From positions 1-64,000 of the forward strand of contig JAAXCX010000007.1 in NCBI GenBank assembly GCA_013036105.1: DNA of 64,000 bases. Direction: 5' to 3'. Below the pieces are notes generated by a model. The model had not been told where the DNA came from, did not search any database, and saw only the letters and a list, made by a program, of their open reading frames with translations. This document shows positions 1 to 64,000 of this stretch, piece after piece. The translations under genes and the position numbers were made by a program. How positions within the stretch are numbered: the first letter of the stretch is position 1; the number at the start of each line of letters is the position of its first letter. This DNA comes from Vulcanimicrobiota bacterium (lineage in GTDB: Bacteria > Vulcanimicrobiota > Vulcanimicrobiia > Vulcanimicrobiales > Vulcanimicrobiaceae).

Positions 1-28
1 TCCGAAAGCGATTGCTCCCGCGCACGCC

Positions 29-46
29 GTTATTCGCGCGAATAAC
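29..46. repeat. 18-bp perfect palindrome
   Basis: The sequence gttattcgcgcgaataac is identical to its reverse complement. It lies downstream of the stop of the first minus-strand gene, in the 69 bp before the window edge, where I see no other gene. It could be an operator or a short hairpin; there is no T-run to suggest a terminator. Function unknown. Confidence 0.5.
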
Positions 47-69
47 CGAACGGTGGCGACTGCCTCGCG

Positions 70-930
70 CTAGAAGAACGGGTTGTGCTCTTTCTCCCAA
101 GCGACTTTGCTTGGCGGCCCGTGCCCCGGCATGAGCACGGTATCTTCGGGAAGAGTGAAGATCTTCGAGCGGACGCTATTTAAGATATCTTCATAGGTCG
201 AGGCATCGCCGTACGCACCGCCCACGCTGCCTGCGAACAGCGTGTCGCCGGTGAAGAGCGTGGATTTGAACAGGTAAGATGACGAGCCGTCGGTGTGGCC
301 GGGCGTATGCAGCAACCGGATCCGCGCGTCGCCAAAGGGCACTTCCTCGCCGTCTTTGACGAGCAGCGCGGTGCCTGCGAGCGATCCGATCGCTTCCACG
401 TCCGCGCGGTGCATCACGATTTTCGCATTCGGAAAATTCGCCGCCACATCGGCCGTCGCGTCGCAATGGTCGGCATGCTTGTGTGTGACGAAGATGTACT
501 CCAAATGGAATGCGCCGTCACGTAGAATGCGCAGCAGGTTGCCTGGGATGCCGGCCGGGTCCACAAGCGCGGCGCGTTTCCCGCCGTCGAGAAAAAAGAC
601 GTAGCCGTTGCTTGGATGCGGGTGCTGCGGATGATGGCGCACGTCGGGGAGAGAGATAGGCTTCGGGTGCCAGCGCCGGGCTGCAGTATCGGCGAGTTTC
701 CCCGGGTCAAGCCGTAAAGGCACCGCCAGGGCGCGCGCCTGAGCATCGTCCGGCAATTCGCGTCCGCGGCACCAGTCGTCGATATCGCCTGCCGGCAGGC
801 CCGTAGCGCGGGCCAGCGCAGCCGCTGTCGCACGATTGCCCCGCATCGCCTTGGTCAGAACGTCGCCGAATTCGTCCTCGAGCGCCATCGAAATCGGCTT
901 CTGCGCCGCCTCCGCCGCCGCCCGTCGCAA
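70..930 (-). CDS. HTH-like domain fused to metallo-beta-lactamase-fold hydrolase
   Basis: The C-terminal two thirds is a glyoxalase-II-like metallo-beta-lactamase hydrolase. It has the zinc motif H150-x-H152-x-D154-H155, H212 in a GHT turn, D229 in GDT and H270 in PGHGP, so all metal ligands are present. Residues about 20-85 look like a helical XRE-type DNA-binding segment (helices around AALARATGLPAGDIDDWCRG), an unusual N-terminal partner for this fold. M15 is a possible alternative start at 888. The gene is divergent from trxB with a 35-bp gap, so the two probably share a promoter region. The substrate is unknown; a hydroxyacylglutathione-type thioester or a regulatory role are both possible. 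Confidence 0.85.
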   Translation of the reverse strand: MRRAAAEAAQKPISMALEDEFGDVLTKAMRGNRATAAALARATGLPAGDIDDWCRGRELPDDAQARALAVPLRLDPGKLADTAARRWHPKPISLPDVRHHPQHPHPSNGYVFFLDGGKRAALVDPAGIPGNLLRILRDGAFHLEYIFVTHKHADHCDATADVAANFPNAKIVMHRADVEAIGSLAGTALLVKDGEEVPFGDARIRLLHTPGHTDGSSSYLFKSTLFTGDTLFAGSVGGAYGDASTYEDILNSVRSKIFTLPEDTVLMPGHGPPSKVAWEKEHNPFF

Positions 931-965
931 CCGGAGGGCAGCCGCGCCCGGTCGAAGCGAGCGGC

Positions 966-1904
966 ATGGAACGCGTCATCATCATCGGCTCCGGTCCCGC
1001 GGGGCTTACCGCCGCGATTTACGCAGCGCGCGCAAATCTGCGGCCGCTGGTGCTGGCCGGCGGCATGTACGGCGGACAACTGATGCTGACGACCGAGGTC
1101 GAGAACTACCCGGGTTTCCCCGACGGCATCATGGGGCCCGACCTGATGATCAAGTTTCGCGAACAGGCCGAACGCTTCGGCGCTCGCATCGAAAACGTCG
1201 ACGTGCTTTCCGTCGATTTTTCGAAGCGGCCGCTGGAAGTCACCACGGCGGAGGCGACGTTCAAAGGCAAAAGCGTCATCGTCGCGACCGGCGCGAACGC
1301 GCGCTGGCTCAACATTCCGGGCGAAGAGAAATTGCGCGGACGCGGGATTTCAACGTGCGCGACCTGCGACGGCGCGTTTTTTCGCGAGAAGCACATCGTC
1401 GTGGTCGGCGGCGGTGATTCGGCGATGGAGGAAGCGCTGTTCTTAACACGCTTCGGTTACAAAGTCACGGTCATTCACCGCCGCGACACATTGCGCGCGA
1501 GCAAGATCATGGCCGATCGCGCCTTCGGTCACGGAAAGATTTCGTTCATTTGGAATACGGCCGTTGAAGAAGCGATAGGCGAGGAGAAACTGCGGGCGCT
1601 CAAGTTGCGCAATCTCGCCGATGGCACGCGCAGCGAACTCGAGGCGGACGCGCTCTTCATCGCGATCGGCCACGATCCGAATACGGCGATCTTCAAGGAT
1701 CAGCTCGAGCTGGACGCGATGGGGTACATCGCTTCGCCCGACGGCGTCTCAACGAACATCGAAGGCGTTTTTGTGGCCGGCGACGTTAACGACATCCGTT
1801 ACAAGCAAGCCATCACCGCAGCCGGCGCCGGTTGCCGCGCCGCAATGGACGCGGAGAAGTATCTCGAGGCGCTCGAGTTTCCAATCGAAGAGGCGATAGC
1901 CTAA
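966..1904 (+). CDS. trxB: Thioredoxin reductase
   Basis: This is a cytoplasmic FAD/NADPH enzyme that reduces thioredoxin. The 312-residue length matches the low-molecular-weight TrxB family. The N-terminal GSGPAG dinucleotide-binding motif is at residues 8-13, the redox-active CATC pair is C131/C134, the NADPH motif GGGDSAMEEA follows, and the C-terminal FVAGDV FAD motif is present. It is transcribed divergently from the HTH-MBL gene, and its stop overlaps the end of the convergent nucleotidyltransferase by a few bases. No thioredoxin gene lies beside it. Confidence 0.96.
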   Translation: MERVIIIGSGPAGLTAAIYAARANLRPLVLAGGMYGGQLMLTTEVENYPGFPDGIMGPDLMIKFREQAERFGARIENVDVLSVDFSKRPLEVTTAEATFKGKSVIVATGANARWLNIPGEEKLRGRGISTCATCDGAFFREKHIVVVGGGDSAMEEALFLTRFGYKVTVIHRRDTLRASKIMADRAFGHGKISFIWNTAVEEAIGEEKLRALKLRNLADGTRSELEADALFIAIGHDPNTAIFKDQLELDAMGYIASPDGVSTNIEGVFVAGDVNDIRYKQAITAAGAGCRAAMDAEKYLEALEFPIEEAIA

Positions 1905-2464
1905 CCCGGGCTTTCCATTGCGGCTCGTAGTCGAGCTTGCACCAGTTCCATCCGTGCGATCGCATCTTCGTTTAAAAGTTCGATGTTTGATAGCGCAGCT
2001 TCGACCAGGTCCCACGACGTACGCTCGCTCGTCGCGGCCACGGTACGTTCGGCAACGTCAAGCGATTCAGAGTCGCTCCAATGAATGAACGCCGCGACGC
2101 GGTCGGCGATGGCGTCTTCAAGGCGGTAAACCCTAAACGCTCCGGCCGCCGTCCGCATGTCGACGTAATCCGTAATGGCATGTTGATCGATGTGCGGTAT
2201 GTCTGCGACGAAATCGAGGACGTACACCGTTGCTCGACTCGCGTACACGCGTCCCTGCTCGTGGAAGCTGAGTTCTCGAAGGGCCTTGGCGATCTTGCGC
2301 CGATCGAGCCCTGTCGTTACGGCAAAATCGATGTCCATTGACGTGTATACATCTGGCACGTGGGCAGTGATTGCGCTGCCGCCGACGACGACTACTTCAA
2401 TCCCATGCCGTTTAAGGTGTGAAGCGACGGTCGCCGCGAGCTCGGATAAAGTGAGCCCTTCCAT
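1901..2464 (-). CDS. Nucleotidyltransferase-fold protein, likely toxin of a two-gene module
   Basis: This 187-residue protein has the hallmarks of a minimal polymerase-beta-type nucleotidyltransferase: GGS at residues 28-30 followed by D44-x-D46 in MDIDFAV. This arrangement is seen in AbiEii-like and DUF6036-like nucleotidyltransferases. The ATG follows the upstream winged-helix gene by only two bases, so the two are translationally linked. The order (small DNA-binding protein first, nucleotidyltransferase second) parallels AbiEi/AbiEii toxin-antitoxin pairs. The toxin role is inferred from that arrangement; a housekeeping or resistance nucleotidyltransferase cannot be excluded. Confidence 0.75.
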   Translation of the reverse strand: MEGLTLSELAATVASHLKRHGIEVVVVGGSAITAHVPDVYTSMDIDFAVTTGLDRRKIAKALRELSFHEQGRVYASRATVYVLDFVADIPHIDQHAITDYVDMRTAAGAFRVYRLEDAIADRVAAFIHWSDSESLDVAERTVAATSERTSWDLVEAALSNIELLNEDAIARMELVQARLRAAMESPG

Positions 2465-2466
2465 AG

Positions 2467-2787
2467 TTATAGAGGCTTACCGATCCCTCGCGGCCGGCGT
2501 CGCAGCTTCGCCCAATATTTTTCATAGGCCGGCGATTCGCTCATGCGCAGAAGAAGCTTATAGAGATCATCGCGGGCCCAAAACCGCGGGTTAAGCTCAA
2601 CGATTCGCGTGCCGCCGACACGCTTCGAAACGACGGCCCCGGCGCGCTCGAGCGAAGCCACAGCTCGCTGGACTTCAATCAGGCGTCGGCCGAGAATTCG
2701 TGCGATTTCCGAGGGGTAGGTTCGGTTCAGCCTCCCGATAGCAATGAGTGCCTCAGTCCTTAAACCGGAGCCAAAAAGCGCATCCAT
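2467..2787 (-). CDS. Winged-helix transcriptional regulator, likely antitoxin
   Basis: I place the start at the ATG at 2787 (106 residues), not the upstream TTG, because the promoter -10 box ends only six bases before this ATG and the upstream TTG lies inside the operator. The protein is a small winged-helix domain: helices around EALIAIGRL, PSEIARILGR and QRAVASLERA, then a basic wing (SKRVGGTRIVEL) and a helical tail. It probably binds the twin palindromes in its own promoter and represses the two-gene operon. The closest analogy is ArsR/MarR-like or AbiEi-like regulators paired with nucleotidyltransferases. No metal-binding cysteines are visible. Confidence 0.75.
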   Translation of the reverse strand: MDALFGSGLRTEALIAIGRLNRTYPSEIARILGRRLIEVQRAVASLERAGAVVSKRVGGTRIVELNPRFWARDDLYKLLLRMSESPAYEKYWAKLRRRPRGIGKPL

Positions 2788-2793
2788 GGGGGC

Positions 2794-2838
2794 ATTATAC
2801 ACTACATATTTGTAGTGTTGCAACTACATATTTGTAGT
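2794..2838 (-). promoter_or_regulatory. Promoter with twin palindromic operators
   Basis: Read on the minus strand, a consensus TATAAT -10 box lies at 2799-2794 and a TTGCAA -35 box at 2823-2818, with an 18-bp spacer. Two identical 16-bp imperfect palindromes (arms ACTACA/TGTAGT) lie at 2801-2816, filling the spacer, and at 2823-2838, overlapping the -35 edge. Their 22-bp repeat interval is about two helical turns, so two dimers would bind the same DNA face. Expected transcription start is at or within a base or two of the ATG at 2787. No Shine-Dalgarno is present, so the transcript is probably leaderless. Confidence 0.85.
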
Positions 2839-2855
2839 GACTCCCTGCTTGAGGA

Positions 2856-3407
2856 CTACTGCCAGAGCGTCGCCACGAACATGGCGCGGGCCCCTTTTAC
2901 AGTCATCGGACCGCTCGGCGTTCCGCACTGCGCCATGAATGTCGTCGGCCATTTCGTGGCTGCGGGGACCGAGCAAACGAGGTTGCCGCTGCAGTAGTAG
3001 GGATAATTTCCGATCACGGTTCCCGTGCCGGCGTTGCACATGATACCGCTGCCGCCCGCGACTTGGAAGCGCCATGGTTTTGCGGCACTCTTCGGGTTAG
3101 CTTGGGGGAGCGGTTTCGTCAAGTTTATGATGACGCCGGTGTTCGCCGCGACATTTTGCGGGCAGGCGACGGCTTTTGCCGAGAGTTTGAAGCACGGATC
3201 CATAATCGTGTTGCCGATCATGCAGCGGAATGCGTCGCTGCGCGTCGAGGCGATCGAGCTCGTCCAGCACGAGCCTTTGACGGTGTTCCCTTTCATGCCG
3301 GCGGCGGCGTAGCTTACGATTTTCGTTGGACCGGGATAAGCTAGTGCGGGCGCAGCCGCAAAGCTCGCCAGCGAAAGAATGATTGCGACGGAGATAAGAC
3401 GCTTCAT
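2856..3407 (-). CDS. Secreted cysteine-containing protein of unknown function
   Basis: The first 23 residues form a clear Sec signal peptide (MKRLISVAIILSLASFAAAP) with a likely cleavage after ALA. The mature part, about 160 residues, carries eight cysteines (in GSCW, FRCM, DPCF, VACP, IMCN, YYCS, LVCS and AQCG) and is therefore probably disulfide-stabilised outside the cytoplasm. A strong Shine-Dalgarno, aaaggag, sits six bases upstream of the ATG. I do not recognise a family. Confidence 0.75.
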   Translation of the reverse strand: MKRLISVAIILSLASFAAAPALAYPGPTKIVSYAAAGMKGNTVKGSCWTSSIASTRSDAFRCMIGNTIMDPCFKLSAKAVACPQNVAANTGVIINLTKPLPQANPKSAAKPWRFQVAGGSGIMCNAGTGTVIGNYPYYCSGNLVCSVPAATKWPTTFMAQCGTPSGPMTVKGARAMFVATLWQ

Positions 3408-3420
3408 GAACGCTCCTTTT

Positions 3421-3448
3421 AAGCGGCCCTCTTAAGCGGCCCTCGTTA
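3421..3448. repeat. Short tandem duplication upstream of secreted protein gene
   Basis: The unit taagcggccctc occurs twice back to back just upstream of the minus-strand secreted protein gene. It may be a replication slippage product or part of its promoter region. Confidence 0.5.
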
Positions 3449-3472
3449 CGCGCGCATTCTGCGCGCTGCTCG

Positions 3473-3526
3473 GGCGCCCTTCGACTTCGCATTTCGCCAA
3501 GGGCGAAATGCTTCGCTCAGGATGAC
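3473..3526. repeat. Dispersed palindromic repeat, copy 1
   Basis: The copy runs from cccttcgac to gctcaggatgac and contains an internal hairpin with arms gcatttcgcc/ggcgaaatgc. Nearly the same 50 bases recur at 39518-39571. The end motifs recur in all copies of the family in this window. Confidence 0.85.
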
Positions 3527-3555
3527 AACCAGCGCACGGCGCGAAGGGCGCGAAC

Positions 3556-3951
3556 ATGGCAATGGAGGACCCGCCCAAAGTAGCCTCACTCGGCGCCCGC
3601 GTTCATTTGTTCGTTAGACCGGCGGAGCGCGTTCGTTTCATTTTGCTGTTCAAGGACGTGTTAGGCTGCAACGCAGTTGAAAGAGAGTTCGGACTGCCGT
3701 ACCCCATTCTGTTCGTGGGCTTCGACGATGGCAGTGGATTCAGCGTGGAGTTCAGCGATGACGCGCCGGGAGAAGACGTTCCGAGCCGCGCTTGGATCGA
3801 ATTTCGCGCAGTGGGTGTTCTCGAATTGCAGCAAAAACTACGCGATGCAGGCATCCGGGAGTTTCAACATCCTGGCAGCCCTCATGCGTATTTCGTAGCT
3901 CCGGGCGGCCAAGTGTTTCGGCTGCTCGACGTCTCCTACAAGGGACCGTAG
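3556..3951 (+). CDS. VOC (glyoxalase/dioxygenase-like) family protein
   Basis: At 131 residues this is the size of a single vicinal-oxygen-chelate protein. It begins with a beta strand (ARVHLFVRPAERV), has a helix around LFKDVLGC and ends with the typical FVAPGGQVFRLLDV strand-turn-strand. The metal ligands are not obvious: the usual N-terminal His is followed by LFVRP, and the last-strand Glu is replaced by Arg-Leu-Leu, so it may not be a classical glyoxalase. M1 and M3 are both possible starts. Substrate unknown. Confidence 0.75.
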   Translation: MAMEDPPKVASLGARVHLFVRPAERVRFILLFKDVLGCNAVEREFGLPYPILFVGFDDGSGFSVEFSDDAPGEDVPSRAWIEFRAVGVLELQQKLRDAGIREFQHPGSPHAYFVAPGGQVFRLLDVSYKGP

Positions 3952-3963
3952 CGCGCGCGAGCG

Positions 3964-4815
3964 CTAAGCAGAGACCAAGTTCGCCAGCGCCGACTCTAGT
4001 GTCGGATACTTAAACAAAAAACCTTCGGACTGCGCGCGCTCCGGGAGAACGCGCTGCCCTTGCAGCGCCATCTCCGCCGCTTCGCCCAACATCATTTTCA
4101 GCGCGAAGTTTGGAACGGGCAGTGCGGCCGGGCGGTGCAGCGTTTGACCAAGTGTTTCGGTGAATTCCTTATTGCGCACGGGGTTCGGAGCGGTTCCGTT
4201 CACGCATCCGTCGAGTCTATCGATCGCAAGCAAATACAAACCGATCAGATCGTCGATGTGGATCCACGAGTACCATTGCTTTCCGGTTCCTAGACGGCCG
4301 CCGGTGCCGGTTTTGAAGATCGGGAGAATGCTCTTGAGCACGCCGCCGTCGGGGCTTAGCGCCAAGCCCGTGCGTACGCAGGCGACGCGCATGCCGTGCT
4401 CGCGACCGCGCTGCGCGACATTTTCCCACTCGACGCAGACTTGCGCTAGAAAATCCATTCCCGGCGGGCTGCTTTCCGTGAACGTGTCTTCTTCGCCGGT
4501 TCCGTAATAGCCGATCGCCGATGCGGTGACGTAGGTTCGCGGTTTGGGTTCGACGTGCGCAAGCGCGTCAAAAAACTTCGAAGGCGTGGTCGTGCGGCTT
4601 TCGCGGATCCGGTGCTTAACCTCGGCGTTCCACCGTTGGGCGATTGGCTCGCCGGCCAGATTGACCACGGCGTCCATTCCGCCCGCGGCGGCGGCTGCGG
4701 CTGCGGCATGCGGTTCGCGCATCGAAGCCGCACGCACGTCGTCACCGCGCGCTTGTAAGGCGGCCACGAGGTGGCTGCCGATAAAGCCGCTAGCGCCGAA
4801 GACGGCGATGCGCAT
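3964..4815 (-). CDS. TIGR01777-type SDR epimerase (YfcH-like)
   Basis: The ATG at 4815 is chosen because MRIAVFGASGFIGSH begins the Rossmann fold there and the start overlaps the stop of glcE by one base (TGATG). The 283-residue length matches YfcH/TIGR01777 NAD-binding proteins, whose characteristic blocks are visible: NLAGEPIAQRW, ASAIGYYGT, RTGLALSPDGGVL, WYSWIHIDDLIGLY and the C-terminal GQRVLPERAQSEGFLFKYP. The substrate is unknown for most of the family. It is the last gene of the glcD-glcE run and likely co-transcribed. Confidence 0.9.
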   Translation of the reverse strand: MRIAVFGASGFIGSHLVAALQARGDDVRAASMREPHAAAAAAAAGGMDAVVNLAGEPIAQRWNAEVKHRIRESRTTTPSKFFDALAHVEPKPRTYVTASAIGYYGTGEEDTFTESSPPGMDFLAQVCVEWENVAQRGREHGMRVACVRTGLALSPDGGVLKSILPIFKTGTGGRLGTGKQWYSWIHIDDLIGLYLLAIDRLDGCVNGTAPNPVRNKEFTETLGQTLHRPAALPVPNFALKMMLGEAAEMALQGQRVLPERAQSEGFLFKYPTLESALANLVSA

Positions 4816-6044
4816 CAAATTCCGCCTATGAATCTCCCTGGATTGAGCGTTCCATGAGGGTCGAAGCGCGCCTTTATCGCTCGCATTTTTTCGATTGCCG
4901 CCGGCACCGCTCCCCAGGCTTCGAACGAGGCGCGCGCGGCCGAGTCGCAGGCGACGATAGAGCAGCGCGGTTCGAGCTCGCGCAGTTCGGCATGGCAGGC
5001 TTCGATTTTTGCACCGAAGTGCGAAGCGTCGCGCTCGCTTGCGCGAACGAATACGTCGCCGTTCATGACGTCGAAGAGCACGTCGGTAAAGAGCTCGTGC
5101 CGGTTGCACGCGTCGCGCATGCGCTCGGCGCGTTCTTGGGCCGTGCCGGGCGAGCCGAAGAGGCGATAGGTGATCGAGCGCCCGCGCTTATTGGCGATGC
5201 AGGCGTCGATCGTGCGGTCGAGACTTTCGGCGGCGCCCGTATCGACGATCGAGGTCTCGGGTACGCCCGCTTTCCCGAGCACCGACCGCGTATCGAGCGT
5301 GGCGCGTTCGAGCAACTCCTCGGTGCCCTCGAAATAAAGCAGCACGCGGCCGTCGATGTCGTCGGCGCCGTCGACGTTCTTTCCAAAACCTTCGACGCAA
5401 AAAGCGGCAGCCGGAGGAACGACAAGCGACGCGATCCGCTCGATTGCGCGCGCGCGCGTCGCTTCGGGTAATGGCGCGATCATCGCGCGCCGCTTCTTGG
5501 GAACCGGCAGCGTCTTAAAGTTGAGCTGCGTGAAGATCGCGAGCGTGCCGAACGAGCCGATGTAGAGCTTGCTCATGTCGTAGCCGCTGACGTTTTTCAC
5601 GACCATGCCGCCGGCGTTCGCCAGCGTGCCGTCGGCGAGCGCGACTTGCGAGCCGATTACGAAATCGCGAGCGCGTCCGTATATGTGGCGGCGCGGTCCC
5701 GGCCAGCCCGCGGCCAGCGATCCGCCGATGGTGGCTTTTTTCCGCAGAGGCACGTCAATCGGAACGAATTGCCCATGTTCGCCAAGAACTGCGTTGAGCT
5801 GCGCGACGCGCACGCCGCTCTGCGCCGAGCAGGTGAGGTCGTGATATTCGTGTGCGAGGATCGCGCTCAGTCCGGTGGTGATCAACGAGACGTCGGCGCG
5901 CGGAAGAACCGGTCCCATTCCGCTCAGCGTCTTTCCGCCTTCGATCGAGATCTTCAAGCCTTCGCGATCGCAGCGCCCCAGCGTTTCGCGCAGCGCGTCG
6001 AGCGACTTGGGCGTGACTTTGTCTGGAGCTGCCGCGGCGATCAT
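4815..6044 (-). CDS. glcE: Glycolate oxidase FAD-binding subunit
   Basis: This is an FAD-binding PCMH-type protein of 409 residues, the GlcE partner of glycolate oxidase, which oxidises glycolate to glyoxylate. The FAD segment has PLRKKATIGGSLAAGWPGPRR and GRARDFVIGSQVALADG, and the C-terminus ends in the shared RFDPHGTLNPGRF motif. The start overlaps the glcD stop by four bases. The iron-sulfur subunit GlcF is not found next to the pair. It may be encoded elsewhere, or the pair may work with another electron carrier. Confidence 0.9.
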   Translation of the reverse strand: MIAAAAPDKVTPKSLDALRETLGRCDREGLKISIEGGKTLSGMGPVLPRADVSLITTGLSAILAHEYHDLTCSAQSGVRVAQLNAVLGEHGQFVPIDVPLRKKATIGGSLAAGWPGPRRHIYGRARDFVIGSQVALADGTLANAGGMVVKNVSGYDMSKLYIGSFGTLAIFTQLNFKTLPVPKKRRAMIAPLPEATRARAIERIASLVVPPAAAFCVEGFGKNVDGADDIDGRVLLYFEGTEELLERATLDTRSVLGKAGVPETSIVDTGAAESLDRTIDACIANKRGRSITYRLFGSPGTAQERAERMRDACNRHELFTDVLFDVMNGDVFVRASERDASHFGAKIEACHAELRELEPRCSIVACDSAARASFEAWGAVPAAIEKMRAIKARFDPHGTLNPGRFIGGI

Positions 6045-7420
6045 GCGACTTCCGCGCAGCCGACGCCGGCCGGAAAGATTTTTTCGGGATTGAGGTTACG
6101 CCGCGGATCGAAAACTTCGCGGACGCGCGACATTGTCGCGAGATCGTCGGTCGAGAAGATGCGCCGGAGGGTATCGCGTTTTTCGTACCCGATGCCGTGC
6201 TCGCCGCTGATCGTGCCGCCGAGATCGACGGCCGCCTTCAGGATTTCGTTGCCGGCTTCGATGACGGCCGCGACCTGTTTCGGATCGCCGCGATCGTAGA
6301 GCAGCAGCGGGTGCAAGTTTCCGTCGCCGGCATGAAAGACGTTCCCGGCGATAATGCCTTGCGGAGCGCACGCGTCTTCGACGGCTTTGAGCGCTTGCGG
6401 CAGTTTGGTGCGCGGCACGACGACGTCTTGAATGTAGTAGTTGGGCGCGAGCCGTCCGGTGGCGCCCAGCGCCCCTTTGCGTCCGGCCCAGAGCGCGTCG
6501 CGTTCGGCTTGTGACTTCGCTGCGCGCCATGTTGTAGCGCCGTTTTCTTTCATGACGCGGCGGATCTCGTTTTCGTGCAGATTCATCTCGTCTTCGAAAC
6601 CGGCGCTTTCGATCAGCAGCACCGCGGCGGCATCGGTCGGATAACCGGCGTGAAACGCGGCTTCGATCGGCGGAAGCATGACGCGGTCGAGCATCTCGAG
6701 CGCGGTCGGAATGATGCCGGCGCCGATGATGCCGGTAACTGCGGCCGAAGCTGCGTTGATATCGTCGAAGGCGGCCAGCCACACACGAACTGTCTCGGGC
6801 TGGCGCAGCAAGCGCACCCACGCGGAGCAGACGATCGCGAGGGTGCCTTCGCTGCCGACGAGTACGCCGGTGAGATCGTAGCCGACGTCGTCGACCGACG
6901 TCGTCGTCACATCGCCGTTTTCGTCGACGATTTCGAGTTCGAGAATGTGATTGACCGTCGTGCCGTACGAAAGACAATGTGGGCCGCCCGCGTTGGTGCC
7001 GATGTTTCCGCCGATGGTCGAAACTTTTTGCGACGACGGATCGGGCGCGTAGAAGAGTCCGGACGCCGCGACGTGTTTGGAAAGGTCGAGGTTGATGAGG
7101 CCCGGCTGCACGCGCGCGCGCCGGTTGCGCACGTCGACTTCCAGAACGCGGTTCATGCGCGCGAACGAGAAGACGATGCCGCCGCGGGCCGGTGCCGCGC
7201 CTCCGCATAAGCCCGTGCCGGCGCCGCGCGCCACGATCGGTTCGCCGCAGTCTTTGGCGATTTTTACGGCGGCGGCGACTTCGCGCGTATTGGCCGGGAG
7301 CACGACAGCGGCGGGGACGACGCCCTGCGAATACGCATCGAAGGCGTAGACTGCAAGATCTTCAGCCTCGGTTTTTACCGCATCCGCTCCGAGCGCGTCG
7401 ATGAGCCGCTGCTTCAGCAC
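6041..7420 (-). CDS. glcD: Glycolate oxidase / FAD-linked oxidase subunit D
   Basis: At 459 residues this matches the GlcD family of FAD-dependent 2-hydroxyacid oxidases. The FAD-binding blocks PIVARGAGTGLCGGA and STIGGNIGTNAGGPHCLSYG are intact, and the C-terminal catalytic region has NVFHAGDGNLHPLLLYD and GTISGEHGIGYEKRD. It lies immediately upstream of glcE (4-bp overlap) and 11 bases downstream of the preceding namZ-like gene's stop on the same strand. Confidence 0.93.
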   Translation of the reverse strand: MLKQRLIDALGADAVKTEAEDLAVYAFDAYSQGVVPAAVVLPANTREVAAAVKIAKDCGEPIVARGAGTGLCGGAAPARGGIVFSFARMNRVLEVDVRNRRARVQPGLINLDLSKHVAASGLFYAPDPSSQKVSTIGGNIGTNAGGPHCLSYGTTVNHILELEIVDENGDVTTTSVDDVGYDLTGVLVGSEGTLAIVCSAWVRLLRQPETVRVWLAAFDDINAASAAVTGIIGAGIIPTALEMLDRVMLPPIEAAFHAGYPTDAAAVLLIESAGFEDEMNLHENEIRRVMKENGATTWRAAKSQAERDALWAGRKGALGATGRLAPNYYIQDVVVPRTKLPQALKAVEDACAPQGIIAGNVFHAGDGNLHPLLLYDRGDPKQVAAVIEAGNEILKAAVDLGGTISGEHGIGYEKRDTLRRIFSTDDLATMSRVREVFDPRRNLNPEKIFPAGVGCAEVA

Positions 7421-7431
7421 CGGCTAGTCGT

Positions 7432-8637
7432 TCAACGGTAGAGTAAATATTTCTGCCGCACGGCGAGAAAGCGGCGCACGGCGGGTTCCCAGCGCGCCTC
7501 GATCTGCTGAGCCGATTCCCCGGCTTGCAGCGCGGTGGCGAAGGTGTCGGTGCCCCAATCGGTTGCCGTGGACTTGACGCTGACTTTCAACGCTCCCGGC
7601 GAGACCGCGCGCACCGCGGTCGCGATTTCCACGGCCGTGCGCACCGATGGAAAAACCTTTGGATCGAAGACGTCGAGCTCGACGCCGGCAATCTGCTGAC
7701 CGCTCAACGCGCCGAAAAACGGCGACCAGTATGCCGGACGAAAATAAACGCCCCGAATATTGCGCGCGTTCAGTACGCTCGCCAGCCCGTACGCGTCGAC
7801 GTTTTGCGCGCCGACATATTTGAAAGGCTTGGTCGTGCCGATGCCGCCGTTGAGGCCGATGCCGTCGGTCAGCCCGGTGCACGGATAAACGACAGTGGTG
7901 CTCCATTCGGGAATGTTCGGCGACGTTTGCACCCATTGCAAGCCGGTGTCCGGCCAGAACATCGAACGGCGCCAGCCTTGCATTTTTATGACGCGCAAGT
8001 TCGCGCCGATGCCGAATTGGTTGTTGAAGAGGCGCGCCAGTTCGCCGACGGTCATGCCGTGGCGCATCGGAATCGGATAGAGTCCGATGAACGATTTGAA
8101 GGCCGGATCGAGGACCGGGCCTTCGACCATCGTGCCGCCGATCGGATTGGGGCGATCGAGCACCCAAATCTCTTTACCGAATTGTTTGGCGGCCTCCATC
8201 GCGTACGCCATCGTCGAGACGTACGTGTACGTTCGGGAGCCTACGTCTTGGATGTCGAAGAGCAAGACGTCCACGCCAGCAAGCATCTGCGCGTTCGGAT
8301 GTTTTTGGTCGCCGTACAAACTGTAGACCGGAAGCCCCGTGCGCGGATCCGTGTATGAAGCGACGTACGCGCCTGCGGCGCGGTCGCCGCGCAATCCGTG
8401 CTCGGGCGAATAGATCGCTTTCAGGCAAATGTTCGGATTCGCTTTGATCGCGTCGACGATATTGACTAGCCGTGACGTCACGCCCGTTTGGTTCGTGATG
8501 ACGCCGACGCATTTGCCCGCAAGATCGCGCCACGCACTCTGTAAGAAGACTTCATCGCCGAGCGTCACACGCGCCGGCGGCGGCGTGGTGCCGAGGAGAA
8601 CCGCGGCGAGCGCTCCGGCCAGCAGCGTCTTAAGCAA
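7432..8637 (-). CDS. namZ: Secreted exo-beta-N-acetylmuramidase NamZ-type (DUF1343)
   Basis: The family signatures of DUF1343 are present: GVITNQTGV, YSPEHGLRG, VDVLLFDIQDVGSRTYTYV and VLDRPNPIGG. Members remove N-acetylmuramic acid from peptidoglycan fragments. I set the start at TTG 8637 because it gives a signal peptide (LKTLLAGALAAVLLG) and has a gaggcgg ribosome site six to seven bases upstream. The longer reading back to 8790 merely overlaps mqnD in another frame. This start overlaps the mqnD stop by eight bases. The mature enzyme of about 380 residues is likely periplasmic and serves cell-wall recycling. Confidence 0.85.
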   Translation of the reverse strand: MLKTLLAGALAAVLLGTTPPPARVTLGDEVFLQSAWRDLAGKCVGVITNQTGVTSRLVNIVDAIKANPNICLKAIYSPEHGLRGDRAAGAYVASYTDPRTGLPVYSLYGDQKHPNAQMLAGVDVLLFDIQDVGSRTYTYVSTMAYAMEAAKQFGKEIWVLDRPNPIGGTMVEGPVLDPAFKSFIGLYPIPMRHGMTVGELARLFNNQFGIGANLRVIKMQGWRRSMFWPDTGLQWVQTSPNIPEWSTTVVYPCTGLTDGIGLNGGIGTTKPFKYVGAQNVDAYGLASVLNARNIRGVYFRPAYWSPFFGALSGQQIAGVELDVFDPKVFPSVRTAVEIATAVRAVSPGALKVSVKSTATDWGTDTFATALQAGESAQQIEARWEPAVRRFLAVRQKYLLYR

Positions 8638-9469
8638 AAACCGCCTCGACTTGTTCGGGGATGATGCCCTGCTCGCGGGCTCTGCGGAAAAGCTCTTTGA
8701 CCGCTGCAATCCCCTCGTCTCCGATATCGTCGGTGAATTCGTTGACGTAGGTTTCGATGTGCTGGCGCATGACGTCGTCGTCCATCTCATTCGCGTGTTC
8801 TTTGACGTATTTCATGACGTCTTTTTCGTTCTCGCGCGCGTAACGAAGGCTGCTTCGAATGGCGGTGTTGATTTCTTCGGAATGTTCGGCAATATCGTCG
8901 CGTATCATGATGGCACCGAGCGGTACCGGCATTTTCGTTTCGCCCTCCCACCATTGGCCTAAATCGGCCACGCTAACGAGATCCGATTCTTTATAGGTGA
9001 ATCGCGACTCGTGGATGATCAACCCCGCATCAACGGTGCCGCCGGCCACCGCTTCAATGATTTTGTCGAAACGCATGGCAAGCGTCTGAGGACGCGCGCC
9101 CATCGCCAGGTTGAGCAGCATGAATGCGGTCGTACGCTCGCCCGGGATTGCGATAAGCTTGTCTTTGAAGTCTGCGAGGGCCTTACCTGTGCCGGGGCGT
9201 GCGACCAGCAGTGGACCGCATCCGTGGCCCAATGCGCCGCCGGCGCGTAGCATCTTGTAATTTTCGAGCAAGTCCGGGACGACCGCATAGCTGACCTTCG
9301 TCAACTCGTAATCGCCCTTGAGCGCGGAATTATTCAGATTCTCGATATCTTCGAGCTGCACGGTGATCGCGGGCGTGCCCTCAAGTAGTCCGTTTGCGAG
9401 CGCCGCAAAAATGTACGTGTCGTTCGGACAGGGCGAGAAGGCGAGCGTGATCGGTTTTTCGTTATCCAT
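8630..9469 (-). CDS. mqnD: 1,4-dihydroxy-6-naphthoate synthase (futalosine menaquinone pathway)
   Basis: MqnD converts cyclic dehypoxanthine futalosine to 1,4-dihydroxy-6-naphthoate. It has a periplasmic-binding-protein-like fold of about 280 residues. Typical motifs are LAFSPCPNDTYIFAALANG near the N-terminus, LRAGGALGHGCGPLLVA and ERTTAFMLLNLA. The ATG at 9469 is preferred over a TTG at 9481. It overlaps the end of mqnB by eight bases, putting two steps of the same pathway in one transcript. MqnA, MqnC and MqnE are not in the window. Confidence 0.92.
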   Translation of the reverse strand: MDNEKPITLAFSPCPNDTYIFAALANGLLEGTPAITVQLEDIENLNNSALKGDYELTKVSYAVVPDLLENYKMLRAGGALGHGCGPLLVARPGTGKALADFKDKLIAIPGERTTAFMLLNLAMGARPQTLAMRFDKIIEAVAGGTVDAGLIIHESRFTYKESDLVSVADLGQWWEGETKMPVPLGAIMIRDDIAEHSEEINTAIRSSLRYARENEKDVMKYVKEHANEMDDDVMRQHIETYVNEFTDDIGDEGIAAVKELFRRAREQGIIPEQVEAVFA

Positions 9470-10070
9470 CCTTCGTTCCAAGCAGCGAGAGCAGCGCGTT
9501 CAAAACGCGCTCCAGCCCGCGAACACCGGCGTCAAAATCCCAGCCGCTGCGGCTGCGATCGCCGGCGAGGTTGGATATACCCCGAACTTGGATGGCCGGC
9601 ACGCCTGCGATCTCCGCTGCCCGCAATACGGCAAAGCCCTCCATCGTTTCGACGCCGACGCCTTGCGAAGCAAGGCGAGCTGCCGTTCCGTCGAGCGCGG
9701 TGACTTGGGCGACGGTCACGCCGCGCACGCTGCGAAATCCAAGTTCCACCAAGCGATCGACCAGAGCAAGATCCGAGCTAGCACGGTCGACCACGTGCGC
9801 GTTATCCGGCAGCGCGATCGGGGCGCCGGTTTCGAGGCACAGTGCGAACGTGTCGTCGGAGACGACGACGCCTTCGCCGATCTCCGCGCAATCTTTAAAT
9901 GCTCCGGCGAGTCCCGCGTTGATCACGAGTTCGGGGCGGCTTTGCGCGAGCGCGCGGGAGACGCTGGCGGCGGCTTCAACCGGACCGACGCCGGTCACGA
10001 GCATCTCGACGTGCGGCTGCGATTCGAAGAATGCGAGCTCTTTGTTGACCGCGCACGTGATGAGTATCAC
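9462..10070 (-). CDS. mqnB: Futalosine hydrolase
   Basis: This belongs to the nucleoside phosphorylase/MTAN fold and cleaves futalosine to hypoxanthine and dehypoxanthine futalosine. Signature stretches are VTGVGPVEAAASVSRAL, INAGLAGAF, GVETMEGFAVLRAA and the catalytic RGISNLAGDRSRSGWD. The start is taken as GTG 10070, which overlaps the queE stop (GTGA) and gives 202 residues, typical for MqnB. The longer frame upstream runs through queE and is not coding. Pairing with mqnD supports MqnB over a generic MTA/SAH nucleosidase. Confidence 0.9.
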   Translation of the reverse strand: MILITCAVNKELAFFESQPHVEMLVTGVGPVEAAASVSRALAQSRPELVINAGLAGAFKDCAEIGEGVVVSDDTFALCLETGAPIALPDNAHVVDRASSDLALVDRLVELGFRSVRGVTVAQVTALDGTAARLASQGVGVETMEGFAVLRAAEIAGVPAIQVRGISNLAGDRSRSGWDFDAGVRGLERVLNALLSLLGTKDG

Positions 10071-10642
10071 TGCGCACCGATGAATTTGTGCGTCTGTAGC
10101 GATAGCCGGAAGCGACCGGGATGCGCCTTTGCATATTCGAGCGCTATCGCGACGTTCTTTGGTTTGTTGCCTTCGGGCTGCAACAAAAGCGTTTTTTTGT
10201 CGGCAAAGAGTTCCAGCCAATTTTCGGGCACGCGTTCGTCGACGATGAGTTTCACTTCGTTGGCGCGCTTGGCCATGCGTTCATCCACGCGCTCTTTGGG
10301 TGAAACAGTGAGCCATACGTCTTCGGGCAAGTCGCTTGCGATGGTGCCGTTGGATTCGATGTGCACGCGGCGACCATCTCTGCGCAGCGCTTCGATCAAA
10401 TCGAGCGCTTCGCGTTGTGCGAACGGTTCGCCGCCGGTCAGCACGACCATCGGGCAATCCTTGCCCAGTTCGCGAACTTTCTCCACGATGTTGTCGACGG
10501 TAGCGAAAAACTTGAGCGAGTAATCCGTGTCGCAAAAATCGCACGAGAGATTGCATCCCGCCAAGCGCACGAAGACGGCCGGCTTCCCCGTATGCTCGCC
10601 TTCGCCTTGAATGCTGTAGAAAATCTCCGCGAGTTGCAACAT
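10067..10642 (-). CDS. queE: 7-carboxy-7-deazaguanine synthase
   Basis: QueE is a radical-SAM enzyme of queuosine synthesis that converts 6-carboxytetrahydropterin to 7-carboxy-7-deazaguanine. The substrate-binding SIQGEGEHTGKPAVFVRLAGC start and the 4Fe-4S motif CNLSCDFC (Cx3Cx2C) are intact. The VLTGGEPFAQ strand contains the GGEP motif that binds SAM. The 191-residue length is normal. It overlaps queD by one base upstream and mqnB by four downstream. Confidence 0.94.
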   Translation of the reverse strand: MLQLAEIFYSIQGEGEHTGKPAVFVRLAGCNLSCDFCDTDYSLKFFATVDNIVEKVRELGKDCPMVVLTGGEPFAQREALDLIEALRRDGRRVHIESNGTIASDLPEDVWLTVSPKERVDERMAKRANEVKLIVDERVPENWLELFADKKTLLLQPEGNKPKNVAIALEYAKAHPGRFRLSLQTHKFIGAQ

Positions 10643-11007
10643 CAGGAGAAGTCGCTCTTTTTGAGGATCGCGCGCGCGGTATCGGTTTCCCAGAGTACAA
10701 GCTCATCGAGCGCCGGCAGTACGGGCTGCAAGCGCTTCCAAATCCACATGATGATCTGCTCGCACGTGGGGTTTTCGATCGTGTCGTTGAGCGAGGTATG
10801 ATCGAGCGCGTCAATGACGTGCCGGTCGACGATCGCTTTCAGCACGTCGAAGTCCTCGATCATCCCGCGCGAAGCGCCTTCGGTTTGCAGCGGCCCGCGC
10901 ACGCCAACTTCAAGCCGGTATGAATGGCCGTGCGGACGCGCGCACTTGCCCTGATGGAACGGCAGCGTATGCGCGGCCTCGAACCGGAAGCTCTTACGAA
11001 TTTGCAT
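10642..11007 (-). CDS. queD: 6-carboxytetrahydropterin synthase
   Basis: This T-fold enzyme of 121 residues makes 6-carboxy-5,6,7,8-tetrahydropterin from dihydroneopterin triphosphate, the step before QueE. The zinc ligands are visible in FEAAH and ARPHGHSY, with the catalytic Cys in GKCARPHGH and the Glu in NPTCEQIIMWIW. It heads the queD-queE-mqnB-mqnD-namZ-glcD run. QueC is not in the window. Confidence 0.93.
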   Translation of the reverse strand: MQIRKSFRFEAAHTLPFHQGKCARPHGHSYRLEVGVRGPLQTEGASRGMIEDFDVLKAIVDRHVIDALDHTSLNDTIENPTCEQIIMWIWKRLQPVLPALDELVLWETDTARAILKKSDFS

Positions 11008-11033
11008 GAGGAGGGTTTGGTCTTTGCTTCAAT

Positions 11034-11095
11034 GTCATGGTGAGCCTGTCGAACCATCCGCCGAAGTCCTGAGCGAGCGAAGCGAGTCGAAGGGC
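11034..11095. repeat. Dispersed palindromic repeat, copy 2
   Basis: It begins gtcatggtgagcctgtcgaa and ends gagtcgaaggg, with gagcgagcgaagcga between. This is the same family as the copy at 39423-39483, in the gap between queD and the GNAT gene. Confidence 0.8.
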
Positions 11096-11125
11096 GTGCG
11101 AAAGCGCGCAAGCCGAGGGGTTGCA

Positions 11126-11617
11126 TCAGCTCTCCAAAGGCAAGACCATCAACCGCTCCGGCGGCTCGCCATCGGCGATAGTCGCATCCGGGCCGGCGTC
11201 GATGAATCCATGGCGAGCGTAAAGCGAGATTGCGTGCCCGTTGTCATTCCTGACCGAGAGTACGAGCCGGTCGGCGTGCTGTTTTTCCGCCCACAAGACT
11301 ATCGCTTGAATGAGGGCGTCGCCAACACCACGCCCCCGCGCAAACGGCGCAACCCACATCGAGATGAGTTCGACCGTATGCCCATCGGCACCTAAGGCGC
11401 CGACAATACCCGCCGGCTTTCCATTAAGACTCGCGACGACGTTTAGTGGAACGTTCGTGAAGCGTTCTCTCCAGCGGGCTTCGGTGTCACCCGATCCTTG
11501 CCAGTCGCTTAACTTTAAGCCAAATGCGTACGGCGCCTCACGCAATGCTTCCAAGCGAAGCTCGCGCCAGAGAGGCCAATCGTCGGCGTCGAGGATTGTT
11601 AGCGTTATTTTCGGCAG
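11126..11617 (-). CDS. GNAT family N-acetyltransferase, start uncertain
   Basis: The acetyl-CoA loop is clear in MWVAPFARGRGVGDALIQ, and the family C-terminal helix-strand NDNGHAISLYARHGF follows. The first ATG/GTG/TTG-type start is the TTG at 11554. However, the frame stays open upstream and encodes ITLTILDADDWPLWRELRL, exactly the usual opening of this family, so translation must begin earlier. The best candidate is CTG 11617, overlapping the end of the upstream VOC gene; the region also offers a non-standard ATA at 11608. The substrate cannot be predicted. Confidence 0.8.
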   Translation of the reverse strand: MPKITLTILDADDWPLWRELRLEALREAPYAFGLKLSDWQGSGDTEARWRERFTNVPLNVVASLNGKPAGIVGALGADGHTVELISMWVAPFARGRGVGDALIQAIVLWAEKQHADRLVLSVRNDNGHAISLYARHGFIDAGPDATIADGEPPERLMVLPLES

Positions 11618-12030
11618 AGCAGCTCGACGGTGTTCTCCGACGGGTCGCGCACATACAGAGACAAGGAGTTGTTTTCTTCGCGTTCTTCCGTGATGACAAT
11701 CGCGTTGGATTTGAGATGATTGCGCAGCGCTTGTATGTCGCGTGGCTGAATTGCCAGAGCGAAATGATCGATGTTGCGCCCGCCGTTCACGGAACCTTTA
11801 GCCCAAGCACCTTCCGGGGAAGCGATGTCAACGAGATCGAGGTGCGACGCGCCGGCGCGCAGCTCAACCATACCGAATTGCGGAAGCCGCGTCTCGACCG
11901 TGCAGCCCAGGACGCCTTCGTAAAATGCGAGCGCGCGTTCCATGCCGCTTACGTGCAAGAGTATGTGATCGATCCCGGCGATTGTGAAGGGCGACGTTTT
12001 CAAATCAACGCCCCTCGTCTTGCGCGCCAA
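11605..12030 (-). CDS. VOC family protein (glyoxalase/fosfomycin-resistance-like)
   Basis: This 141-residue vicinal-oxygen-chelate protein has a metal-ligand-like His in IDHILLHVSGMERALAFY, a second His in NIDHFALAI and the terminal Glu in DPSENTVELL, so the metal site looks complete. The DPSENTVEL ending is typical of glyoxalase I-like and thiol-transferase members. The start appears to be TTG at 12030. It is followed by the overlapping GNAT gene, and the two probably form one transcript. Confidence 0.85.
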   Translation of the reverse strand: MARKTRGVDLKTSPFTIAGIDHILLHVSGMERALAFYEGVLGCTVETRLPQFGMVELRAGASHLDLVDIASPEGAWAKGSVNGGRNIDHFALAIQPRDIQALRNHLKSNAIVITEEREENNSLSLYVRDPSENTVELLCRK

Positions 12031-12043
12031 GGGCGCACTGCTC

Positions 12044-12070
12044 GGGGTCCTTCGACAAGCTCAGGATGAC
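12044..12070. repeat. Dispersed palindromic repeat, copy 3 (short)
   Basis: A short form of the family: ggggtccttcgac directly followed by aagctcaggatgac, without the central hairpin. It lies in the gap between the VOC and E2 genes. A partial inverted copy, ggctcaccatgac, follows about ten bases later. Confidence 0.75.
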
Positions 12071-12115
12071 ACCCGAGAGCGGCTCACCATGACACCTTGG
12101 AACACCCCGCTTGAG

Positions 12116-13507
12116 CTAGAGGGCGCCGCGGGGGCCCATCGATTCCAGACGCTTCTTGAGATCGGCTAGGAAGCCGCTCGCGACGTAACCGTCGACCACG
12201 CGGTGATCCAGCGACAGACACGAGTTCATCATATAACGGATGGCGATCGCGTCGTCGTCCATGACCATCGGACGCTTGACGACCGTTTCCATCGTAACGA
12301 TGCCGGCCTGGCCCGCATTGATGATGGGCGCAGATGCGAGCGATCCGTTCGCGCCGGTGTTGTTGACGGTGAACGTGCCCTCTTTCAGATCGTCGGCCGA
12401 AAGTTTATTGCGGCGCGCGCGATCGATCAAATCTCCGGCGGCCAGCGCGATGCCTTTAATCGAAAGTTTGTCGGCGTGTTTGATGACCGGCACGACAAGG
12501 TTCGCGGGCAGTCCGATGGCGATGCCGATGTTCATATCTTTTTCGACGTGAATGGCGGGCCCGTCGGCGATAAATTTCGAGTTCATGAGCGGGAAGACGG
12601 CCAGCGACTCGACGACCGCGCGAATGAAGAACGGAAGAAGCGTGAGTTTCACGCCGGTGTCGCGTTCGAAACGATCTTTCTCGCGTTTGCGCCATTCCCA
12701 GACGTTGGTGACGTCGACTTCGACCATCGACCACGCGTGGGGCGCGGTTTTACGCGATTCGACCATACGCTCCGCGATGATGCGGCGCATGCTGCTGAGC
12801 GAAATCGTCGTGCCGGGAATCGGATCGGCGTACGTGCTGGTATTGCCGGGTCCCGGCTTTGCGGTGCCGCGCGCTTCGGCGGGCGCAGGCGCTGCCGGAG
12901 CAGCGGTTGCGGCGCTCGCCGGCCCGAGTTTGGCTGCGGCGAGCACGTCATCCGCGGTAACGCGGCCGTTGGCGCCCGAGCCGCGAACGCTGCGAACGTC
13001 GACGTGATGTTCGCGCGCTAAGCGGCGCACGGCCGGCGAAACGCCGCGCAATGCGGCTTCCTCGCGCTGCCCATTGCTGTGCGGTGGAACTTTCGCCGGA
13101 GCTCCGCTCGATGCGGCCGCCGATTTCACCTCGAGCTGCGGAATATTAAATCCCGGAACCGGCTCGGCATTGGCGCTTTCCGCCATCGCGTCGCGCGTTT
13201 TGGGCGGTGCGGTGTCGCGGTCGGCTTGGGTTTCGGGCGACTGCGCCGGCTGCGCGGCTTTTGCCGCGCCGACTTCGTCGATTACGGCAATCGGTGTGCC
13301 GGTTGCAACGGTCGTGCCTTCTTGCACGAGCAATTCGCGAATCGTCCCCGTAACGGGCGAGGGAACTTCCGAGTTGACCTTGTCGGTCGAAACTTCAAGA
13401 AAGGCTTCGTATTTTTCAACCGGATCGCCGGCTTTTTTAATCCAGCGCTCGACGGTGCCTTCGGTCACCGTTTCGCCGAGCTGCGGCATCGTGATCGTCG
13501 TCGCCAC
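12116..13507 (-). CDS. 2-oxoacid dehydrogenase E2 (dihydrolipoamide acyltransferase)
   Basis: This is the core subunit of a branched-chain or pyruvate dehydrogenase complex, transferring acyl groups from lipoyl-lysine to CoA. The order is a lipoyl domain (residues 1-80, lipoylated Lys in STDKVNSEV), an Ala/Pro-rich linker, a peripheral subunit-binding domain (VSPAVRRLAREHHVDV, GRVTADDVL), a second linker, and the catalytic acyltransferase domain ending in SLDHRVVDGYVA with the active-site His. A GTG start shares one base with the E1-beta stop. No E3 lipoamide dehydrogenase is adjacent. Confidence 0.93.
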   Translation of the reverse strand: MATTITMPQLGETVTEGTVERWIKKAGDPVEKYEAFLEVSTDKVNSEVPSPVTGTIRELLVQEGTTVATGTPIAVIDEVGAAKAAQPAQSPETQADRDTAPPKTRDAMAESANAEPVPGFNIPQLEVKSAAASSGAPAKVPPHSNGQREEAALRGVSPAVRRLAREHHVDVRSVRGSGANGRVTADDVLAAAKLGPASAATAAPAAPAPAEARGTAKPGPGNTSTYADPIPGTTISLSSMRRIIAERMVESRKTAPHAWSMVEVDVTNVWEWRKREKDRFERDTGVKLTLLPFFIRAVVESLAVFPLMNSKFIADGPAIHVEKDMNIGIAIGLPANLVVPVIKHADKLSIKGIALAAGDLIDRARRNKLSADDLKEGTFTVNNTGANGSLASAPIINAGQAGIVTMETVVKRPMVMDDDAIAIRYMMNSCLSLDHRVVDGYVASGFLADLKKRLESMGPRGAL

Positions 13508-14511
13508 TAGAATTTCACCATATCGCGCATCGCATCGGCCATTTTTGCGGGCGAACTCATGTACGCTTCTTCGAGCGGCATCGCGTAGCCCATTGCGGGA
13601 ACGTCGGGCGCGGCGAGCCGCCGAATCGGCGCATCGAGATCGAAGAGCGCTTCCTCGGCAACCATCGCGCTGATCTCCGCGCCGATGCCGCCGAATTTGT
13701 TATCTTCGTGAATGATCAGCAGCTTGCGCGTTTTGCGCACGCTTTCTAAAATCGCGCACTTGTCCATCGGACGCACCGAACGCAAGTCGATCACTTCGAC
13801 CGACATGCCTTCGCCTTCGAGTTGATTGGCGGCCTCGAGCGCCCAGTGCACATACAGGCCGTACGAAACGACGGTCAGCTGCGAGCCTTCCTTTTTCACG
13901 TCGGCTTTGCCGATCGGAATGACGTAGTGGCCGTCGGGCACCTCGCCTTTAATCAGGCGATACGTTTTCTTGTGTTCGAGAAAGAGCACCGGATCGGGAT
14001 CGTCGATCGCGGCGTTGAGCAAACCTTTGACGTCGGCCGGAAACGACGGCACGACGATTTTGAGTCCGGGAACGTGATAGAAAAGCGCTTCAACCGAAAC
14101 CGAATGCGATAGCGCACCGCGCACGCCGCCGCCGTACGGCGTGCGGATGACCATCGGGCATGTGTACTCGCCGTTGGAGCGATAGCGCGTCTTGGCCGCT
14201 TCGCCGACGATTTGATTGAACGCCGGATAGATGAAGTCGGCAAACTGAATCTCGGCGATCGGACGCAGACCTTCCATCGCCATGCCGACCGCGATGCCGA
14301 CGATCGACGCCTCAGCAATCGGCGTGTCGATGATGCGCTCGGTGCCGAACTCTTTCACGAAATCTTTGGTGATCAGAAACACGTTGCCGCGGTTGCCGAC
14401 GTCTTCGCCTAAAATGACCACCTTGTCGTCGGCTTTGAGCGCTTCATATAACGTCGCGCGCACCGCTTCGACGTTGTTGAGCACTTGCGAGGAAGAAGTC
14501 GCTACTGCCAC
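13507..14511 (-). CDS. 2-oxoacid dehydrogenase E1 beta subunit
   Basis: E1-beta binds thiamine diphosphate with E1-alpha. Recognisable blocks are VVILGEDVGNRGNVF, DTPIAEASIVGIAVGMAMEG, EIQFADFIYPAFNQIV, the phosphate-site RTPYGGGVRGA, and the C-terminal VIDLRSVRPMD. The start is set at GTG 14511, overlapping the E1-alpha stop by ten bases and giving 334 residues. The longer frame upstream is antisense-like noise inside E1-alpha. The sequence resembles the 2-oxoisovalerate (BkdA2-type) class, but substrate assignment is inference. Confidence 0.93.
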   Translation of the reverse strand: MAVATSSSQVLNNVEAVRATLYEALKADDKVVILGEDVGNRGNVFLITKDFVKEFGTERIIDTPIAEASIVGIAVGMAMEGLRPIAEIQFADFIYPAFNQIVGEAAKTRYRSNGEYTCPMVIRTPYGGGVRGALSHSVSVEALFYHVPGLKIVVPSFPADVKGLLNAAIDDPDPVLFLEHKKTYRLIKGEVPDGHYVIPIGKADVKKEGSQLTVVSYGLYVHWALEAANQLEGEGMSVEVIDLRSVRPMDKCAILESVRKTRKLLIIHEDNKFGGIGAEISAMVAEEALFDLDAPIRRLAAPDVPAMGYAMPLEEAYMSSPAKMADAMRDMVKF

Positions 14512-15530
14512 GGTTCCCAGGCTCCTTCGTAAACGTGTTTGTAGAGATCGTCGGCCGTCGGAAACGGCATGGCTTCGGCTTTGTCGGTGGCCTCGTTGGT
14601 TTCGTGCAGCACGTCTTGCTTCATCGCGGCGACCTGCTCGGCGTTCATGATCCCCGATTCGAGCAGCAAATTTTCGAAACGCGGCACGGGATCGTCTTTG
14701 CGGCGTTCGGTCACGACTTCGCGCGTGCGGTAGGTCATGTCGTTGTCGTCGGTCGAGTGCGCCAAGAACCGGTAGCAGACCCCTTCGAGCAGCGACGGAC
14801 CGCCGCCGTTGCGCGCTCGCTCCATCGCGCGCGAAACTGCATCGTAGGTCGCGAGCGGATCGAAACCGTCGAACTGTTCGCCCGGCATACCGTAGCCCTC
14901 GGCGCGCTTGTAGATGTTGGGCTGTCCCATTTGCAGCGAGAGCGGCGTGGAGATCGCCCACTGGTTGTTTTCACACAAGAAGACGATCGGCAATTTGTGC
15001 ACGGCCGCGAAATTCATGGACTCGTGCCACTCGCCTTCGCTGGTCGTGCCGTCGCCGAACGTGACCAGCACCGCGCGTCCGCCTTCCTTACGATACTTCA
15101 ACGCATAGGCGGCGCCGACGGCGTGCGGAATGTGCGCGGCTAAGATCGACGAGAACGACATGAGTCCGGCGCGCTTCGAGGAGTAGTGATTCGGAAATTG
15201 CCGGCCGCCGTTGTGATCGTCGGCGCGCGCGAAGATCGAGAGCATGATCTCGTATGGCGAAAGTCCGATGCCGATCGAAAGCCCGAGATCGCGATAGTAC
15301 GGCGCGAGAATATCTTTGCCGCGAATGAAGGCCATAGCCGCGCCGGCTTGCAGCGCTTCGTGCCCCTCGCTGCCGAGCGCGAACGGTACTTTTCCCTGAC
15401 GGTTCAGTTGAAAACCGCGGTTGTCGAGCTGCCGCTGAAGCAGCATCGTGCGAAAAATCGTCTTGAGTTGATCGTCGGAAAGCCCGTGGCGCTCGAGCGA
15501 TTTCCGGACCTGCGTGGGGATGTTGGCCAT
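14502..15530 (-). CDS. 2-oxoacid dehydrogenase E1 alpha subunit, copy 1 (adjacent to E1 beta)
   Basis: This 342-residue E1-alpha has the thiamine-diphosphate motif GDGTTSEGEWHESMNFA ending in FLCENNQWA (GDG...N). It also has the phosphorylation-loop region around YRFLAHSTDDNDMTYRTREV. It lies immediately upstream of E1-beta with a ten-base overlap and ten bases downstream of a second E1-alpha of identical length. It is probably the subunit that partners E1-beta, given the direct coupling. Confidence 0.92.
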   Translation of the reverse strand: MANIPTQVRKSLERHGLSDDQLKTIFRTMLLQRQLDNRGFQLNRQGKVPFALGSEGHEALQAGAAMAFIRGKDILAPYYRDLGLSIGIGLSPYEIMLSIFARADDHNGGRQFPNHYSSKRAGLMSFSSILAAHIPHAVGAAYALKYRKEGGRAVLVTFGDGTTSEGEWHESMNFAAVHKLPIVFLCENNQWAISTPLSLQMGQPNIYKRAEGYGMPGEQFDGFDPLATYDAVSRAMERARNGGGPSLLEGVCYRFLAHSTDDNDMTYRTREVVTERRKDDPVPRFENLLLESGIMNAEQVAAMKQDVLHETNEATDKAEAMPFPTADDLYKHVYEGAWEPWQ

Positions 15531-15540
15531 CGAGCCTACC

Positions 15541-16569
15541 TTATTGCCAGGGCTCCCACGGACCCTCGTAGAGCCGCGTGAAGAGGTCCTCGGGGCGCGG
15601 GTAGGCGACCGACTCGGCCCGGTCGGTCGCTTCGTTGGTCTCGGCCAGAATCGAGGCTTTCAGGTCGTCCAGCGACTCCGGCGTGAGCACGCCTTGCTCG
15701 ACCAGCGTCCGCTCGAAGGCCGGCACCGGGTCTTCCTTACGCCGCTCGTCGACTTCTTCGCGCGTGCGGTAACTGCGGTCGTCGTCGTCGGTGGTGTGCG
15801 AGAGAAAGCGGTAGCACTTGGCCTCGATCAGGGTCGGGCCGCCGCCGAGGCGCGCGCGGTCCATCGCTTCCTTTGTTACCGCGTAGCACGCGACGGGGTC
15901 GAAGCCGTTGACGACCACGCCCGGCATTCCGTATCCGGCCGCGCGCTTGTAGACGTCGGGCTGGCCCATCTGCGCCGAAAGCGGCGTGCTGATCGCCCAC
16001 TCGTTGTTTTCGCAGAGAAAAACGATCGGCAGTTTGTGGACGGCCGCGAAATTTACGGCTTCGTGCCATTCGCCTTCGCTGGTCGCACCGTCGCCGAATG
16101 TTGTGAGCACCGCGCGTCCGCGCTCTTTGCGCAGCTTGATCGCATAGGCCGCGCCGACCGCGTGCGAGGTTTGCGCCGCAATAACGGAGCTGATCGTGTA
16201 GAGGCCGAGTTTTTTGCTCGCGTAATGGTGTGGAAACTGCCGGCCGCCGCTGTGGTCGTCGATGCGAGCGAAAAGCGAGAGCATCACTTCATACGACGTC
16301 AGGCCGATGCCCAGATCCAATCCCAGATCGCGATAGTACGGAACCAAAATATCTTTGCCGCGTTCGAACGCCATCGCCGCGCCCGCTTGCACTGCTTCGT
16401 GTCCCTCGCTGGCCGATGCAAACGGAATCTTCCCCTGGCGGTTGAGCGCGAAGCCGCGATTTTCCAGCGTCCGGTGCAAAATCATGATGCGCAGCATGGC
16501 GACGAGTTGCTCGTCGCTCAAGTTGTGCCGTTCGAACTCAGGGGTTCGTGGGGTTGCCGCACTTGCCAT
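15541..16569 (-). CDS. 2-oxoacid dehydrogenase E1 alpha subunit, copy 2 (tandem paralogue)
   Basis: This second E1-alpha, also 342 residues, heads the operon. It keeps the full TPP motif (GDGATSEGEWHEAVNFA, ending FLCENNEWA) and the same YEGPWEPWQ C-terminus. The two copies align without gaps over most of their length but differ in the substrate-side stretch after YGMPG and in the C-terminal helices. Both look intact, so this is an old duplication kept under selection, perhaps giving different 2-oxoacid specificity with a shared E1-beta and E2. Confidence 0.92.
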   Translation of the reverse strand: MASAATPRTPEFERHNLSDEQLVAMLRIMILHRTLENRGFALNRQGKIPFASASEGHEAVQAGAAMAFERGKDILVPYYRDLGLDLGIGLTSYEVMLSLFARIDDHSGGRQFPHHYASKKLGLYTISSVIAAQTSHAVGAAYAIKLRKERGRAVLTTFGDGATSEGEWHEAVNFAAVHKLPIVFLCENNEWAISTPLSAQMGQPDVYKRAAGYGMPGVVVNGFDPVACYAVTKEAMDRARLGGGPTLIEAKCYRFLSHTTDDDDRSYRTREEVDERRKEDPVPAFERTLVEQGVLTPESLDDLKASILAETNEATDRAESVAYPRPEDLFTRLYEGPWEPWQ

Positions 16570-16654
16570 CGGCTTACTGTACTCGCCCGGATTTCAGAGC
16601 AAATCCTGCGGCGCCCGGCCGGAGAAGCCGGCCTGAGCCAAGAAATTTGGAGAG

Positions 16655-17470
16655 ATGAGGGTGATAGTGTTCCAGGCCTTTTTGATTGCGCTACTGGCTG
16701 GCGTGGCTCCAGTTTGCAGCAAAGCAGCGGATTCGCGGCCACCTATCGAGCTTTGTCCCGCCAGCCCCGGCGTGATTGAGGCCGTCGCGCCGTCGCTCTA
16801 TAGCTTCGACGTCGTCGCGCCGACGCCAAGGACCGTGCGAGGCACACTCGCAGTCGAAACAGATACGGGCTGGTTCCGCGTCCCATTTGGGCCCCTCAAA
16901 TTAGAACCTGCGGTTCTTCAGCTCGCTACACACGGTCAGAAAGTGACTCAGACCGGACCGAGATCGCCCGTGCAATATGTCAATTTTGCGCGGCCCGTTA
17001 AGATTCACAGTTTCTTTATGGAAAGCGCAGCCGCAGACGTTTTAGACTGGGCGACCGCTGGGCTTTTTCGATGTTCGCCTCAACCCACGTTCCCGAGCGA
17101 TTTTGAACCGGTAGGTTCGGAAAAAACACCCTATGTAAGCATTCTCGCGGGCGCAAAGACCATCAGCGCAGTTGCCGTTCCTCCGATTCTGCGAACGGAT
17201 TGTGCAGCGCCGTTTGTTGACGCGAGGGTTGTCACTCAGGCGCAGGCCGTTTATCCTTTTTCGCGGCGAATGGGTCCGGCAACATCCATGGTCAAGATTA
17301 CGCTGGATCCAAACGGTCAAGTCGTTGATGCGAGAATCTTTAAGAGTTCGGGCTACGACGCATTTGACATCGCAGCGCTCGACGCTGCGAAACTGTCGAA
17401 ATACTCTGCCCGAATTGCATACTGCAGACCCGTCGTAAGCAACTATATTTTCAAGGTGACGTTCCAGTAG
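16655..17470 (+). CDS. Secreted four-cysteine protein with TonB-C-like domain, family member 1
   Basis: A signal peptide (about residues 1-24) is followed by ELCPA and a beta-rich N-terminal domain (Y-SFDVVAPTPRTVRG, DTGWFRVPFG). After a linker comes a TonB-C-like domain: DPNGQVVDARIFKSSGYDAF, AKLSKYSARIAYCRP and YIFKVTF. The four conserved cysteines sit in ELCPA, FRCSP, DCAAPF and AYCRP and could form two disulfides. Five relatives occur in this window (17470, and four at 47.7-50.6 kb). There is no N-terminal membrane anchor or proline-rich spanner as in true TonB, so a periplasmic or extracellular role is likely. Function unknown. Confidence 0.8.
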   Translation: MRVIVFQAFLIALLAGVAPVCSKAADSRPPIELCPASPGVIEAVAPSLYSFDVVAPTPRTVRGTLAVETDTGWFRVPFGPLKLEPAVLQLATHGQKVTQTGPRSPVQYVNFARPVKIHSFFMESAAADVLDWATAGLFRCSPQPTFPSDFEPVGSEKTPYVSILAGAKTISAVAVPPILRTDCAAPFVDARVVTQAQAVYPFSRRMGPATSMVKITLDPNGQVVDARIFKSSGYDAFDIAALDAAKLSKYSARIAYCRPVVSNYIFKVTFQ

Positions 17471-18294
17471 TGATGCGTCTCATTTTCGGGGCAGCGGCGG
17501 TCGTGCTCGGGTTCTTGTTCGCAACGGCGCGAGCGCAGGCAGCAGCCGAGTTTTGCCCCGCGACGCTGGTGAGCGATCCGGTGATGGTCGACGGAAACCT
17601 TGCGCGGCTGCGCTTAGGCGCGATCAGCCCGCGCACTGTGAGCGGTGTCGTGAGGCTGCAAACCGCGAAGGGTTGGTACGCGGCTTCATTTGACAACGTA
17701 CCGTTCAAGTCGCTACAGCAGAATTACAACGACCAAGGCATGACGTTTAGCCACGAGGATTTTCTTTCGGACGACATTATGGTGAAGCTGCCTACGCGCG
17801 ACCAGGTTTTGTATGCCTATGTCGCGCAGGCGCGCGCTACCGGCGATGCGCTCATGAATTGGGACCGTTACGGCGACGTCGCGTGCTCGCCGACGCCGTT
17901 TTCACCGAGCGATAAGCGAAACGCCGCCCGGCCAATGCCGGTGCTTTCAAAAACGCCGATCGCCCTAACGGCGAAAGCGATCGATGCGCCGTTCAGCGGG
18001 ACGTGTGCCGAGCCGTTCGCCGACGTGCAAGTTACCAAACCGGGGCCATTTCACTATCCCGGCATTCTGGGGCGCGACGATCCGACGGCCCGTCCGACCG
18101 GCGTAACGGTGGTTGTGGTGGCGGTGGATCGCGACGGAAGCGTGGTTGACGCATGGGTGTGGGAACCGATCGGTACGCCGATGCTCGACCAGTCCGTGGT
18201 TGACGAAGCGCGCAAAGCCAAATACTCGCCGGGCAAAGCGTTCTGTGAAAACGTACCCGGCTATTTCGTGCTGCGCTCGGTCTTTACGCAGTAG
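17470..18294 (+). CDS. Secreted TonB-C-like family member 2
   Basis: This gene begins on the last base of member 1's stop (GTG 17470) or, more likely, at the ATG at 17473, so the two are in one operon. It has a signal peptide ending near ARAQA, EFCPA at the mature N-terminus, KGWYAASF in the beta domain, then VACSP, TCAEPF and a TonB-C-like end (DRDGSVVDAWVWEPIGTP, KAKYSPGKAFCENVPGYF). The same four-cysteine pattern is kept although most of the sequence differs from member 1. Function unknown. Confidence 0.8.
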   Translation: MMRLIFGAAAVVLGFLFATARAQAAAEFCPATLVSDPVMVDGNLARLRLGAISPRTVSGVVRLQTAKGWYAASFDNVPFKSLQQNYNDQGMTFSHEDFLSDDIMVKLPTRDQVLYAYVAQARATGDALMNWDRYGDVACSPTPFSPSDKRNAARPMPVLSKTPIALTAKAIDAPFSGTCAEPFADVQVTKPGPFHYPGILGRDDPTARPTGVTVVVVAVDRDGSVVDAWVWEPIGTPMLDQSVVDEARKAKYSPGKAFCENVPGYFVLRSVFTQ

Positions 18295-18296
18295 CG

Positions 18297-18482
18297 TCAG
18301 GGCCGTTTGTTGATGTCGTCGCGAATCGCTTGCGAAGCGGCGTCGGCGGCTTTGATCGCTTTCTCGGCGCCTTTTTTAAAGAGCTTCGTGAGCTGATTGG
18401 CGGCCTCTTCGAGCTGGGGCTTGGTTTGCTCGAAAGCGTCTTGCACTTGCTTCTTGGCCTTTTCGATCGTATCGTCGTTCAT
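18297..18482 (-). CDS. Small helical protein of unknown function
   Basis: This 61-residue protein is strongly charged and alanine/lysine/glutamine-rich, predicted as one long amphipathic helix or coiled coil (KAKKQVQDAFEQTKPQLEEA, LTKLFKKGAEKAIKAADAAS). It lacks a signal peptide or membrane segment. Its ATG overlaps the stop of the upstream gene (ATGA), so the two are co-translated. The composition recalls phasin- or stress-type helical proteins, but I assign no function. Confidence 0.6.
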   Translation of the reverse strand: MNDDTIEKAKKQVQDAFEQTKPQLEEAANQLTKLFKKGAEKAIKAADAASQAIRDDINKRP

Positions 18483-18811
18483 CGTTCGGTCACCGTGAGC
18501 ACCCAGCGAATGGCGCGCGCGTACTGGTCCATTTCGCGGACCGTCCGGCTGAGCCAGGCGGAGGGGCCTTTCTCATCGTCGTTACTGCGGGCGGGGGGAA
18601 GGTGTTTCGCGTAGGCAAGCGCCGCGTCCAACTGCGCCTCGACCTGGGGCCAGCGGCCGCGGAGCGATTCTTCTGATGCATCGGGGAGGCGTTCGATCAC
18701 CGGCGGAGCCGGCATGGCCGGATCGCACAGCGCGAATTCCAGCCGCGCGAGCGCGTAGTCGGCGCTCACGCTAATAAACGAAGCCAGCAATTGCACCAGC
18801 CGAACTTCCAT
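18479..18811 (-). CDS. Hypothetical protein, 110 residues
   Basis: A soluble, mostly helical protein starting MEVRLVQLLASFIS and ending in VREMDQYARAIRWVLTVTER. No family is recognised. It precedes and overlaps the 61-residue helical protein and is divergent from the oxidoreductase gene at 18854. It is supported by the tight coupling with its downstream neighbour and by the lack of a better frame in this stretch. Confidence 0.55.
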   Translation of the reverse strand: MEVRLVQLLASFISVSADYALARLEFALCDPAMPAPPVIERLPDASEESLRGRWPQVEAQLDAALAYAKHLPPARSNDDEKGPSAWLSRTVREMDQYARAIRWVLTVTER

Positions 18812-18853
18812 CTACGGGAGCGTTTTCGCTTAGCGCCGAAAGGCGGCCTGGTA

Positions 18854-20095
18854 GTGAGTTTGGTTGGAGATTCTCGGCGCTATGTGATCGTCGGAAACGG
18901 TTTTGCGGGCACGACCGCGGCCGAGCAGCTGCGCAAACACGATCCATCTTGCTCGATCGTGCTTTTCACCGACGAACCCTACACACTCTACAACCGGATC
19001 GCGCTGCCGCCGATGTTGCGTAAACAGGTGACCGAACAAAAAGTCATCATGCGCGATCTCGCGTGGCACGAAAAATTGAACATCGAACTGCATTTGGAGA
19101 CGCGCGTCGATAGCGTCGTTCCCGGCGAGAAGGTCGTCCAAGCCGGCGGCAAGTCCTATCCGTACGATGCGATGCTGGTCGCCACCGGCGGGCGGCCCAA
19201 TCCGCATCCGGCTCCGGGCTACGGTGGCGCCAACGTCTACAATTTTCAATACATGAGCGATACCAAAGCGATCTCGCAAGAGCTTGAAACGGCCAAGGCG
19301 GGCGTGGCGATCGGCGGATCGTTCATTGCGTACGAGTTGGCCGAGGCGTTCGTTTCGCGCAAGGTCGAGACGCATTGGTTGATGCGCGGGCCGTACGCGC
19401 TTTCGCGCATGCTCGACGACGTCGCCGGCAACATGATCGACGAAGCCGCCAAGACCGACGGCGTGCACATGCATTACGGCGACGAGATTACCGAGTTCGT
19501 GCGCGATAATGGCGTCGTGAAGAAGATCCGTACAAAAAAGGGTCTCGAGATCGAAGCGCAGTGCTACGGCGTCGGCCTGGGATTGACGATGAACACCGAG
19601 GTGCTCGACGGTAGCGGCGTCGACACCAGTAAAAATGGGATCCTCTGCGACGATGGCTTGGAGACGAACGTCAAAGGCATTTTTGCCGCGGGTGATATCG
19701 CCGATTTCTACGATCCGATTCTCGAAATGCGCTACCGGATGGGGACATGGAATAATGCCGGCGCGCATGGCAAGGTCGCCGCGCAAAACATGATGGGCGG
19801 CAGCGAAAAATACCACGATGTTCCGGAGTATTCAAGTTTGCTTTTCAAAGGCCAAACGATCACGCAGTTCGGGCTCTCTCCGGAATATCGCAGCGACATC
19901 GAAACCGTCTTCATGGTCGACAAAGAAAAGAAATGGTACCGCGCGCTGTACTTCTGGGAAGACCGCCTCGTCGGCGGCCTCTTTATGGGCAAAGGCAACC
20001 GTAGCGGCAAACGCAAGTACGTCGACACGATCAAAAGCAAAGAACGCTTCCCGAAACCGCAGTGGAAGACGATGCTCGATTGGACGCACGATTGA
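18854..20095 (+). CDS. FAD-dependent pyridine nucleotide-disulfide oxidoreductase
   Basis: The fold is a two-dinucleotide-binding reductase related to rubredoxin/nitrite reductase NAD(P)H domains. It has an N-terminal FAD motif (YVIVGNGFAGTTAAEQLR), ATGGRPNP in the linker, a second Rossmann motif (GVAIGGSFIAYELAEAF) and FAAGDIADF near the end. I take GTG 18854 as start, giving about 413 residues, because the flavin motif lies just after it and an aaaggcgg site lies upstream. No CxxC pair is present, so it is not a disulfide reductase. Its electron acceptor is unknown. Confidence 0.88.
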   Translation: MSLVGDSRRYVIVGNGFAGTTAAEQLRKHDPSCSIVLFTDEPYTLYNRIALPPMLRKQVTEQKVIMRDLAWHEKLNIELHLETRVDSVVPGEKVVQAGGKSYPYDAMLVATGGRPNPHPAPGYGGANVYNFQYMSDTKAISQELETAKAGVAIGGSFIAYELAEAFVSRKVETHWLMRGPYALSRMLDDVAGNMIDEAAKTDGVHMHYGDEITEFVRDNGVVKKIRTKKGLEIEAQCYGVGLGLTMNTEVLDGSGVDTSKNGILCDDGLETNVKGIFAAGDIADFYDPILEMRYRMGTWNNAGAHGKVAAQNMMGGSEKYHDVPEYSSLLFKGQTITQFGLSPEYRSDIETVFMVDKEKKWYRALYFWEDRLVGGLFMGKGNRSGKRKYVDTIKSKERFPKPQWKTMLDWTHD

Positions 20096-20565
20096 AGATC
20101 TATTTCTTGCGGCACGGCGTCGCGGTCGAGCCCGAGGATTGGAAGGGCAATGATTACGACCGTCCGCTGACCGATGACGGACGTGAACGCATGAGACGGG
20201 AAGCGAAGGCGATCCGGAAGCTGGAGCTAAAGCTCGACGCGATCCTCACGAGTCCGCTGCTCCGCGCCAAGGAAACCGCGGACATTGTGGCGCGTGAACT
20301 CCGAATGCCCTCGAAAGAAGACGAGCGGCTCGGCGGCGATTTCGACGTTCCGAGTTTAGAAGCGATATTGCAGGGTTGCGCGGATCTGAAGGCGCTGATG
20401 CTGGTCGGACACGAGCCGAGCATGAGCTCCGTTATCGGCCGGCTCATCGGCGTCGCAAGAATCGATCTCAAAAAAGGCGGCTTGGCTTGCGTGGAGCTGG
20501 CTGATGCTTCAACGATGACGGGTGAGTTGCACTCGCTTATTCCACCGAAAGTGTTGCTGCTCTAG
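20092..20565 (+). CDS. sixA: Phosphohistidine phosphatase SixA-like
   Basis: A histidine-phosphatase superfamily protein with the catalytic RHG motif (IYFLRHGVAVEPEDW) and the second active-site His in MLVGHEPSMS. The length from TTG 20092 is 157 residues, as in SixA. TTG overlaps the TGA of the upstream oxidoreductase (TTGA), which fixes the start. SixA enzymes remove phosphate from phosphohistidine, for example in PTS or phosphorelay proteins; here the partner is unknown. The 3' end overlaps the convergent beta-CASP gene by four bases. Confidence 0.88.
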   Translation: MKIYFLRHGVAVEPEDWKGNDYDRPLTDDGRERMRREAKAIRKLELKLDAILTSPLLRAKETADIVARELRMPSKEDERLGGDFDVPSLEAILQGCADLKALMLVGHEPSMSSVIGRLIGVARIDLKKGGLACVELADASTMTGELHSLIPPKVLLL

Positions 20566-21914
20566 ATCGTGACCGTCGAGCCGCGGGCGGCGACGTGTGC
20601 GTCCCAGCCGTATTTCGATTTCACGAGATCGCACAGTGACTGCGCCGCAACCGGATCGCCGTGCACGGCGTAGTAGGTAGGCTTGCCGGTGCACGTGTCT
20701 AGCCATTGCTGAATCTCGTTGCGATCGGCATGGGCGCTGTAACCTGAGATAATACCGGTGGCGGCTTTTACCGGCAAAACGTCGCCGTAGATTTTTACCG
20801 ACGTCGCGCCGTTGGTCATGAGAAACCCGAGCGTGCCCGCGCCCTGGAAGCCGACGAAGAGAACCGTCGCCTTCGGATCTGAAACGTGATTGTGCAGGTG
20901 ATGCAGCACGCGCCCGCCGGCGGCCATGCCGCTTGCCGAAACGATGATGTGCGGACCGGTTACGTTGTTGATCGCTTTGGATTGCTCGGTTTCAACCGCA
21001 ATTGTAAGGTTGTCACATCCGAACGGCTTGCCGCCGGTTTCAAACGCCACCGGTTTGTGCCAAGCCGGATAATCGTTAAAGAGTTGGTCGACCTTGGCGG
21101 CCATGGGGCTGTCGAGAAAGACCGGTACGTGCGCGAGCGCGGGAACCTGCCGCTGCAGCTGGCCGATCGAGAGCAAAATTTCTTGCGAACGCTCGACGGC
21201 GAACGCTGGAATAACGATAGCGCCACCGCGCGCGACGCCGGCCGCGAGCATGTCGCCAAGCTGCTGCAGCGCGTCTGGCGGATGCACGCGGTCGCCGTAC
21301 GTCGACTCGCAGACGAGCACGTCGGCTTCGCCCATCGCCGTCGGATCGTAGAGCAGGGTGCGGTTGTAGCGCCCGATGTCGCCTGAAAAAATAACGCGGC
21401 GCCCTTCGACCTCGACGCAGGCGAACGCCGAGCCGATAATGTGCGCGGCGTTCTTATAGACGACCGAAAAACCGGCGGCATCGAACGGCTTTTCGAGCTC
21501 GAAGCCTTGGGTTTGCTGTATTGTTTGCTGAACGTTCGTCTCGTCGTAGAACGGTGGAGGCGCGTAGGGTTCTTCGTGGAAGCCGCGTTTTTTCAAGTGC
21601 CGCTGCAGATGGGCGGCATCCTCGAGCACGATGTTCATCAGCGCGCGCGTGGGAGCCGTTGCAAAGATCGGGCCTTTGAAACCGTCGCGCACCAGTTTGG
21701 GCAAATACCCGATGTGATCTACGTGTCCATGCGTGATGACGACGGCGTCAATTTGCGCCGCCGGAACCGGGAGAGGCACGCTGTTCAGCGCGACGATATT
21801 GGATGTTCCTTGGAAGAGCCCGCAATCGATGAATATGCGCCGGCCGTTGCTGGTGAGAAGATGTTTGCTGCCGGTGACGGTTCCGGCCGCACCGACGAAG
21901 GTAAGCTCAGCCAC
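20562..21914 (-). CDS. MBL-fold/beta-CASP ribonuclease (YSH1/CPSF73-like)
   Basis: This 450-residue protein combines a metallo-beta-lactamase core with a beta-CASP insert and C-terminal RMMBL motif, the architecture of RNA-processing nucleases. The zinc motif is H62-G-H64-V-D66-H67, SGDIGRYNR carries the GD ligand, and the later motifs are VSASGMAAGGRVLHHL and ISGYSAHADRNEIQQWL. GTG 21914 is chosen because it overlaps the stop of the LOG gene by eight bases and VAELTFVGAAGTVTGS is the family's normal start. It likely acts on RNA ends in the cytoplasm. Confidence 0.92.
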   Translation of the reverse strand: MAELTFVGAAGTVTGSKHLLTSNGRRIFIDCGLFQGTSNIVALNSVPLPVPAAQIDAVVITHGHVDHIGYLPKLVRDGFKGPIFATAPTRALMNIVLEDAAHLQRHLKKRGFHEEPYAPPPFYDETNVQQTIQQTQGFELEKPFDAAGFSVVYKNAAHIIGSAFACVEVEGRRVIFSGDIGRYNRTLLYDPTAMGEADVLVCESTYGDRVHPPDALQQLGDMLAAGVARGGAIVIPAFAVERSQEILLSIGQLQRQVPALAHVPVFLDSPMAAKVDQLFNDYPAWHKPVAFETGGKPFGCDNLTIAVETEQSKAINNVTGPHIIVSASGMAAGGRVLHHLHNHVSDPKATVLFVGFQGAGTLGFLMTNGATSVKIYGDVLPVKAATGIISGYSAHADRNEIQQWLDTCTGKPTYYAVHGDPVAAQSLCDLVKSKYGWDAHVAARGSTVTI

Positions 21915-22536
21915 CCGATTCCTGCACAATGCGCGGACGCGGGCGCGGCGGAGGCATGGCCGATTTTGAATGGCGATCGAATGCGTGCGAACTGGGAATC
22001 GGTTCGGTCCGGTATTTCTCCAGGCAGCGATCGACGAGCAGCTCGGGGTTCTCATCGTAGAGAATGATCGAGCCGGTTTCTTTATGGACGAGCTTCGCGA
22101 TCCCCGAGAAGTCGTTGGAGATGCCGCCGGAGTTCAGCAAGACGCCGATCAACTTGCCTTCGTCGTATGCGATGCAAAATTCGCCGAGCGTTCCACTGCG
22201 GCCGCCGACGAAGAGTACAAAATCCGAACTATGGATGTTGTGCGTTTCACGGCCCATCAAACCCGAGCCCGTAAAAACCATCGTCGTGTACGGCTCAAGC
22301 GGCGACCCGTAGACGTTCACGTGTTCTTCCGGCGACAGCGCCGGCGAAACGCCCAGGCTGATGCCGTCGGCTTCATGCGCACCCATGACCGCGGCGTGCG
22401 GCAGCCCGGGACACGCGCCGGTCACGATGGTGCAGTCGCGTTCGGCCACGCGCCGCCCGAGCCGCGCCGCGAGCGCTAACTCGGCGCCGGTAATCGCGCC
22501 GCCGGCCGAGCCCATCACGCCGATTTGGATCCTCAT
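21907..22536 (-). CDS. LOG family (lysine-decarboxylase-like) protein
   Basis: A Rossmann-type protein of the LOG/TIGR00725 family: GVMGSAGGAI near the N-terminus, TGACPGLPHAA, and GGRSGTLGEF, corresponding to the family PGGxGTxxE nucleotide-phosphate motif. Some LOG members hydrolyse nucleoside monophosphates such as cytokinin ribotides, while many are uncharacterised. The Pro/Arg-rich C-terminus (SAMPPPRPRPR) looks disordered. It is translated just ahead of the beta-CASP nuclease with an eight-base overlap and is divergent from ETF-QO. Confidence 0.85.
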   Translation of the reverse strand: MRIQIGVMGSAGGAITGAELALAARLGRRVAERDCTIVTGACPGLPHAAVMGAHEADGISLGVSPALSPEEHVNVYGSPLEPYTTMVFTGSGLMGRETHNIHSSDFVLFVGGRSGTLGEFCIAYDEGKLIGVLLNSGGISNDFSGIAKLVHKETGSIILYDENPELLVDRCLEKYRTEPIPSSHAFDRHSKSAMPPPRPRPRIVQESGG

Positions 22537-22561
22537 GACAGGCGCCGTGTTCGGCTAAGGT

Positions 22562-24253
22562 ATGCGCTCGTCCGCCCGCGAAGCTCATGCCGAAATGCCG
22601 GACCGTGAGTCGCTCGAAGTAGACGTCCTATTCGTTGGCGCGGGTCCGGCCAGTTTGGCGGGCGCGATTCGCCTCATGCAGTTAGCGAAGGCCGCCGGAC
22701 GCGAGTTGGAAGTTCTCGTGATCGATAAGAGCGGCGAGATCGGCAGCCATGGAATCTCGGGTGCCGTGATGGATCCGAAAGCGCTCGACGAGCTCTTGCC
22801 GGATTGGCGTGCGGAAGCGCCGGTCGAATCGGAAGTCACCGGCGATCAGTTGTGGTTTCTCACCGAGAGCGCCAAGATCAAAGCGCCGATCAATCCGCCG
22901 ATGATGAACAATCGCGGAAAATACGTCGCCTCGCTGCAAAAAATCGTAAAATGGCTGGGCGCGAAAGCCGAAGAGGCCGGGGCGCAAGTCTTTCCGGCAT
23001 TTCCCGGACAGGAGTTGTTGTGGGACGGCGAGCGCGCAATCGGCGTGCGCACGGGTGACAAAGGCGTCGACAAAAACGGCAACCCAAAACCGAACTACGA
23101 ACCGGGCGCCGATATTCTCGCGAAGATCGTCGTGCTCGGCGAAGGTCCGCGCGGCACGCTCGCCAAGCAGGCCGAAGCGCGGCTGCAGCTCGACGCCGGA
23201 CGCGAACCGCAAGTCTATGCGGCCGGCATCAAAGAGTTATGGCACTGTCCGCCGGGTCGCGTGCAGCCCGGCAGCGTGATTCACACCCTCGGCTATCCGT
23301 TGCCGCCCGAAACATTCGGCGGCGGCTTCGTGTACGGAATGCAGGAGGACATACTCGACGTCGGATTCGTGACGGGCCTCGACTATCGTAATCCGACGAC
23401 CGATCCGCACAATGAACTGCAGCGATTTAAACAGCACCCGGCCATTCGCGCGCTGCTTCAAAACGCGACGCTCGTTCGTTACGGCGCCAAAGCCATCCCG
23501 GAAGGCGGACTTTTTGCAATGCCGCGGATGTATAGTGACGGCTTGCTCATCGTGGGAGATTCGGCCGGTTTTCTAAACGGCATGCGGCTCAAGGGCATTC
23601 ACCTGGCGATGAAATCGGGAATGCTCGCTGCCGAGACCGCATTTGAAGCGCTGCAAGCCGGCGACACGGGCTCTGCGCGGCTTTCCGCGATGGAAAGCAG
23701 ATTCAAAGACTCGTGGGCGTATCGCGAACTTTTCGCGGCCCGCAACTTCCACCAAGGGTTCGAAGGCGGCTTGATTTCGGGCATGGTTAACGTCGGCCTG
23801 GGCATGATCACCGGCGGACGCGGCTTCGGATTCAAAAACAAACTGCCCGGCAAAGCCGGCTATGCGCGGATGGAAAAAGCCGGCTACAAACCCAAAGAAA
23901 CGCCGCGCGCGAAAATCGATAACGTCCTGACGTTTGGAAAACTTACCGATGTCTACAACAGCGGCGTGTCGCACGAAGAGAATCAGCCGTCTCACTTAAA
24001 GGTTGCCGACACGAACATCTGTCGCGACCGCTGCACGGTCGAGTACGGCAATCCGTGTCAGTATTTTTGCCCGGCCCAAGTCTACGAACCGTTCTTCGAG
24101 AAGAAGGACGGCGCGGGTGAGGTTGAAGGCCGGTTGCAAATCAATTTCACGAACTGCGTCCATTGCAAGACGTGCGACATCATGGATCCCTACCAAATCA
24201 TCACTTGGGTTCCCCCGCAAGGCGGGGAGGGCCCGGTCTACACGAACATGTAA
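22562..24253 (+). CDS. Electron transfer flavoprotein:quinone oxidoreductase
   Basis: ETF-QO carries electrons from ETF into the quinone pool during fatty-acid and amino-acid oxidation. The 563-residue chain has an FAD motif (VLFVGAGPASLAGAIRL), the family-specific DKSGEIGSHGISGAVMDP, a quinone/FAD region with GDSAGFLNGMRLKGIH, and a C-terminal 4Fe-4S ferredoxin-like end with NCVHCKTCDI preceding DPYQIITWVPPQGGEGP. M12 (22595) is an alternative start. ETF subunits themselves are not in the window. Next to the futalosine genes it points to menaquinone as acceptor. Confidence 0.95.
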   Translation: MRSSAREAHAEMPDRESLEVDVLFVGAGPASLAGAIRLMQLAKAAGRELEVLVIDKSGEIGSHGISGAVMDPKALDELLPDWRAEAPVESEVTGDQLWFLTESAKIKAPINPPMMNNRGKYVASLQKIVKWLGAKAEEAGAQVFPAFPGQELLWDGERAIGVRTGDKGVDKNGNPKPNYEPGADILAKIVVLGEGPRGTLAKQAEARLQLDAGREPQVYAAGIKELWHCPPGRVQPGSVIHTLGYPLPPETFGGGFVYGMQEDILDVGFVTGLDYRNPTTDPHNELQRFKQHPAIRALLQNATLVRYGAKAIPEGGLFAMPRMYSDGLLIVGDSAGFLNGMRLKGIHLAMKSGMLAAETAFEALQAGDTGSARLSAMESRFKDSWAYRELFAARNFHQGFEGGLISGMVNVGLGMITGGRGFGFKNKLPGKAGYARMEKAGYKPKETPRAKIDNVLTFGKLTDVYNSGVSHEENQPSHLKVADTNICRDRCTVEYGNPCQYFCPAQVYEPFFEKKDGAGEVEGRLQINFTNCVHCKTCDIMDPYQIITWVPPQGGEGPVYTNM

Positions 24254-24264
24254 GCGTGACGGTG

Positions 24265-24465
24265 ATGAAGGCGACGATCAACGGCAAGGTGCGCGAACTT
24301 CCCGACGGGATGACGATGGAGCGCTTGCTGGCGCATATCGACGCGCCCGAGCGCGGCATTGCGGTTGCGAAAAACGATCGCGTCGTTCGGCGCGCGTCGT
24401 TCGCGCAAGAAGTCGTCGAAGACGGGGACCGCGTCGAAATCATTCGCGCCGTGGCTGGAGGGTAA
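24265..24465 (+). CDS. thiS: Sulfur carrier protein ThiS
   Basis: A 66-residue ubiquitin-like protein starting [18 protein letters not shown] and ending in the diagnostic Gly-Gly that is adenylated and thiocarboxylated. It donates sulfur for the thiazole ring of thiamine made by ThiG. The ATG at 24265 lies 11 bases after the ETF-QO stop. The frame further upstream is inside ETF-QO and not coding. thiG begins two bases after the stop codon starts to overlap. Confidence 0.92.
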
Positions 24466-24466
24466 T

Positions 24467-25252
24467 GTGCAAGATCTATTGCGCATCGGCAAGCTGGAGC
24501 TGAGCTCGCGGCTTATCGTGGGCACGGCGAAATATCCGTCGCTTGACGTTATGCAGGCTGCACACGCTGCGAGCGGCGCACAAATGGTGACGGTGGCGAT
24601 CCGCCGGATCAATCTCGACGACAAGAGCGGCAAGACGCTGCTCGACTATATCGACCGTTCGCGTTACGCGATTTTGCCGAATACGGCCGGGTGCTACAGC
24701 GCCAAAGAGGCCGTGCTCACTGCGCAACTCGCGCGTGAATTATGCGAGACCGACCTTATCAAGCTCGAAGTCATCGGCGACTCGCAAACGCTCTACCCGG
24801 ACACGCGGGAAACGCTCACCGCGGCCGAGGAGCTCGTGCGCGACGGGTTTACCGTGTTGCCCTATGTCGTGGACGATCCGGTTGCGTGCAAACACTTGGA
24901 AGAGCTGGGATGCGCGGCGGTCATGCCGCTCGCGGCGCCTATCGGCAGCGGGCTCGGCGTCTGTAATCCGTATTCGATTCGCATCATTAAAGAGCGCGCC
25001 GGCATCCCGGTGATCGTCGACGCCGGCGTCGGCACGGCGAGCGACGCGGCGATTGCGATGGAATTGGGCGTTGACGCGGTGCTTATGAATACAGGTATCG
25101 CGGCCGCCAAAGAACCGGCGATGATGGCCGAAGCGATGAAGCGCGCGATCGAAGCCGGGCGGCTGGCGTTTCTGGCCGGGCGGATGGAGAAGCGGCTTTA
25201 CGCCAACGCGTCGAGTCCGATGCGCGATCTCATCGCGGTGGAGAAAGCATGA
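24467..25252 (+). CDS. thiG: Thiazole synthase
   Basis: ThiG is a TIM-barrel enzyme forming the thiamine thiazole from deoxyxylulose phosphate, dehydroglycine and ThiS-thiocarboxylate. The active-site lysine segment [15 protein letters not shown] and the phosphate-binding loop [18 protein letters not shown] are present, with [14 protein letters not shown] between. GTG 24467 gives 261 residues, the family length, and follows thiS immediately. ThiO/ThiH, ThiF and ThiC are not adjacent. Confidence 0.95.
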
Positions 25253-25689
25253 GTTCCGAAAAAGAGTCCATTCAGCCGGCGGTCGACGCCCTGAACGCCG
25301 CTTGGAATCGCGGGGATGGAAACGCGTTTGCGGCGAGGTGCACCCCCGACGTCGATTTCATTAATCTGCTCGGCATGCACGCGAAGGGTCGCGCCGCAGT
25401 CGCGGGGATGCACGAAAAGATCCTCAAGGGGCCGTACGCCGGAAGCACGGTGACGTTTTCGATCGAGCAGGTGCGGCCGGTATCGCCCGATGCCGTGCTC
25501 GCGATCGTGCCCGGCGAATTACAGATTCCGTCAGGACCCGTTCAAGGAGTGGTCAGAACGGTCGCGACCGCGCTGTTCGTAAGAGAAGGCCCCGAGTGGT
25601 TCGTAGCGAGTTTTCAAAACACAAGACGTGAAGCAACGCAAGCAAATCATTCTGCGATCATGGCCGAGAGCTTAGCGGAGAAGACTTAG
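25249..25689 (+). CDS. SgcJ/EcaC-type SnoaL-like protein
   Basis: This 146-residue protein has the cone-shaped SnoaL/DUF4440-like pattern: an N-terminal helix ([20 protein letters not shown]), then [11 protein letters not shown], and antiparallel strands ending [12 protein letters not shown]. The SgcJ/EcaC/oxidoreductase group has this size; most members lack a known reaction. The ATG overlaps the thiG stop by four bases, implying co-translation, though a thiamine role is only suggested by position. Confidence 0.8.
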
Positions 25690-26264
25690 CGCTTCTTTAC
25701 CGCTCGGACGAACCAGTGAACGACGCCGCGCAAGGGTTCGCGGTGGGCCCAGGTGCCGACGATATCATCCGCCGCAGTTTCTTGAATCGACTCGACGTCG
25801 TATCTCGCTTCCAACAGCGAGCGTAATTCTTCGCCGGTAAAATAGACGTGCGGCACGCCGGCTTCGTCGCCGGCTTCGGCCGCGAACACATGCCTCGATA
25901 TCCGCCGGCCTTTTCCAAAACGCGAATCAAGTACTGAAGCGAAAGTCGCGTGCAGCGGCGCTCCGGGTTTGAGCGAATTTGCGATCGCCTCCAGCGAAGC
26001 AGCGATCGTGCCCGGCGTGCCGTGAAGGAGCGCGTGCGTGGAGAGCGCGCCATCATAATAGTCATTGCGTGCGGGAATCGGAGTGCCGTCGGCAACCGAG
26101 TCAATCTCAAGTCCGGCTGCGCGCAACGCTTCGGTGTTTCGTCCCGTGCCTGCGCCGATCTCCAATACGCGCGCGCGCGGAGTCGCGCGAAGGCGTGCGA
26201 TCAGCGAGATTGCGAGCGGATGCGCGCGGCGGAGCTTCCCGCCCTCTGTGGAAGGTTCGGTCAT
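25686..26264 (-). CDS. SAM-dependent methyltransferase
   Basis: Class I methyltransferase motifs are seen: motif I VLEIGAGTGRNTEALR, an acidic residue after AAGLEIDSV, and DGALSTHALLHGTPG as the post-I region. ATG 26264 gives 192 residues. The frame upstream to 26534 runs antisense through the potassium-channel gene. This ATG shares two bases with the ATG of the divergent channel gene at 26263. No substrate can be inferred. Confidence 0.85.
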   Translation of the reverse strand: MTEPSTEGGKLRRAHPLAISLIARLRATPRARVLEIGAGTGRNTEALRAAGLEIDSVADGTPIPARNDYYDGALSTHALLHGTPGTIAASLEAIANSLKPGAPLHATFASVLDSRFGKGRRISRHVFAAEAGDEAGVPHVYFTGEELRSLLEARYDVESIQETAADDIVGTWAHREPLRGVVHWFVRAVKKR

Positions 26265-27858
26265 GCGTGAGCTGCCTTTGATTATTGTCGTTGGCGGTGA
26301 TGACCTTGCCGGGCGCGTCTGCGACGAACTTCGCACGACGCGGGGCCACGAAGTGCTGCAGCTCTGGCCGGCCGGCGATGAAGCGTTGCGCGATGCGGGC
26401 GTAACCGATGCCATCTGCATCATTCCGGTTTCCAGCGACGACCGGCTCAATCTGCAGATCGCGTTAAAAGCGCGCGAGATGAATCCGAAGATCCGAATCG
26501 TCTTGCGCCAATTCAATCGGGCGCTCGGGCACAAAATCGAGCAGAACCTTTCCGATTGCTCGGCGATATCGCCCGCGGCTCACGCGGCCGCGACCTACGC
26601 GGGGGCAGCAGTTGACCCGGCGTGCGTCTATGCGCTGCAGTTTCCGGACGTCGACGGGCCGCTCGTCGGATTTTCCGAACGCCGGGCACGGGATTTTGGT
26701 TTGCGTGATACTACCGTCGGCGAAGCCGAGCGCCGCTTGGGCATGCGCCTCGTCAGCGTCAATGACGGCGTCGCTCCGGACCGCGCCGCACGAATTACCC
26801 GTGACGACCGCGTCGTGGCGTTTGGCCCCATGGACGCATTGCAGCACGCGTGGCACCGGCGTCGCCGCGCGCGGCCGCAGATCCGCCGCCGGCGCGAATG
26901 GCTCGGCGATATGTTCCGGGCGGCGGCCCGCTACGAGCCGTTCCTTATCTATACCTTCGTATTTGCCACGCTGCTGTTTTTGGCCGGCTCGACCTACTTC
27001 ACATTTCAACTACACTTGACGTTCATCGAAGCGATGTACTTTACCGCGGCGACAATGTTCACGGTCGGATACGGCGATATCACGCCGTACAACCGGCACG
27101 GTGGCGACTTTTCATTATTTGTCGCGATGGCGATCATGGTCGGCGGCGTGACAATCGCCGGCATTTTCATCGCATCGATCGCGTCGGCATTTAGCCGTGC
27201 GCAAGAAACCGCGCTTCAGGGTCTGCGACGCGTCCGCGCGGAGGACCACGTGGTGGTGTGCGGCGCCGGCAGCACCGGAACGCGGGTGATCGATTTCTTA
27301 CTCGATATGCAGCAGCGCGTGGTGGTCCTCGAACAGCGCCCCGATACGCTAGTGCTGGAATTGGCGCGCACGCGGCGGATCGATTTGCTCACGGGCGACG
27401 CGACCAACGACGATACGCTTGAGTTTTGCGATCTGCCATCGGCGCTCAGCTTCGTCGCCGTGACCGACAGCGACACGGCAAATCTGGAAGCGGCGTTGGG
27501 CGCGCTCGTGCAAAACCCGGCGATTCCGGTGGTGGTGCGCATCAACGATCCGGACTTCTCTCGTCTGATCGAACGCAATTTCAACATCGCCAAGTCGTTC
27601 TCGGCGGCGGAGTTAACGGCGCCGATGATCGCCGGCCTCGCTCGCTTTCCGGGTACGCGCGGGCGCGTGTCTTTCGCGGGCGAGACCTTTAATGTAGGCG
27701 TGCGCAGCGCTTCGGATCGCCTTCCTCGCGCTGAGGGGACGGTGCCGCTCTATGCGTGGCGAGCCGGCAGACTGCGCCCGATCCGCGATTTCGCGGAAAT
27801 GGAAGCGGCTGACCGCGTCCTTTACGTGGTTCCGCTTTCGCAGTTCAAAGCGGATTAG
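26263..27858 (+). CDS. Potassium channel protein with two RCK (TrkA-N) domains
   Basis: From ATG 26263 (ggaagg ribosome site seven bases upstream) the 531-residue protein has an N-terminal TrkA-like RCK region (residues about 5-200) and a basic linker. Two membrane helices (about 226-248 and 284-306) flank a pore loop with the K+ selectivity filter TVGYGD at 267-272. A C-terminal RCK domain starts with VVVCGAGSTGTRV at about 330. RCK domains on both sides of a two-TM pore are less common than a single C-terminal RCK. It is likely a ligand-gated K+ channel in the inner membrane. Confidence 0.93.
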   Translation: MRELPLIIVVGGDDLAGRVCDELRTTRGHEVLQLWPAGDEALRDAGVTDAICIIPVSSDDRLNLQIALKAREMNPKIRIVLRQFNRALGHKIEQNLSDCSAISPAAHAAATYAGAAVDPACVYALQFPDVDGPLVGFSERRARDFGLRDTTVGEAERRLGMRLVSVNDGVAPDRAARITRDDRVVAFGPMDALQHAWHRRRRARPQIRRRREWLGDMFRAAARYEPFLIYTFVFATLLFLAGSTYFTFQLHLTFIEAMYFTAATMFTVGYGDITPYNRHGGDFSLFVAMAIMVGGVTIAGIFIASIASAFSRAQETALQGLRRVRAEDHVVVCGAGSTGTRVIDFLLDMQQRVVVLEQRPDTLVLELARTRRIDLLTGDATNDDTLEFCDLPSALSFVAVTDSDTANLEAALGALVQNPAIPVVVRINDPDFSRLIERNFNIAKSFSAAELTAPMIAGLARFPGTRGRVSFAGETFNVGVRSASDRLPRAEGTVPLYAWRAGRLRPIRDFAEMEAADRVLYVVPLSQFKAD

Positions 27859-28870
27859 CGAACATGTCCGCGAGTGTGCGGATATTTGCCGTGTCGGACG
27901 TGAACCCGAGACGGGCCAACCCCCACGCGTCCTCGATCGTTCGCAGCAGCGCGTAGTGGTTGTACTCGAGGTGCGAGACGTAGCCGCGCTTCACGATGCC
28001 GCCCACTGCGATAAACGGAATCAGGCCGCCGCCGTACGTGCCGCCTTTTGGCAGGAGAGCCGTGCCGGGCGGAAGCGCCGGCGCATCGCAGCAGCCGTCG
28101 GCGTTGAGCCAGCCGCCTGTGGCTTTGTCGCCGTTGTATGTCGTTTCGTCGGTGAGAATAAAAATGACCGAATGTTTCGTCCAGCCTTTGGCATGCAGCA
28201 GCACGGGCACCCACTGTTTCACGAAGTCGTCTCCGCTGCGGCGAAGGTCGGCGTCCTTTGCGTACGGGCACGGCTCTTCAGGCGTGCCGTGCATGTCTTT
28301 GCAGACGTCGGGCGAGATCCAGATGTACTTTGCGAGCGTGCCGTTCTTGGCATCGGCCGCGAGCTGGTCGAGCGGCACGACCTTCGCCCGGCGCGCCGCG
28401 TTATTACGGATGTCGTCGTAGAGCATAAACGGGTTGTGGCGGATGACGTAGAGCGCGACGTTTTCATTGGCCGGATAGAAATTGTCCATGAATCCTGGCG
28501 AAGGCATGTGTTCCATGTACGCTTTCCACGAAATATGGTGCGCTTCCAACTCGTCGACCACGTTGCGGTGATTGAAACGCTGCGTCGGATCGTCGGAGTT
28601 GCTATACCAGTTGGAACCTGACGTTATCGCGAGGTAGTTCGGCAGACTTGGATGGGTGACGCCGTAAAAGTTGGCGGCATACGCGTACTGATGAGCATAC
28701 TGTGTGATGGTCGGCGCCGCCGGATCGCCGATCACGCTCCGGTCGCTGTGATTCTCGAGCATGATGATGACGACGCGATCAAGTTTGGGCACGGACGCGG
28801 CCCGGACGTGGGGCGATGCCGCGAAAACGGACGTCAAGATCAGAGCAAAAGCGGTGGCCAAACGGCGCAT
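27845..28870 (-). CDS. Secreted phosphoesterase (acid phosphatase/phospholipase C-like)
   Basis: An N-terminal signal peptide (MRRLATAFALILTSVFAASP) leads into a phosphoesterase-family domain of the phospholipase-C/acid-phosphatase superfamily. It carries RVVIIMLENHSDRSV, with the metal-binding Glu-Asn, then THPSLPNYLAITSG and later ILTDETTYNGD and VSHLEYNHYALLRTIEDAWGL. At 341 residues it is closer to the short acid-phosphatase type than to full phospholipase C. It is convergent with the channel gene (14-base overlap) and divergent from the MFS gene. Confidence 0.88.
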   Translation of the reverse strand: MRRLATAFALILTSVFAASPHVRAASVPKLDRVVIIMLENHSDRSVIGDPAAPTITQYAHQYAYAANFYGVTHPSLPNYLAITSGSNWYSNSDDPTQRFNHRNVVDELEAHHISWKAYMEHMPSPGFMDNFYPANENVALYVIRHNPFMLYDDIRNNAARRAKVVPLDQLAADAKNGTLAKYIWISPDVCKDMHGTPEEPCPYAKDADLRRSGDDFVKQWVPVLLHAKGWTKHSVIFILTDETTYNGDKATGGWLNADGCCDAPALPPGTALLPKGGTYGGGLIPFIAVGGIVKRGYVSHLEYNHYALLRTIEDAWGLARLGFTSDTANIRTLADMFANPL

Positions 28871-28935
28871 TAGGGTCCTCCCATGTCGGTCAGCGTTTCT
28901 CCGAGGAGTTTACGCGCTCTTTCCCGATAGGTTCA

Positions 28936-30231
28936 ATGTCCATGACCAAGCGCAGGTATCTCGTTTTTCTGCTCATGTTCCTGAGCGTTTTCATCAACTA
29001 CATGGACCGGGTGAACTACGCGGTCTCGATCCCTGCGATCCGGCACCAATTCGGCTTTAGCTTACAGCAAATCGGCGCGATCTTGTTTGCCTGGAGCATC
29101 GCCTACGCCCTATTCAATTTTCCCGGCGGATGGCTGGCCGATCGATTGGGTCTGCGTTGGTCGCTGCCGCTAATGCTGGGCTGGTGGTCGGCGTTTACCA
29201 TCGCCACGCCCTTCGCCGGAACGCTTGCCGGTTGGTTCGGGATTCGCGCTTTGATGGGCGCGGGCGAGGCCGGAATCTGGCCCGTCAACGCTAAGTGCGC
29301 AAACGCGTGGGCGGGACCCGGCGAACGCTCGACGCTCTATACGTGGGCCGGTTCGGGTCAATTTCTCGGTCCGGCACTCGGCACGTTGTTGGCGGGGTCC
29401 ATCGTCGTTCGATTTGGCTGGCAATGGACGTTCATTCTCTTTGGGCTGGCGGGCTTGCTCATTCTGCCGTTTTGGATCTTCATCGTGCGCGACCGGCCGG
29501 CGCTAGATCCGCGCGTCAACGCAGCCGAGATCGCGCACATCGGAAATCGCGCGCCGCACGATGAGAAAGCCGATTGGCCGGGCATCAGAGATGTCATTTT
29601 TAGCCGCACCGGATTGGGCATGCTGCTCGTCTATATGACGTTCGGGTACATTCTGTTCACGTTCCTGAACTGGGTGCCGAGTTACATGTTTTACACGTTC
29701 CATATGAGCATTTTCAAAAGTTCGGCATGGGCGAGTCTCGGGCTCATGCTGGGCTTCGCCGGATTCATTCTCTCGGGTCCCTTTAACGATCGGCTCGCGG
29801 CACATTTCGACCGGCTCACGGCGCGCCGTATCGGTACGGCGGCGCCGATGTTTTGCTCAATGTTGTGCATGATACTATCGATTTTCAGCGCGCGCGCGGG
29901 GCTGGGCGGATTCACCGCCGTGCTCATCGGTTTCGCGGCGCTCTTAATGAACATGACCGTCGGTGCCTGGGCCGTTAACGTGATCGATATCTCGCCCAAC
30001 CAAGCCTCGACCGGATTCGTCTACGGTGTTTACAACGGTGCGCTGAACATCATGGGAGCGTTCAATTCGCTCATCCTCGCCTGGATCGCGACCCGGTACG
30101 GGTTTCCGGCGGCGTTCGGCAGCGCTATTCTGTTCATGTTGATTTTCATGATCAGCATGCTCTTCATCGTCGACCGGCCGAGCTACGCGAAACTGATCGC
30201 CCGGGCGGAACTCTCGCGCAGCGCGGCGTAG
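28936..30231 (+). CDS. MFS transporter, hexuronate/galactonate (ACS) type
   Basis: A 12-helix major facilitator protein of about 431 residues. The N-terminal YMDRVNYAVSIPAI and LFAWSIAYALFNFPGGWLAD are typical of the anion:cation symporter group that imports sugar acids. Start ATG 28936 (or 28942) is chosen; the longer frame overlaps the divergent phosphoesterase. It lies nine bases before the peroxiredoxin gene on the same strand. The substrate is inferred only from subfamily resemblance. Confidence 0.88.
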   Translation: MSMTKRRYLVFLLMFLSVFINYMDRVNYAVSIPAIRHQFGFSLQQIGAILFAWSIAYALFNFPGGWLADRLGLRWSLPLMLGWWSAFTIATPFAGTLAGWFGIRALMGAGEAGIWPVNAKCANAWAGPGERSTLYTWAGSGQFLGPALGTLLAGSIVVRFGWQWTFILFGLAGLLILPFWIFIVRDRPALDPRVNAAEIAHIGNRAPHDEKADWPGIRDVIFSRTGLGMLLVYMTFGYILFTFLNWVPSYMFYTFHMSIFKSSAWASLGLMLGFAGFILSGPFNDRLAAHFDRLTARRIGTAAPMFCSMLCMILSIFSARAGLGGFTAVLIGFAALLMNMTVGAWAVNVIDISPNQASTGFVYGVYNGALNIMGAFNSLILAWIATRYGFPAAFGSAILFMLIFMISMLFIVDRPSYAKLIARAELSRSAA

Positions 30232-30240
30232 AGGTTATCC

Positions 30241-30663
30241 ATGCTTACTGAAGGCGCCAAAATGCCCGAACTCGACGTCGTTGACGACGAGGGGCGGAAA
30301 TTCAATACGCGCGAGCTGCTCGGCAAGCCGCTCGTCTTATGGTTTTATCCCAAAGACGACACACCGGGTTGAACCAACGAGGGCTCGCAGTTTCGCGACG
30401 CCATCGACCGGTTCAGCGCCAAGGGCGCGCAAATCGTCGGGGTCAGTAAAGACTCCGTCGCCAGTCACCAAAAGTTCAAGGCAAAATACTCTCTACCGTT
30501 TCCGCTCATCGCGGATACGGACGGCAAGATGTACGAGGCCTTCGGAGTAGACGGGCGCACGACGTTTCTTGTCGACCGGGACGGCACGATTCACAAAGTG
30601 TGGCCGAAGGTCAGCGTCGCCGGTCACGCCGAGGACGTTTACAACTCGCTTCCGTCAACGTAG
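30241..30663 (+). CDS. bcp: Probable selenocysteine-containing peroxiredoxin (Bcp/PrxQ type)
   Basis: The frame from ATG 30241 (gaggt site upstream) to TAG 30661-30663 encodes a 140-residue Bcp/PrxQ peroxiredoxin interrupted by one TGA at 30370-30372, codon 44. Before it reads LVLWFYPKDDTPG and after it TNEGSQFRDAID. The TGA therefore occupies exactly the peroxidatic Cys of the family motif TPGCT. The rest is intact (VGVSKDSVASHQKFKAKY, FPLIADTDG, TTFLVDRDG). The protein has no cysteine at all, so without Sec44 it would have no catalytic thiol. A SECIS-like hairpin follows directly. A nonsense mutation or sequencing error is the alternative. TGA serves as a normal stop elsewhere in the window, so it is not recoded genome-wide. 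Confidence 0.82.
30378..30406 (+). promoter_or_regulatory. Candidate bacterial SECIS hairpin
   Basis: Directly after the TGA, the RNA can fold with CGA-GGC-UCGC (30378-30388) pairing to GCGA-c-GCC-UCG (30395-30406). There is one G-A mismatch (30381/30403) and one bulged C (30399). The apical loop is AGUUUC (30389-30394), with a G in its first two bases. Sixteen bases separate the TGA from the loop, nearly the spacing in E. coli fdhF (17, by my count from the remembered sequence). Ten base pairs in GC-rich coding DNA can occur by chance, so this supports but does not prove Sec insertion. Confidence 0.65.
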
Positions 30664-30674
30664 TATTCGTAATT

Positions 30675-30828
30675 GGACCGCGGTACGTGGCGGCCGCGGA
30701 ATGTGCGACATTTTCGAGCTCGACAGGATGTCGAATTCAAAACTTGCTCTCGAAAATGCGCTCAAGCGGCGAAAAAACATGGAGGTTTTTTCGCCAGCGG
30801 TTCCGCGGGCCGCCACGTACCGTGGTCC
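30675..30828. repeat. 154-bp nested palindromic element
   Basis: Outer inverted repeats of 26-27 bp (30675-30700 and 30802-30828) are nearly perfect. They start ggaccgcggtacgtggcggc on the left and the right arm is the complement with two differences. Inside are a 10-bp inverted repeat (cattttcgag at 30709-30718 with ctcgaaaatg at 30749-30758), a hairpin tcgaca-gga-tgtcga (30720-30734), and an 11-bp perfect hairpin ggcgaaaaaac/gttttttcgcc (30768-30795) with a T-run. It fills the gap between the convergent bcp and pyrE genes. It may be a MITE, a structured RNA or an elaborate two-way terminator. Confidence 0.8.
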
Positions 30829-30830
30829 TT

Positions 30831-31382
30831 TTAGTTCTCTGTCTTCGCTTCGCCCCGTGGAAGTGAGAACTGCAGAAGCGAGCGGACCGGTGCGAGGCCG
30901 CGGCTGACGACCGCGCAGCACGTCACGCGCAGCTTCAATTCTTCGAGCCGATCTTTGGCGGCGAGCAGCTCGCGCGCCGTGGTGACCACGTCCTCAAGAA
31001 GCAAGACGCGCTGCCCGGCTTCGTACGCACCTTCAACATACTCGCCGGCGAACGCGCCGTAGCCCTTCGGCTTTTTACGCACGGCGATCATGGGCAGGTT
31101 TGCGAGCTGCGAAACGGCAGTGGCGATCACGACGCCGCCCAGTTCGGTGCCTCCAATGAGATCAGGATTGACCTCGGAGATCACGGGAACGAACAGTCGT
31201 GCGATCCGCCGCAAGACGTGCGGATCCGAAAACAGCCGGAACTTGTCGATGTAATAATCGCTGCGCGTGCCGCCCGCGAGCATGTAATCGCCGCGGGTCA
31301 GCGCGCGTTCAACGATAATTTTGCGCAGCCAGTTGATATCGGGTAGGCGCGCGAGCGATTCGCTGGAGCCTAAATACTCCAC
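30831..31382 (-). CDS. pyrE: Orotate phosphoribosyltransferase
   Basis: This type I phosphoribosyltransferase makes OMP from orotate and PRPP in pyrimidine synthesis. The PRPP loop VLLLEDVVTTARELL and the catalytic-loop lysines AVRKKPKGYG are visible, along with GGTRSDYYIDKFRLFSDP near the N-terminus. At 183 residues it is close to the bacterial size. Its C-terminal end runs up against the palindromic element. The start overlaps the end of the upstream binding-protein gene by 13 bases. Confidence 0.9.
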   Translation of the reverse strand: MEYLGSSESLARLPDINWLRKIIVERALTRGDYMLAGGTRSDYYIDKFRLFSDPHVLRRIARLFVPVISEVNPDLIGGTELGGVVIATAVSQLANLPMIAVRKKPKGYGAFAGEYVEGAYEAGQRVLLLEDVVTTARELLAAKDRLEELKLRVTCCAVVSRGLAPVRSLLQFSLPRGEAKTEN

Positions 31383-33043
31383 TGATAAGAGTTCCAGGAT
31401 TCGGTCACCGGATTGGGTGCGAAACCTTTGAAGTTGACGCTGATCGGATGCATCGCGCGCTGATCGTAGAGGAAGATCTCCGGGAGGTCGCGTGCGAGAT
31501 AGGTTTGGACGAGCTCGTAGGCTTTCTTGCGCGTCGGGCGGTCGTAGCTGTTGAGCGCGGTCTTTTGCGCGGCTTCCATATCGGAGTTGCAGTAACGCGA
31601 GTAGTTGTAACCGTTGGGGGCCATGTTCGCGCAGGCAAACTGCGAAGCGTCGTCGGGATCGATGCCCGCATACCAGCCGGCCAAGCTCAAGTCGAATTTG
31701 CCGCCCTGCAAAATGCCGCCCTCGCCGACCGGGGCGAAGAGAATATCGCCGGGATAGTACTTGATGTCGGCGATGATGCCGGCATTGTGCAGCATCTGCT
31801 GCAGCTCGATGCTGTTTTTGCGCCGCGTCACGTTACTGCTGTTGCTGACCAGCGTGAGCGAAAGCGGCTGGCCGTTCTTCATCATGATGCCGTCGGAGGC
31901 GCGCGGCTTGTAGCCGTCGTCCGTGAGCTCTTTACGAGCCGCCGCGATATTGGGCGGATACGTTTGGACGTTGGGGTAGTACGACCACATCCAGAACGGC
32001 TGGTCCTCGACCGCGATGCGGGTCTGGCCGAAGGTGAGCGTCTGGACGATGCGCTTCTTATCGATCGCATATGCGACGGCGCGGCGCACGTGCATGTCGT
32101 TGAGCGTTTGGCCCTTCCCAACGTTGAGTTGCACGTCTTCGTAACCGTTCACGTCGACCCAGGCGAGGCACACGCCGGGGATATTCTTGACCTGCGGATA
32201 GTTGCTGAGTGAGGCTTCGAACATCCAGTCGAGCGAGTGCGTCTGCAGCATCGCGCGCATCGTGTTTTCGTCGGGCACGATCTTGATGACGATCTGCGCC
32301 AGGCCCGGCTTGCCCAGGAAGAAGTTGTCGTTGGCGACGTAGGTGATGTGATCGCCGTGCGCCCACTGCTGGAACTTGAACGGACCGTCGCTGACGGTCG
32401 GCGCCGCATTGAATGCGATTTGGTTGATGTTCGGGTACTTGGCGAGAACGTGCGCCGGAACGACCGGATACGGCTGGTCGCTGTCGGCGAAGAACGTGTT
32501 GACGATTGGCGAGAATCTCTTGATGAGGTGGACGACGACGGTGTAATCGTCGGGCGTATCGACGCTCTTGATGAAGTCGTAGCCGTGGCGCGAAATAATG
32601 TTGTTGCCGTTGCTCATGATCGCTTGCCACGACCACTTGACGTCTTTGCTCGTGACCGGCACGCCGTCGGTCCACTTGATGTTCTTGCGCAGATGATAGG
32701 TGATCGTCAAGCCGTCTTTGCTGATCCCGCCGTTCTCCAGCGTCGGAACCTCCGCGGCGAGCCCGGACGTCGCTACCGGCTCACCTTTGGGATTTGCGTG
32801 TAGGAGCGGCAGAAAGGCCAGAAACATGATCATGCCGTCGGTCGTGTTCGAACTCAGCAGCGGGTTGAGATTCTTGACGTCCTGCTGAATCGAGATGCGC
32901 AGCGTTCCGCGTTTCGCAGTCGGCGCGGGCGGATCCGCGGGCGCCCCGCACGAGAGCGAATTGCTGGCCGTAGGGCCGCCGCCCGTTTTGGTGCAGCCGG
33001 CGAGCATCGACACGACGAGAACGGCAACGACGAAATGTTTCAT
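31370..33043 (-). CDS. Peptide/oligopeptide ABC transporter substrate-binding lipoprotein
   Basis: A family-5 extracellular solute-binding protein of 557 residues. The signal peptide ends in a lipobox (SMLAGC), so it should be lipid-anchored outside the membrane. The body has the family pattern LRKNIKWTDGVPVTSKDVKW, SDGPFKFQQWAHGDHI and NDMHVRRAVAYAIDKKRIV. No permease or ATPase genes are adjacent, so it probably works with components encoded elsewhere. It sits between an EF-G paralogue and pyrE, with an overlap to the latter. Confidence 0.9.
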   Translation of the reverse strand: MKHFVVAVLVVSMLAGCTKTGGGPTASNSLSCGAPADPPAPTAKRGTLRISIQQDVKNLNPLLSSNTTDGMIMFLAFLPLLHANPKGEPVATSGLAAEVPTLENGGISKDGLTITYHLRKNIKWTDGVPVTSKDVKWSWQAIMSNGNNIISRHGYDFIKSVDTPDDYTVVVHLIKRFSPIVNTFFADSDQPYPVVPAHVLAKYPNINQIAFNAAPTVSDGPFKFQQWAHGDHITYVANDNFFLGKPGLAQIVIKIVPDENTMRAMLQTHSLDWMFEASLSNYPQVKNIPGVCLAWVDVNGYEDVQLNVGKGQTLNDMHVRRAVAYAIDKKRIVQTLTFGQTRIAVEDQPFWMWSYYPNVQTYPPNIAAARKELTDDGYKPRASDGIMMKNGQPLSLTLVSNSSNVTRRKNSIELQQMLHNAGIIADIKYYPGDILFAPVGEGGILQGGKFDLSLAGWYAGIDPDDASQFACANMAPNGYNYSRYCNSDMEAAQKTALNSYDRPTRKKAYELVQTYLARDLPEIFLYDQRAMHPISVNFKGFAPNPVTESWNSYQWSI

Positions 33044-33050
33044 GTTTTCC

Positions 33051-35090
33051 TTAAACCGCAGCTTTCGGAGCAGACCATTTTCCCGGAACGGGGTCGAAGC
33101 GCTCGTGCCGCCAGGAATACGTGCCGAGCCCTTGTGTGGCAGTTCGTAATTCGGTGATGTAACGCGCCAGTTCGACTTGCGGCACGTAGGCTTCGACCGT
33201 GTCGTAGCCGGGCTTGTCGGCCGGGTTCATGCCCAAGATCTGGCCGCGTTTGCCGGTGAGCTGCTGCATAACGGACGAGGTGTAATGTGCCGGCACCGTG
33301 ACGGCGACGTGGACGATCGGCTCGAGCACGACCGGATTGCATTTGGGCATCGCGTCGCGCACGCCCATGCCGGCGGCTGTTTTGAACGCCTGTTCACTCG
33401 AGTCAACATCATGATATGCGCCGTCGAACAGCACAACGTGGAGATCGGTCACCGGATATCCGCCGATGCTGCCGTGCAGCAGCGCCTCGCGAACGCCTTT
33501 TTCGACCGCGCCGAAGAATTGGCGTGGAACCACGCCCCCAACGATTTTCTCTTCAAACGTGACTCCGTGGCCACGGTCTTGCGGCGCGAAGCGCAGCCAA
33601 ACGTCGGCGAATTGGCCGTGACCGCCCGTCTGATGTTTGTAGCGCGAGTGCACTTCGGTGCCGGCCGTGATCGTCTCTTGGTACGGAATGGTCGCAGGTG
33701 CGGTCACGACCTCGACTTTAAACTTGCGCGTCAGCCGTTCGACCGCAATCGAGACGTGCTGCTCCCCGCTGCCCAGAAGAAGAAGTTCGTTGGTAATCGG
33801 CGCGCGCTCCAGGCGCAACGACGGATCCTCGTCGATGATCCGCGCGAGCATCTGCGAGATCTTCGCTTCGTCCATCCGTTCTTTCGGACGGATAGCAACA
33901 CCGAAGACCGGCTCGTTGGCGGGAACGCGCGGTAAAAGGACTTTGAAGTTATTGTCGGTCAGCGTGTTGCCCGTCGCGACGCTTTCGATCCGCGCGATTG
34001 CGACAATGCTTCCCGGGCCTGCCTCGGGCACCGCTTCCTGTTTCTTGCCCTGTAGACGGTAGAGTCCGCCGGAGCGAACTTTTTCGCCGCCCTTGGTGAT
34101 GTTGGTCAGCGAAGCGTCGGATTTCAGCGTGCCGGAAATCACGCGCACGATCGAGACCTTTCCGGACTGCGGATGAATCGACGTTTTGATCACTTGCGCG
34201 ATCACGGGTCCGTCGGCGCGCGGTTCGATGGGGCGGCCCTCCGCATCAACGAACGGCGCGTCGGCGGGTGACGGAAACCATTTCTCCATCGCGCGCACCA
34301 GCGCGGCGACGCCGTAACCGGGAAGTCCGGCGGCCACGAGCACCGGCACGATTTGATCGTGCGCGCACTCCAGGCAGAGATCTTTTTCGACCTCTTCGAG
34401 CGGCGGCTCGACGCCTTCGAGCAACTCTTCCATCAGATGATCGTCGAAATCGGCTATCGCTTCGAGCAACTGCAGATGCGCTTTGGTGACGTGGTCATGC
34501 ATCTCAGAAGGCACGTCGATATCTTTTTCGCCGGTTCCGTCGTACTGATGCGCTTTACCGTCGGCCAAATCAACGTATCCGTTAAAGTTCTCCGCTGCGC
34601 CGATCGGCAGTTGTTCGGCCACGACGTGGCGCCCATAGGCGGCTTGCAGCGCTTCGAGCGTGCGCGTGAAATCCGAGCCGGGCCGGTCGAGTTTGTTGAC
34701 GACAAAGAGGTGCGGCATCTTGCGCGATTCCATGAAATCGATCAGCGCTTGCGTTTGCGGAACGCGCGCCGGCTCGCCGTCGAGTACGACGATAGCCGCA
34801 TCGCAGCCGGAGACGGCAACTTTTGTCTCCTCGAAGAAGTCGATGAAACCCGGACAATCCACGAGCGTCATGTCTATACCGTCCGCCGTGCAGTGCGCGA
34901 AGCCGACCGTCGTCGACTGCGCGTGTCCGATGCACTCGGGTTCGTAGTCCGTCGTGCTCGTGCCGTCGGTGACGGCGCCTTTGCGGCTGGTCGCGCCGCA
35001 GTGTGAGAGAATCGCTTCCACCAGCGTCGTCTTGCCTGCGTGGTGGGTTCCGACGATGGCGATATTACGAACGCGCGAAATGTCCGGCAT
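33051..35090 (-). CDS. Elongation factor G paralogue (EF-G2-like GTPase)
   Basis: A translational GTPase of 679 residues with EF-G domain order: G domain (G1 variant GTHHAGKTTL, G3 DCPGFIDF, G4 VNKLD), domain II, III, IV (YKHQTGGHGQFADVWLRF) and V. The G1 loop reads GTHHAGKT where canonical EF-G has GHVDAGKT, and the switch region departs from standard FusA. This fits the EF-G2/'FusA-like' class found beside a housekeeping copy elsewhere. No ribosomal protein genes surround it. Confidence 0.88.
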   Translation of the reverse strand: MPDISRVRNIAIVGTHHAGKTTLVEAILSHCGATSRKGAVTDGTSTTDYEPECIGHAQSTTVGFAHCTADGIDMTLVDCPGFIDFFEETKVAVSGCDAAIVVLDGEPARVPQTQALIDFMESRKMPHLFVVNKLDRPGSDFTRTLEALQAAYGRHVVAEQLPIGAAENFNGYVDLADGKAHQYDGTGEKDIDVPSEMHDHVTKAHLQLLEAIADFDDHLMEELLEGVEPPLEEVEKDLCLECAHDQIVPVLVAAGLPGYGVAALVRAMEKWFPSPADAPFVDAEGRPIEPRADGPVIAQVIKTSIHPQSGKVSIVRVISGTLKSDASLTNITKGGEKVRSGGLYRLQGKKQEAVPEAGPGSIVAIARIESVATGNTLTDNNFKVLLPRVPANEPVFGVAIRPKERMDEAKISQMLARIIDEDPSLRLERAPITNELLLLGSGEQHVSIAVERLTRKFKVEVVTAPATIPYQETITAGTEVHSRYKHQTGGHGQFADVWLRFAPQDRGHGVTFEEKIVGGVVPRQFFGAVEKGVREALLHGSIGGYPVTDLHVVLFDGAYHDVDSSEQAFKTAAGMGVRDAMPKCNPVVLEPIVHVAVTVPAHYTSSVMQQLTGKRGQILGMNPADKPGYDTVEAYVPQVELARYITELRTATQGLGTYSWRHERFDPVPGKWSAPKAAV

Positions 35091-35116
35091 GGCGCTCTCC
35101 TTTTGGAGCAGAGCAG

Positions 35117-36562
35117 TTAACGTTTCTTGCGGACTGGGGCTTTCTTTTTGGCGGCCTTGGGCGCCGGTTTTTTGACCGCGGCTTTCTTCGGCGCAGCTTT
35201 TTTGGCAGCCGTCTTAGGAGCGGTCTTTTTCTTGGGCGCAGGTGCGGCTTTTTTGGCCGCAAGTTTTTTGGGCATGGGTTTTTTCGCGGCCGGCTTGGCT
35301 TTTTTGGCCGCGGGGCGCGCGACTTTCTTAACGGCCGGCTTCTTTTTCACCGCCGCGGCCTTGAGGGGCTTGGCCGGTTTAGCGGCCTTGGTGACCTTTG
35401 CCGCGACTTTGCGCGCTGGTGGTTTGAGCAAGCGCTTGGGCACGCGCGCCGGAGCAGCGGTTTTGCGCGCCTTGCGCCCGCCGCGATGAATGCGCTCTTC
35501 CTCTTCGCTGCGCTCCGGTAAACCGAGCTCGGCGCGCCCGTAGCCGCTGATGCTGCTGCCCGCTTGAACCGCGGGTTCGCGCGCGAGCACTTTTTGCAGA
35601 TGCTCCTTGGTCGCGCGCAAGGCAACCCGCGCGAGCCGCCCGGCAACCGGGAAAACCAGCTCGTTGATCTTCGCCTCGTCGAGCAGTTTGAGGATCACGT
35701 CGAAAGCGCTGCCTTGATCTTTCGGGCTGTGCGCGTCGGAACCGACGGCGATCCCCACGCCTTTGTTCTTGGCTTTCTTCATGAGGCGCAGCAGCGCGTC
35801 GCGGTACTTCTGTTTTTGCTCGGCCGGATTGTCGCGGTAAATGAAGCGCGTATTGATTTCGATGGCTAAACCGCGCGCGGCGCACGCATCGAGCACGCGG
35901 TTTTCGTATTGCTCGAGGCGTTTCATGTCGGGCCAGTTGCCGAAGACGGCCGGTGCATAGATATGCGCGACGATCTGTCCGGGCAGCTTCTCGATGTCGT
36001 CGATCAATTTGGCGACGTACATCTCCCACGCTTTCTGCGTACCGACGACGGCGAAGAGATCTTTGAATTCGGGATTGTCGAACGGCCAGGACCAGTCCGC
36101 GCCTTTCTCCGGATGCTCGATCGTCAAGAAGTGCACGGAACGGATCATTCCGTCGGGTTTCATCGCGTCAACGATGTTCTGTGCGTCGGGGCGGGCGCGC
36201 GGATCGTTGTCAATCTCCGCGCCGATCGAGAAACGCATGCCTTTGCGCAGACCTTCGGATACGACTGCGGCATGCGCAACATCGACGCCGGCGGTTTCAG
36301 CCGCACCGTACAAGTCGCCGGCCTCGGCTAACTTCAACGCGCGGCGCACCGTGTTGACGGCGCCCGGATCTTCGAACGTCAGATAGTTGATATGGTCGGA
36401 AACCATGAGGAAGCGCGGTGACCCGCGCTGGCACGCATGATAGAACCACAAGAAAAGCATGCGCGCGGAGTATGCGATGGGGCGTTCCTCGGCAAACGGT
36501 TTGTGTTCGCCTTTAGCGTGGCCGTGAACGTCGGGGATGGCGGCGGTGCGGGGGTCGCTCAG
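35117..36562 (-). CDS. PHP-domain phosphoesterase with histone-H1-like Lys/Ala-rich tail; CTG start
   Basis: The first ATG in frame (36460) omits the PHP metal motif. Upstream, the open frame encodes IPDVHGHAKGEHKPFAEE, the expected HxH block, starting at CTG 36562 with a perfect aaggag ribosome site six bases before it. No ATG, GTG or TTG lies between, so I take the CTG (481 residues). Further PHP blocks are MVSDHINYL, EIDNDP, IVAHIYAP and VGSDAHSPKD. After about residue 345 comes a long tail of Lys/Ala/Pro repeats (VAAKVTKAAKPAKPLKAAAV and so on) like histone H1 or a nucleoid-binding tail. The substrate is unknown; nucleic-acid binding is inferred from the tail. Confidence 0.82.
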   Translation of the reverse strand: MSDPRTAAIPDVHGHAKGEHKPFAEERPIAYSARMLFLWFYHACQRGSPRFLMVSDHINYLTFEDPGAVNTVRRALKLAEAGDLYGAAETAGVDVAHAAVVSEGLRKGMRFSIGAEIDNDPRARPDAQNIVDAMKPDGMIRSVHFLTIEHPEKGADWSWPFDNPEFKDLFAVVGTQKAWEMYVAKLIDDIEKLPGQIVAHIYAPAVFGNWPDMKRLEQYENRVLDACAARGLAIEINTRFIYRDNPAEQKQKYRDALLRLMKKAKNKGVGIAVGSDAHSPKDQGSAFDVILKLLDEAKINELVFPVAGRLARVALRATKEHLQKVLAREPAVQAGSSISGYGRAELGLPERSEEEERIHRGGRKARKTAAPARVPKRLLKPPARKVAAKVTKAAKPAKPLKAAAVKKKPAVKKVARPAAKKAKPAAKKPMPKKLAAKKAAPAPKKKTAPKTAAKKAAPKKAAVKKPAPKAAKKKAPVRKKR

Positions 36563-36572
36563 ATTATTCTCC

Positions 36573-37238
36573 TTAGACTCCGGCCGCCGCAGCTTGCCTG
36601 CCGGCGTTGCGCCTCTCGATCGAGGGGATGGTGGCGGCTATGGCCAGTTCGATCGCGCGATTCATCAATTCCAGAGACATCGAGGGACTGTTTCCCGCTC
36701 CGGCTGCAATGGCTTGCTCGGGGAGATAGGGCAGATGGATGAATCCGGCGGTTACCGGGGGTGAAACCGACTCGGCGATGCCGAGAACCTCGTACAAAAT
36801 TTGATTGCAAAGATAGGTTCCGGCCGAATTTGAGACGTAGCCGGGCACGCCTTCGCGCTGCCAGGCATCCACGATCTCGGCGATTGGCATTGGGGAAAGG
36901 CGCGCATCCGGGCCCCCTCGCAGAATGGGCTCGTTCTTGCGCTCCTCGCCCGCGTTGTCGGGCTGCTCGAAGTCAAGCATATTCACCGCGACGCGTTCCA
37001 GCGAGACCGCGGTGCGGCCGGCGGCGAGGCCCATGCAAACGACCAACTCAGGCTGCTCCTCTTCAAATGCTTGGCGCAAGCGCTCGCCCACGCCGGACGT
37101 CTCCACCGGAAAAACCCGCGCGACGACGCGGCGCCCCGCAATGAGGCGCCCTTCCAGACTGCGTGCGACCAATTCGCTGGGGTTGACGCTGCTGCCGCCA
37201 AACGGCTCGAACCCCGTCACAAGAACCGAACTCGACAC
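36573..37238 (-). CDS. pcp: Pyrrolidone-carboxylate peptidase
   Basis: This C15 cysteine peptidase removes N-terminal pyroglutamate. The family start VLVTGFEPFGGSSVNPS is clear. The catalytic triad is represented by the Glu region VSLERVAVN, the Cys in VSNSAGTYLCNQILYE and the His in GFIHLPYLP. The 221-residue length is typical. A terminator lies just upstream on the same strand, separating it from the sigma/alkyltransferase operon. The PHP gene follows with its ribosome site overlapping the pcp stop codon. Confidence 0.93.
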   Translation of the reverse strand: MSSSVLVTGFEPFGGSSVNPSELVARSLEGRLIAGRRVVARVFPVETSGVGERLRQAFEEEQPELVVCMGLAAGRTAVSLERVAVNMLDFEQPDNAGEERKNEPILRGGPDARLSPMPIAEIVDAWQREGVPGYVSNSAGTYLCNQILYEVLGIAESVSPPVTAGFIHLPYLPEQAIAAGAGNSPSMSLELMNRAIELAIAATIPSIERRNAGRQAAAAGV

Positions 37239-37256
37239 CGGTAAAAAGGTTAGGTG

Positions 37257-37284
37257 AAAAAAAGCCGGCTCCTACGAGCCGGCT
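37257..37284 (-). terminator. Rho-independent terminator
   Basis: On the minus strand, a 9-bp perfect stem (agccggctc/gagccggct, four-base loop) is followed by seven T. It ends transcription of the sigma factor/alkyltransferase-fusion operon before pcp. A second GC hairpin (37304-37320, gccgcc/ggcggc) sits 20 bases before it, and both loops contain the bases ctcgtagg read on the minus strand. Confidence 0.88.
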
Positions 37285-37308
37285 GGACTTGTGGTACTTG
37301 ACTGCCGC

Positions 37309-37380
37309 CTACGAGGCGGCACCTCTTTTCATCGCAGTGAGTTGAAAACGTTTGTGACTCTCGATACTTACGATGACCAC
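37309..37380 (-). CDS. Possible 23-residue leader peptide
   Basis: In the 214-bp gap between pcp and the alkyltransferase fusion, a short frame on the minus strand follows a strong purine-rich site (cggaggag). It encodes VVIVSIESHKRFQLTAMKRG and three more residues, ending at a TAG placed in the loop of the hairpin at 37304-37320. The GTG directly abuts the ribosome site, and an ATC at 37374 would be better spaced but is non-canonical. It could be a small protein or attenuation leader, or chance. The remainder of the gap holds only the terminator hairpins. Confidence 0.25.
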   Translation of the reverse strand: MVIVSIESHKRFQLTAMKRGAAS

Positions 37381-37452
37381 CTCCTCCGTCCGGCTGTTTG
37401 CCCTCGTTCGTCTATTTGTGAGGGAACCGCGGACTAATTTCAAAGGCGACGT

Positions 37453-38190
37453 TCAGCGCTCCGGGCGATAGCCCTCCATCTTAAGCAGGCGTGCCTTCAT
37501 CTCGATTCCGTAACCGTAATTGTGCAGCGCGCCGTTGGAGTCGACAACGCGATGGCACGGGAACAAGAGCGGCAGCGGGTTGCGCGCCATCGCCTGGCCA
37601 ACCGCACGCGCTGCCTTCGGCCGGCCGATCGTTTGCGCGACCCAGGCGTACGACCGCACTTGTCCGGGCGGAATGCTGGCGGCAGCTTTGAGCGCGTCCT
37701 GTTCGAACTGCGTCAGATCGGTGATGTCGACTTTGTTTTGATCGACGCGCCACGTTTTGAAGTAGTCGTCGAAGATTTTTTGCAGCCACGTTGGCGTTTG
37801 GCCTTGGTCGACGTGCCGGTGCAAGCGGCGCTCGATCTGCTCGCGCACTTTTTCGGGACCGTCGCCGCGATCCAAGCCGATGAACGCGATGCGGTCGCCC
37901 TTGTAGCCGACGTAGACGCGTCCGATTTGCGTGCGCAGCCACGTCAGGACGATCGGCGTGCCGCGGTATTTGCTTTGCAGCGTCGCGATGTGTTCGATCA
38001 CGCGTTTGGCGAGATCGCACGACGGTTCGGGCTGCGGCAGGCACGAGAGGCAGTAAGCGACGCCTTCGTACTGTTCGTAAAGATCCTGGCATTTTTGGCA
38101 CGCGCGCAAATGGGTGTGGACGGCGGCGCGGAGTGGGGGCATTCCTTCGCGGATATCATCCCACAGCGCTTCGACTTCACGACATCGCAT
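37453..38190 (-). CDS. ZAS zinc-finger anti-sigma domain fused to O6-alkylguanine-DNA alkyltransferase
   Basis: From ATG 38190 (overlapping the sigma gene by 14 bases), the 245-residue protein begins with an anti-sigma zinc finger, H27-x3-C31-x2-C34. Further cysteines C47, C50 and C58 follow. Residues about 78-155 form an RNase-H-like MGMT N-domain and 158-243 the catalytic MGMT domain: FEQDALKAAASIPPGQVRSY, IGRPKAARAVGQAMARNP and the acceptor motif P211-C212-H213-R214-V. No membrane helix is seen, unlike most ECF anti-sigma factors. The fusion implies that suicidal alkyl transfer to C212 (or methylation of the zinc cysteines, as in Ada) could release the sigma factor. Confidence 0.88.
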   Translation of the reverse strand: MRCREVEALWDDIREGMPPLRAAVHTHLRACQKCQDLYEQYEGVAYCLSCLPQPEPSCDLAKRVIEHIATLQSKYRGTPIVLTWLRTQIGRVYVGYKGDRIAFIGLDRGDGPEKVREQIERRLHRHVDQGQTPTWLQKIFDDYFKTWRVDQNKVDITDLTQFEQDALKAAASIPPGQVRSYAWVAQTIGRPKAARAVGQAMARNPLPLLFPCHRVVDSNGALHNYGYGIEMKARLLKMEGYRPER

Positions 38191-38833
38191 GGACGGGGGC
38201 TCCTTCCGGCACGATTTTGCCGATTTGCGGTCCGAGGATACGGCGCAAAATGCGCACGGCGCGATGCACGTGCGATTTGACCGTTCCGATCGGTTGGTTG
38301 AGAATTTCAGCAATTTCGGGATGGCTGCGGCCTTCGATGAACCGCAGCGTGGCGGCGGCGCGCAAATGCATCGGGAGTTGGAGCAGCGCCCGCTCCACCA
38401 GCGCCATATCGGCGTTTCTTTCGAGGATTTTTTCGGGCTGCGCGGGGCCGTCGTGGCGGGAACTGCGCAACAGGGCGTCGGGATCGGCCAGCGCGTCGAG
38501 GGCGACGTTGGTCGGCCGCTTTCCACGCAAACGGTTGCGCGTCACGTTCAAGGTGATGGTATAAAGCCACGGCTGCAGGCGCAACTCGGCGCGCTGCTCC
38601 GGCGACATTTTCGCAAGCGCGCGATAGGCGCGCACGAACGCATCTTGCACGATCTCTTCGGCGTCTTCCCGGTTGCCTGTCATGCGCAAGGCGAAGCCGT
38701 AGAGCCGGCGCTCGTATTCGTCGACGATAGTGTCGAAGCGGTCGGCCTCGGGGGCGCCGACGCGCTTCACCGCTTTCTTTTGTGCCGGAGCCGGCACCCA
38801 ATACTCCCTCAGGGACGGCGCGAGAGCGGTCAT
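38177..38833 (-). CDS. ECF (sigma-70 family) RNA polymerase sigma factor
   Basis: Sigma-2 is at about residues 28-95 (RFDTIVDEYERRLYGFALRM, GNREDAEEIVQDAFVRAYRA) and sigma-4 near the C-terminus (LPMHLRAAATLRFIEGRSHP, ILNQPIGTVKSHVHRAVRIL) with its helix-turn-helix. Start ATG 38833 gives 218 residues; the frame upstream is non-coding. It is immediately followed and overlapped by the ZAS-alkyltransferase fusion, the usual place for its anti-sigma factor. Upstream, tgaaacc and gtgttt about 17 bases apart could be an ECF-type autoregulated promoter, but this is weak. Confidence 0.93.
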   Translation of the reverse strand: MTALAPSLREYWVPAPAQKKAVKRVGAPEADRFDTIVDEYERRLYGFALRMTGNREDAEEIVQDAFVRAYRALAKMSPEQRAELRLQPWLYTITLNVTRNRLRGKRPTNVALDALADPDALLRSSRHDGPAQPEKILERNADMALVERALLQLPMHLRAAATLRFIEGRSHPEIAEILNQPIGTVKSHVHRAVRILRRILGPQIGKIVPEGAPVHAMS

Positions 38834-38930
38834 ATACGCTTTCGAAACACCGCGGCCTTGGGCGAAGGTTTCACATAGGGCTGGGCGAACCCGTCCGCCA
38901 TGACGCCCCAAGCGTTCATAAAAAATCCCT

Positions 38931-38970
38931 AACCGTTCAGGCGCGCTGCGCCGGACGGTTTTTGCTTTCC
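38931..38970 (+). terminator. Hairpin with T-run ahead of gene at 38981 (attenuator-like)
   Basis: An imperfect 13-bp stem (aaccgttc-a-ggcgc with gcgccggacggtt, loop gct, 38931-38960) is followed by tttttgcttt. No plus-strand gene ends nearby, so in the plus direction it would act on a short leader RNA of the 38981 gene or end a small RNA. It sits 20 bases before the ATG. A run of six A on the other side makes weak reverse-direction termination possible. Confidence 0.6.
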
Positions 38971-38980
38971 GGGGGTACTG

Positions 38981-39370
38981 ATGGAAGCGATCGAGCCGAA
39001 GGAAGTGACTTTCGACGCCTACACGATGTGCAGTTTTCTTCCGGCGCTCGATTCTTCACGAGCTATACCGCTGGTTCTGATCGGTTACCGAAGCGGCGAA
39101 GATCCGTGGTTCGTCTGGCTCGTGCCGAAAGAGGGCATCTCGGCGCAAGGCCTGACCGACGATCCGTACTATGCAAAAGTGCTGCGCGATCCGCCCGCGT
39201 ACTTCGTGAAGAAACTCAACAAGTATATTGAAGAGACCGGCTCGTGCAAACGCGGCGTCGAGATGCTGATCGACTGCCATCAAAACCATCTCGCCTTCAC
39301 GCCGCTCGTGCATTTGCGCGAACAGCCGTTCACACATCCGATGACCGTGGAGTTATTGGCGGCAGTTTAA
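38981..39370 (+). CDS. Hypothetical protein, 129 residues
   Basis: A cytosolic protein without signal peptide or membrane segment, starting MEAIEPKEVTFDAYTMCS. It contains PLVLIGYRSGEDPWFVWLVP and ends with a basic-to-hydrophobic segment. I recognise no family. A ggggg ribosome site precedes the ATG, a strong terminator-like hairpin lies before it and another after it, so it is an independent unit. It is divergent from the sigma factor operon and could be under its control. Confidence 0.7.
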   Translation: MEAIEPKEVTFDAYTMCSFLPALDSSRAIPLVLIGYRSGEDPWFVWLVPKEGISAQGLTDDPYYAKVLRDPPAYFVKKLNKYIEETGSCKRGVEMLIDCHQNHLAFTPLVHLREQPFTHPMTVELLAAV

Positions 39371-39388
39371 CTTCGCCGCACGATAGCG

Positions 39389-39420
39389 TAAGCGCTCGCT
39401 GAAAGGCGGGCGCTTATTTT
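39389..39420 (+). terminator. Terminator after gene at 38981
   Basis: A hairpin with arms aagcgctcgc and ggcgggcgctt (one mismatch) is followed by attttgtg, about 20 bases after the stop codon. Confidence 0.7.
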
Positions 39421-39422
39421 GT

Positions 39423-39483
39423 GTCATGGTGAGCTTGTCGAACCACCCTGAGCAACGCGCCGTAGGCGCGTGAGTCGAAGGGA
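39423..39483. repeat. Dispersed palindromic repeat, copy 4
   Basis: Starts gtcatggtgagcttgtcgaa and ends gagtcgaaggga, with an internal hairpin acgcgcc-gta-ggcgcgt. Same orientation as the copy at 11034. It is paired with copy 5 in opposite orientation 35 bases further on. Confidence 0.85.
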
Positions 39484-39517
39484 CGCCCCTCGATATGCGC
39501 CCTATCGGGCGCTACTC

Positions 39518-39571
39518 GGGGTCCTTCGACTTCGCATTTCGCTAACGGCGAAATGCTTCGCTCAGGATGAC
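39518..39571. repeat. Dispersed palindromic repeat, copy 5
   Basis: ggggtccttcgac ... gctcaggatgac with central hairpin gcatttcgc/gcgaaatgc. It is nearly identical over about 50 bases to the copy at 3473-3526, 36 kb away. Confidence 0.88.
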
Positions 39572-39576
39572 AATTG

Positions 39577-39600
39577 CAAAAAAAAACGCCGGCAGGCGCT
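39577..39600 (-). terminator. Terminator at end of gene 39599-40327
   Basis: On the minus strand a short GC stem (cgcc-tgcc-ggcg) right at the stop codon is followed by nine T. Confidence 0.65.
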
Positions 39601-40327
39601 AGTGCGAGTCTGCCTCTGAGCGCGTCGGCAGCGCAACGGGTTGCGCTTTAATTGAGCGCTCGTACGTGATCGTGACCGGCGAATGATGCGAACCGTTTTG
39701 CAGCGTGCCCGAAATCGTCAGCGTTTCGTTCAGCGCCAGCAGAAGCGGATTGCCGTTCATCGCGTAGTACGCGGTTCCGCGCATGCGCATCGTGCCGCGC
39801 ATCGTCATTGCGGCGCGGTCGGGAAGCGGTCCGGCCATCGGGCCGGCGGCGTCGAAATTTACGGCAAGGGCGTTCTGTGAGGCGACCTGTTCGTTTGCGC
39901 CCCGGCGCAGATAGCCGCGCAACGTGCCGCCCATGACGGGCGCCGGAAACTCGAACGGAACTTCGCTTTTCAGCCGAAGCAAATCGTGCAGCGTTTGCTG
40001 GTCGAGTTCGATCGCAAACGGCTGATTGAGCACGGTCAGGTAGTCCGGGTCGCCATCCGTGCGGTCTTGCAGCTCGCCCTGCGGCGTCAGAATCTGGACG
40101 AAGGCGGCATGGGTCGGAACCCGTCCGCTCTCGTCGATGCGCAGATACTTGGCATCGGCCCGGAACTGTGTCTGCTTCCCTACAGTCCGAATCGTCAGCT
40201 GCTGGGTGCCGCTGTATGAGATGTTGGTTTGCAGGTCGGAGGAACCGATCTGGTAGCGATCGCTTCCGCTGACGGCGTATCGCTGGTCGGCTCGGGCGGG
40301 CAGCGCAATCATCATGACCGCTGCCAA
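39599..40327 (-). CDS. Secreted hypothetical protein, 242 residues
   Basis: The first canonical start is TTG 40327, giving a hydrophobic leader (AAVMMIALPARA) with a signal peptidase site before DQRYAVSG. The frame continues upstream and would add TRHRSIVGLGL, making a better signal peptide, but only non-canonical starts are available there. The mature part is beta-rich (TNISYSGTQQLTIRTVGKQT, AMTMRGTMRMRGTAYY, SHHSPVTITYER) and has no cysteine. No family recognised. It is divergent from the GH125 gene. Confidence 0.7.
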   Translation of the reverse strand: MAAVMMIALPARADQRYAVSGSDRYQIGSSDLQTNISYSGTQQLTIRTVGKQTQFRADAKYLRIDESGRVPTHAAFVQILTPQGELQDRTDGDPDYLTVLNQPFAIELDQQTLHDLLRLKSEVPFEFPAPVMGGTLRGYLRRGANEQVASQNALAVNFDAAGPMAGPLPDRAAMTMRGTMRMRGTAYYAMNGNPLLLALNETLTISGTLQNGSHHSPVTITYERSIKAQPVALPTRSEADSH

Positions 40328-40414
40328 GCCGAGGCCGACGATGCTGCGGTGACGAGTGATGGCTGGACTCTCTTTCTTAGCCGTTCTAGGTAGATGGGCC
40401 CAATTCGCTGAACG

Positions 40415-40449
40415 TATTATCCCAATAAAGACGTTTCTTTTAAACGTCT
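40415..40449 (+). promoter_or_regulatory. Promoter -10 and palindrome ahead of GH125 gene
   Basis: A tattat -10-like box (40415-40420) is followed by the perfect inverted repeat agacgttt-ctttt-aaacgtct (40429-40449), located where transcription would start and just upstream of the ribosome site aaggtgg. It could be an operator or an mRNA-leader hairpin. No good -35 box is visible. Confidence 0.5.
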
Positions 40450-40461
40450 GAAGGTGGAAAG

Positions 40462-41763
40462 TTGGGTACGCTCCGGTACGTGAAGGCCGCCAGCATTGCC
40501 TTATCCTTTGTTCTGACCCTTGGGCCGCTCACGGCTATTCCGGCGATCGCGTCTCCTACTCCTGAAATCACCAACGCTCCGGCGGCGGTTGCAGTGACGC
40601 TGCAGCGCATCTATCAGCGCGCCTATGACGAGGCTTATAGCCGCCACGCGACGGTCGAACGGGACGGGACGACCTTCGTTTCCACCGGCGACATCAACGC
40701 GGAATGGCTGCGCGATTCGAGCGCCGTGCTGATGCCCTATATCGGGCTGGCTTCCACCGACTCGTACGTCCGAAACATGCTGCGCGGAGCGATCGCGCGG
40801 CAAGCCAAGTACATTCTGATCGATCCGTACGCGAACGCTTTTACCGACGACTACCAAGTCGCGGAGCGCAAGTTCGAGATGGATTCGCTGCTCTATCCGA
40901 TCCGGCTGGCGTACGTGTACTGGAAAGCCACCGGCGACCGTTCGATCTTTACGCCGGCGCTCCAGCAAGCCATGACGACGGCGGTGAGGACGCTTCGGAC
41001 CGAGCAGCATCACGCGACGCGTTCGCATTACCGGCATGCCGAGCTGGCCAACAACGGCGTCGGCACGCGAGTCGCTTATACCGGCCTCGTGTGGACGGCG
41101 TTTCGGCCGTCCGACGACGCGGCGCGCTATCAGTACAACATTCCCGACAACATGTTTGCGGCGGTCGTGCTGCAGCAACTGACCGAGATCGAACGAAAAG
41201 TCTATCGCGACAATGCGATGGCGCTGGAGACGTGGGGTCTGGCCGTGCAGATCCGTCACGGCATCGAGCACAACGCATTAGTCAACGTGCCGGGCCTCGG
41301 ACGCGTCTACGCCTACGAAATCGACGGGTTCGGAAACGCCAACTTGATGGATGACGCCAATGTGCCGTCGTTGCTCTCGATACCGTACTTCGGGTACGTC
41401 AACCCGCACGACTCGGTATACAAGGCGACGCGAACATTCGTGCTCTCGCAGCGCAACCCGTATTATTTCGCCGGCAAATACGCTTCAGGTATTGGGAGCC
41501 CGCACACACCGCACGGCTACATTTGGCCGCTTTCGCTGGTGATGGAAGCGATTACGTCGACCGATTCAACCGAGGTTGACAAGGTGATGGGCTACATCGC
41601 CGCGTCCGACACGGGCGATCACCGCTTGCACGAATCGTTTAATTCGGATTGGCCCGAGTCGTACACGCGTGACGACTTCGCCTGGCCCAATGCGCTCTTC
41701 GCGCAGTTAATGCTCGCGCGCCAGGGCCGTCTGCCGGCGGTGCTGGAATCTCTCGCGCGCTAG
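40462..41763 (+). CDS. Glycoside hydrolase family 125 (exo-alpha-1,6-mannosidase-like), secreted
   Basis: The signal peptide (about residues 1-30, ending IPAIAS) leads into a GH125/DUF1237 catalytic (alpha/alpha)6 barrel. It has STGDINAEWLRDSSAVLMPY, FTDDYQVAERKFEMDSLLYP, RPSDDAARYQYNIPDNMFA, MDDANVPSLLSIPYFGY and HESFNSDWPESYTRDDFAWP. Family members remove terminal alpha-1,6-linked mannose. It starts with TTG and has a good aaggtgg site. A single complete copy of 433 residues; no other glycan genes adjoin it. Confidence 0.9.
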   Translation: MGTLRYVKAASIALSFVLTLGPLTAIPAIASPTPEITNAPAAVAVTLQRIYQRAYDEAYSRHATVERDGTTFVSTGDINAEWLRDSSAVLMPYIGLASTDSYVRNMLRGAIARQAKYILIDPYANAFTDDYQVAERKFEMDSLLYPIRLAYVYWKATGDRSIFTPALQQAMTTAVRTLRTEQHHATRSHYRHAELANNGVGTRVAYTGLVWTAFRPSDDAARYQYNIPDNMFAAVVLQQLTEIERKVYRDNAMALETWGLAVQIRHGIEHNALVNVPGLGRVYAYEIDGFGNANLMDDANVPSLLSIPYFGYVNPHDSVYKATRTFVLSQRNPYYFAGKYASGIGSPHTPHGYIWPLSLVMEAITSTDSTEVDKVMGYIAASDTGDHRLHESFNSDWPESYTRDDFAWPNALFAQLMLARQGRLPAVLESLAR

Positions 41764-42060
41764 AAAGAATCTGACTCGCACCGTATCGCCGTTGCACACG
41801 ACGACTTCGTCGGGATGCGCGAAGGTGCGGCCGTTTACGTCAACCGTGAAACGCCCGGCGCGCAGACCCGCAATGGTCGCGCGCAAGTTTCGCATGAAAT
41901 GTTCTTGGGGGGCCCGCGCGCCGATGACTTCGCGCACGGCCAGCGAGAGCAGATGATACAAGCGCAGCGGCGTTGCCGATGCAAACGCACTGCAGCCGCT
42001 TTCCGCGACTGCGTGGAGATCGACGGGCACGCGCACCGTAATCACGCGCGTAATCTTCAC
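41707..42060 (-). CDS. Hypothetical protein, 117 residues
   Basis: The frame reads as a plausible small protein: RVITVRVPVDLHAVAESG, a helical middle (RLYHLLSLAVREVIGA), and a beta end FTVDVNGRTFAHPDEVVVCN. It occupies the 340 bases between the GH125 gene and the gene at 42105, overlapping the former by 57 bases on the opposite strand. No family or ribosome site is convincing. A competing plus-strand frame (41815-42108) looks less protein-like. Confidence 0.5.
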   Translation of the reverse strand: MKITRVITVRVPVDLHAVAESGCSAFASATPLRLYHLLSLAVREVIGARAPQEHFMRNLRATIAGLRAGRFTVDVNGRTFAHPDEVVVCNGDTVRVRFFLARERFQHRRQTALAREH

Positions 42061-42104
42061 GCACTTCCGAGGACCTGCCTGCTGCTTGGGATAATCAATT
42101 TAGC

Positions 42105-42875
42105 GTGAACGACGACGATCTCGGACGGCGGCGCCGGCTAACGCCATCGGGGCCGCGGCGTTCATCGGGCGGCGGAAACGGCTGGGCTATTACGATTGCT
42201 GCGGCCGTCGTCGTTATCATCGCCGGATGGTTCTTGGGCATGGCCTTAGCGCATTTTGCCAACGCGCCGAAAAAACAAAATACGGTAGCGAACATTGCGC
42301 CTTCGCCGACCGCGTCGCCGACCGAAGCTCCGACGCCCGCCGCATCGCCTTCCGTCACGCCGTCCCCAGTGAAGAGTTCGAAACCCTCGCCCGCGCCAAA
42401 GCCGAGCGCGACCGCGGCCGCAACTCCAGCGGCCACACCGACGCCGGCGCCCACCGCGCGCCCCACCGTCGCGCCGACCGCTCCGCCGGCGCCCAAGCCC
42501 ACGCCGGTACGCACCGCGGCGCCGCGCCGCACCTTGCCCGTGAGCCGCCGGCCGGAACCGACACCTGCGCGCGCCGTGCCCGCCGCGCCGGTGCCTTCAA
42601 ACGCCGCCGAAACGACGGTGCGGTCCTATATCGAGGCGCTGCGCAGCGGCGATCCGCAGACGGCTGCGTCTTATTTAGGCAACGGGTCTCCCGACGAAAG
42701 TTTCATCCACGCGAGTACGCACATCGTCAGCATGCACAGCGCACGCGATGCCGACGGCAGCTACGTCGTTGCTGTGACGCTGTCCACGCCGAGCGGAAAC
42801 TACATGGAGACGTTCAACGTCTCGTCGGCCGCAGACGGCAGCAAGATCTTACAGAAGAGTTTCTCGAAGCTGTAG
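42105..42875 (+). CDS. Membrane-anchored protein with long Pro/Ala/Thr linker
   Basis: A cytoplasmic N-terminus rich in Arg/Asp (residues 1-25) precedes one membrane helix (WAITIAAAVVVIIAGWFLGM). A proline/alanine/threonine/serine linker of about 110 residues follows, then a small C-terminal alpha/beta domain (ETTVRSYIEALRSGDPQTAA to KILQKSFSKL) resembling NTF2/DUF4878-like folds. The GTG start lies about ten bases downstream of a gataat -10 box and lacks a ribosome site, so the mRNA may be leaderless. Likely faces the periplasm. Function unknown. Confidence 0.8.
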   Translation: MNDDDLGRRRRLTPSGPRRSSGGGNGWAITIAAAVVVIIAGWFLGMALAHFANAPKKQNTVANIAPSPTASPTEAPTPAASPSVTPSPVKSSKPSPAPKPSATAAATPAATPTPAPTARPTVAPTAPPAPKPTPVRTAAPRRTLPVSRRPEPTPARAVPAAPVPSNAAETTVRSYIEALRSGDPQTAASYLGNGSPDESFIHASTHIVSMHSARDADGSYVVAVTLSTPSGNYMETFNVSSAADGSKILQKSFSKL

Positions 42876-42876
42876 G

Positions 42877-43269
42877 TTAGGCTTCGTCCGGCCAGGCGGC
42901 GAGCTCGCCGATCGCGGCACTTTTCAAAACTTTGAGTCCGAGCATCGCGCATTTCATGCGCGTCGGGCTGATGCCGATGCCGACGTTTTCCAGCACGGCT
43001 TCTTTCGGAAGCGTCGCGATCTGTGAAAGCGATTTGCCTTTAATACTTTCAGTGAGCATCGACGCCGAAGCTTGGCTAATCGCGCAGCCCTTGCCGGAAA
43101 ACTTCACGTCCTCCACCAAGCCGCTCTTGTCTACTTTCAATTCCATGCGGATCTGATCGCCGCAGAGCGGATTGAGGTCTTCGGCCGATGCGTCGGCGCC
43201 CTCAAGCCGGCCGAAGTTGCGCGGATTGCGGTAGTGATCGAGGATGTAGTCGCGGTAGAAGTCGTCCAA
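42877..43269 (-). CDS. sufU: SUF iron-sulfur scaffold/sulfurtransfer protein SufU
   Basis: This 130-residue SufU-type protein, related to IscU, has three conserved cysteines in LCGDQIRMEL, SGKGCAISQAS and TRMKCAMLGL plus the Asp of CGD. These bind zinc and accept sulfur from SufS. It starts two bases after the sufS stop and closes the sufC-sufD-sufS-sufU operon, an order typical of Gram-positive-like SUF systems. Confidence 0.93.
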   Translation of the reverse strand: MDDFYRDYILDHYRNPRNFGRLEGADASAEDLNPLCGDQIRMELKVDKSGLVEDVKFSGKGCAISQASASMLTESIKGKSLSQIATLPKEAVLENVGIGISPTRMKCAMLGLKVLKSAAIGELAAWPDEA

Positions 43270-43271
43270 GG

Positions 43272-44519
43272 CTACAGTTTAAAGACGCGGGCGGCTTTTT
43301 CGATACCCGTGACTAGCGCGTCGATATCTTCCTCGGTGTTGTAGATGTAGAACGACGCGCGCGCCGTGGCGGGCCAGCCCATCTTTTCCATGAGCGGCAT
43401 CGTGCAATGGTGGCCGGCGCGCACGCAGACGCCATCGGTATCGAGAATCGAGGCGAGATCGTGCGGATGCACGTCGCCGAAGTTAAACGAGATGACGTCG
43501 GCGATGCGCGCTGAATCGCGCGGACCGTAAATCGCCAAACCGCGGCTTTCGAGCGTTGCCAAGCGTTCGAGCGCGTACGTCACGAGCCGGCGCTCGTGCT
43601 CGCGCACCCACTCCATGCCGATGCCGCGCAGATAGTCAACGGCGACTGCAAACGCAATCGCGTCGGCGACGTTGCTCGTGCCGGCTTCAAATTTCCATGG
43701 CAATTCATTGAACGTGGACTTCGCGTACTCGACTTTGCGGATCATGTCGCCGCCGGTCAAGAACGGCGGCATCGCTTCGAGCAGTGCGCGCTTTCCGTAA
43801 AGCACGCCGATGCCGGTGGGCCCTAACATCTTGTGTGCGCTGAACGCGTAGAAGTCGGCGTCGAGCGCTTTGAGGTCTACGGGCATATTGGGCGCGGCTT
43901 GGGCGCCGTCCACCATGACGAGCGCGCCGGCGGCATGTGCGCGCGGAATGATGACGTCGAGCGGCGCGATCGTACCGAGCGAATTGCTGACATGCGAGAG
44001 GGCGACGAGTTTGCAGCCGGCGAGCAGCGCGTCCAGATCGTCGAGCACGTGGAGTCCGCGGTCATCTACCGGAATGAAGCGAAGTTGCGCGCCGGTCTTT
44101 TCAGCCAGGAGCTGCCAAGGGACCAGATTGGAGTGGTGCTCGAGCTGGGTCACCAGGATCGCGTCGCCGCGCCCGACGTTCTGGAGTCCCCACGCATACG
44201 AGACGAGGTTGATCGACTCTGTCGTGTTGCGCGTCCAGATAATCTCTTGCGTTTGGACGTTGAAAAACGACGCTACCGTTTCGCGCGCCTTTTCGAATTC
44301 GGCCGTCGCGCGTTCGGCGATCTCGTAGACGCCGCGGTGGATGTTGGCGTTGTACTGTGAGTAGTAGTCGACGAGCGCATCGATGACGACTTGCGGCTTT
44401 TGCGAGGTCGCCGCCGAGTCGAGATAGACGAGGCGCTTGCCGCGCGAAGTCGGCCGCTGCAAAATGGGAAAGTCGGCGATGATACGCCGGACTTTGGGAT
44501 CTTCGACGGCGACGCTCAC
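43272..44519 (-). CDS. sufS: Cysteine desulfurase SufS
   Basis: A PLP enzyme of 415 residues that releases sulfur from cysteine as an enzyme persulfide. The PLP lysine lies in FYAFSAHKMLGPTGIGVLYG and the catalytic cysteine in VRAGHHCTMPLMEKMG. NTTESINLVSYAWG and LEHHSNLVPWQ are also family blocks. The start overlaps the sufD stop by four bases. Its sulfur acceptor is presumably the adjacent SufU. Confidence 0.95.
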   Translation of the reverse strand: MSVAVEDPKVRRIIADFPILQRPTSRGKRLVYLDSAATSQKPQVVIDALVDYYSQYNANIHRGVYEIAERATAEFEKARETVASFFNVQTQEIIWTRNTTESINLVSYAWGLQNVGRGDAILVTQLEHHSNLVPWQLLAEKTGAQLRFIPVDDRGLHVLDDLDALLAGCKLVALSHVSNSLGTIAPLDVIIPRAHAAGALVMVDGAQAAPNMPVDLKALDADFYAFSAHKMLGPTGIGVLYGKRALLEAMPPFLTGGDMIRKVEYAKSTFNELPWKFEAGTSNVADAIAFAVAVDYLRGIGMEWVREHERRLVTYALERLATLESRGLAIYGPRDSARIADVISFNFGDVHPHDLASILDTDGVCVRAGHHCTMPLMEKMGWPATARASFYIYNTEEDIDALVTGIEKAARVFKL

Positions 44520-45622
44520 GCGATCTTCGCTTCCAACGCGGCCCGCAGTCTCTCGCGCATGCCGGTTGGGAAGCGCTCGACGACGGGCTCGAAGAATCCG
44601 AGCGCGATCATCTTTTCGGCGGCTTCGCGTTCGATGCCGCGGCTTTCCATGTAAAAGATCAGGTTTTCGTCGAGCGCGCCGATGGTGGCGCCGTGAAAGG
44701 CTTTGACATCGTTCGCGCCGATTTCGAGCGCCGGCACGGAGTCGATGTGCGCGCGCGGCGAGAGCAGCAGCGCGTCGTCGCGCAGCGACGCCTCCGTACC
44801 CTGCGCGTGCGGCGCGATGCGAATATTTCCGAGATAGCGCGCTTGGCCGCGCCCGGTTGCCGCGGATTTAATGAGCGTCTGCGATTGCGATTCGCCCACG
44901 TTGTGACGGACCGTCGAAACCATGTCGACGTGCTGATCCCCGCGCGGGAAGAAGAAGCCGTTGAGGTGCGCGTCCACGCCGGGATGATCAACGAGCACGT
45001 CGATGCGCGAGACCGAAAGCGCCGCGCCGACTTCCGCGACGCACCACGTGACCGACGCATCTTTACCTGGAGAGGCCGCGCGCGTGAAAAATGCCTGCGA
45101 TTCGAGCGGCAGATTCTGCTCGGCGGCGTACGTAACCGTGGCGCTTTCGGCGGCGACGATCTCGGCGATGCCGCAGACGGCTTCGGCGGATTCGCCTTCG
45201 ATGCGCTCGATGATCGTGCAGCGGGCGCCGCGGTCGACCACGACCAGCGTATGCGGAAACAGTGCGCCGTTCTTTGCCGTGTACGTTATTTCGATTGGGT
45301 CGTCAACGGATTGATCGGGCGGAATGTAGACGAAGGCGCCCGTATTGCAGAGCGCGGCCGAGAGCGATGCGAATTTATCGTTGAGCGTACCCGTGACGCT
45401 GCCGAAGGCGCGGTTAAAGACCTCGGCGTGATCGCGCTTGGCGGCCTCAAGTCCGCAGGCGATGAGACCGGGCTTCGAGGGGGCGACGATCTGCGGATCC
45501 GATGGCGGCGCAACCTGAAGTGAAGAGAAGTCAATCGCGTCGAGATCGATCTTCCAGAATTGCCCGGGACGTTCGCGGCCCGATCGGAGCTCGAGCGCCT
45601 TTTCGAGGGTCGCGCTAGGCAA
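44516..45622 (-). CDS. sufD: FeS cluster assembly protein SufD
   Basis: SufD forms the scaffold with SufB and SufC. The beta-helix signature is clear in the C-terminal half (VRHNVGESQSQTLIKSAATG, GTEASLRDDALLLSP, DVKAFHGATIGALDENLIFY). TTG 45622 is chosen because it overlaps the sufC stop by eight bases and yields 368 residues; the frame farther upstream is in sufC. No sufB is adjacent, although SufB is normally required, so it must be encoded outside the window or this protein also takes its role. Confidence 0.9.
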   Translation of the reverse strand: MPSATLEKALELRSGRERPGQFWKIDLDAIDFSSLQVAPPSDPQIVAPSKPGLIACGLEAAKRDHAEVFNRAFGSVTGTLNDKFASLSAALCNTGAFVYIPPDQSVDDPIEITYTAKNGALFPHTLVVVDRGARCTIIERIEGESAEAVCGIAEIVAAESATVTYAAEQNLPLESQAFFTRAASPGKDASVTWCVAEVGAALSVSRIDVLVDHPGVDAHLNGFFFPRGDQHVDMVSTVRHNVGESQSQTLIKSAATGRGQARYLGNIRIAPHAQGTEASLRDDALLLSPRAHIDSVPALEIGANDVKAFHGATIGALDENLIFYMESRGIEREAAEKMIALGFFEPVVERFPTGMRERLRAALEAKIA

Positions 45623-46385
45623 TCTGCGCCGTCTCCTCGCGGATCTTGTCGTAGCCTTCGCGTTCGATGCGCTGCGCGAGTTCGGCGTCGCCTTCTTTGA
45701 CGATGCGCCCATCGATCATGATGTGCACGACGTCCGGTTTGACGTACTGCAGAATGCGCGGGTAGTGCGTGATGATCAGAAAACCGGTGTCTTTTCCGCT
45801 TTCGCTTGCGCGCATGGCGTTGACGGACTCGCCGACGGCGCGCAGCGCGTCAACGTCGAGTCCGGAGTCCGTTTCGTCGAGAATCGCATACTTTGGCGCA
45901 AGCATCGCGAGCTGCAGCATCTCGAGCCGTTTTTTCTCGCCGCCGGAAAAGCCGTCGTTGAGGTAGCGCCCCATGAAACTCGGATCCATGTCGAGTAGAT
46001 CCATTTTCTCTAAGAGCAGCGCGCGGAATTTCGCCGGCGGAAGATCGCCGGGGTGCAGCGCTTGACGCGCCGCAAACAAAAAGTTCGCAACTTTCACGCC
46101 CGGGATTGCGGCCGGGTATTGAAAGGAGAGGAAGAGTCCGGCCTTCGCGCGTTTGTCCGGCGCCATGGCGAGCACGTCGGCGCCGTCGAGCGTGACCGAA
46201 CCGCTCTCTACCTTAAATCCCGGGTGGCCGGTAATCGAAAAGGCGAGCGTCGATTTGCCGCTGCCGTTTGGCCCCATCAATGCGTGCACGCGCCCGGCTT
46301 CAACCGTGAGGTCAATGCCCTTGAGGATTTGGGTGCCGCCCGCGGCGGCGCGCAGCTGTTGAATACGTAGGCCCCGTTCGGACAC
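45615..46385 (-). CDS. sufC: FeS assembly ATPase SufC
   Basis: This ABC-type ATPase of 256 residues energises the SufBCD scaffold. Walker A MGPNGSGKSTL, the family signature FSGGEKKRLEMLQ, Walker B YAILDETDSGLD and the switch His in LIITHYPRIL are intact. It is first in the operon and divergent from the SufR-like gene 123 bases away, with an inverted repeat in its leader. Confidence 0.96.
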   Translation of the reverse strand: MSERGLRIQQLRAAAGGTQILKGIDLTVEAGRVHALMGPNGSGKSTLAFSITGHPGFKVESGSVTLDGADVLAMAPDKRAKAGLFLSFQYPAAIPGVKVANFLFAARQALHPGDLPPAKFRALLLEKMDLLDMDPSFMGRYLNDGFSGGEKKRLEMLQLAMLAPKYAILDETDSGLDVDALRAVGESVNAMRASESGKDTGFLIITHYPRILQYVKPDVVHIMIDGRIVKEGDAELAQRIEREGYDKIREETAQIA

Positions 46386-46404
46386 GCGTTGCTCCTTCGG
46401 ATAC

Positions 46405-46429
46405 GGAAAGCGGCCTAAGCCGCCTTTCC
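46405..46429. promoter_or_regulatory. Inverted repeat in the sufC-sufR intergenic region
   Basis: ggaaagcggc-ctaa-gccgcctttcc is a near-perfect inverted repeat 20 bases upstream of sufC. A second, wider pair (aatccta at 46430 and taggatt near 46490) brackets the rest of the gap. On the plus strand, a tggact -35 and taggat -10 with 17-bp spacing precede the SufR-like gene. The palindromes are candidate operators for SufR; the first could also be an mRNA hairpin. Confidence 0.55.
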
Positions 46430-46508
46430 AATCCTACGGACCAGGGTGGAGAAAGTCAAGGAAAACCTGGACTATCTGCGTATTTCGTGCTAGGATTCGA
46501 GGCAGATT

Positions 46509-47135
46509 ATGCAGGCTGACCGCTTCTTTCAGACGCCCCGCGGACGCATCGTTGAAGAGCTCCGCCGGCGCAAATCCGCCTCCGCCGTGGACCTGGCCAA
46601 GGTCTTCGGGCTCTCGCCCAATGCTATCCGGCAGCAGCTGGTCGTGCTCGAGCGGGACGGGCTGGTGGTCGAGCAATCGGTGCGCCGCGGCCCCACTAAA
46701 CCTACGCACGAATTTTCGCTCACCAAAGACGGCGAGAAGCTTTTTCCGCAGCATTACGACAAGATGCTCGGCGCGGTTTTGCGCGAGGTTCGCGCGCAGC
46801 ACGGCGAAACGGGCATCGCCGCGCTCTTCGAAGGCATTTCCAAGCGTACGGTCGCCAAGGCGCGCGAGCGCGTGACCGCTACCGACACCGCGGGGCGGCT
46901 GGGGCAGCTGACCGAGGTGTTGCGCGAAGGCGGCGTCATGGCCGACTACAATTTAATCGAGGGCGGCTTCGAACTCCACGAGCACAACTGCCCGTACTCG
47001 GCGGTCGCTAAAGATAACCCCGAGGTCTGCTCGGTGATCCATCAAGTTCTCGAGGAGACGATCGGCGGCACCCACGTGCAAACCGAATCCCTTGCAACCG
47101 GCGGCAGCGAATGCACGTTTGAGCTGAAGGCATGA
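46509..47135 (+). CDS. sufR: SufR-like iron-sulfur-sensing transcriptional repressor
   Basis: The N-terminal winged helix (SAVDLAKVFGLSPNAIRQQL) is followed by a C-terminal domain with conserved cysteines C161, C174 (CX12C, as in cyanobacterial SufR) and C202. The fourth cysteine expected between the latter two is missing, and H189 sits about there and may be the remaining ligand. SufR represses suf genes when its cluster is present. The position, divergent from sufC and translationally coupled to a scaffold gene, supports the call. The 208-residue length is typical. Confidence 0.88.
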   Translation: MQADRFFQTPRGRIVEELRRRKSASAVDLAKVFGLSPNAIRQQLVVLERDGLVVEQSVRRGPTKPTHEFSLTKDGEKLFPQHYDKMLGAVLREVRAQHGETGIAALFEGISKRTVAKARERVTATDTAGRLGQLTEVLREGGVMADYNLIEGGFELHEHNCPYSAVAKDNPEVCSVIHQVLEETIGGTHVQTESLATGGSECTFELKA

Positions 47136-47626
47136 ATTTTCCAAAATTTCAACAGCTGGTCGAAGACCGCACCGGGTTCCGCACCATGGAAAACCCCACC
47201 GCGAGCGGTGAGTATTTCAGCGACTCGTGCGGCGATATGTACAACTTTTTCCTTAAAGTCGGTCCCGGCGCCGTTATCGAGGACATGTCGTATTTCACGA
47301 CCGGCTGCGGTTTCGGCACGGCGACGTGCAGTATCGTCGTCGATCTTGCCAAGGGCAAGACGATCGAGGAAGCCGCTGCATTAAAAGAAGCCGACGTCGA
47401 AAGCGCGCTCGACGGGTATCCGGAAAAAAAGAAAGATTATCCGCAGCGAGCGCTCGAGGCGCTGCATGTTGCGATCGACGACTACAAGCAAAAAGTAGCG
47501 TCAGGTGCGGTTCCCGATTACGGCGCGATGCCCGCGCCCGAACGGGCGGTCCAGCCGGTAACGGAAACGGTTCCCGAAGCGCCACCGCCGTCGGACAACG
47601 GCAAGCTCCTCATCAAGCTCCACTAA
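47132..47626 (+). CDS. NifU/IscU-like iron-sulfur scaffold protein
   Basis: This 164-residue protein belongs to the SufU/NifU-N family: SDSCGDMYNFFLKVGPGAVI, FTTGCGFGTATCSIVVDLAK, then helices and a flexible Pro/Ala-rich tail. Cysteines lie in SCGD, TGCG and ATCS, whereas the third classical Cys before the C-terminal helix is absent. It therefore differs from the SufU encoded 4 kb away. Its ATG overlaps the sufR stop by four bases. It may be an alternative scaffold or a cluster donor to SufR. Confidence 0.82.
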   Translation: MNFPKFQQLVEDRTGFRTMENPTASGEYFSDSCGDMYNFFLKVGPGAVIEDMSYFTTGCGFGTATCSIVVDLAKGKTIEEAAALKEADVESALDGYPEKKKDYPQRALEALHVAIDDYKQKVASGAVPDYGAMPAPERAVQPVTETVPEAPPPSDNGKLLIKLH

Positions 47627-47722
47627 TTACGTCATTTCGAGAGGCATCATGCACGGCACGCGCGCGCCTGAACGTACCGTCGTTCTGATGATCGAGCAGC
47701 GTGGAGTTATTGGGACCGGCGA

Positions 47723-48595
47723 CTAGTTCGGCGAAAAGGTTACGTGAAACAGGAACAGACCGGGTACCGGCTCACAGTACGCGATTCCACTTTCATATTT
47801 TGATAAACGGGCGCCTTGCAAGGCCGCATCGTCAAAATCCGGGAATCCTGAAGGATAATAAACCCAAGCATCGGCTAACGAGCCGTCCGCGTTTATCGAG
47901 ACCTGAATTGTTGACGTGACGTTGATGCCTACTCTGCCGCGCTCAGCGTTAGGGTAATCAGGCGAGAAGGTCTTCGTTGCCGTTGCATCGCGAAACGGCG
48001 TTGCGCAATCGGATTTCTTGAGAGGGGACGATCGATCTGCCGAGATTATTACCGCTCCCGCTCCAGGCGGTGCCGAAATCGGATCCTCATCCTTTGGATC
48101 GAGCTTGGCGAGCTGCCCTTGCGGCGCGACGCTCACTGACCGAGCTCCGGATGCTGGCTGGCAGACGACCAGCCCCATCTTGCTCCACCCAAAGTCATCA
48201 CCGGTGGATTGCGCGCTGTACACCCACGCATGCGAAATCGTGAAGTGTGACGGAAATTTCATATACATGATTGGCGAAACCCAGGTTCGCTTGATGAATG
48301 TAGCGCTCGGGCTGCTGTAATGCTCGTCCTTTTCGTGAAGCGATGTGGCGGGGACCGACGCAACAAACCAGCCATCGCTCGTATCAAAAGCCAGGGCGGC
48401 CGTCACCGAGCGCGGCCCTTCAGCGGCGAGTTCAAATCCGTATAGCGACGTCGTAGCCGGTTCGGATTGCTTTACGGGCTGCATAAAAAATCGCGCGGGG
48501 CACAACTCGGATATCGCTTGTGCGTGCGCCGTCGAGACGACCAAGAGCGTGATAAGAAGTGTCAGCTGAGAAACGAACTTGACGGCGCTTTTCAT
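47723..48595 (-). CDS. Secreted TonB-C-like family member 3
   Basis: The signal peptide (1-25, ending AHAQA) is followed by ELCPA and a well-conserved N-terminal domain: LYGFELAAEGPRSVTAALAF, DGWFVASVP and TWVSPIMYMKFP. After VVCQP and a spacer comes DCATPF, then the TonB-C-like domain (VSINADGSLADAWVYYPSG, RLSKYESGIAYCEPVPGLFL). All four conserved cysteines are present. It is the last of a four-gene run on the minus strand. Function unknown. Confidence 0.8.
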   Translation of the reverse strand: MKSAVKFVSQLTLLITLLVVSTAHAQAISELCPARFFMQPVKQSEPATTSLYGFELAAEGPRSVTAALAFDTSDGWFVASVPATSLHEKDEHYSSPSATFIKRTWVSPIMYMKFPSHFTISHAWVYSAQSTGDDFGWSKMGLVVCQPASGARSVSVAPQGQLAKLDPKDEDPISAPPGAGAVIISADRSSPLKKSDCATPFRDATATKTFSPDYPNAERGRVGINVTSTIQVSINADGSLADAWVYYPSGFPDFDDAALQGARLSKYESGIAYCEPVPGLFLFHVTFSPN

Positions 48596-48610
48596 TCTTG
48601 TCCGATCGTG

Positions 48611-49450
48611 CTAACGCGGCGCGAAGGCGAACGTTAAGAAATAAAATCCCGCGGCCGGTTCGCAGTATGCTGACCCCGGTTTGAACGTATCTTTTTTGAC
48701 CTCGTCGAGCCGGCTTGCGTCGAATACCTGATCCCCCGACGGCCCCCAGACCCAGGTGTCGGCCAGCGTGCCGTCGGGCTTAACCGCTACTTCGATCACA
48801 GTGGTTTCGGGCATGCGCGGAGGCGTGAGATCTTTGGGTTGAACGAGCTCCAAAGGCGCGGCCTGCGTAAATGGCGTTGCGCAGCTGGTTGTCTTGAGAG
48901 ATTGCAAAGATTGCGCCACGGCGATCACCGGCGCGCCTGACGCAGCCTCCTTCGGCACGTCATCGCCATCGGTTGTCGTGAACGCGAACTTGGGGCCTGG
49001 AAGCTGTATGCCGTTTCCATCAGTGTAGGGTTCGCACAAGACGTCGCCTTGGGCGGCCCACCCGAACTGGTCGCCCGATGCTTGCGCGCGCATGACCCAC
49101 CGGTGCAAGATGCTCACCGGTTTTGGAAACTGCACATACATGAACGGCGAAACCCAGTCCCGCATAACAAACTCACTCGAGGGCCCTATGTAGTGCCGGT
49201 CCTTTTCTGTTATCGGAGTCTGTGGAACGGCGGCGGTAAACCAGCCGCCGGTGGTATCGAATGCGATAACAGCTGAAACGTCTCGCGGCCCAAGCGCCGC
49301 CAGCTCGAATCCAAATTTCGCGGCCGGCTCGGCGTTCGCGGGGATCATGCGAACATCCGCCGGGCAAAACTCATACAGCGCTTCCGCGCGCTGCGTGGCT
49401 AGGGCGCAAAAACCTACGAGAACCGTGGAAAAAAGCAGCACCCTGATCAT
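48611..49450 (-). CDS. Secreted TonB-C-like family member 4
   Basis: Signal peptide, EFCPA, KFGFELAALGPRDVSAVIAF, GGWFTAAVP, DWVSPFMYVQFP, VLCEP, SCATPF, VKPDGTLADTWVWGPSGDQV and SAYCEPAAGFYFLTFAF show the same domain order and four cysteines as its neighbours. It lies 15 bases upstream of member 3 and is very similar to it, pointing to tandem duplication. No partner gene for a classical TonB system (ExbB, ExbD or a receptor) is present. Confidence 0.8.
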   Translation of the reverse strand: MIRVLLFSTVLVGFCALATQRAEALYEFCPADVRMIPANAEPAAKFGFELAALGPRDVSAVIAFDTTGGWFTAAVPQTPITEKDRHYIGPSSEFVMRDWVSPFMYVQFPKPVSILHRWVMRAQASGDQFGWAAQGDVLCEPYTDGNGIQLPGPKFAFTTTDGDDVPKEAASGAPVIAVAQSLQSLKTTSCATPFTQAAPLELVQPKDLTPPRMPETTVIEVAVKPDGTLADTWVWGPSGDQVFDASRLDEVKKDTFKPGSAYCEPAAGFYFLTFAFAPR

Positions 49451-49462
49451 CGCGTCGCTCCC

Positions 49463-50287
49463 TTAGTATTGGAAGGTTGATTTGAACAAGTAGCTGCCCG
49501 GCACGGGCTGGCAGTAGGCGACCGCGCTTTGGTACGTGGTTTCACGCGCCGCTTTCAGTGTGGCCTCATCGAGTACGAACTCCCCGGAAGATTGAAAAAG
49601 GGTTGCCTCGGCCAGGCTGCCGTCGGCATTGATGTTTACGCGAACTTGCGACGTTCCATGAGCTCCGTGCAATGCGGCGTCTTCCGGATAGTCTGGCGGG
49701 ACGGGCGTTTTCACGCCGGCCGATCGGAACGGTTGCGCGCAGTTGGTGTTGTACAATGGTCTCGCGGGTTTTGGTGCGAGTACCGTATCGCCGCTCTGCG
49801 GCAGAAGAGTCGCGCTGTCGGAATATTGCGGATCCGCAGCGAGTCTCCGGGCGCCGCTTTTTGGGATGAGCGCCCACCGCGGTAATGGCGGACACGCTTG
49901 GCCGTTTGCGCCGAGAATGAAAGCGTTCATCAGCGAGACCGGTTGAGGAAATCGCAGATACATCACCGGCGACGCCCAGGCTTGCATCGCACGGTGCGTT
50001 CCGTCGCTCTCGATGAAATGGCGCGTTGTAGGTCCGATTGTTGCGCTGGGAACAGTTACGCTGTACCAGCCGGTTTGCGACTCGAAGGCAAGTATTGCAT
50101 TCGAAACGGTTTTGGGCGCGCCCGCATTAAGCGTGAACCCAAAAAACGCGTTTTTGTTTTGCTTGTCGTTACCGCCGACGGCCTGCAGATAGAGGCTTGC
50201 GGGACAGATGTCCCCGGCGGCTTGCGCGCGGTGTGTCAAGCCAAGGAAGAGAGCAGTGAATGCTGTCAAGATTATGAGATGTTTCAT
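49463..50287 (-). CDS. Secreted TonB-C-like family member 5
   Basis: The signal peptide ends at HRAQA, then DICPA replaces E[LF]CPA. FFGFTLNAGAPKTVSNAILA, GWYSVTVP and AWASPVMYLRFPQPVSLMNA mark the first domain. NCAQPF and NINADGSLAEATLFQSSGEF with AVAYCQPVPGSYLFKSTFQY form the TonB-C-like end. The second cysteine is in QACPPL. It follows the truncated copy by seven bases. Function unknown. Confidence 0.8.
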   Translation of the reverse strand: MKHLIILTAFTALFLGLTHRAQAAGDICPASLYLQAVGGNDKQNKNAFFGFTLNAGAPKTVSNAILAFESQTGWYSVTVPSATIGPTTRHFIESDGTHRAMQAWASPVMYLRFPQPVSLMNAFILGANGQACPPLPRWALIPKSGARRLAADPQYSDSATLLPQSGDTVLAPKPARPLYNTNCAQPFRSAGVKTPVPPDYPEDAALHGAHGTSQVRVNINADGSLAEATLFQSSGEFVLDEATLKAARETTYQSAVAYCQPVPGSYLFKSTFQY

Positions 50288-50294
50288 GTACAGC

Positions 50295-50606
50295 CTACCA
50301 AAAGCTTAAGCCGATTGAGTAATATGAAGGCACGGGTTGGCAGTCGGCGTGAGCGGCGAGTTCCAATTGCTTTGTATTGCACTCCAATCTCTTATCCGTG
50401 TCGAATGTAAGCGTCGCAATCAGATTGCGCGGTCCGGATGCCTTGAGAATGAAGCCGTACGTCGCAGCCGGTTGCCCACTGGTCATGCCTACGGGACGGA
50501 TGGTAAGCGACGCCGGACAGAATTCAATTCCGGCTTTCGCCGGCGGGCTGCAGAAGGCGATGAACAGGCCGAGAAGGGCCACACCGGGGGCCGCTCGATT
50601 CATCAT
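50295..50606 (-). pseudogene. Internally deleted TonB-C-like family member 6
   Basis: This 103-residue frame keeps the signal peptide, EFCPASLTIRPVG, the YGFILKASGPRNLIATLTF strand and FDTDK. It then jumps to ADCQPVPSYYSIGLSFW, the extreme C-terminus of the family. About 170 residues, including the middle of domain 1 and most of the TonB-C-like domain, are missing. The frame is still open and its ATG overlaps the thpR stop, so a short product may be made. Either a decayed copy or a minimal derivative. Confidence 0.72.
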
Positions 50607-51151
50607 CGCGGCTTCAGCGGGTACCGGGCGCGAACCTCGTAGCGTGTGGTGCGCTCGGAGGGAATCGATTCGAAGAGCGTGATTTCGCGTACGAGGAGTT
50701 TCATGGGTGCTATTTCCAGCGACGGGAGATGCGCGTCGCCGCCCTTCACGCGGGCAAGGGTCACGTGGGCGATGGCTTCTTTCTCGAAATGAAAGCCGAG
50801 CTTTTCATAAGCGGCACGCAGCGTTCGGGAAAGATCGCGGAACGCCGCTCCTTGTTCGCTCGCGCCGATCCAAATGACGCGCGGGCTGCGTTCGTGCGGG
50901 AAAGCGCCGAGTTTATCGAGGGTAACATCGAATGCATTTGCGTTTTCCGCCGTGCGAGCGAGTGCATCGCGCACCGGTTCTACTTCTTCCGGCTCGACCC
51001 AGCCGAGGAACGCGAGCGTCATGTGCAGCTTCTCGGGCGCTTCGAAGCGCGCGTCGAGTTCCGAGGCGCGCAAGCGTTCGGCAACCTCGGTGCACTTTAC
51101 ACGTACGCTTGGAGTAAGATCGATGCCGGAGAAGAGCTTAAGCTTCTTCAC
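50603..51151 (-). CDS. thpR: RNA 2',3'-cyclic phosphodiesterase
   Basis: A 2H phosphoesterase of 182 residues with the two catalytic His motifs: HMTLAFLG near the N-terminus and HVTLARVK in the second half. ThpR hydrolyses 2',3'-cyclic phosphate RNA ends and can ligate RNA. GTG 51151 is the start because KLKLFSGIDLTP is the normal family beginning. The frame upstream reaches into the repeat at 51174. The start of the truncated TonB-C-like gene overlaps its stop. Confidence 0.9.
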   Translation of the reverse strand: MKKLKLFSGIDLTPSVRVKCTEVAERLRASELDARFEAPEKLHMTLAFLGWVEPEEVEPVRDALARTAENANAFDVTLDKLGAFPHERSPRVIWIGASEQGAAFRDLSRTLRAAYEKLGFHFEKEAIAHVTLARVKGGDAHLPSLEIAPMKLLVREITLFESIPSERTTRYEVRARYPLKPR

Positions 51152-51173
51152 GCGGGCCCCGACAAGCTCGGCC

Positions 51174-51215
51174 GCCCTTCGACTGGGGCGCCTCATGGCG
51201 CCCGCTCAGGATGAC
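51174..51215. repeat. Dispersed palindromic repeat, copy 6
   Basis: gcccttcgac, then the hairpin ggggcgcc-tcat-ggcgccc, then gctcaggatgac. The outer motifs match the other copies while the central hairpin has a different sequence, showing that the ends are conserved and the middle varies. Confidence 0.82.
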
Positions 51216-51250
51216 ACCGCTGTTTTTCCGCCGCGCTTTCCACACCACCG

Positions 51251-51889
51251 TTACATAAGGAGGTACGGATTCGTGTTACGTTCTTCCCCAATCGTCGTAA
51301 ACGGACCGTGGCCGGGAATCACGAGCGTCTCGTCGTCGAACGGCAACAGCTTCCGCTGAATGCTGTCGACGATATCTTCCATCGACGTGCCGCCTAAGTC
51401 CCAGCGGCCGATGGCGCCGGCAAAGAGTGTGTCTCCGGAAAGAATCGTGTGGCCGTCATCATTGGCAAAAGAAAAACAGACGCTGCCGGGCGTGTGGCCG
51501 GGCGTATGCAAGACATCGATTTCCACATCGCCCGCGCGAATGCGGTCGCCGTCGTGCAAATCGCCGTCGAGATCCACGAGACGCGGCGCGTCGTAGGCGC
51601 CGACCCAGCGTGCCTGCATGCCGAGGGTGTGGTAGAGTGGCACGTCGGCAGGATGCAGTAAGCCCTGCGCCCCTGTTTTTTCGCGCAGCGTTGCGAGATC
51701 GCCGATGTGATCGATGTGCGCGTGCGTGTGCACGAGATACTTGGCGTTCGCGCCCAAACGCTCGAGGCGTTTCATGACCTCGGATACGCCGTCCCCGCCG
51801 TCGACGACAATCGCTTCCTTCGTCTTATCGTCGCAGAGAATCGTGCAATTGCACGCCAGCGGGCCAACCGGAAACGTCTCGACGGTCAA
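51251..51889 (-). CDS. MBL-fold hydrolase (glyoxalase II-like)
   Basis: A 212-residue metallo-beta-lactamase-fold enzyme with THAHIDHIGD (HxHxDH), LHTPGHTPGS, SGDTLFAGAIGRWDLGG and VIPGHGPFTTIGEE, the full set of zinc ligands of the YcbL/GloB-like group. Such enzymes hydrolyse glutathione or other thioesters. It overlaps the downstream end of the flavin reductase gene by four bases and shares an operon with it. It lacks the N-terminal HTH of the paralogue at 70-930. Confidence 0.9.
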   Translation of the reverse strand: MTVETFPVGPLACNCTILCDDKTKEAIVVDGGDGVSEVMKRLERLGANAKYLVHTHAHIDHIGDLATLREKTGAQGLLHPADVPLYHTLGMQARWVGAYDAPRLVDLDGDLHDGDRIRAGDVEIDVLHTPGHTPGSVCFSFANDDGHTILSGDTLFAGAIGRWDLGGTSMEDIVDSIQRKLLPFDDETLVIPGHGPFTTIGEERNTNPYLLM

Positions 51890-52380
51890 TCGATGCGGAT
51901 TCCAAAATCGTGAAACGCACCGTTATAATAGCCGAGCGGCGAGCCCGAGCGCGACGAGCACGAGACCACGCGGCCGATGAAGACGCTGTGCGTTCCGGCG
52001 TGGTGCTCTTCGGCAACCTCGCATTCCAAATGAGCGACAGCGCCTGCAAGAATGGCGGCGCCGGTCTGTCCCGTTTCGAACGCGACGCCTTCGAATTGAT
52101 TGTCCCGCATTTTGCTGGCAAAGCGTCTGGCAAGTTGCCCTTGATCGCCGGCGAGGATATTGACGCAGAAGATTTTCGATTCGGAAATGTAGAGATAGCT
52201 GCGCGCTTCGCGATTGATGCAAATCAGCACGAGCGGCGGATCGACCGAGACGCTCGCGAACGAACTAACGGTGAGTCCGCGAGGCTGCCCTTCGCGCACG
52301 CTCGTGACGACCGTCACGCCGGTGGGAAAATGCCGCATGGCGGTCTTGAATGAGTCGGGCGTTACGGCTGAATTGCTCAC
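51886..52380 (-). CDS. Flavin reductase-like protein (FMN-binding)
   Basis: This belongs to the flavin reductase/HpaC-like family, 164 residues. The N-terminal FPTGVTVVTSVREGQPRGLT is the classic FMN/flavin-binding start, followed by SFASVSVDPPLVLICINREA and later HTVFIGRV-like strands (HSVFIGRVVSCS). Such proteins supply reduced flavin to monooxygenases or have FMN split-barrel redox roles; no monooxygenase is adjacent. Four-base overlaps join it to the genes on both sides. Confidence 0.9.
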   Translation of the reverse strand: MSNSAVTPDSFKTAMRHFPTGVTVVTSVREGQPRGLTVSSFASVSVDPPLVLICINREARSYLYISESKIFCVNILAGDQGQLARRFASKMRDNQFEGVAFETGQTGAAILAGAVAHLECEVAEEHHAGTHSVFIGRVVSCSSRSGSPLGYYNGAFHDFGIRID

Positions 52381-52922
52381 GCCTTGCGCGCGCCGATGCC
52401 CAGCCCGGCGCCCAGCGGCAATATCGTTGCCTCGAGTTGCGGATGCTCTAAGAAAGCGCGATTGAAAGCGCCGGTTTCATCGTCGGCGGTCAATCCGTTC
52501 AATATGACCAGGCCCGAGAGCTTAAGCACGTGCAGGCACTGTTTCAAATACTCGGCGTAATCCCGGCGCGGTGCGTCCACGAATGCGATATCGAGATTGC
52601 GCTGCGGAAAAATGTGCAGTACTTCGAGCGCGGGTTGGTTGATGATTTCGATGCGGTCGCCGACTCCGGCGCGATCGAAGAACTGGCGCGCGATTTCGGT
52701 GCGTTCGATGTAGGGATCGAACGTCCAAATCTTCCCGGCAGGCGGTTGCGCGAGCGCCATTTGCACCGTTGCGTATCCGTAACCGGTGCCGATTTCGAGA
52801 ATCCGGTTGGCCTGCATCGCCGTTGTCAAAACTGAAAGCAGCCGCGCGACAACTTCTGGCACGGTCGCGATACCGTCTTGTTTGGCTTTCTGTTCGATTT
52901 CCAGGAGCAACTCGCGGTCCAT
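52377..52922 (-). CDS. O-methyltransferase (class I, CCoAOMT/family 3-like)
   Basis: SAM-binding motif I is ILEIGTGYGYATVQMA, with DPYIERTEIARQFFDRAG as the acidic post-I region and DIAFVDAPRRDYAEYL as motif III with the metal-binding Asp. This matches the family-3 O-methyltransferases, which methylate catechols or other small phenols. At 181 residues it lacks part of the usual N-terminal extension. It heads the O-MT-flavin reductase-MBL run, which begins just after folD. Confidence 0.88.
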   Translation of the reverse strand: MDRELLLEIEQKAKQDGIATVPEVVARLLSVLTTAMQANRILEIGTGYGYATVQMALAQPPAGKIWTFDPYIERTEIARQFFDRAGVGDRIEIINQPALEVLHIFPQRNLDIAFVDAPRRDYAEYLKQCLHVLKLSGLVILNGLTADDETGAFNRAFLEHPQLEATILPLGAGLGIGARKA

Positions 52923-52931
52923 AGCGGACGC

Positions 52932-53801
52932 TTAGTCGTGCGGCTGGAGCTTCCCCGCGCGGCCGGCCGCTTCGATGACGTTGCGCAGCAGCGCGACGTT
53001 GGTGACGGGTCCGACTCCGCCCGGAACGGGCGTAATCGCGCCGGCCACTTGAACGGCCGAATCGAAGTCAACGTCACCTTTGAGCTCGCCGTTGACGAGT
53101 GTCGTTCCGACGTCGATAACGGTTGCGCCCGGCTTGATGTCGGAACCGCGAATGAGGTTGGGAACGCCGGTCGCTACGATGAGCACATCGGCCATGCGCG
53201 CGTAGGGCTGCAGTCCGGACGATTCTTTGTGCAAAATCGTTACGGTCGCATTTTGCGCCAGCATCAGCATCGCGACCGGCGCGCCGACAACGACGGAACG
53301 CCCGATCATCACCGCGTGCAGACCGGTGAGCGGCCAGTGCGGACTGCGCTCGAGCAGCATCATTACAGCCGCGGGCGTTGCGGGCACGAATTCGGCGCCG
53401 CTGCCAAACGCCAAGTGTCCTTGATTGGTGGGATGCGTGCCGTCGACGTCTTTATGAACCGGAATCGAATCGGCAATCGTGCGGATCGACAGATGTGCGG
53501 GCAGCGGCTGCTGGAGCATGACGCCGTGTATGGCGGGATCGACAGCCCAGGTTTCGAGCCGTTCGCGAACCGAGGATGCGGTCGCGTTTTCGGGCAGCTC
53601 GTCGACGTGCACCGAAACGCCCACGCGTTCGCCCATTTTTTCCAAATTGCGCACGTAGGCAACCGACGATTCGTTTTCGCCCACCAGCACGATCACCAGC
53701 CGCGGATGGACGCCGCCCGATTGCAACCGGTTGCTTTGCGCGATCAGCTCGTCGCGCAGCTCGTTAGCGACAGATCGCCCGTCTAGTATGCGTGCCGGCA
53801 C
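52932..53801 (-). CDS. folD: Methylenetetrahydrofolate dehydrogenase/cyclohydrolase
   Basis: The bifunctional FolD interconverts methylene- and formyl-tetrahydrofolate. GTG 53801 starts PARILDGRSVANELRDEL, giving 289 residues as expected. The active-site Lys segment SSVAYVRNLEKMGERVGV, the loop LQQPLPAHL and the dinucleotide motif VMIGRSVVVGAPVAMLM are present, with the terminal PVPGGVGPVTNVALLRNVIE. The longer upstream frame belongs to the divergent TlpA-like gene's other strand. Confidence 0.95.
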   Translation of the reverse strand: MPARILDGRSVANELRDELIAQSNRLQSGGVHPRLVIVLVGENESSVAYVRNLEKMGERVGVSVHVDELPENATASSVRERLETWAVDPAIHGVMLQQPLPAHLSIRTIADSIPVHKDVDGTHPTNQGHLAFGSGAEFVPATPAAVMMLLERSPHWPLTGLHAVMIGRSVVVGAPVAMLMLAQNATVTILHKESSGLQPYARMADVLIVATGVPNLIRGSDIKPGATVIDVGTTLVNGELKGDVDFDSAVQVAGAITPVPGGVGPVTNVALLRNVIEAAGRAGKLQPHD

Positions 53802-53859
53802 GGCTCGCGCTTTCGTTTGCGGAAGGAACCTCACCTGGAATAGTAGCACGAAGCCAAAC

Positions 53860-54384
53860 GTGAAATGGCTCATTGCCGCGGGCGGCGCGCTCGTTGCCGC
53901 CGTGGTCCTCAAGCAATATTTTCCGAGCACGGTTGCCGGCCCGACGCAAATTGCGGCGGCCGGAAAAACGGCGCCCAGCTTTGCGGTACCTTCCACCGAT
54001 GGAACGAGCGAAACGCTGGCCGCTTATCGCGGGAAGATCATCGTCATGAATCTGTGGGCGACGTGGTGCCCGCCCTGCCGCTCGGAGATGCCGGATTTCG
54101 AAAAGCTCTACGAAACATATCGCAGCCGCGGCTTGGTGGTGATCGGCATCAATCAGGGTGAGTCGCGTCAGCGCGCCGCGTCGTTCGCGCAGTCGCTCCA
54201 TATCAAGTATCCAATCTGGCTCGATGCTCAGCAACAGTATGGCCGCACGTATATCGCGCTCGGCTTACCGACCACCGTCGTCATCGACCGCTCGGGCGTG
54301 CCCGTGCCGCCGGGTTTCGACGGCCCGCTGACTTACGCACAAATGAAAGCTGCCGTCGCGCCGCTGCTTCGCGCGCAACATTGA
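53860..54384 (+). CDS. TlpA-like membrane-anchored thiol:disulfide oxidoreductase
   Basis: An uncleaved N-terminal helix (VKWLIAAGGALVAAVVLKQY) anchors a periplasmic thioredoxin fold of the ResA/TlpA type: MNLWATWCPPCRSEMPDF with the redox pair CPPC, then GINQGESRQRAASF and the cis-Pro TTVVIDRSG. GTG 53860 is favoured; the ATG at 53791 would overlap folD. It ends overlapping the next gene (TTGA). Probably acts in cytochrome c maturation or disulfide reduction. Confidence 0.88.
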   Translation: MKWLIAAGGALVAAVVLKQYFPSTVAGPTQIAAAGKTAPSFAVPSTDGTSETLAAYRGKIIVMNLWATWCPPCRSEMPDFEKLYETYRSRGLVVIGINQGESRQRAASFAQSLHIKYPIWLDAQQQYGRTYIALGLPTTVVIDRSGVPVPPGFDGPLTYAQMKAAVAPLLRAQH

Positions 54385-55262
54385 TCGTCTTCTGGCTCTT
54401 GATCGCCGCGGCCGCCGGCATGACGGCCGCACAGGACGTCTTTCCGGGCAACGCCGTTTTTCATTCCGGCTGGTACAATGCGTTGAACGTGGCGGCGATT
54501 GCCGGGGCTGCATTTCAACGGCAAAAAAATTCGATCGCGCTTTTCGGCGCGGCCATCGTCGTGCTCTCGGGCGTTGCCGCCGGTCTGATGGGGCCCGACA
54601 CGCATACCGTCGTGGGATCGCCGGGCGCGACCGTCACCGACGATGAAATCGGATCGGCTTTCGTTTTTCCGCTCGCGCAACCCGATGCCGACCCCCAGTC
54701 CCTCACGGTTTCGCTGCGCAGCGGTTCGTCGCTCGTTTCAATCGGAGCGCACCGGCGCTACTGGGGCAGCGTTATCATGTGGCAGACTCCGCGCGTTGCC
54801 GTGTGGGTAACGGCGGCCGACGCCGCCGGAAACCGTTTGACGATCACGCAGCCGACGAACGGCACGTTTTTATCGCCGGTACTCGCGATGCAGCAATCAA
54901 CGGTCATCGGTGGAATGAACGTGAAATACGACACGTTTGCGGTGCCCGCCGAACGCCGGACGGTGAAGGCCGTGCTATTCGATGCGCAACAAGCCTCGCA
55001 CTTAGGGCCGCAGTCGCCGGCAAATGGGGGTGCGGCGATTTTATTCGCCGTCGCCGATCGCGGCGATCGACCGGTGCCCGGCGGAATCGGCATCGTGCCG
55101 TCGGGATCGCAAGGAAAGATCGGCGGATTGATCCTCGGCGCGCAAGCCGCCGATTATCCGGCCGTCGTGGTCGCTTCGGCGCCTTATCTGCCGGCGCTTA
55201 TCGGCGGTTTGCTGATAGTGCTCGCGGGTGCGGCTAGAACTGCGTTCCGCTCGAAAACGTAA
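54381..55262 (+). CDS. Membrane protein of unknown function beside TlpA-like gene
   Basis: At 293 residues, it has N-terminal hydrophobic helices (IVFWLLIAAAAGMTAAQDV; IALFGAAIVVLSGVAAGLMG), a periplasmic beta-rich region (about 75-265) and a C-terminal helix (YLPALIGGLLIVLAGAARTA). Co-translation with the TlpA-like gene and the topology recall ResB-like cytochrome biogenesis proteins, but I see no diagnostic motif and would not assign it. It overlaps the convergent tldE gene by 29 bases. Confidence 0.75.
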   Translation: MIVFWLLIAAAAGMTAAQDVFPGNAVFHSGWYNALNVAAIAGAAFQRQKNSIALFGAAIVVLSGVAAGLMGPDTHTVVGSPGATVTDDEIGSAFVFPLAQPDADPQSLTVSLRSGSSLVSIGAHRRYWGSVIMWQTPRVAVWVTAADAAGNRLTITQPTNGTFLSPVLAMQQSTVIGGMNVKYDTFAVPAERRTVKAVLFDAQQASHLGPQSPANGGAAILFAVADRGDRPVPGGIGIVPSGSQGKIGGLILGAQAADYPAVVVASAPYLPALIGGLLIVLAGAARTAFRSKT

Positions 55263-56565
55263 AGCCTTCGATTTTCGCGGCCGGCACGACCAGGGAGAAC
55301 CAATAATCGCCCGTGCGCTGCGGCGCATTCGAGAACTCGCATTTGCCCAACGCGGCGATGATGCTTTGATTGAAGCGCATGTTGCGCACGCCGCCCGTCA
55401 CCTTGCCGTTTTCGATCAGAAAGGTGCCGTCACGCGTCATGCCGGTCACGATCGCTTTCTTTTGATCGACGGTCCGGATGTACCAGAAGCGGCTAATGAG
55501 GAGTCCGCGTTTTGTTTCGGAGATCAGTTGTTCGGTCGATTTGGTTCCGGGCTTCACGACGAGATCGATCGCTTGAGGGCCGTAGGCGTTGGGCGCGGGC
55601 AGAGCGTGCCCGGTGTTCTCGCGGTTGAGCTTCTTGGCCCAGTAACTATCGGTGACGAACGTTTTCGCGACGCCGGCGTCGATGAGCGTGAGCCGTTTTT
55701 TCGGCTGGCCTTCGAAATCGAACGGCATCGACGGCGCGAGCGAATTGGAGTAATCGTCGGTCACCGTGAGATTTTCGCCGAAGTACGATGTATCGAGCCC
55801 GTCGCTCAAAAACGACGAACCTTCATCGACCGATTGCGCCGAAAAGTGCTGGCCTAAGTAGGCAAAAAACTCGCCGAAGGCGGCCGGCTCCATGATGACG
55901 GTCCACTCGCCGGGTTCGACGCCCCGCGGCTGCGCGGAGTTCTTGGCTTTGCCCGCAGCCGTTTCGGCGACGCTGCGCGCGTTCAGCGCGGTGGCGTCGG
56001 GCGAATAGGCCTGACCGTATCCGGTCGAGTCGGAGGCATTCATCTTCACGTTGATGCCGGCGTCGGTACCGTCGAAGGAGGCGCGCGCGCCGTTTGAGTT
56101 CGCGATCGTGAAGCCGGCGCTTTGAGTCCGCGCAAAACCTGCGCACCAAAACGCGTTCGATTCGGCGACTTTGAAAATTGCGTCGGCCATGTCGGCGCGC
56201 AACTGCGGCGACGCATCGGCCGTCGCCTTGACGAATGCGCCGTCAGGCACTTGAGTCGGTCCGCCCGAGGGCAACGGCGCGAGCTCGGGATCTTCGGGCG
56301 CTAAATGCGCGATGGCCAGCGCGCGGTCGACGGTGGCGCGCAGCGATTCTTCGTCGAGCAGATTCGTCGCGGCGGTGCCGGTGCGAAGTCCGACGATCGC
56401 GCGTACGCTGACGCCCGTATCCGCGCGCGCGACGTTCTGATGGATCTCTTCGTGCGTAAAGCGTGTGAGATCGGCGGATTCGGTTCCGATCGTCACTTCG
56501 GTTTGATCGGCCGTTGACAGGCCGAGCACGCGTTCGGCCAGCGCTTCGCGCTGTTTGTTATCCAC
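55234..56565 (-). CDS. tldE: TldE/PmbA family metalloprotease subunit
   Basis: The non-catalytic TldE/PmbA half of the TldD/E heterodimeric protease, which matures modified peptides. Length 443. Family segments are TRFTHEEIHQNVARADTGVS, SSFLSDGLDTSYFGENLTVT, PFDFEGQPKKRLTLIDAGVA, and LISRFWYIRTVDQKKAIVTG with MTRDGTFLIENGKV. No HExxxH motif, as expected for TldE. The start overlaps the end of tldD by eight bases, giving a tldD-tldE operon. Confidence 0.92.
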   Translation of the reverse strand: MDNKQREALAERVLGLSTADQTEVTIGTESADLTRFTHEEIHQNVARADTGVSVRAIVGLRTGTAATNLLDEESLRATVDRALAIAHLAPEDPELAPLPSGGPTQVPDGAFVKATADASPQLRADMADAIFKVAESNAFWCAGFARTQSAGFTIANSNGARASFDGTDAGINVKMNASDSTGYGQAYSPDATALNARSVAETAAGKAKNSAQPRGVEPGEWTVIMEPAAFGEFFAYLGQHFSAQSVDEGSSFLSDGLDTSYFGENLTVTDDYSNSLAPSMPFDFEGQPKKRLTLIDAGVAKTFVTDSYWAKKLNRENTGHALPAPNAYGPQAIDLVVKPGTKSTEQLISETKRGLLISRFWYIRTVDQKKAIVTGMTRDGTFLIENGKVTGGVRNMRFNQSIIAALGKCEFSNAPQRTGDYWFSLVVPAAKIEGFTFSSGTQF

Positions 56566-58009
56566 CGTAACCTACGCCCACTTGCACGTTGCGAAACCGC
56601 GCGGGAGAGGCGCACTGCGCCGTGCGTCCGGTCTGCATCGGTTCGCCTTTTCCGCAGTTCGGCGTTCCCCACGCAACCCAGGACTGCTCGTCGGCGATCG
56701 CGTCGCACGAATTCCAGAACTGCGGCGTCATGCCGGCGTACGTCGGATTTTTCAGTAACTTGCCCCGCTTGCCGTTTTTGACTTCCCACGCGATCTCGCA
56801 GCCGAATTGGAAGTTCAGCCGGTGATCGTCGATCGACCACGAGCGGTTGCTTTCCATGTAAATGCCGTCTTTAACGCCTTCGAAGAGGCCATCGAACGGA
56901 ACGTCTCCGGGCAGCAAGTTCAGATTGCACATCCGGATCATCGGAACGAATTCCCAGCTCTGCGCGCGCACGCAGGCGTTGCTTTGACGGCCGATCGTGC
57001 GCGCCGTGTCGTTGCTCATTTCGTATCCCACCAGCATTCCGTCTCGAATGATGTCGGACGTTCCGCTCTTGGTGCCCTCGTCGTCGTACCCGACGGTCGC
57101 CATGCCCTGCGGCAGAGTGTTGTCGATGCGGATGGTCACGATGTCCGAACCATACTTCAGTTTGTCGAGCTGCGCGATTTCTAAAAAGCTGACGCCGGAG
57201 AAGTTCGCTTCCCAGCCCATGACGCGATCGAGCTCCGCCGGATGTCCGCACGATTCGTGAATCTGCAGCGAAACTTGCGAGCCGCCAAGGATGATGTCGC
57301 GCGTTCCGCTGGGACATTGCTCGGCGGTCAGCAGCGATTGCGCTTCCTCGCCGATGCGCTGCGCGTTTTGCGCGAGCTGCGCCTCTTCGACGATCTCCCA
57401 GCCGCCCGATTTGTAGAGTCCGATATCGCCGGGGAACGTGCGCGACTGCACCTCGCCATTGCCCACGGCGAGCGCTTCCAGTCCGCTGCCGGTTTGCCGG
57501 ATCGATTGCTCGATGCGCGAACCGAGGGTGCTGTAAAATGTTTTGTCGGTGCGCCAGAGATCGATCCAGGCGCGTCCGACGCTGATTTTCGGCGACACAT
57601 GCAGCGCTTTTTCGGCCGCGAGCAGAAGCGCGACGCGGTCGCCGAGCGGAACGCCGTCGGGATCGCGCACGATAGGCGTCGCGAATGAGTCGACGTACGC
57701 GCGCGGAGGCGGGGCGCCGAAGCGGTGGCGCGCGATTGCGGCCCCGGCCTTCGCGATTTCCACCGCGCGGGCGGCGGTGGCGTCGACGCCGGTCTGCGTA
57801 AGATCGGAGGAGGCCGCAAAGCCCCAGGCGCCGCCGACGAGCGCGCGCATGCCGTATCCGCGGCTGGTGGCGTCGGAAAGCGTCGCTACGATGCCGTTTC
57901 GCGTCTCGATCCGTTCGGCGCGGACGACCTCGAACCGCAGGTCCGCGTACTCGGCGCCCCGCTTGGAGGCGGTATCGAGCGCGCGCGCGGCCAGATCGTC
58001 AAAACTCAT
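56558..58009 (-). CDS. tldD: TldD family metalloprotease, catalytic subunit
   Basis: At 483 residues this has the zinc motif HExxxH in SLQIHESCGHPAELDRVMGW, the later metal ligand region (LLPGDVPFDGLFEGVKDGIY) and N-terminal AEYADLRFEVVRAERIETRN. TldD with TldE forms a membrane-free cage-like protease that trims small peptides, for example microcin B17 precursors and CcdA in E. coli. No RiPP cluster is visible nearby. Confidence 0.94.
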   Translation of the reverse strand: MSFDDLAARALDTASKRGAEYADLRFEVVRAERIETRNGIVATLSDATSRGYGMRALVGGAWGFAASSDLTQTGVDATAARAVEIAKAGAAIARHRFGAPPPRAYVDSFATPIVRDPDGVPLGDRVALLLAAEKALHVSPKISVGRAWIDLWRTDKTFYSTLGSRIEQSIRQTGSGLEALAVGNGEVQSRTFPGDIGLYKSGGWEIVEEAQLAQNAQRIGEEAQSLLTAEQCPSGTRDIILGGSQVSLQIHESCGHPAELDRVMGWEANFSGVSFLEIAQLDKLKYGSDIVTIRIDNTLPQGMATVGYDDEGTKSGTSDIIRDGMLVGYEMSNDTARTIGRQSNACVRAQSWEFVPMIRMCNLNLLPGDVPFDGLFEGVKDGIYMESNRSWSIDDHRLNFQFGCEIAWEVKNGKRGKLLKNPTYAGMTPQFWNSCDAIADEQSWVAWGTPNCGKGEPMQTGRTAQCASPARFRNVQVGVGYGG

Positions 58010-58018
58010 GCGTTCGCG

Positions 58019-60130
58019 CTATTTGGGAGGCTGTTCGGAGCCGCCTGCCAGCGTCAGCCGCACGTTGCGGATGCCCACCGAGCCTGCAGCGGTTACCGGA
58101 TTCTCCGAACCGACGCGATCGATCGCATAGATCGCCTTGAGCGTAAGCGGTTGCGCCAGAGCCGGCGGAAACCGAAACTGCACGCGCCGCCATCCATGCC
58201 AGTCAATATGTGCGATCGTGTACATAAACCGCTCGTTGATCGCGTTGTTGACGGCAATGCGAAGCGCTTCACCGTTTCCGTCGCCGTTCACCTCGGCGCT
58301 GATCGCGAGCACGCGCTGCGGCAAAGGGATCGAGGCGTTTGCGTACGCCGCGCGTTCGGTACCGGTGAAATCGTAGCTCAGTATCAGGCAATCTTTGCAC
58401 GCTGGATCCGGATCGGGAACGAGTTGCCCCGGGCCGCCGCGCGGCGCGCTTGCAAACACTGCCGATGCGAGAGAAAGCGGGGCTTCGTGTTCGCCAACCA
58501 TGATTTGTTGCGTCGCGAGTGAGCTCCCAAGCTGCACCGTTACCGTCGCGTCAGTTTTTCCGGCGCGGAAATTCCCCGAGCTGTCGATTGTGCCGCCTTG
58601 CACGCGCCACGGCAATGCAGCCGGCAGCGCGATCGGAAACCCATCGCGATCGAAGGCGAGAATCGAAAGCCGCACGCTGCCGCCGGCAGCAACGACCGGA
58701 TCGCGGGGCGTGATGCGCACGCGCGCAACGGCGGTTGTGACGGCGACCGGTACGTCAAGTCCGAGCTCGCCGCGCCTCACTCGCAAAACGCCGTTGCCTG
58801 CGCGATTTCCCGCCAAGAACGAGTCCGCCGCGAATCTGCCGAGTCCCGCGGGCCGGACATCAACGTGAATCGGCGCGCCGCCGGAGATGGGATGGTCACC
58901 GGGGTCGACCGCTGCTAAATGAATACCCACCCTTGCTCCGGGGAAAGCGCGCACCGCCGGCGGCCACGCGACGACGCGCGACGCAAAACCGGCCAATGCG
59001 TCGCTATAGACGAACAAACCGTCGGCGACGCTGCGTTCGTGTCCGTCGGACGGCGAGTTGAGAACGCTGGGCCCTGGATTTCCTGGTAGACGCGCAACGA
59101 TCGTCGAGCTGCCGCCGCCGTCGAATTGCATTCCCGTTCCGGCGCCGAACGCGATCATGAGCGCAGTGAGTTGCGTTTGCAATACGCCGATCGAAAGATC
59201 GGGCTGCCTGCCGTCAATTTGAAAGAAGAGTAAACGACCGTCGGCGGTAGCCGCTACACCCGAGGCGGGGATGTGCGATGCGAACTCTCCGCCGGAAGGG
59301 CCGTCGGGATCGCTGTACGGCCGTCCGTTCTGCACGAGCAGCGGACCACCGCCGATCGCGGTTTGTACGCCGGCCAGCGTCGCATCAGCATTTGACGCGA
59401 TCGAAATAGCATCACCGGTATTGGGCAGCGGGAACGTGCCGTATGCGGCCGGACCGATCGATAAATAATAGCCGGCCGGTTGAATAACCGAGTTGTCCGC
59501 GATCCCCGTGACGCGGTACGTGGCAAAGGGCGGATCGCCGGTTACCGGCTGCAGCTGCAGTTCGGTAACGTCCGGCGCCGGCCGCAGCGCGCCAAACTCC
59601 GGCATGGTCAGTACGGTTCGTCCGCCCGGCGGCCATTCGTTGAGCGCCGCAATAGGCACGCTTCCCGTTCCGATTTGCGCAACAGGTGCAAGCGTAAACT
59701 CGGCAAAGCGCGGCATCTTGTTCGTACCGATTGCGATCGCCCAACGATGCGAAGGCATGCGTTCCAACCGGCCGTCTTGCACGAGAATGTTGAGCGGCGC
59801 ATTGGTTTGGTTAATGTCGAAGTAATCGCCGTTGATCCCGGCGACGGCGCGGCTGCGCTGCGCCATCGACGAAACCGGCTCGCCTTGCGAAACGACGTGG
59901 TCTTGCGCGAGCATGGCTCCAACGCGGACCGTCGGCTCGTTGAGATCGATCGAAACGACGTGGATCGAAAGCGGACCGTCCGCCGTCAGCATTTCGTAAT
60001 CGCCGTAAGCGACGCCGGGCGCAACTTCGCTGATCGTGGCGGCATCGGTCAAGATGCGCGGGAAAGGTGCGGCCGGATGCGGCGCGTGCGGCAACAGCGT
60101 CGCCAGCGCGATCGCCGCGATCAATGCCAT
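58019..60130 (-). CDS. Secreted phosphodiester glycosidase-like protein (NAGPA/DUF2233)
   Basis: ATG 60130 begins a signal peptide (MALIAAIALATLLPHAPHPA); the longer frame upstream is inside the neighbour. The NAGPA-type domain is in the first half (VAGINGDYFDINQTNAPLN, IQPAGYYLS, AIGGGPLLVQNG, FFQIDGRQPDLSIGV, MQFDGGGSSTIVARLPG). The remaining 340 residues hold beta-sandwich-like repeats with an Ig-like region and a C-terminal carbohydrate-binding-like part (RVQFRFPPALAQPLTLKAIY). The reaction is cleavage of sugar-phosphodiester bonds in characterised relatives; the target here is unknown. Confidence 0.88.
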   Translation of the reverse strand: MALIAAIALATLLPHAPHPAAPFPRILTDAATISEVAPGVAYGDYEMLTADGPLSIHVVSIDLNEPTVRVGAMLAQDHVVSQGEPVSSMAQRSRAVAGINGDYFDINQTNAPLNILVQDGRLERMPSHRWAIAIGTNKMPRFAEFTLAPVAQIGTGSVPIAALNEWPPGGRTVLTMPEFGALRPAPDVTELQLQPVTGDPPFATYRVTGIADNSVIQPAGYYLSIGPAAYGTFPLPNTGDAISIASNADATLAGVQTAIGGGPLLVQNGRPYSDPDGPSGGEFASHIPASGVAATADGRLLFFQIDGRQPDLSIGVLQTQLTALMIAFGAGTGMQFDGGGSSTIVARLPGNPGPSVLNSPSDGHERSVADGLFVYSDALAGFASRVVAWPPAVRAFPGARVGIHLAAVDPGDHPISGGAPIHVDVRPAGLGRFAADSFLAGNRAGNGVLRVRRGELGLDVPVAVTTAVARVRITPRDPVVAAGGSVRLSILAFDRDGFPIALPAALPWRVQGGTIDSSGNFRAGKTDATVTVQLGSSLATQQIMVGEHEAPLSLASAVFASAPRGGPGQLVPDPDPACKDCLILSYDFTGTERAAYANASIPLPQRVLAISAEVNGDGNGEALRIAVNNAINERFMYTIAHIDWHGWRRVQFRFPPALAQPLTLKAIYAIDRVGSENPVTAAGSVGIRNVRLTLAGGSEQPPK

Positions 60131-61332
60131 GTGGCGACGCTGAGCGGATAGCCGCCCGTCGGGAAGGGCGCGCCGCGCACGCGCGACAGCGTAGCGAGCG
60201 AAAAGACGTCGACGCGATCTTCGCGCGCGCACGGAACGTACAGGCGCCCGCCCGAAACGCTCGGACGCCACGGCGTGCCGCACGTGCGCAGCGGAGCGCG
60301 CGCCGGACGCAGCGTCGCTGCATTTAACACGTACACGACGTTGTCGGCTTCGTCGGTCACAAAGACGCGTTTGGTTCGCGGATCGAATGCCGCCCCCAGC
60401 GGAAACTTCAAGTGCGGACTTCGCGCGACCACGGGCGCCGAAGGTCTGTCGAGTGCTATCGCGGCGACATAGCCGCCGCCGGCCGTCATGGACGGACTGA
60501 CGTTCGAGACGACGTAGAGCCGGCGGCTTCGTTCGTCGAGCGCGACGCCGAACGGCCGCTCGGGCGCTGTGATCTTCCGCAGAACCCGCATGGTTTGCGT
60601 ATCCACTTCGGCGATCGAATTATCGTTGACGTTGCCGACGTAGGCGAGGTGCAAGGAGCGATCGAGCGCGATGGCCTCTGCGGTGACCCCCGTTATGACG
60701 CGCGCCACGGTTCCGGCCGGCGTGACGCGCGTGAGCGCACCCTGCCCCTGAACGTCGCGGTCGCTTACGAAAACGTTGCCCGCCGCGTCGACGGCGACTT
60801 CATTCCCAACTTCAACTCCGGAAACGTTCGTGATGCTCCACGGATTGCGATCGATGCGCGTGAGTGTGTCGCCGTCGGTATCGGCCGTGACAATCGATCC
60901 GTTTGGAAGGAATGCGACGTCGGCCGGCGCTCCGGCGATAGCGAAGGTTCCGAGCGCCGCGAACGTGCGCTCGTCGTGCAGCGAGATGCCGCCCCGGTAT
61001 GTTGCAACCGCAATGATATGTTCGGAGACCGGCGGTGGAACCGTGCGTATTGCGGCATAGGCTACGGCGGAGGAAGAAGCTCCGATGATGGTCGTCCAGA
61101 CGGGACGGCTGACTTGCGGCGCGACGAACGTATCGCGATCGATCTTACCCGGTCCCAAAATGGTCAGCGTGAACGGACCGCTCACGCCTTCGGCCGACAC
61201 GCGCACGCGGCTGCCGGCGAAATACGATCCGGCGGGCACGTGCAAGCGAAACGTGCCGGGCGGCCGCACCGCGCGGTACGGCGCCGTTCCGAGCAGAAAC
61301 AGGAAAGCGAGCGCGCTAACGCGCGTGAGCAT
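60121..61332 (-). CDS. Secreted beta-propeller (NHL/YVTN-like) protein
   Basis: From ATG 61332 (overlapping the nitrilase end by 17 bases) the signal peptide MLTRVSALAFLFLLGTAP leads into about 400 residues. A small N-terminal beta domain is followed by about six propeller blades: VAFLPNGSIVTADTDGDTLT, VAVDAAGNVFVSDRDVQGQG, IAEVDTQTMRVLRKI, GVALDERSRRLYVVSNVSPS and FDPRTKRVFVTDEADNVVYV. No catalytic motif. It is likely a surface or periplasmic binding protein, co-expressed with the downstream glycosidase by a ten-base overlap. Confidence 0.85.
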   Translation of the reverse strand: MLTRVSALAFLFLLGTAPYRAVRPPGTFRLHVPAGSYFAGSRVRVSAEGVSGPFTLTILGPGKIDRDTFVAPQVSRPVWTTIIGASSSAVAYAAIRTVPPPVSEHIIAVATYRGGISLHDERTFAALGTFAIAGAPADVAFLPNGSIVTADTDGDTLTRIDRNPWSITNVSGVEVGNEVAVDAAGNVFVSDRDVQGQGALTRVTPAGTVARVITGVTAEAIALDRSLHLAYVGNVNDNSIAEVDTQTMRVLRKITAPERPFGVALDERSRRLYVVSNVSPSMTAGGGYVAAIALDRPSAPVVARSPHLKFPLGAAFDPRTKRVFVTDEADNVVYVLNAATLRPARAPLRTCGTPWRPSVSGGRLYVPCAREDRVDVFSLATLSRVRGAPFPTGGYPLSVATWH

Positions 61333-62608
61333 GTGCACGTTCGAGTCCGGCGAGAACGTCGGTCCCCGGAGCGACCAGCGTCTGCGACGTTCGCGCGGGG
61401 TCGAACGTAAAGCTCGCGACTTTGTAATCGCCATACGTACCGCAAACGATCTGGCCGTCGGGATCGACGGCATACGCGCGCCCGGCTTTTGCGTCGAAGA
61501 CGACGACGTACATGCGCAGCTCGATCGCCCGCGCTCGCGCAAAAGCGATTTGCCAGCCATCGTCACTTTGCGTTGTCCACGCCACCAAATCCACCCCGGC
61601 AAGCCTGTACGCCGCGAGGCCGCCGGGATCAAAGACGGCGTCATCGTCGACGCAGGCGGCGTGCCCGGCAGCCGTCGCCGGCGTGAGCATCGCATCAGCT
61701 TCCAAAATGCCCCGCACGTCATCGTCGCCGGCGAACGATTCGTCGATCGAAATCGCCAGCCGCGCCGAGCGCGTTTTGCGCGCTGCGTGCGCGGGCACGC
61801 GCAATTCGCTTGCGCGTTGCGGTCGCCCGCCGCCAATTTCAATCTCGGCCAAGACGATCTCGGGTTCGGTTTCGGATGCGATTGCCGACACTTGCCCGCC
61901 GGCGGAGACGATCTGGCTTTTTCCGCAGTACGCCACGCACTCCAACTCGACGCCGCATTTGTTGGCGGCGATGAACGGAACGCCGTTCTCACGTGCGCGC
62001 ACGCGGGCCAGCAGATCGGCTTGGATGTTTTCTAAGTTTCCGGGATCGCGGCCGCTGGTCACCCAGGCGGTCGGCATCACCAATATCTCGGCGCCGCGAT
62101 CGACGAGCGTCCGCGCGATGGTCGGAATCCGGCCATCGGCGCAGATCAGCACTCCTAAGTTACCGAGCGACGTCCGAACCGGCGCCAATTGTTCGGCCGG
62201 CGCAAACCATTGGCGGTCGAAATGCCAAAGGAAATGCTTGTCGGCGCTTCCCGCGACTTCTCCGCCGGTATCGAAGACGATGGCGCTGTTGTAGACGCGG
62301 CCTTCGTGCGCGCGCGCGGCGCCGGCGACGAGCACGATCTTCAGATCGCGCGCCAAACTGCCGCATTCGGCTAACGCCTCTGCGATTTCACGGCCATCAA
62401 ACGGACGGCGGCCGAGCACGTAGGCCGGGAGCGTTCCCTCCGGAAGCACGACCAGGTGCGCGCCCGCGTGGGCGGCGTCGCGGATGCGCTGCGCGATCGT
62501 TGGCCACACGCGCGGCAGCGATGCGCGATCGTGAGCTAAGAGTTGGATCGCTGAAACCTTAAAAACGCGGCGGTTCACTGCTGCAAGGGTGTTTGCAGCC
62601 GTGGCCAC
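61316..62608 (-). CDS. Nitrilase-superfamily amidohydrolase with second, degenerate C-terminal copy
   Basis: The first domain has the Glu-Lys-Cys triad: E57 in LVVLPEGTLPAY, K124 in SADKHFLWHF and C156 in LGVLICADGRIPTIA. At 430 residues it is far longer than a single nitrilase (about 280). Residues about 300-425 resemble the C-terminal half of another nitrilase domain (AGVDLVAWTTQSDDGWQIAF, ARAIELRMYVVVFDAKAGRA, DPDGQIVC) but lack the catalytic residues. Probably cleaves a carbon-nitrogen amide bond; substrate unknown. Confidence 0.88.
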   Translation of the reverse strand: MATAANTLAAVNRRVFKVSAIQLLAHDRASLPRVWPTIAQRIRDAAHAGAHLVVLPEGTLPAYVLGRRPFDGREIAEALAECGSLARDLKIVLVAGAARAHEGRVYNSAIVFDTGGEVAGSADKHFLWHFDRQWFAPAEQLAPVRTSLGNLGVLICADGRIPTIARTLVDRGAEILVMPTAWVTSGRDPGNLENIQADLLARVRARENGVPFIAANKCGVELECVAYCGKSQIVSAGGQVSAIASETEPEIVLAEIEIGGGRPQRASELRVPAHAARKTRSARLAISIDESFAGDDDVRGILEADAMLTPATAAGHAACVDDDAVFDPGGLAAYRLAGVDLVAWTTQSDDGWQIAFARARAIELRMYVVVFDAKAGRAYAVDPDGQIVCGTYGDYKVASFTFDPARTSQTLVAPGTDVLAGLERAHAHAR

Positions 62609-62701
62609 CCTTCCTGTTCGCTCGGAGAGGAACGCAAGCGACTAATAGCGGGACAATCCGCGGCCGAAGTGTAGTGTGGGGAGAGAAAAAGGAGCGGCGC
62701 T

Positions 62702-63163
62702 ATGCGCTTACATCGCTTTCTCTTTGTCGTAACAGCCTTGTCGCTGTTGGCGTTCAGCGCGCCGCAGCCGGCATTTTCGGCCACGCATGTAGCGATGGCT
62801 AAATTTACGTCGCGAGTCGCACCGGCCGACGAGTACTTCGGCCGTCTGAAGATGAGCATTCTCGGCATCCGCAACGAACTGCGCGACCTCGACCAGCGCT
62901 TGACCTATTCGCCCGACGGCGGCGCCAGCTCGCTCGGAACTGCGCTCTTCGTTGAAAACGCCATCCGCGATTGGGAAGCCAAATATCCGGCCGATCCGTG
63001 GCTCGCACGCAGCGTGTACCAACTCACGCACGTGTACGCGAAGATCCACACCGAAGAAGGTCACCAGCGGGCCGTGAGCGCGCTGCACTGGCTGACCTCT
63101 CGCTATTCCGGCTCGCCGTTTTGCAACGTCGCGCAAACTGAGGTGGGAAGCGCTCTGAAGTAA
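62702..63163 (+). CDS. Secreted protein of DEYFGRLK family, copy 1
   Basis: The signal peptide (1-26, ending PAFSA) precedes a helical mature protein of about 125 residues with APADEYFGRLKMSILGIRNE, then DWEAKYPADPWLARSVYQLT and a C-terminal helix ending VGSALK. The aaggag site seven bases before the ATG is strong. The next gene encodes a clear paralogue with the same DEYFGRLK and KYPxDPxLARS motifs. The repeated helical layout recalls TPR-like proteins. Unknown function. Confidence 0.75.
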   Translation: MRLHRFLFVVTALSLLAFSAPQPAFSATHVAMAKFTSRVAPADEYFGRLKMSILGIRNELRDLDQRLTYSPDGGASSLGTALFVENAIRDWEAKYPADPWLARSVYQLTHVYAKIHTEEGHQRAVSALHWLTSRYSGSPFCNVAQTEVGSALK

Positions 63164-63180
63164 GCGAACCCTGGCCGGTG

Positions 63181-64000
63181 ATGAAGAGCCGCTCTACCAC
63201 CATATCTCTCTTAGCTGCCGCAGCGGCAGCGTGCGTTCTCGGTTCCGTGGCAGCGGCGCCGACGTCGAAACCGCCGGCGAAACCGGCCCCCAAAGGGCCG
63301 AAGCCACCGGCGGTTTCGAAATTCAGGCAGCGCCAACTCGAGATGATGAGAGTCTCGGCGCCGGGGGACGAATATTTCGGGCGGCTCAAATTGAGCTACC
63401 TCGGAATCAACAACACGTTCCGCGACGAATCCATTCGCGCCGGCGCGTACACCACCGATTCACACATCATTTCACAGGTTGATTTCGCGGAAGACGCGTT
63501 ACGCGGCTGGTCCAACAAGTATCCGAAAGACCCTCAGCTCGCCCGTTCGTATTTTCTCGCGTATGCGATGTACCGCAAAATTTGGACGCAACCCGGGCAA
63601 AGCAAGGCCTGGCAGTATCTGCACATCATCGAACAGCGCTTTCCATCGACCTATTTCGGCAAGCTGGTGAACAAAGATCTCACCGGATTCACCGAGCATT
63701 ACTTCATGGAGCCGCAGCCGTGTCCGTCTCCCCAGCCGACGCTCTCGCCGGGCGCGCGCCGGCCGCCGCCGACGCCAAGCCCCACGCCCTCGCCCGAACC
63801 GACCGCATCGCCGAGCCCCGCGCCCGGGCAGCCGGCGGTAGAAGTTCTGCCGGTTCCCTGCTACACGCCGACTCCGCCGACGCCGTCGCCAACGCCGGTA
63901 CCGATCCCGACGATCGCACCTAGCGCGTTACCGACACAGCTACCCAGCGGCTTGGTAACGCCGACGCCGTTGCCGTCACCCGCTCCGACACGTTCGGCAT
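63181..64000 (+). CDS. Secreted protein of DEYFGRLK family, copy 2 (cut by window edge)
   Basis: The frame starts at ATG 63181 with a signal-like segment (TTISLLAAAAAACVLGSVAA), a Lys/Pro linker, then APGDEYFGRLKLSYLGINNT, GWSNKYPKDPQLARSYFLAY and WQYLHIIEQRFPSTYFG. From about residue 180 a Pro/Thr/Ser-rich tail (TPSPTPSPEPTASPSPAPGQ and similar) runs open to the last base. The stop lies beyond the window. Its core aligns with the upstream gene, so the two are a tandem pair. The long tail may span the cell wall or be O-glycosylated. Confidence 0.78.
   Translation, partial: MKSRSTTISLLAAAAAACVLGSVAAAPTSKPPAKPAPKGPKPPAVSKFRQRQLEMMRVSAPGDEYFGRLKLSYLGINNTFRDESIRAGAYTTDSHIISQVDFAEDALRGWSNKYPKDPQLARSYFLAYAMYRKIWTQPGQSKAWQYLHIIEQRFPSTYFGKLVNKDLTGFTEHYFMEPQPCPSPQPTLSPGARRPPPTPSPTPSPEPTASPSPAPGQPAVEVLPVPCYTPTPPTPSPTPVPIPTIAPSALPTQLPSGLVTPTPLPSPAPTRSA

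Follow-up and report, generated by a model that had tools for sequence, protein, structure and literature searches.

The peroxiredoxin gene at positions 30241–30663 of the window, by which we mean the whole 64,000-nucleotide stretch of DNA analyzed here, is very probably a working selenoprotein gene in which the UGA at codon 44 is read as selenocysteine (Sec). Judged from the sequence, Sec44 is apparently the only redox center of a cysteine-free protein. The source is an uncultured soil bacterium of the phylum Eremiobacterota, and the relatives found in named genomes belong to Candidatus Eremiobacterota sampled from soil, peat, and permafrost-type material. The locus comprises the following features.

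28816–30231, + strand: MFS transporter gene, ending 9 nt upstream of the peroxiredoxin start
30241–30663, + strand: predicted Sec-containing Bcp/PrxQ-type peroxiredoxin gene, 140 codons plus TAG (translation, Pfam, AlphaFold)
30340–30342, + strand: codon for Trp34, the residue found with Sec (Cys forms have Tyr/Phe; alignment)
30370–30372, + strand: UGA very probably read as Sec44, peroxidatic position of Px3TxxU (26 TGA and 64 TGC/TGT in Eremiobacterota homologs)
30378–30406, + strand: candidate SECIS hairpin, loop AGUUUC at 30389–30394 (folding and comparison)
30385–30387, + strand: codon 49 (Ser, TCG), the classic resolving-Cys position (CP+5), inside the hairpin stem (sequence, alignment)

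The first-pass annotation described TGA as the only interruption of a Bcp/PrxQ frame, at the peroxidatic position, and the product as free of cysteine. Translation bears out both statements: the frame opens with ATG at 30241, the sole in-frame stop before TAG 30661–30663 is the TGA of codon 44, and the 140-residue product, which begins MLTEGAKMPELDVVDDEGRKFNTRELLGKPLVLWFYPKDDTPGUTNEGSQFRD..., has no Cys. It matches Pfam AhpC-TSA (PF00578) with 116 bits against a cut-off of 26 (E 1.2e-33). AlphaFold predicts a peroxiredoxin fold confidently (mean pLDDT 96.7), and the top PDB matches of the model are all Bcp/PrxQ, the best being a bacterioferritin comigratory protein (TM 0.94). Residues P37, T41, G43, and R106 are invariant in 45 homologs; the Px3Txx(C/U) motif, with Gly before the peroxidatic residue, and the active-site Arg are thus present. 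PrxQ has been described with a CxxxxC motif (PMC6590489), which places the resolving Cys of the 2-Cys form at CP+5. Here that position is Ser49, and the predicted protein is a 1-Cys-like form with Sec. The MFS transporter gene lies upstream of the peroxiredoxin gene in three congeners examined (L050, L051, and L052) and not in L049. Directly 3′ of the gene is a 26-nt inverted repeat (30670–30695 and 30808–30833) whose arms are 88% complementary and separated by 112 nt; it encloses a second AT-rich hairpin, and no other copies of the repeat were found within the window.

A complete set of genes for Sec insertion is present in the genome, a draft of 29 contigs that is 95% complete with 4% contamination. 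The first-pass annotation had proposed a search for selA, selB, selC, and selD, and all four were found above curated cut-offs, with selC, selB, and selA within 12 kb of one contig (C3) and selD on another (C9).

C3:82771–82860: selC, tRNA-Sec with anticodon UCA, 73 bits against a cut-off of 47 (ARAGORN: tRNA-SeC, anticodon tca)
C3:91467–93299: selB, 308 bits against a cut-off of 242, with the C-terminal SelB winged-helix domain
C3:93317–94639: selA, 518 bits against a cut-off of 268
G000:C9:21641–22564: selD (L124), 375 bits against a cut-off of 125

The selD gene itself carries a Sec codon (SCAGUASK), and in genes for FdhA, the formate dehydrogenase alpha subunit, the Sec position is occupied by an in-frame TGA (ARLUHSST). 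SelD has Ser at a site where a second Cys is common. The two FdhA genes, L187 and L189 (G000:C21:16314–17063 and C12:66840–67307), are nearly identical, both with the Sec-position TGA, and one of them may have arisen by partial duplication or be an artifact of the assembly. That UGA is open in several genes could also reflect an altered code, in which TGA is read genome-wide as Trp or another standard residue. We regard this reading as extremely improbable, because TGA is the ordinary stop of 10 of the 38 long ORFs in the window, the open TGAs found sit at known Sec positions (the peroxiredoxin, SelD, and FdhA), the UCA tRNA is tRNA-Sec, and homologs have Cys at codon 44, never Trp.

A pseudogene or a sequencing error, in which TGA would be a nonsense mutation or a TGC called wrongly, also typically looks like a complete gene with one in-frame stop. 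The relatives argue strongly against both. The genus has seven genomes, six of which carry the gene (the remaining one is 56% complete), and TGA stands at codon 44 in all six, that is, in each of the five other members with the gene. Decay of the frame downstream of TGA, which the first-pass annotation had named as evidence against recoding, was looked for among these genes; instead, the region is under strong purifying selection (dN 0.018–0.072, dS 0.49–0.89). A chance origin of the in-frame TGA is excluded by its presence at the same codon in 6/6 genes of the genus together with dN far below dS after it. With the same codon in 26 genes of the phylum and the complete sel machinery in the genome, a pseudogene or error is very unlikely. 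An equally small probability is given to UGA acting as a stop, the product then being a 43-residue peptide, perhaps with a C-terminal product made separately. In its favor, known selenoproteins usually show only partial recoding of UGA. Against it, purifying selection acts on both halves of the gene, the internal TTG ORF (30281–30550) is in another frame, and in the predicted model both halves together make one peroxiredoxin fold with its active site at the UGA.

Across the phylum, we sampled 149 Eremiobacterota genomes and read 90 homologs, those of the genus included, in which codon 44 is either TGA or Cys and nothing else. Sec forms also occur in other families of the class Eremiobacteria (G114, G119, G121, G126, and G127). 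Both Sec and Cys genes adjoin a pyrE-like gene and a gene for an ABC substrate-binding protein; these common neighbors indicate the same locus, and the exchange of Sec and Cys most likely happened in place rather than by import of a paralog. Within the family, selA is found in 20 of the 21 genomes with a Sec form, the exception being 63% complete. The test for co-occurrence of the Sec form and selA was not significant (p = 0.097): selA is retained in most genomes with a Cys form, where it presumably serves other selenoproteins. One genus, g35 (G077–G084), consists of eight genomes without selA placed among Sec users; all six peroxiredoxin genes found in it have Cys, and the Sec trait has apparently been lost. 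The best family tree has eight Sec/Cys changes (6–8 in bootstraps) and the phylum tree seven, but one change is all that the well-supported branches require, and the placement of all Sec forms in one clade is not rejected (p-AU 0.22).

The RNA downstream of UGA44 is predicted to form a hairpin with the geometry that the first-pass annotation had given for it, exactly: 10 bp, a G in the first two loop bases, and 16 nt between UGA and loop. The base pairs fall into three blocks (4+3+3), broken by a bulged C and mismatches, and G is the second base of the loop. This geometry is that of a bacterial SECIS element, and comparative support is moderate. Against synonymous recodings, the hairpin of the window gene has a z of −1.4, with 8% of recodings as good, which is modest when taken alone; those of its congeners reach −2.2 to −3.1. 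The stem GCGUCGC/GCGACGC, the consensus of 18 distinct Sec sequences, has 92% of its cells paired. Three of its pairs show changes on both sides, a level reached by 4 of 500 shuffles, and sliding the partner strand destroys the pairing; compensatory examples are G046 (GCGUCAC/GUGACGC) and G126 (GCAUCGC/GCGAUGC). When all Sec genes are compared with Cys genes without splitting, folding energy is lower in the Sec genes (p = 0.003 for +0..49 and 0.02 for +3..42). The division of hairpins into groups I and II was made after the folds had been seen, and its p of 1e-6 is therefore optimistic. An Rfam scan of 30200–30900 gave neither a SECIS element nor any other informative hit.

Cys genes have much of the apical stem too, since UCGCAGUUYCGCGAY is the usual coding sequence of the conserved SQFRD peptide. 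The SECIS element thus seems, from the sequence comparison, to have been built on a coding hairpin, with its lower stem from codon 54. In the family, 11 of 14 group I Sec genes have Ala (GCN) at that codon, where most Cys genes have Leu. A bulge shifts the lower stem pairs in the window's genus. Seven Sec genes from four genera (group II: G023, G049, G056, G057, and G065–G067) have no 7-bp stem, although they keep TGA and Trp34. Either group II uses another SECIS element or the 7-bp stem is not the full signal. The group II Sec genes (L134, L136, L138, L142, L146, L151, and L163) mostly have common GGC...GCC flanks.

The first-pass annotation was also right that the resolving Cys is missing, but this loss is not a consequence of Sec. 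Within the class Eremiobacteria, every form read, whether Sec or Cys, has a residue other than Cys at CP+5; since this includes the Cys forms, the loss is not tied to Sec. Most Cys outgroups of the phylum have Cys at CP+5, as do 9 of the 10 Sec forms sampled from other phyla.

A different residue does vary with Sec. Among the 90 Eremiobacterota homologs, all 26 Sec forms have Trp at residue 34, and the 64 Cys forms have Tyr (63) or Phe (1). In other phyla, Sec is present in 10 of 16 forms with Trp34 and in none of 34 without it, counts read within strata from a table that was seeded in part by the search pattern WFYPKDDT. Over all forms sampled, no Sec form is without Trp34, and Tyr or Phe stands there in nearly all Cys forms. 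Outside the phylum, then, Sec always comes with Trp34, and Trp34 comes with Cys in six forms. These six Bcp proteins (L098, L103, L106, L110, L114, and L119), of which five have no Cys at CP+5, are possibly former Sec forms or cases of independent use of Trp. Because the tree is poorly resolved, the match between Trp34 and Sec is not proof of repeated coupling. We offer only tentatively, at somewhat less than even confidence, the idea that Sec in Bcp peroxiredoxins is tied to the Trp ten residues before it and that the pair may have switched together several times at one Eremiobacterota locus. The correlation is observed; our reading of it is that Trp34 probably adjusts the active site where Sec is present. 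If the coupling is causal, Trp34 would belong to the active site of a one-Sec peroxiredoxin as an element specific to Sec, for which the Trp of glutathione peroxidase provides a comparison.

Gene content and conservation suggest how the protein would be made and used. When a ribosome reaches UGA44, SelB with Sec-tRNA (anticodon UCA) would insert Sec at the peroxidatic position, SelB probably being recruited by the candidate hairpin that begins 5 nt downstream of the UGA. By analogy with the chemistry of the family, the selenolate would attack peroxide to give a selenenic acid, which an outside thiol would reduce to regenerate the enzyme; with the resolving Cys and any other Cys absent, an internal bond is impossible and an outside thiol is needed. 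GCS2 and BshC were not found in this 95% complete draft, an absence that is provisional. Both are key genes for making glutathione and bacillithiol, and Sec44 is therefore most likely reduced by a thioredoxin-type protein. It is also conceivable, though unlikely, that Sec is inserted and the main role is not that of a peroxidase but of a redox relay or chaperone: the standard 2-Cys PrxQ cycle is lost with the resolving Cys, and chaperone activity has been reported for a Deinococcus PrxQ (PMC6590489). The invariance of Px3Txx(C/U) and Arg106 in the alignment and the retention of a redox residue through Cys/Sec exchange in 90/90 genes favor the peroxidase.

Sec-containing Bcp-type peroxiredoxins (COG1225/Bcp) with the motif TxxU are among the established prokaryotic selenoproteins (PMC9312934, PMC13188914) and were counted in 78 organisms in 2016 (PMC5029168). 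The window protein is a variant of this family and not a new kind: it shares the Bcp type and Sec at the peroxidatic position of Px3TxxU but has no Cys at CP+5, and the proteins of the window's genus have no Cys at all. The first-pass annotation had cited PrxU of Eubacterium acidaminophilum, a peroxiredoxin with Sec (as cited in PMC9312934). PrxU belongs to a different peroxiredoxin branch and is an analog only; against its model (NF040737 peroxi_PrxU, length 233), the Bcp/PrxQ-type window protein scores 43.5 bits, under the curated cut-off of 270, and membership in that family was rejected. The best-scoring NCBIfam models are those of Deinococcus radiodurans PrxQ (NF053650) and E. coli Bcp (NF006960), and assignment to either equivalog was likewise rejected (121.9 bits against a cut-off of 260 and 90.5 against 140). 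A Bcp-type protein of Burkholderia ambifaria (PDB 5enu) has 41% identity, the same fold (TM 0.91), the motif TPGCTTEGLQ, and no Cys at CP+5; it differs in having Cys for Sec, Tyr for Trp34, and a longer loop.

Eremiobacterota are not named in the main texts of PMC9312934, PMC13188914, and PMC5029168, and none of the papers searched links the phylum with selenoproteins. The form without a resolving Cys and its alternation with a Cys form across Eremiobacterota appear to be undescribed so far. The finding adds an uncultured phylum to the users of Sec peroxiredoxins and provides natural Sec/Cys pairs at one locus in which the resolving Cys is already absent. With such pairs, one can ask what Sec gives a peroxiredoxin when an internal bond to a second Cys is impossible, which second-site change (Trp34/Tyr34) goes with Sec, and how a SECIS element fits into the codons for a conserved SQFRD peptide.
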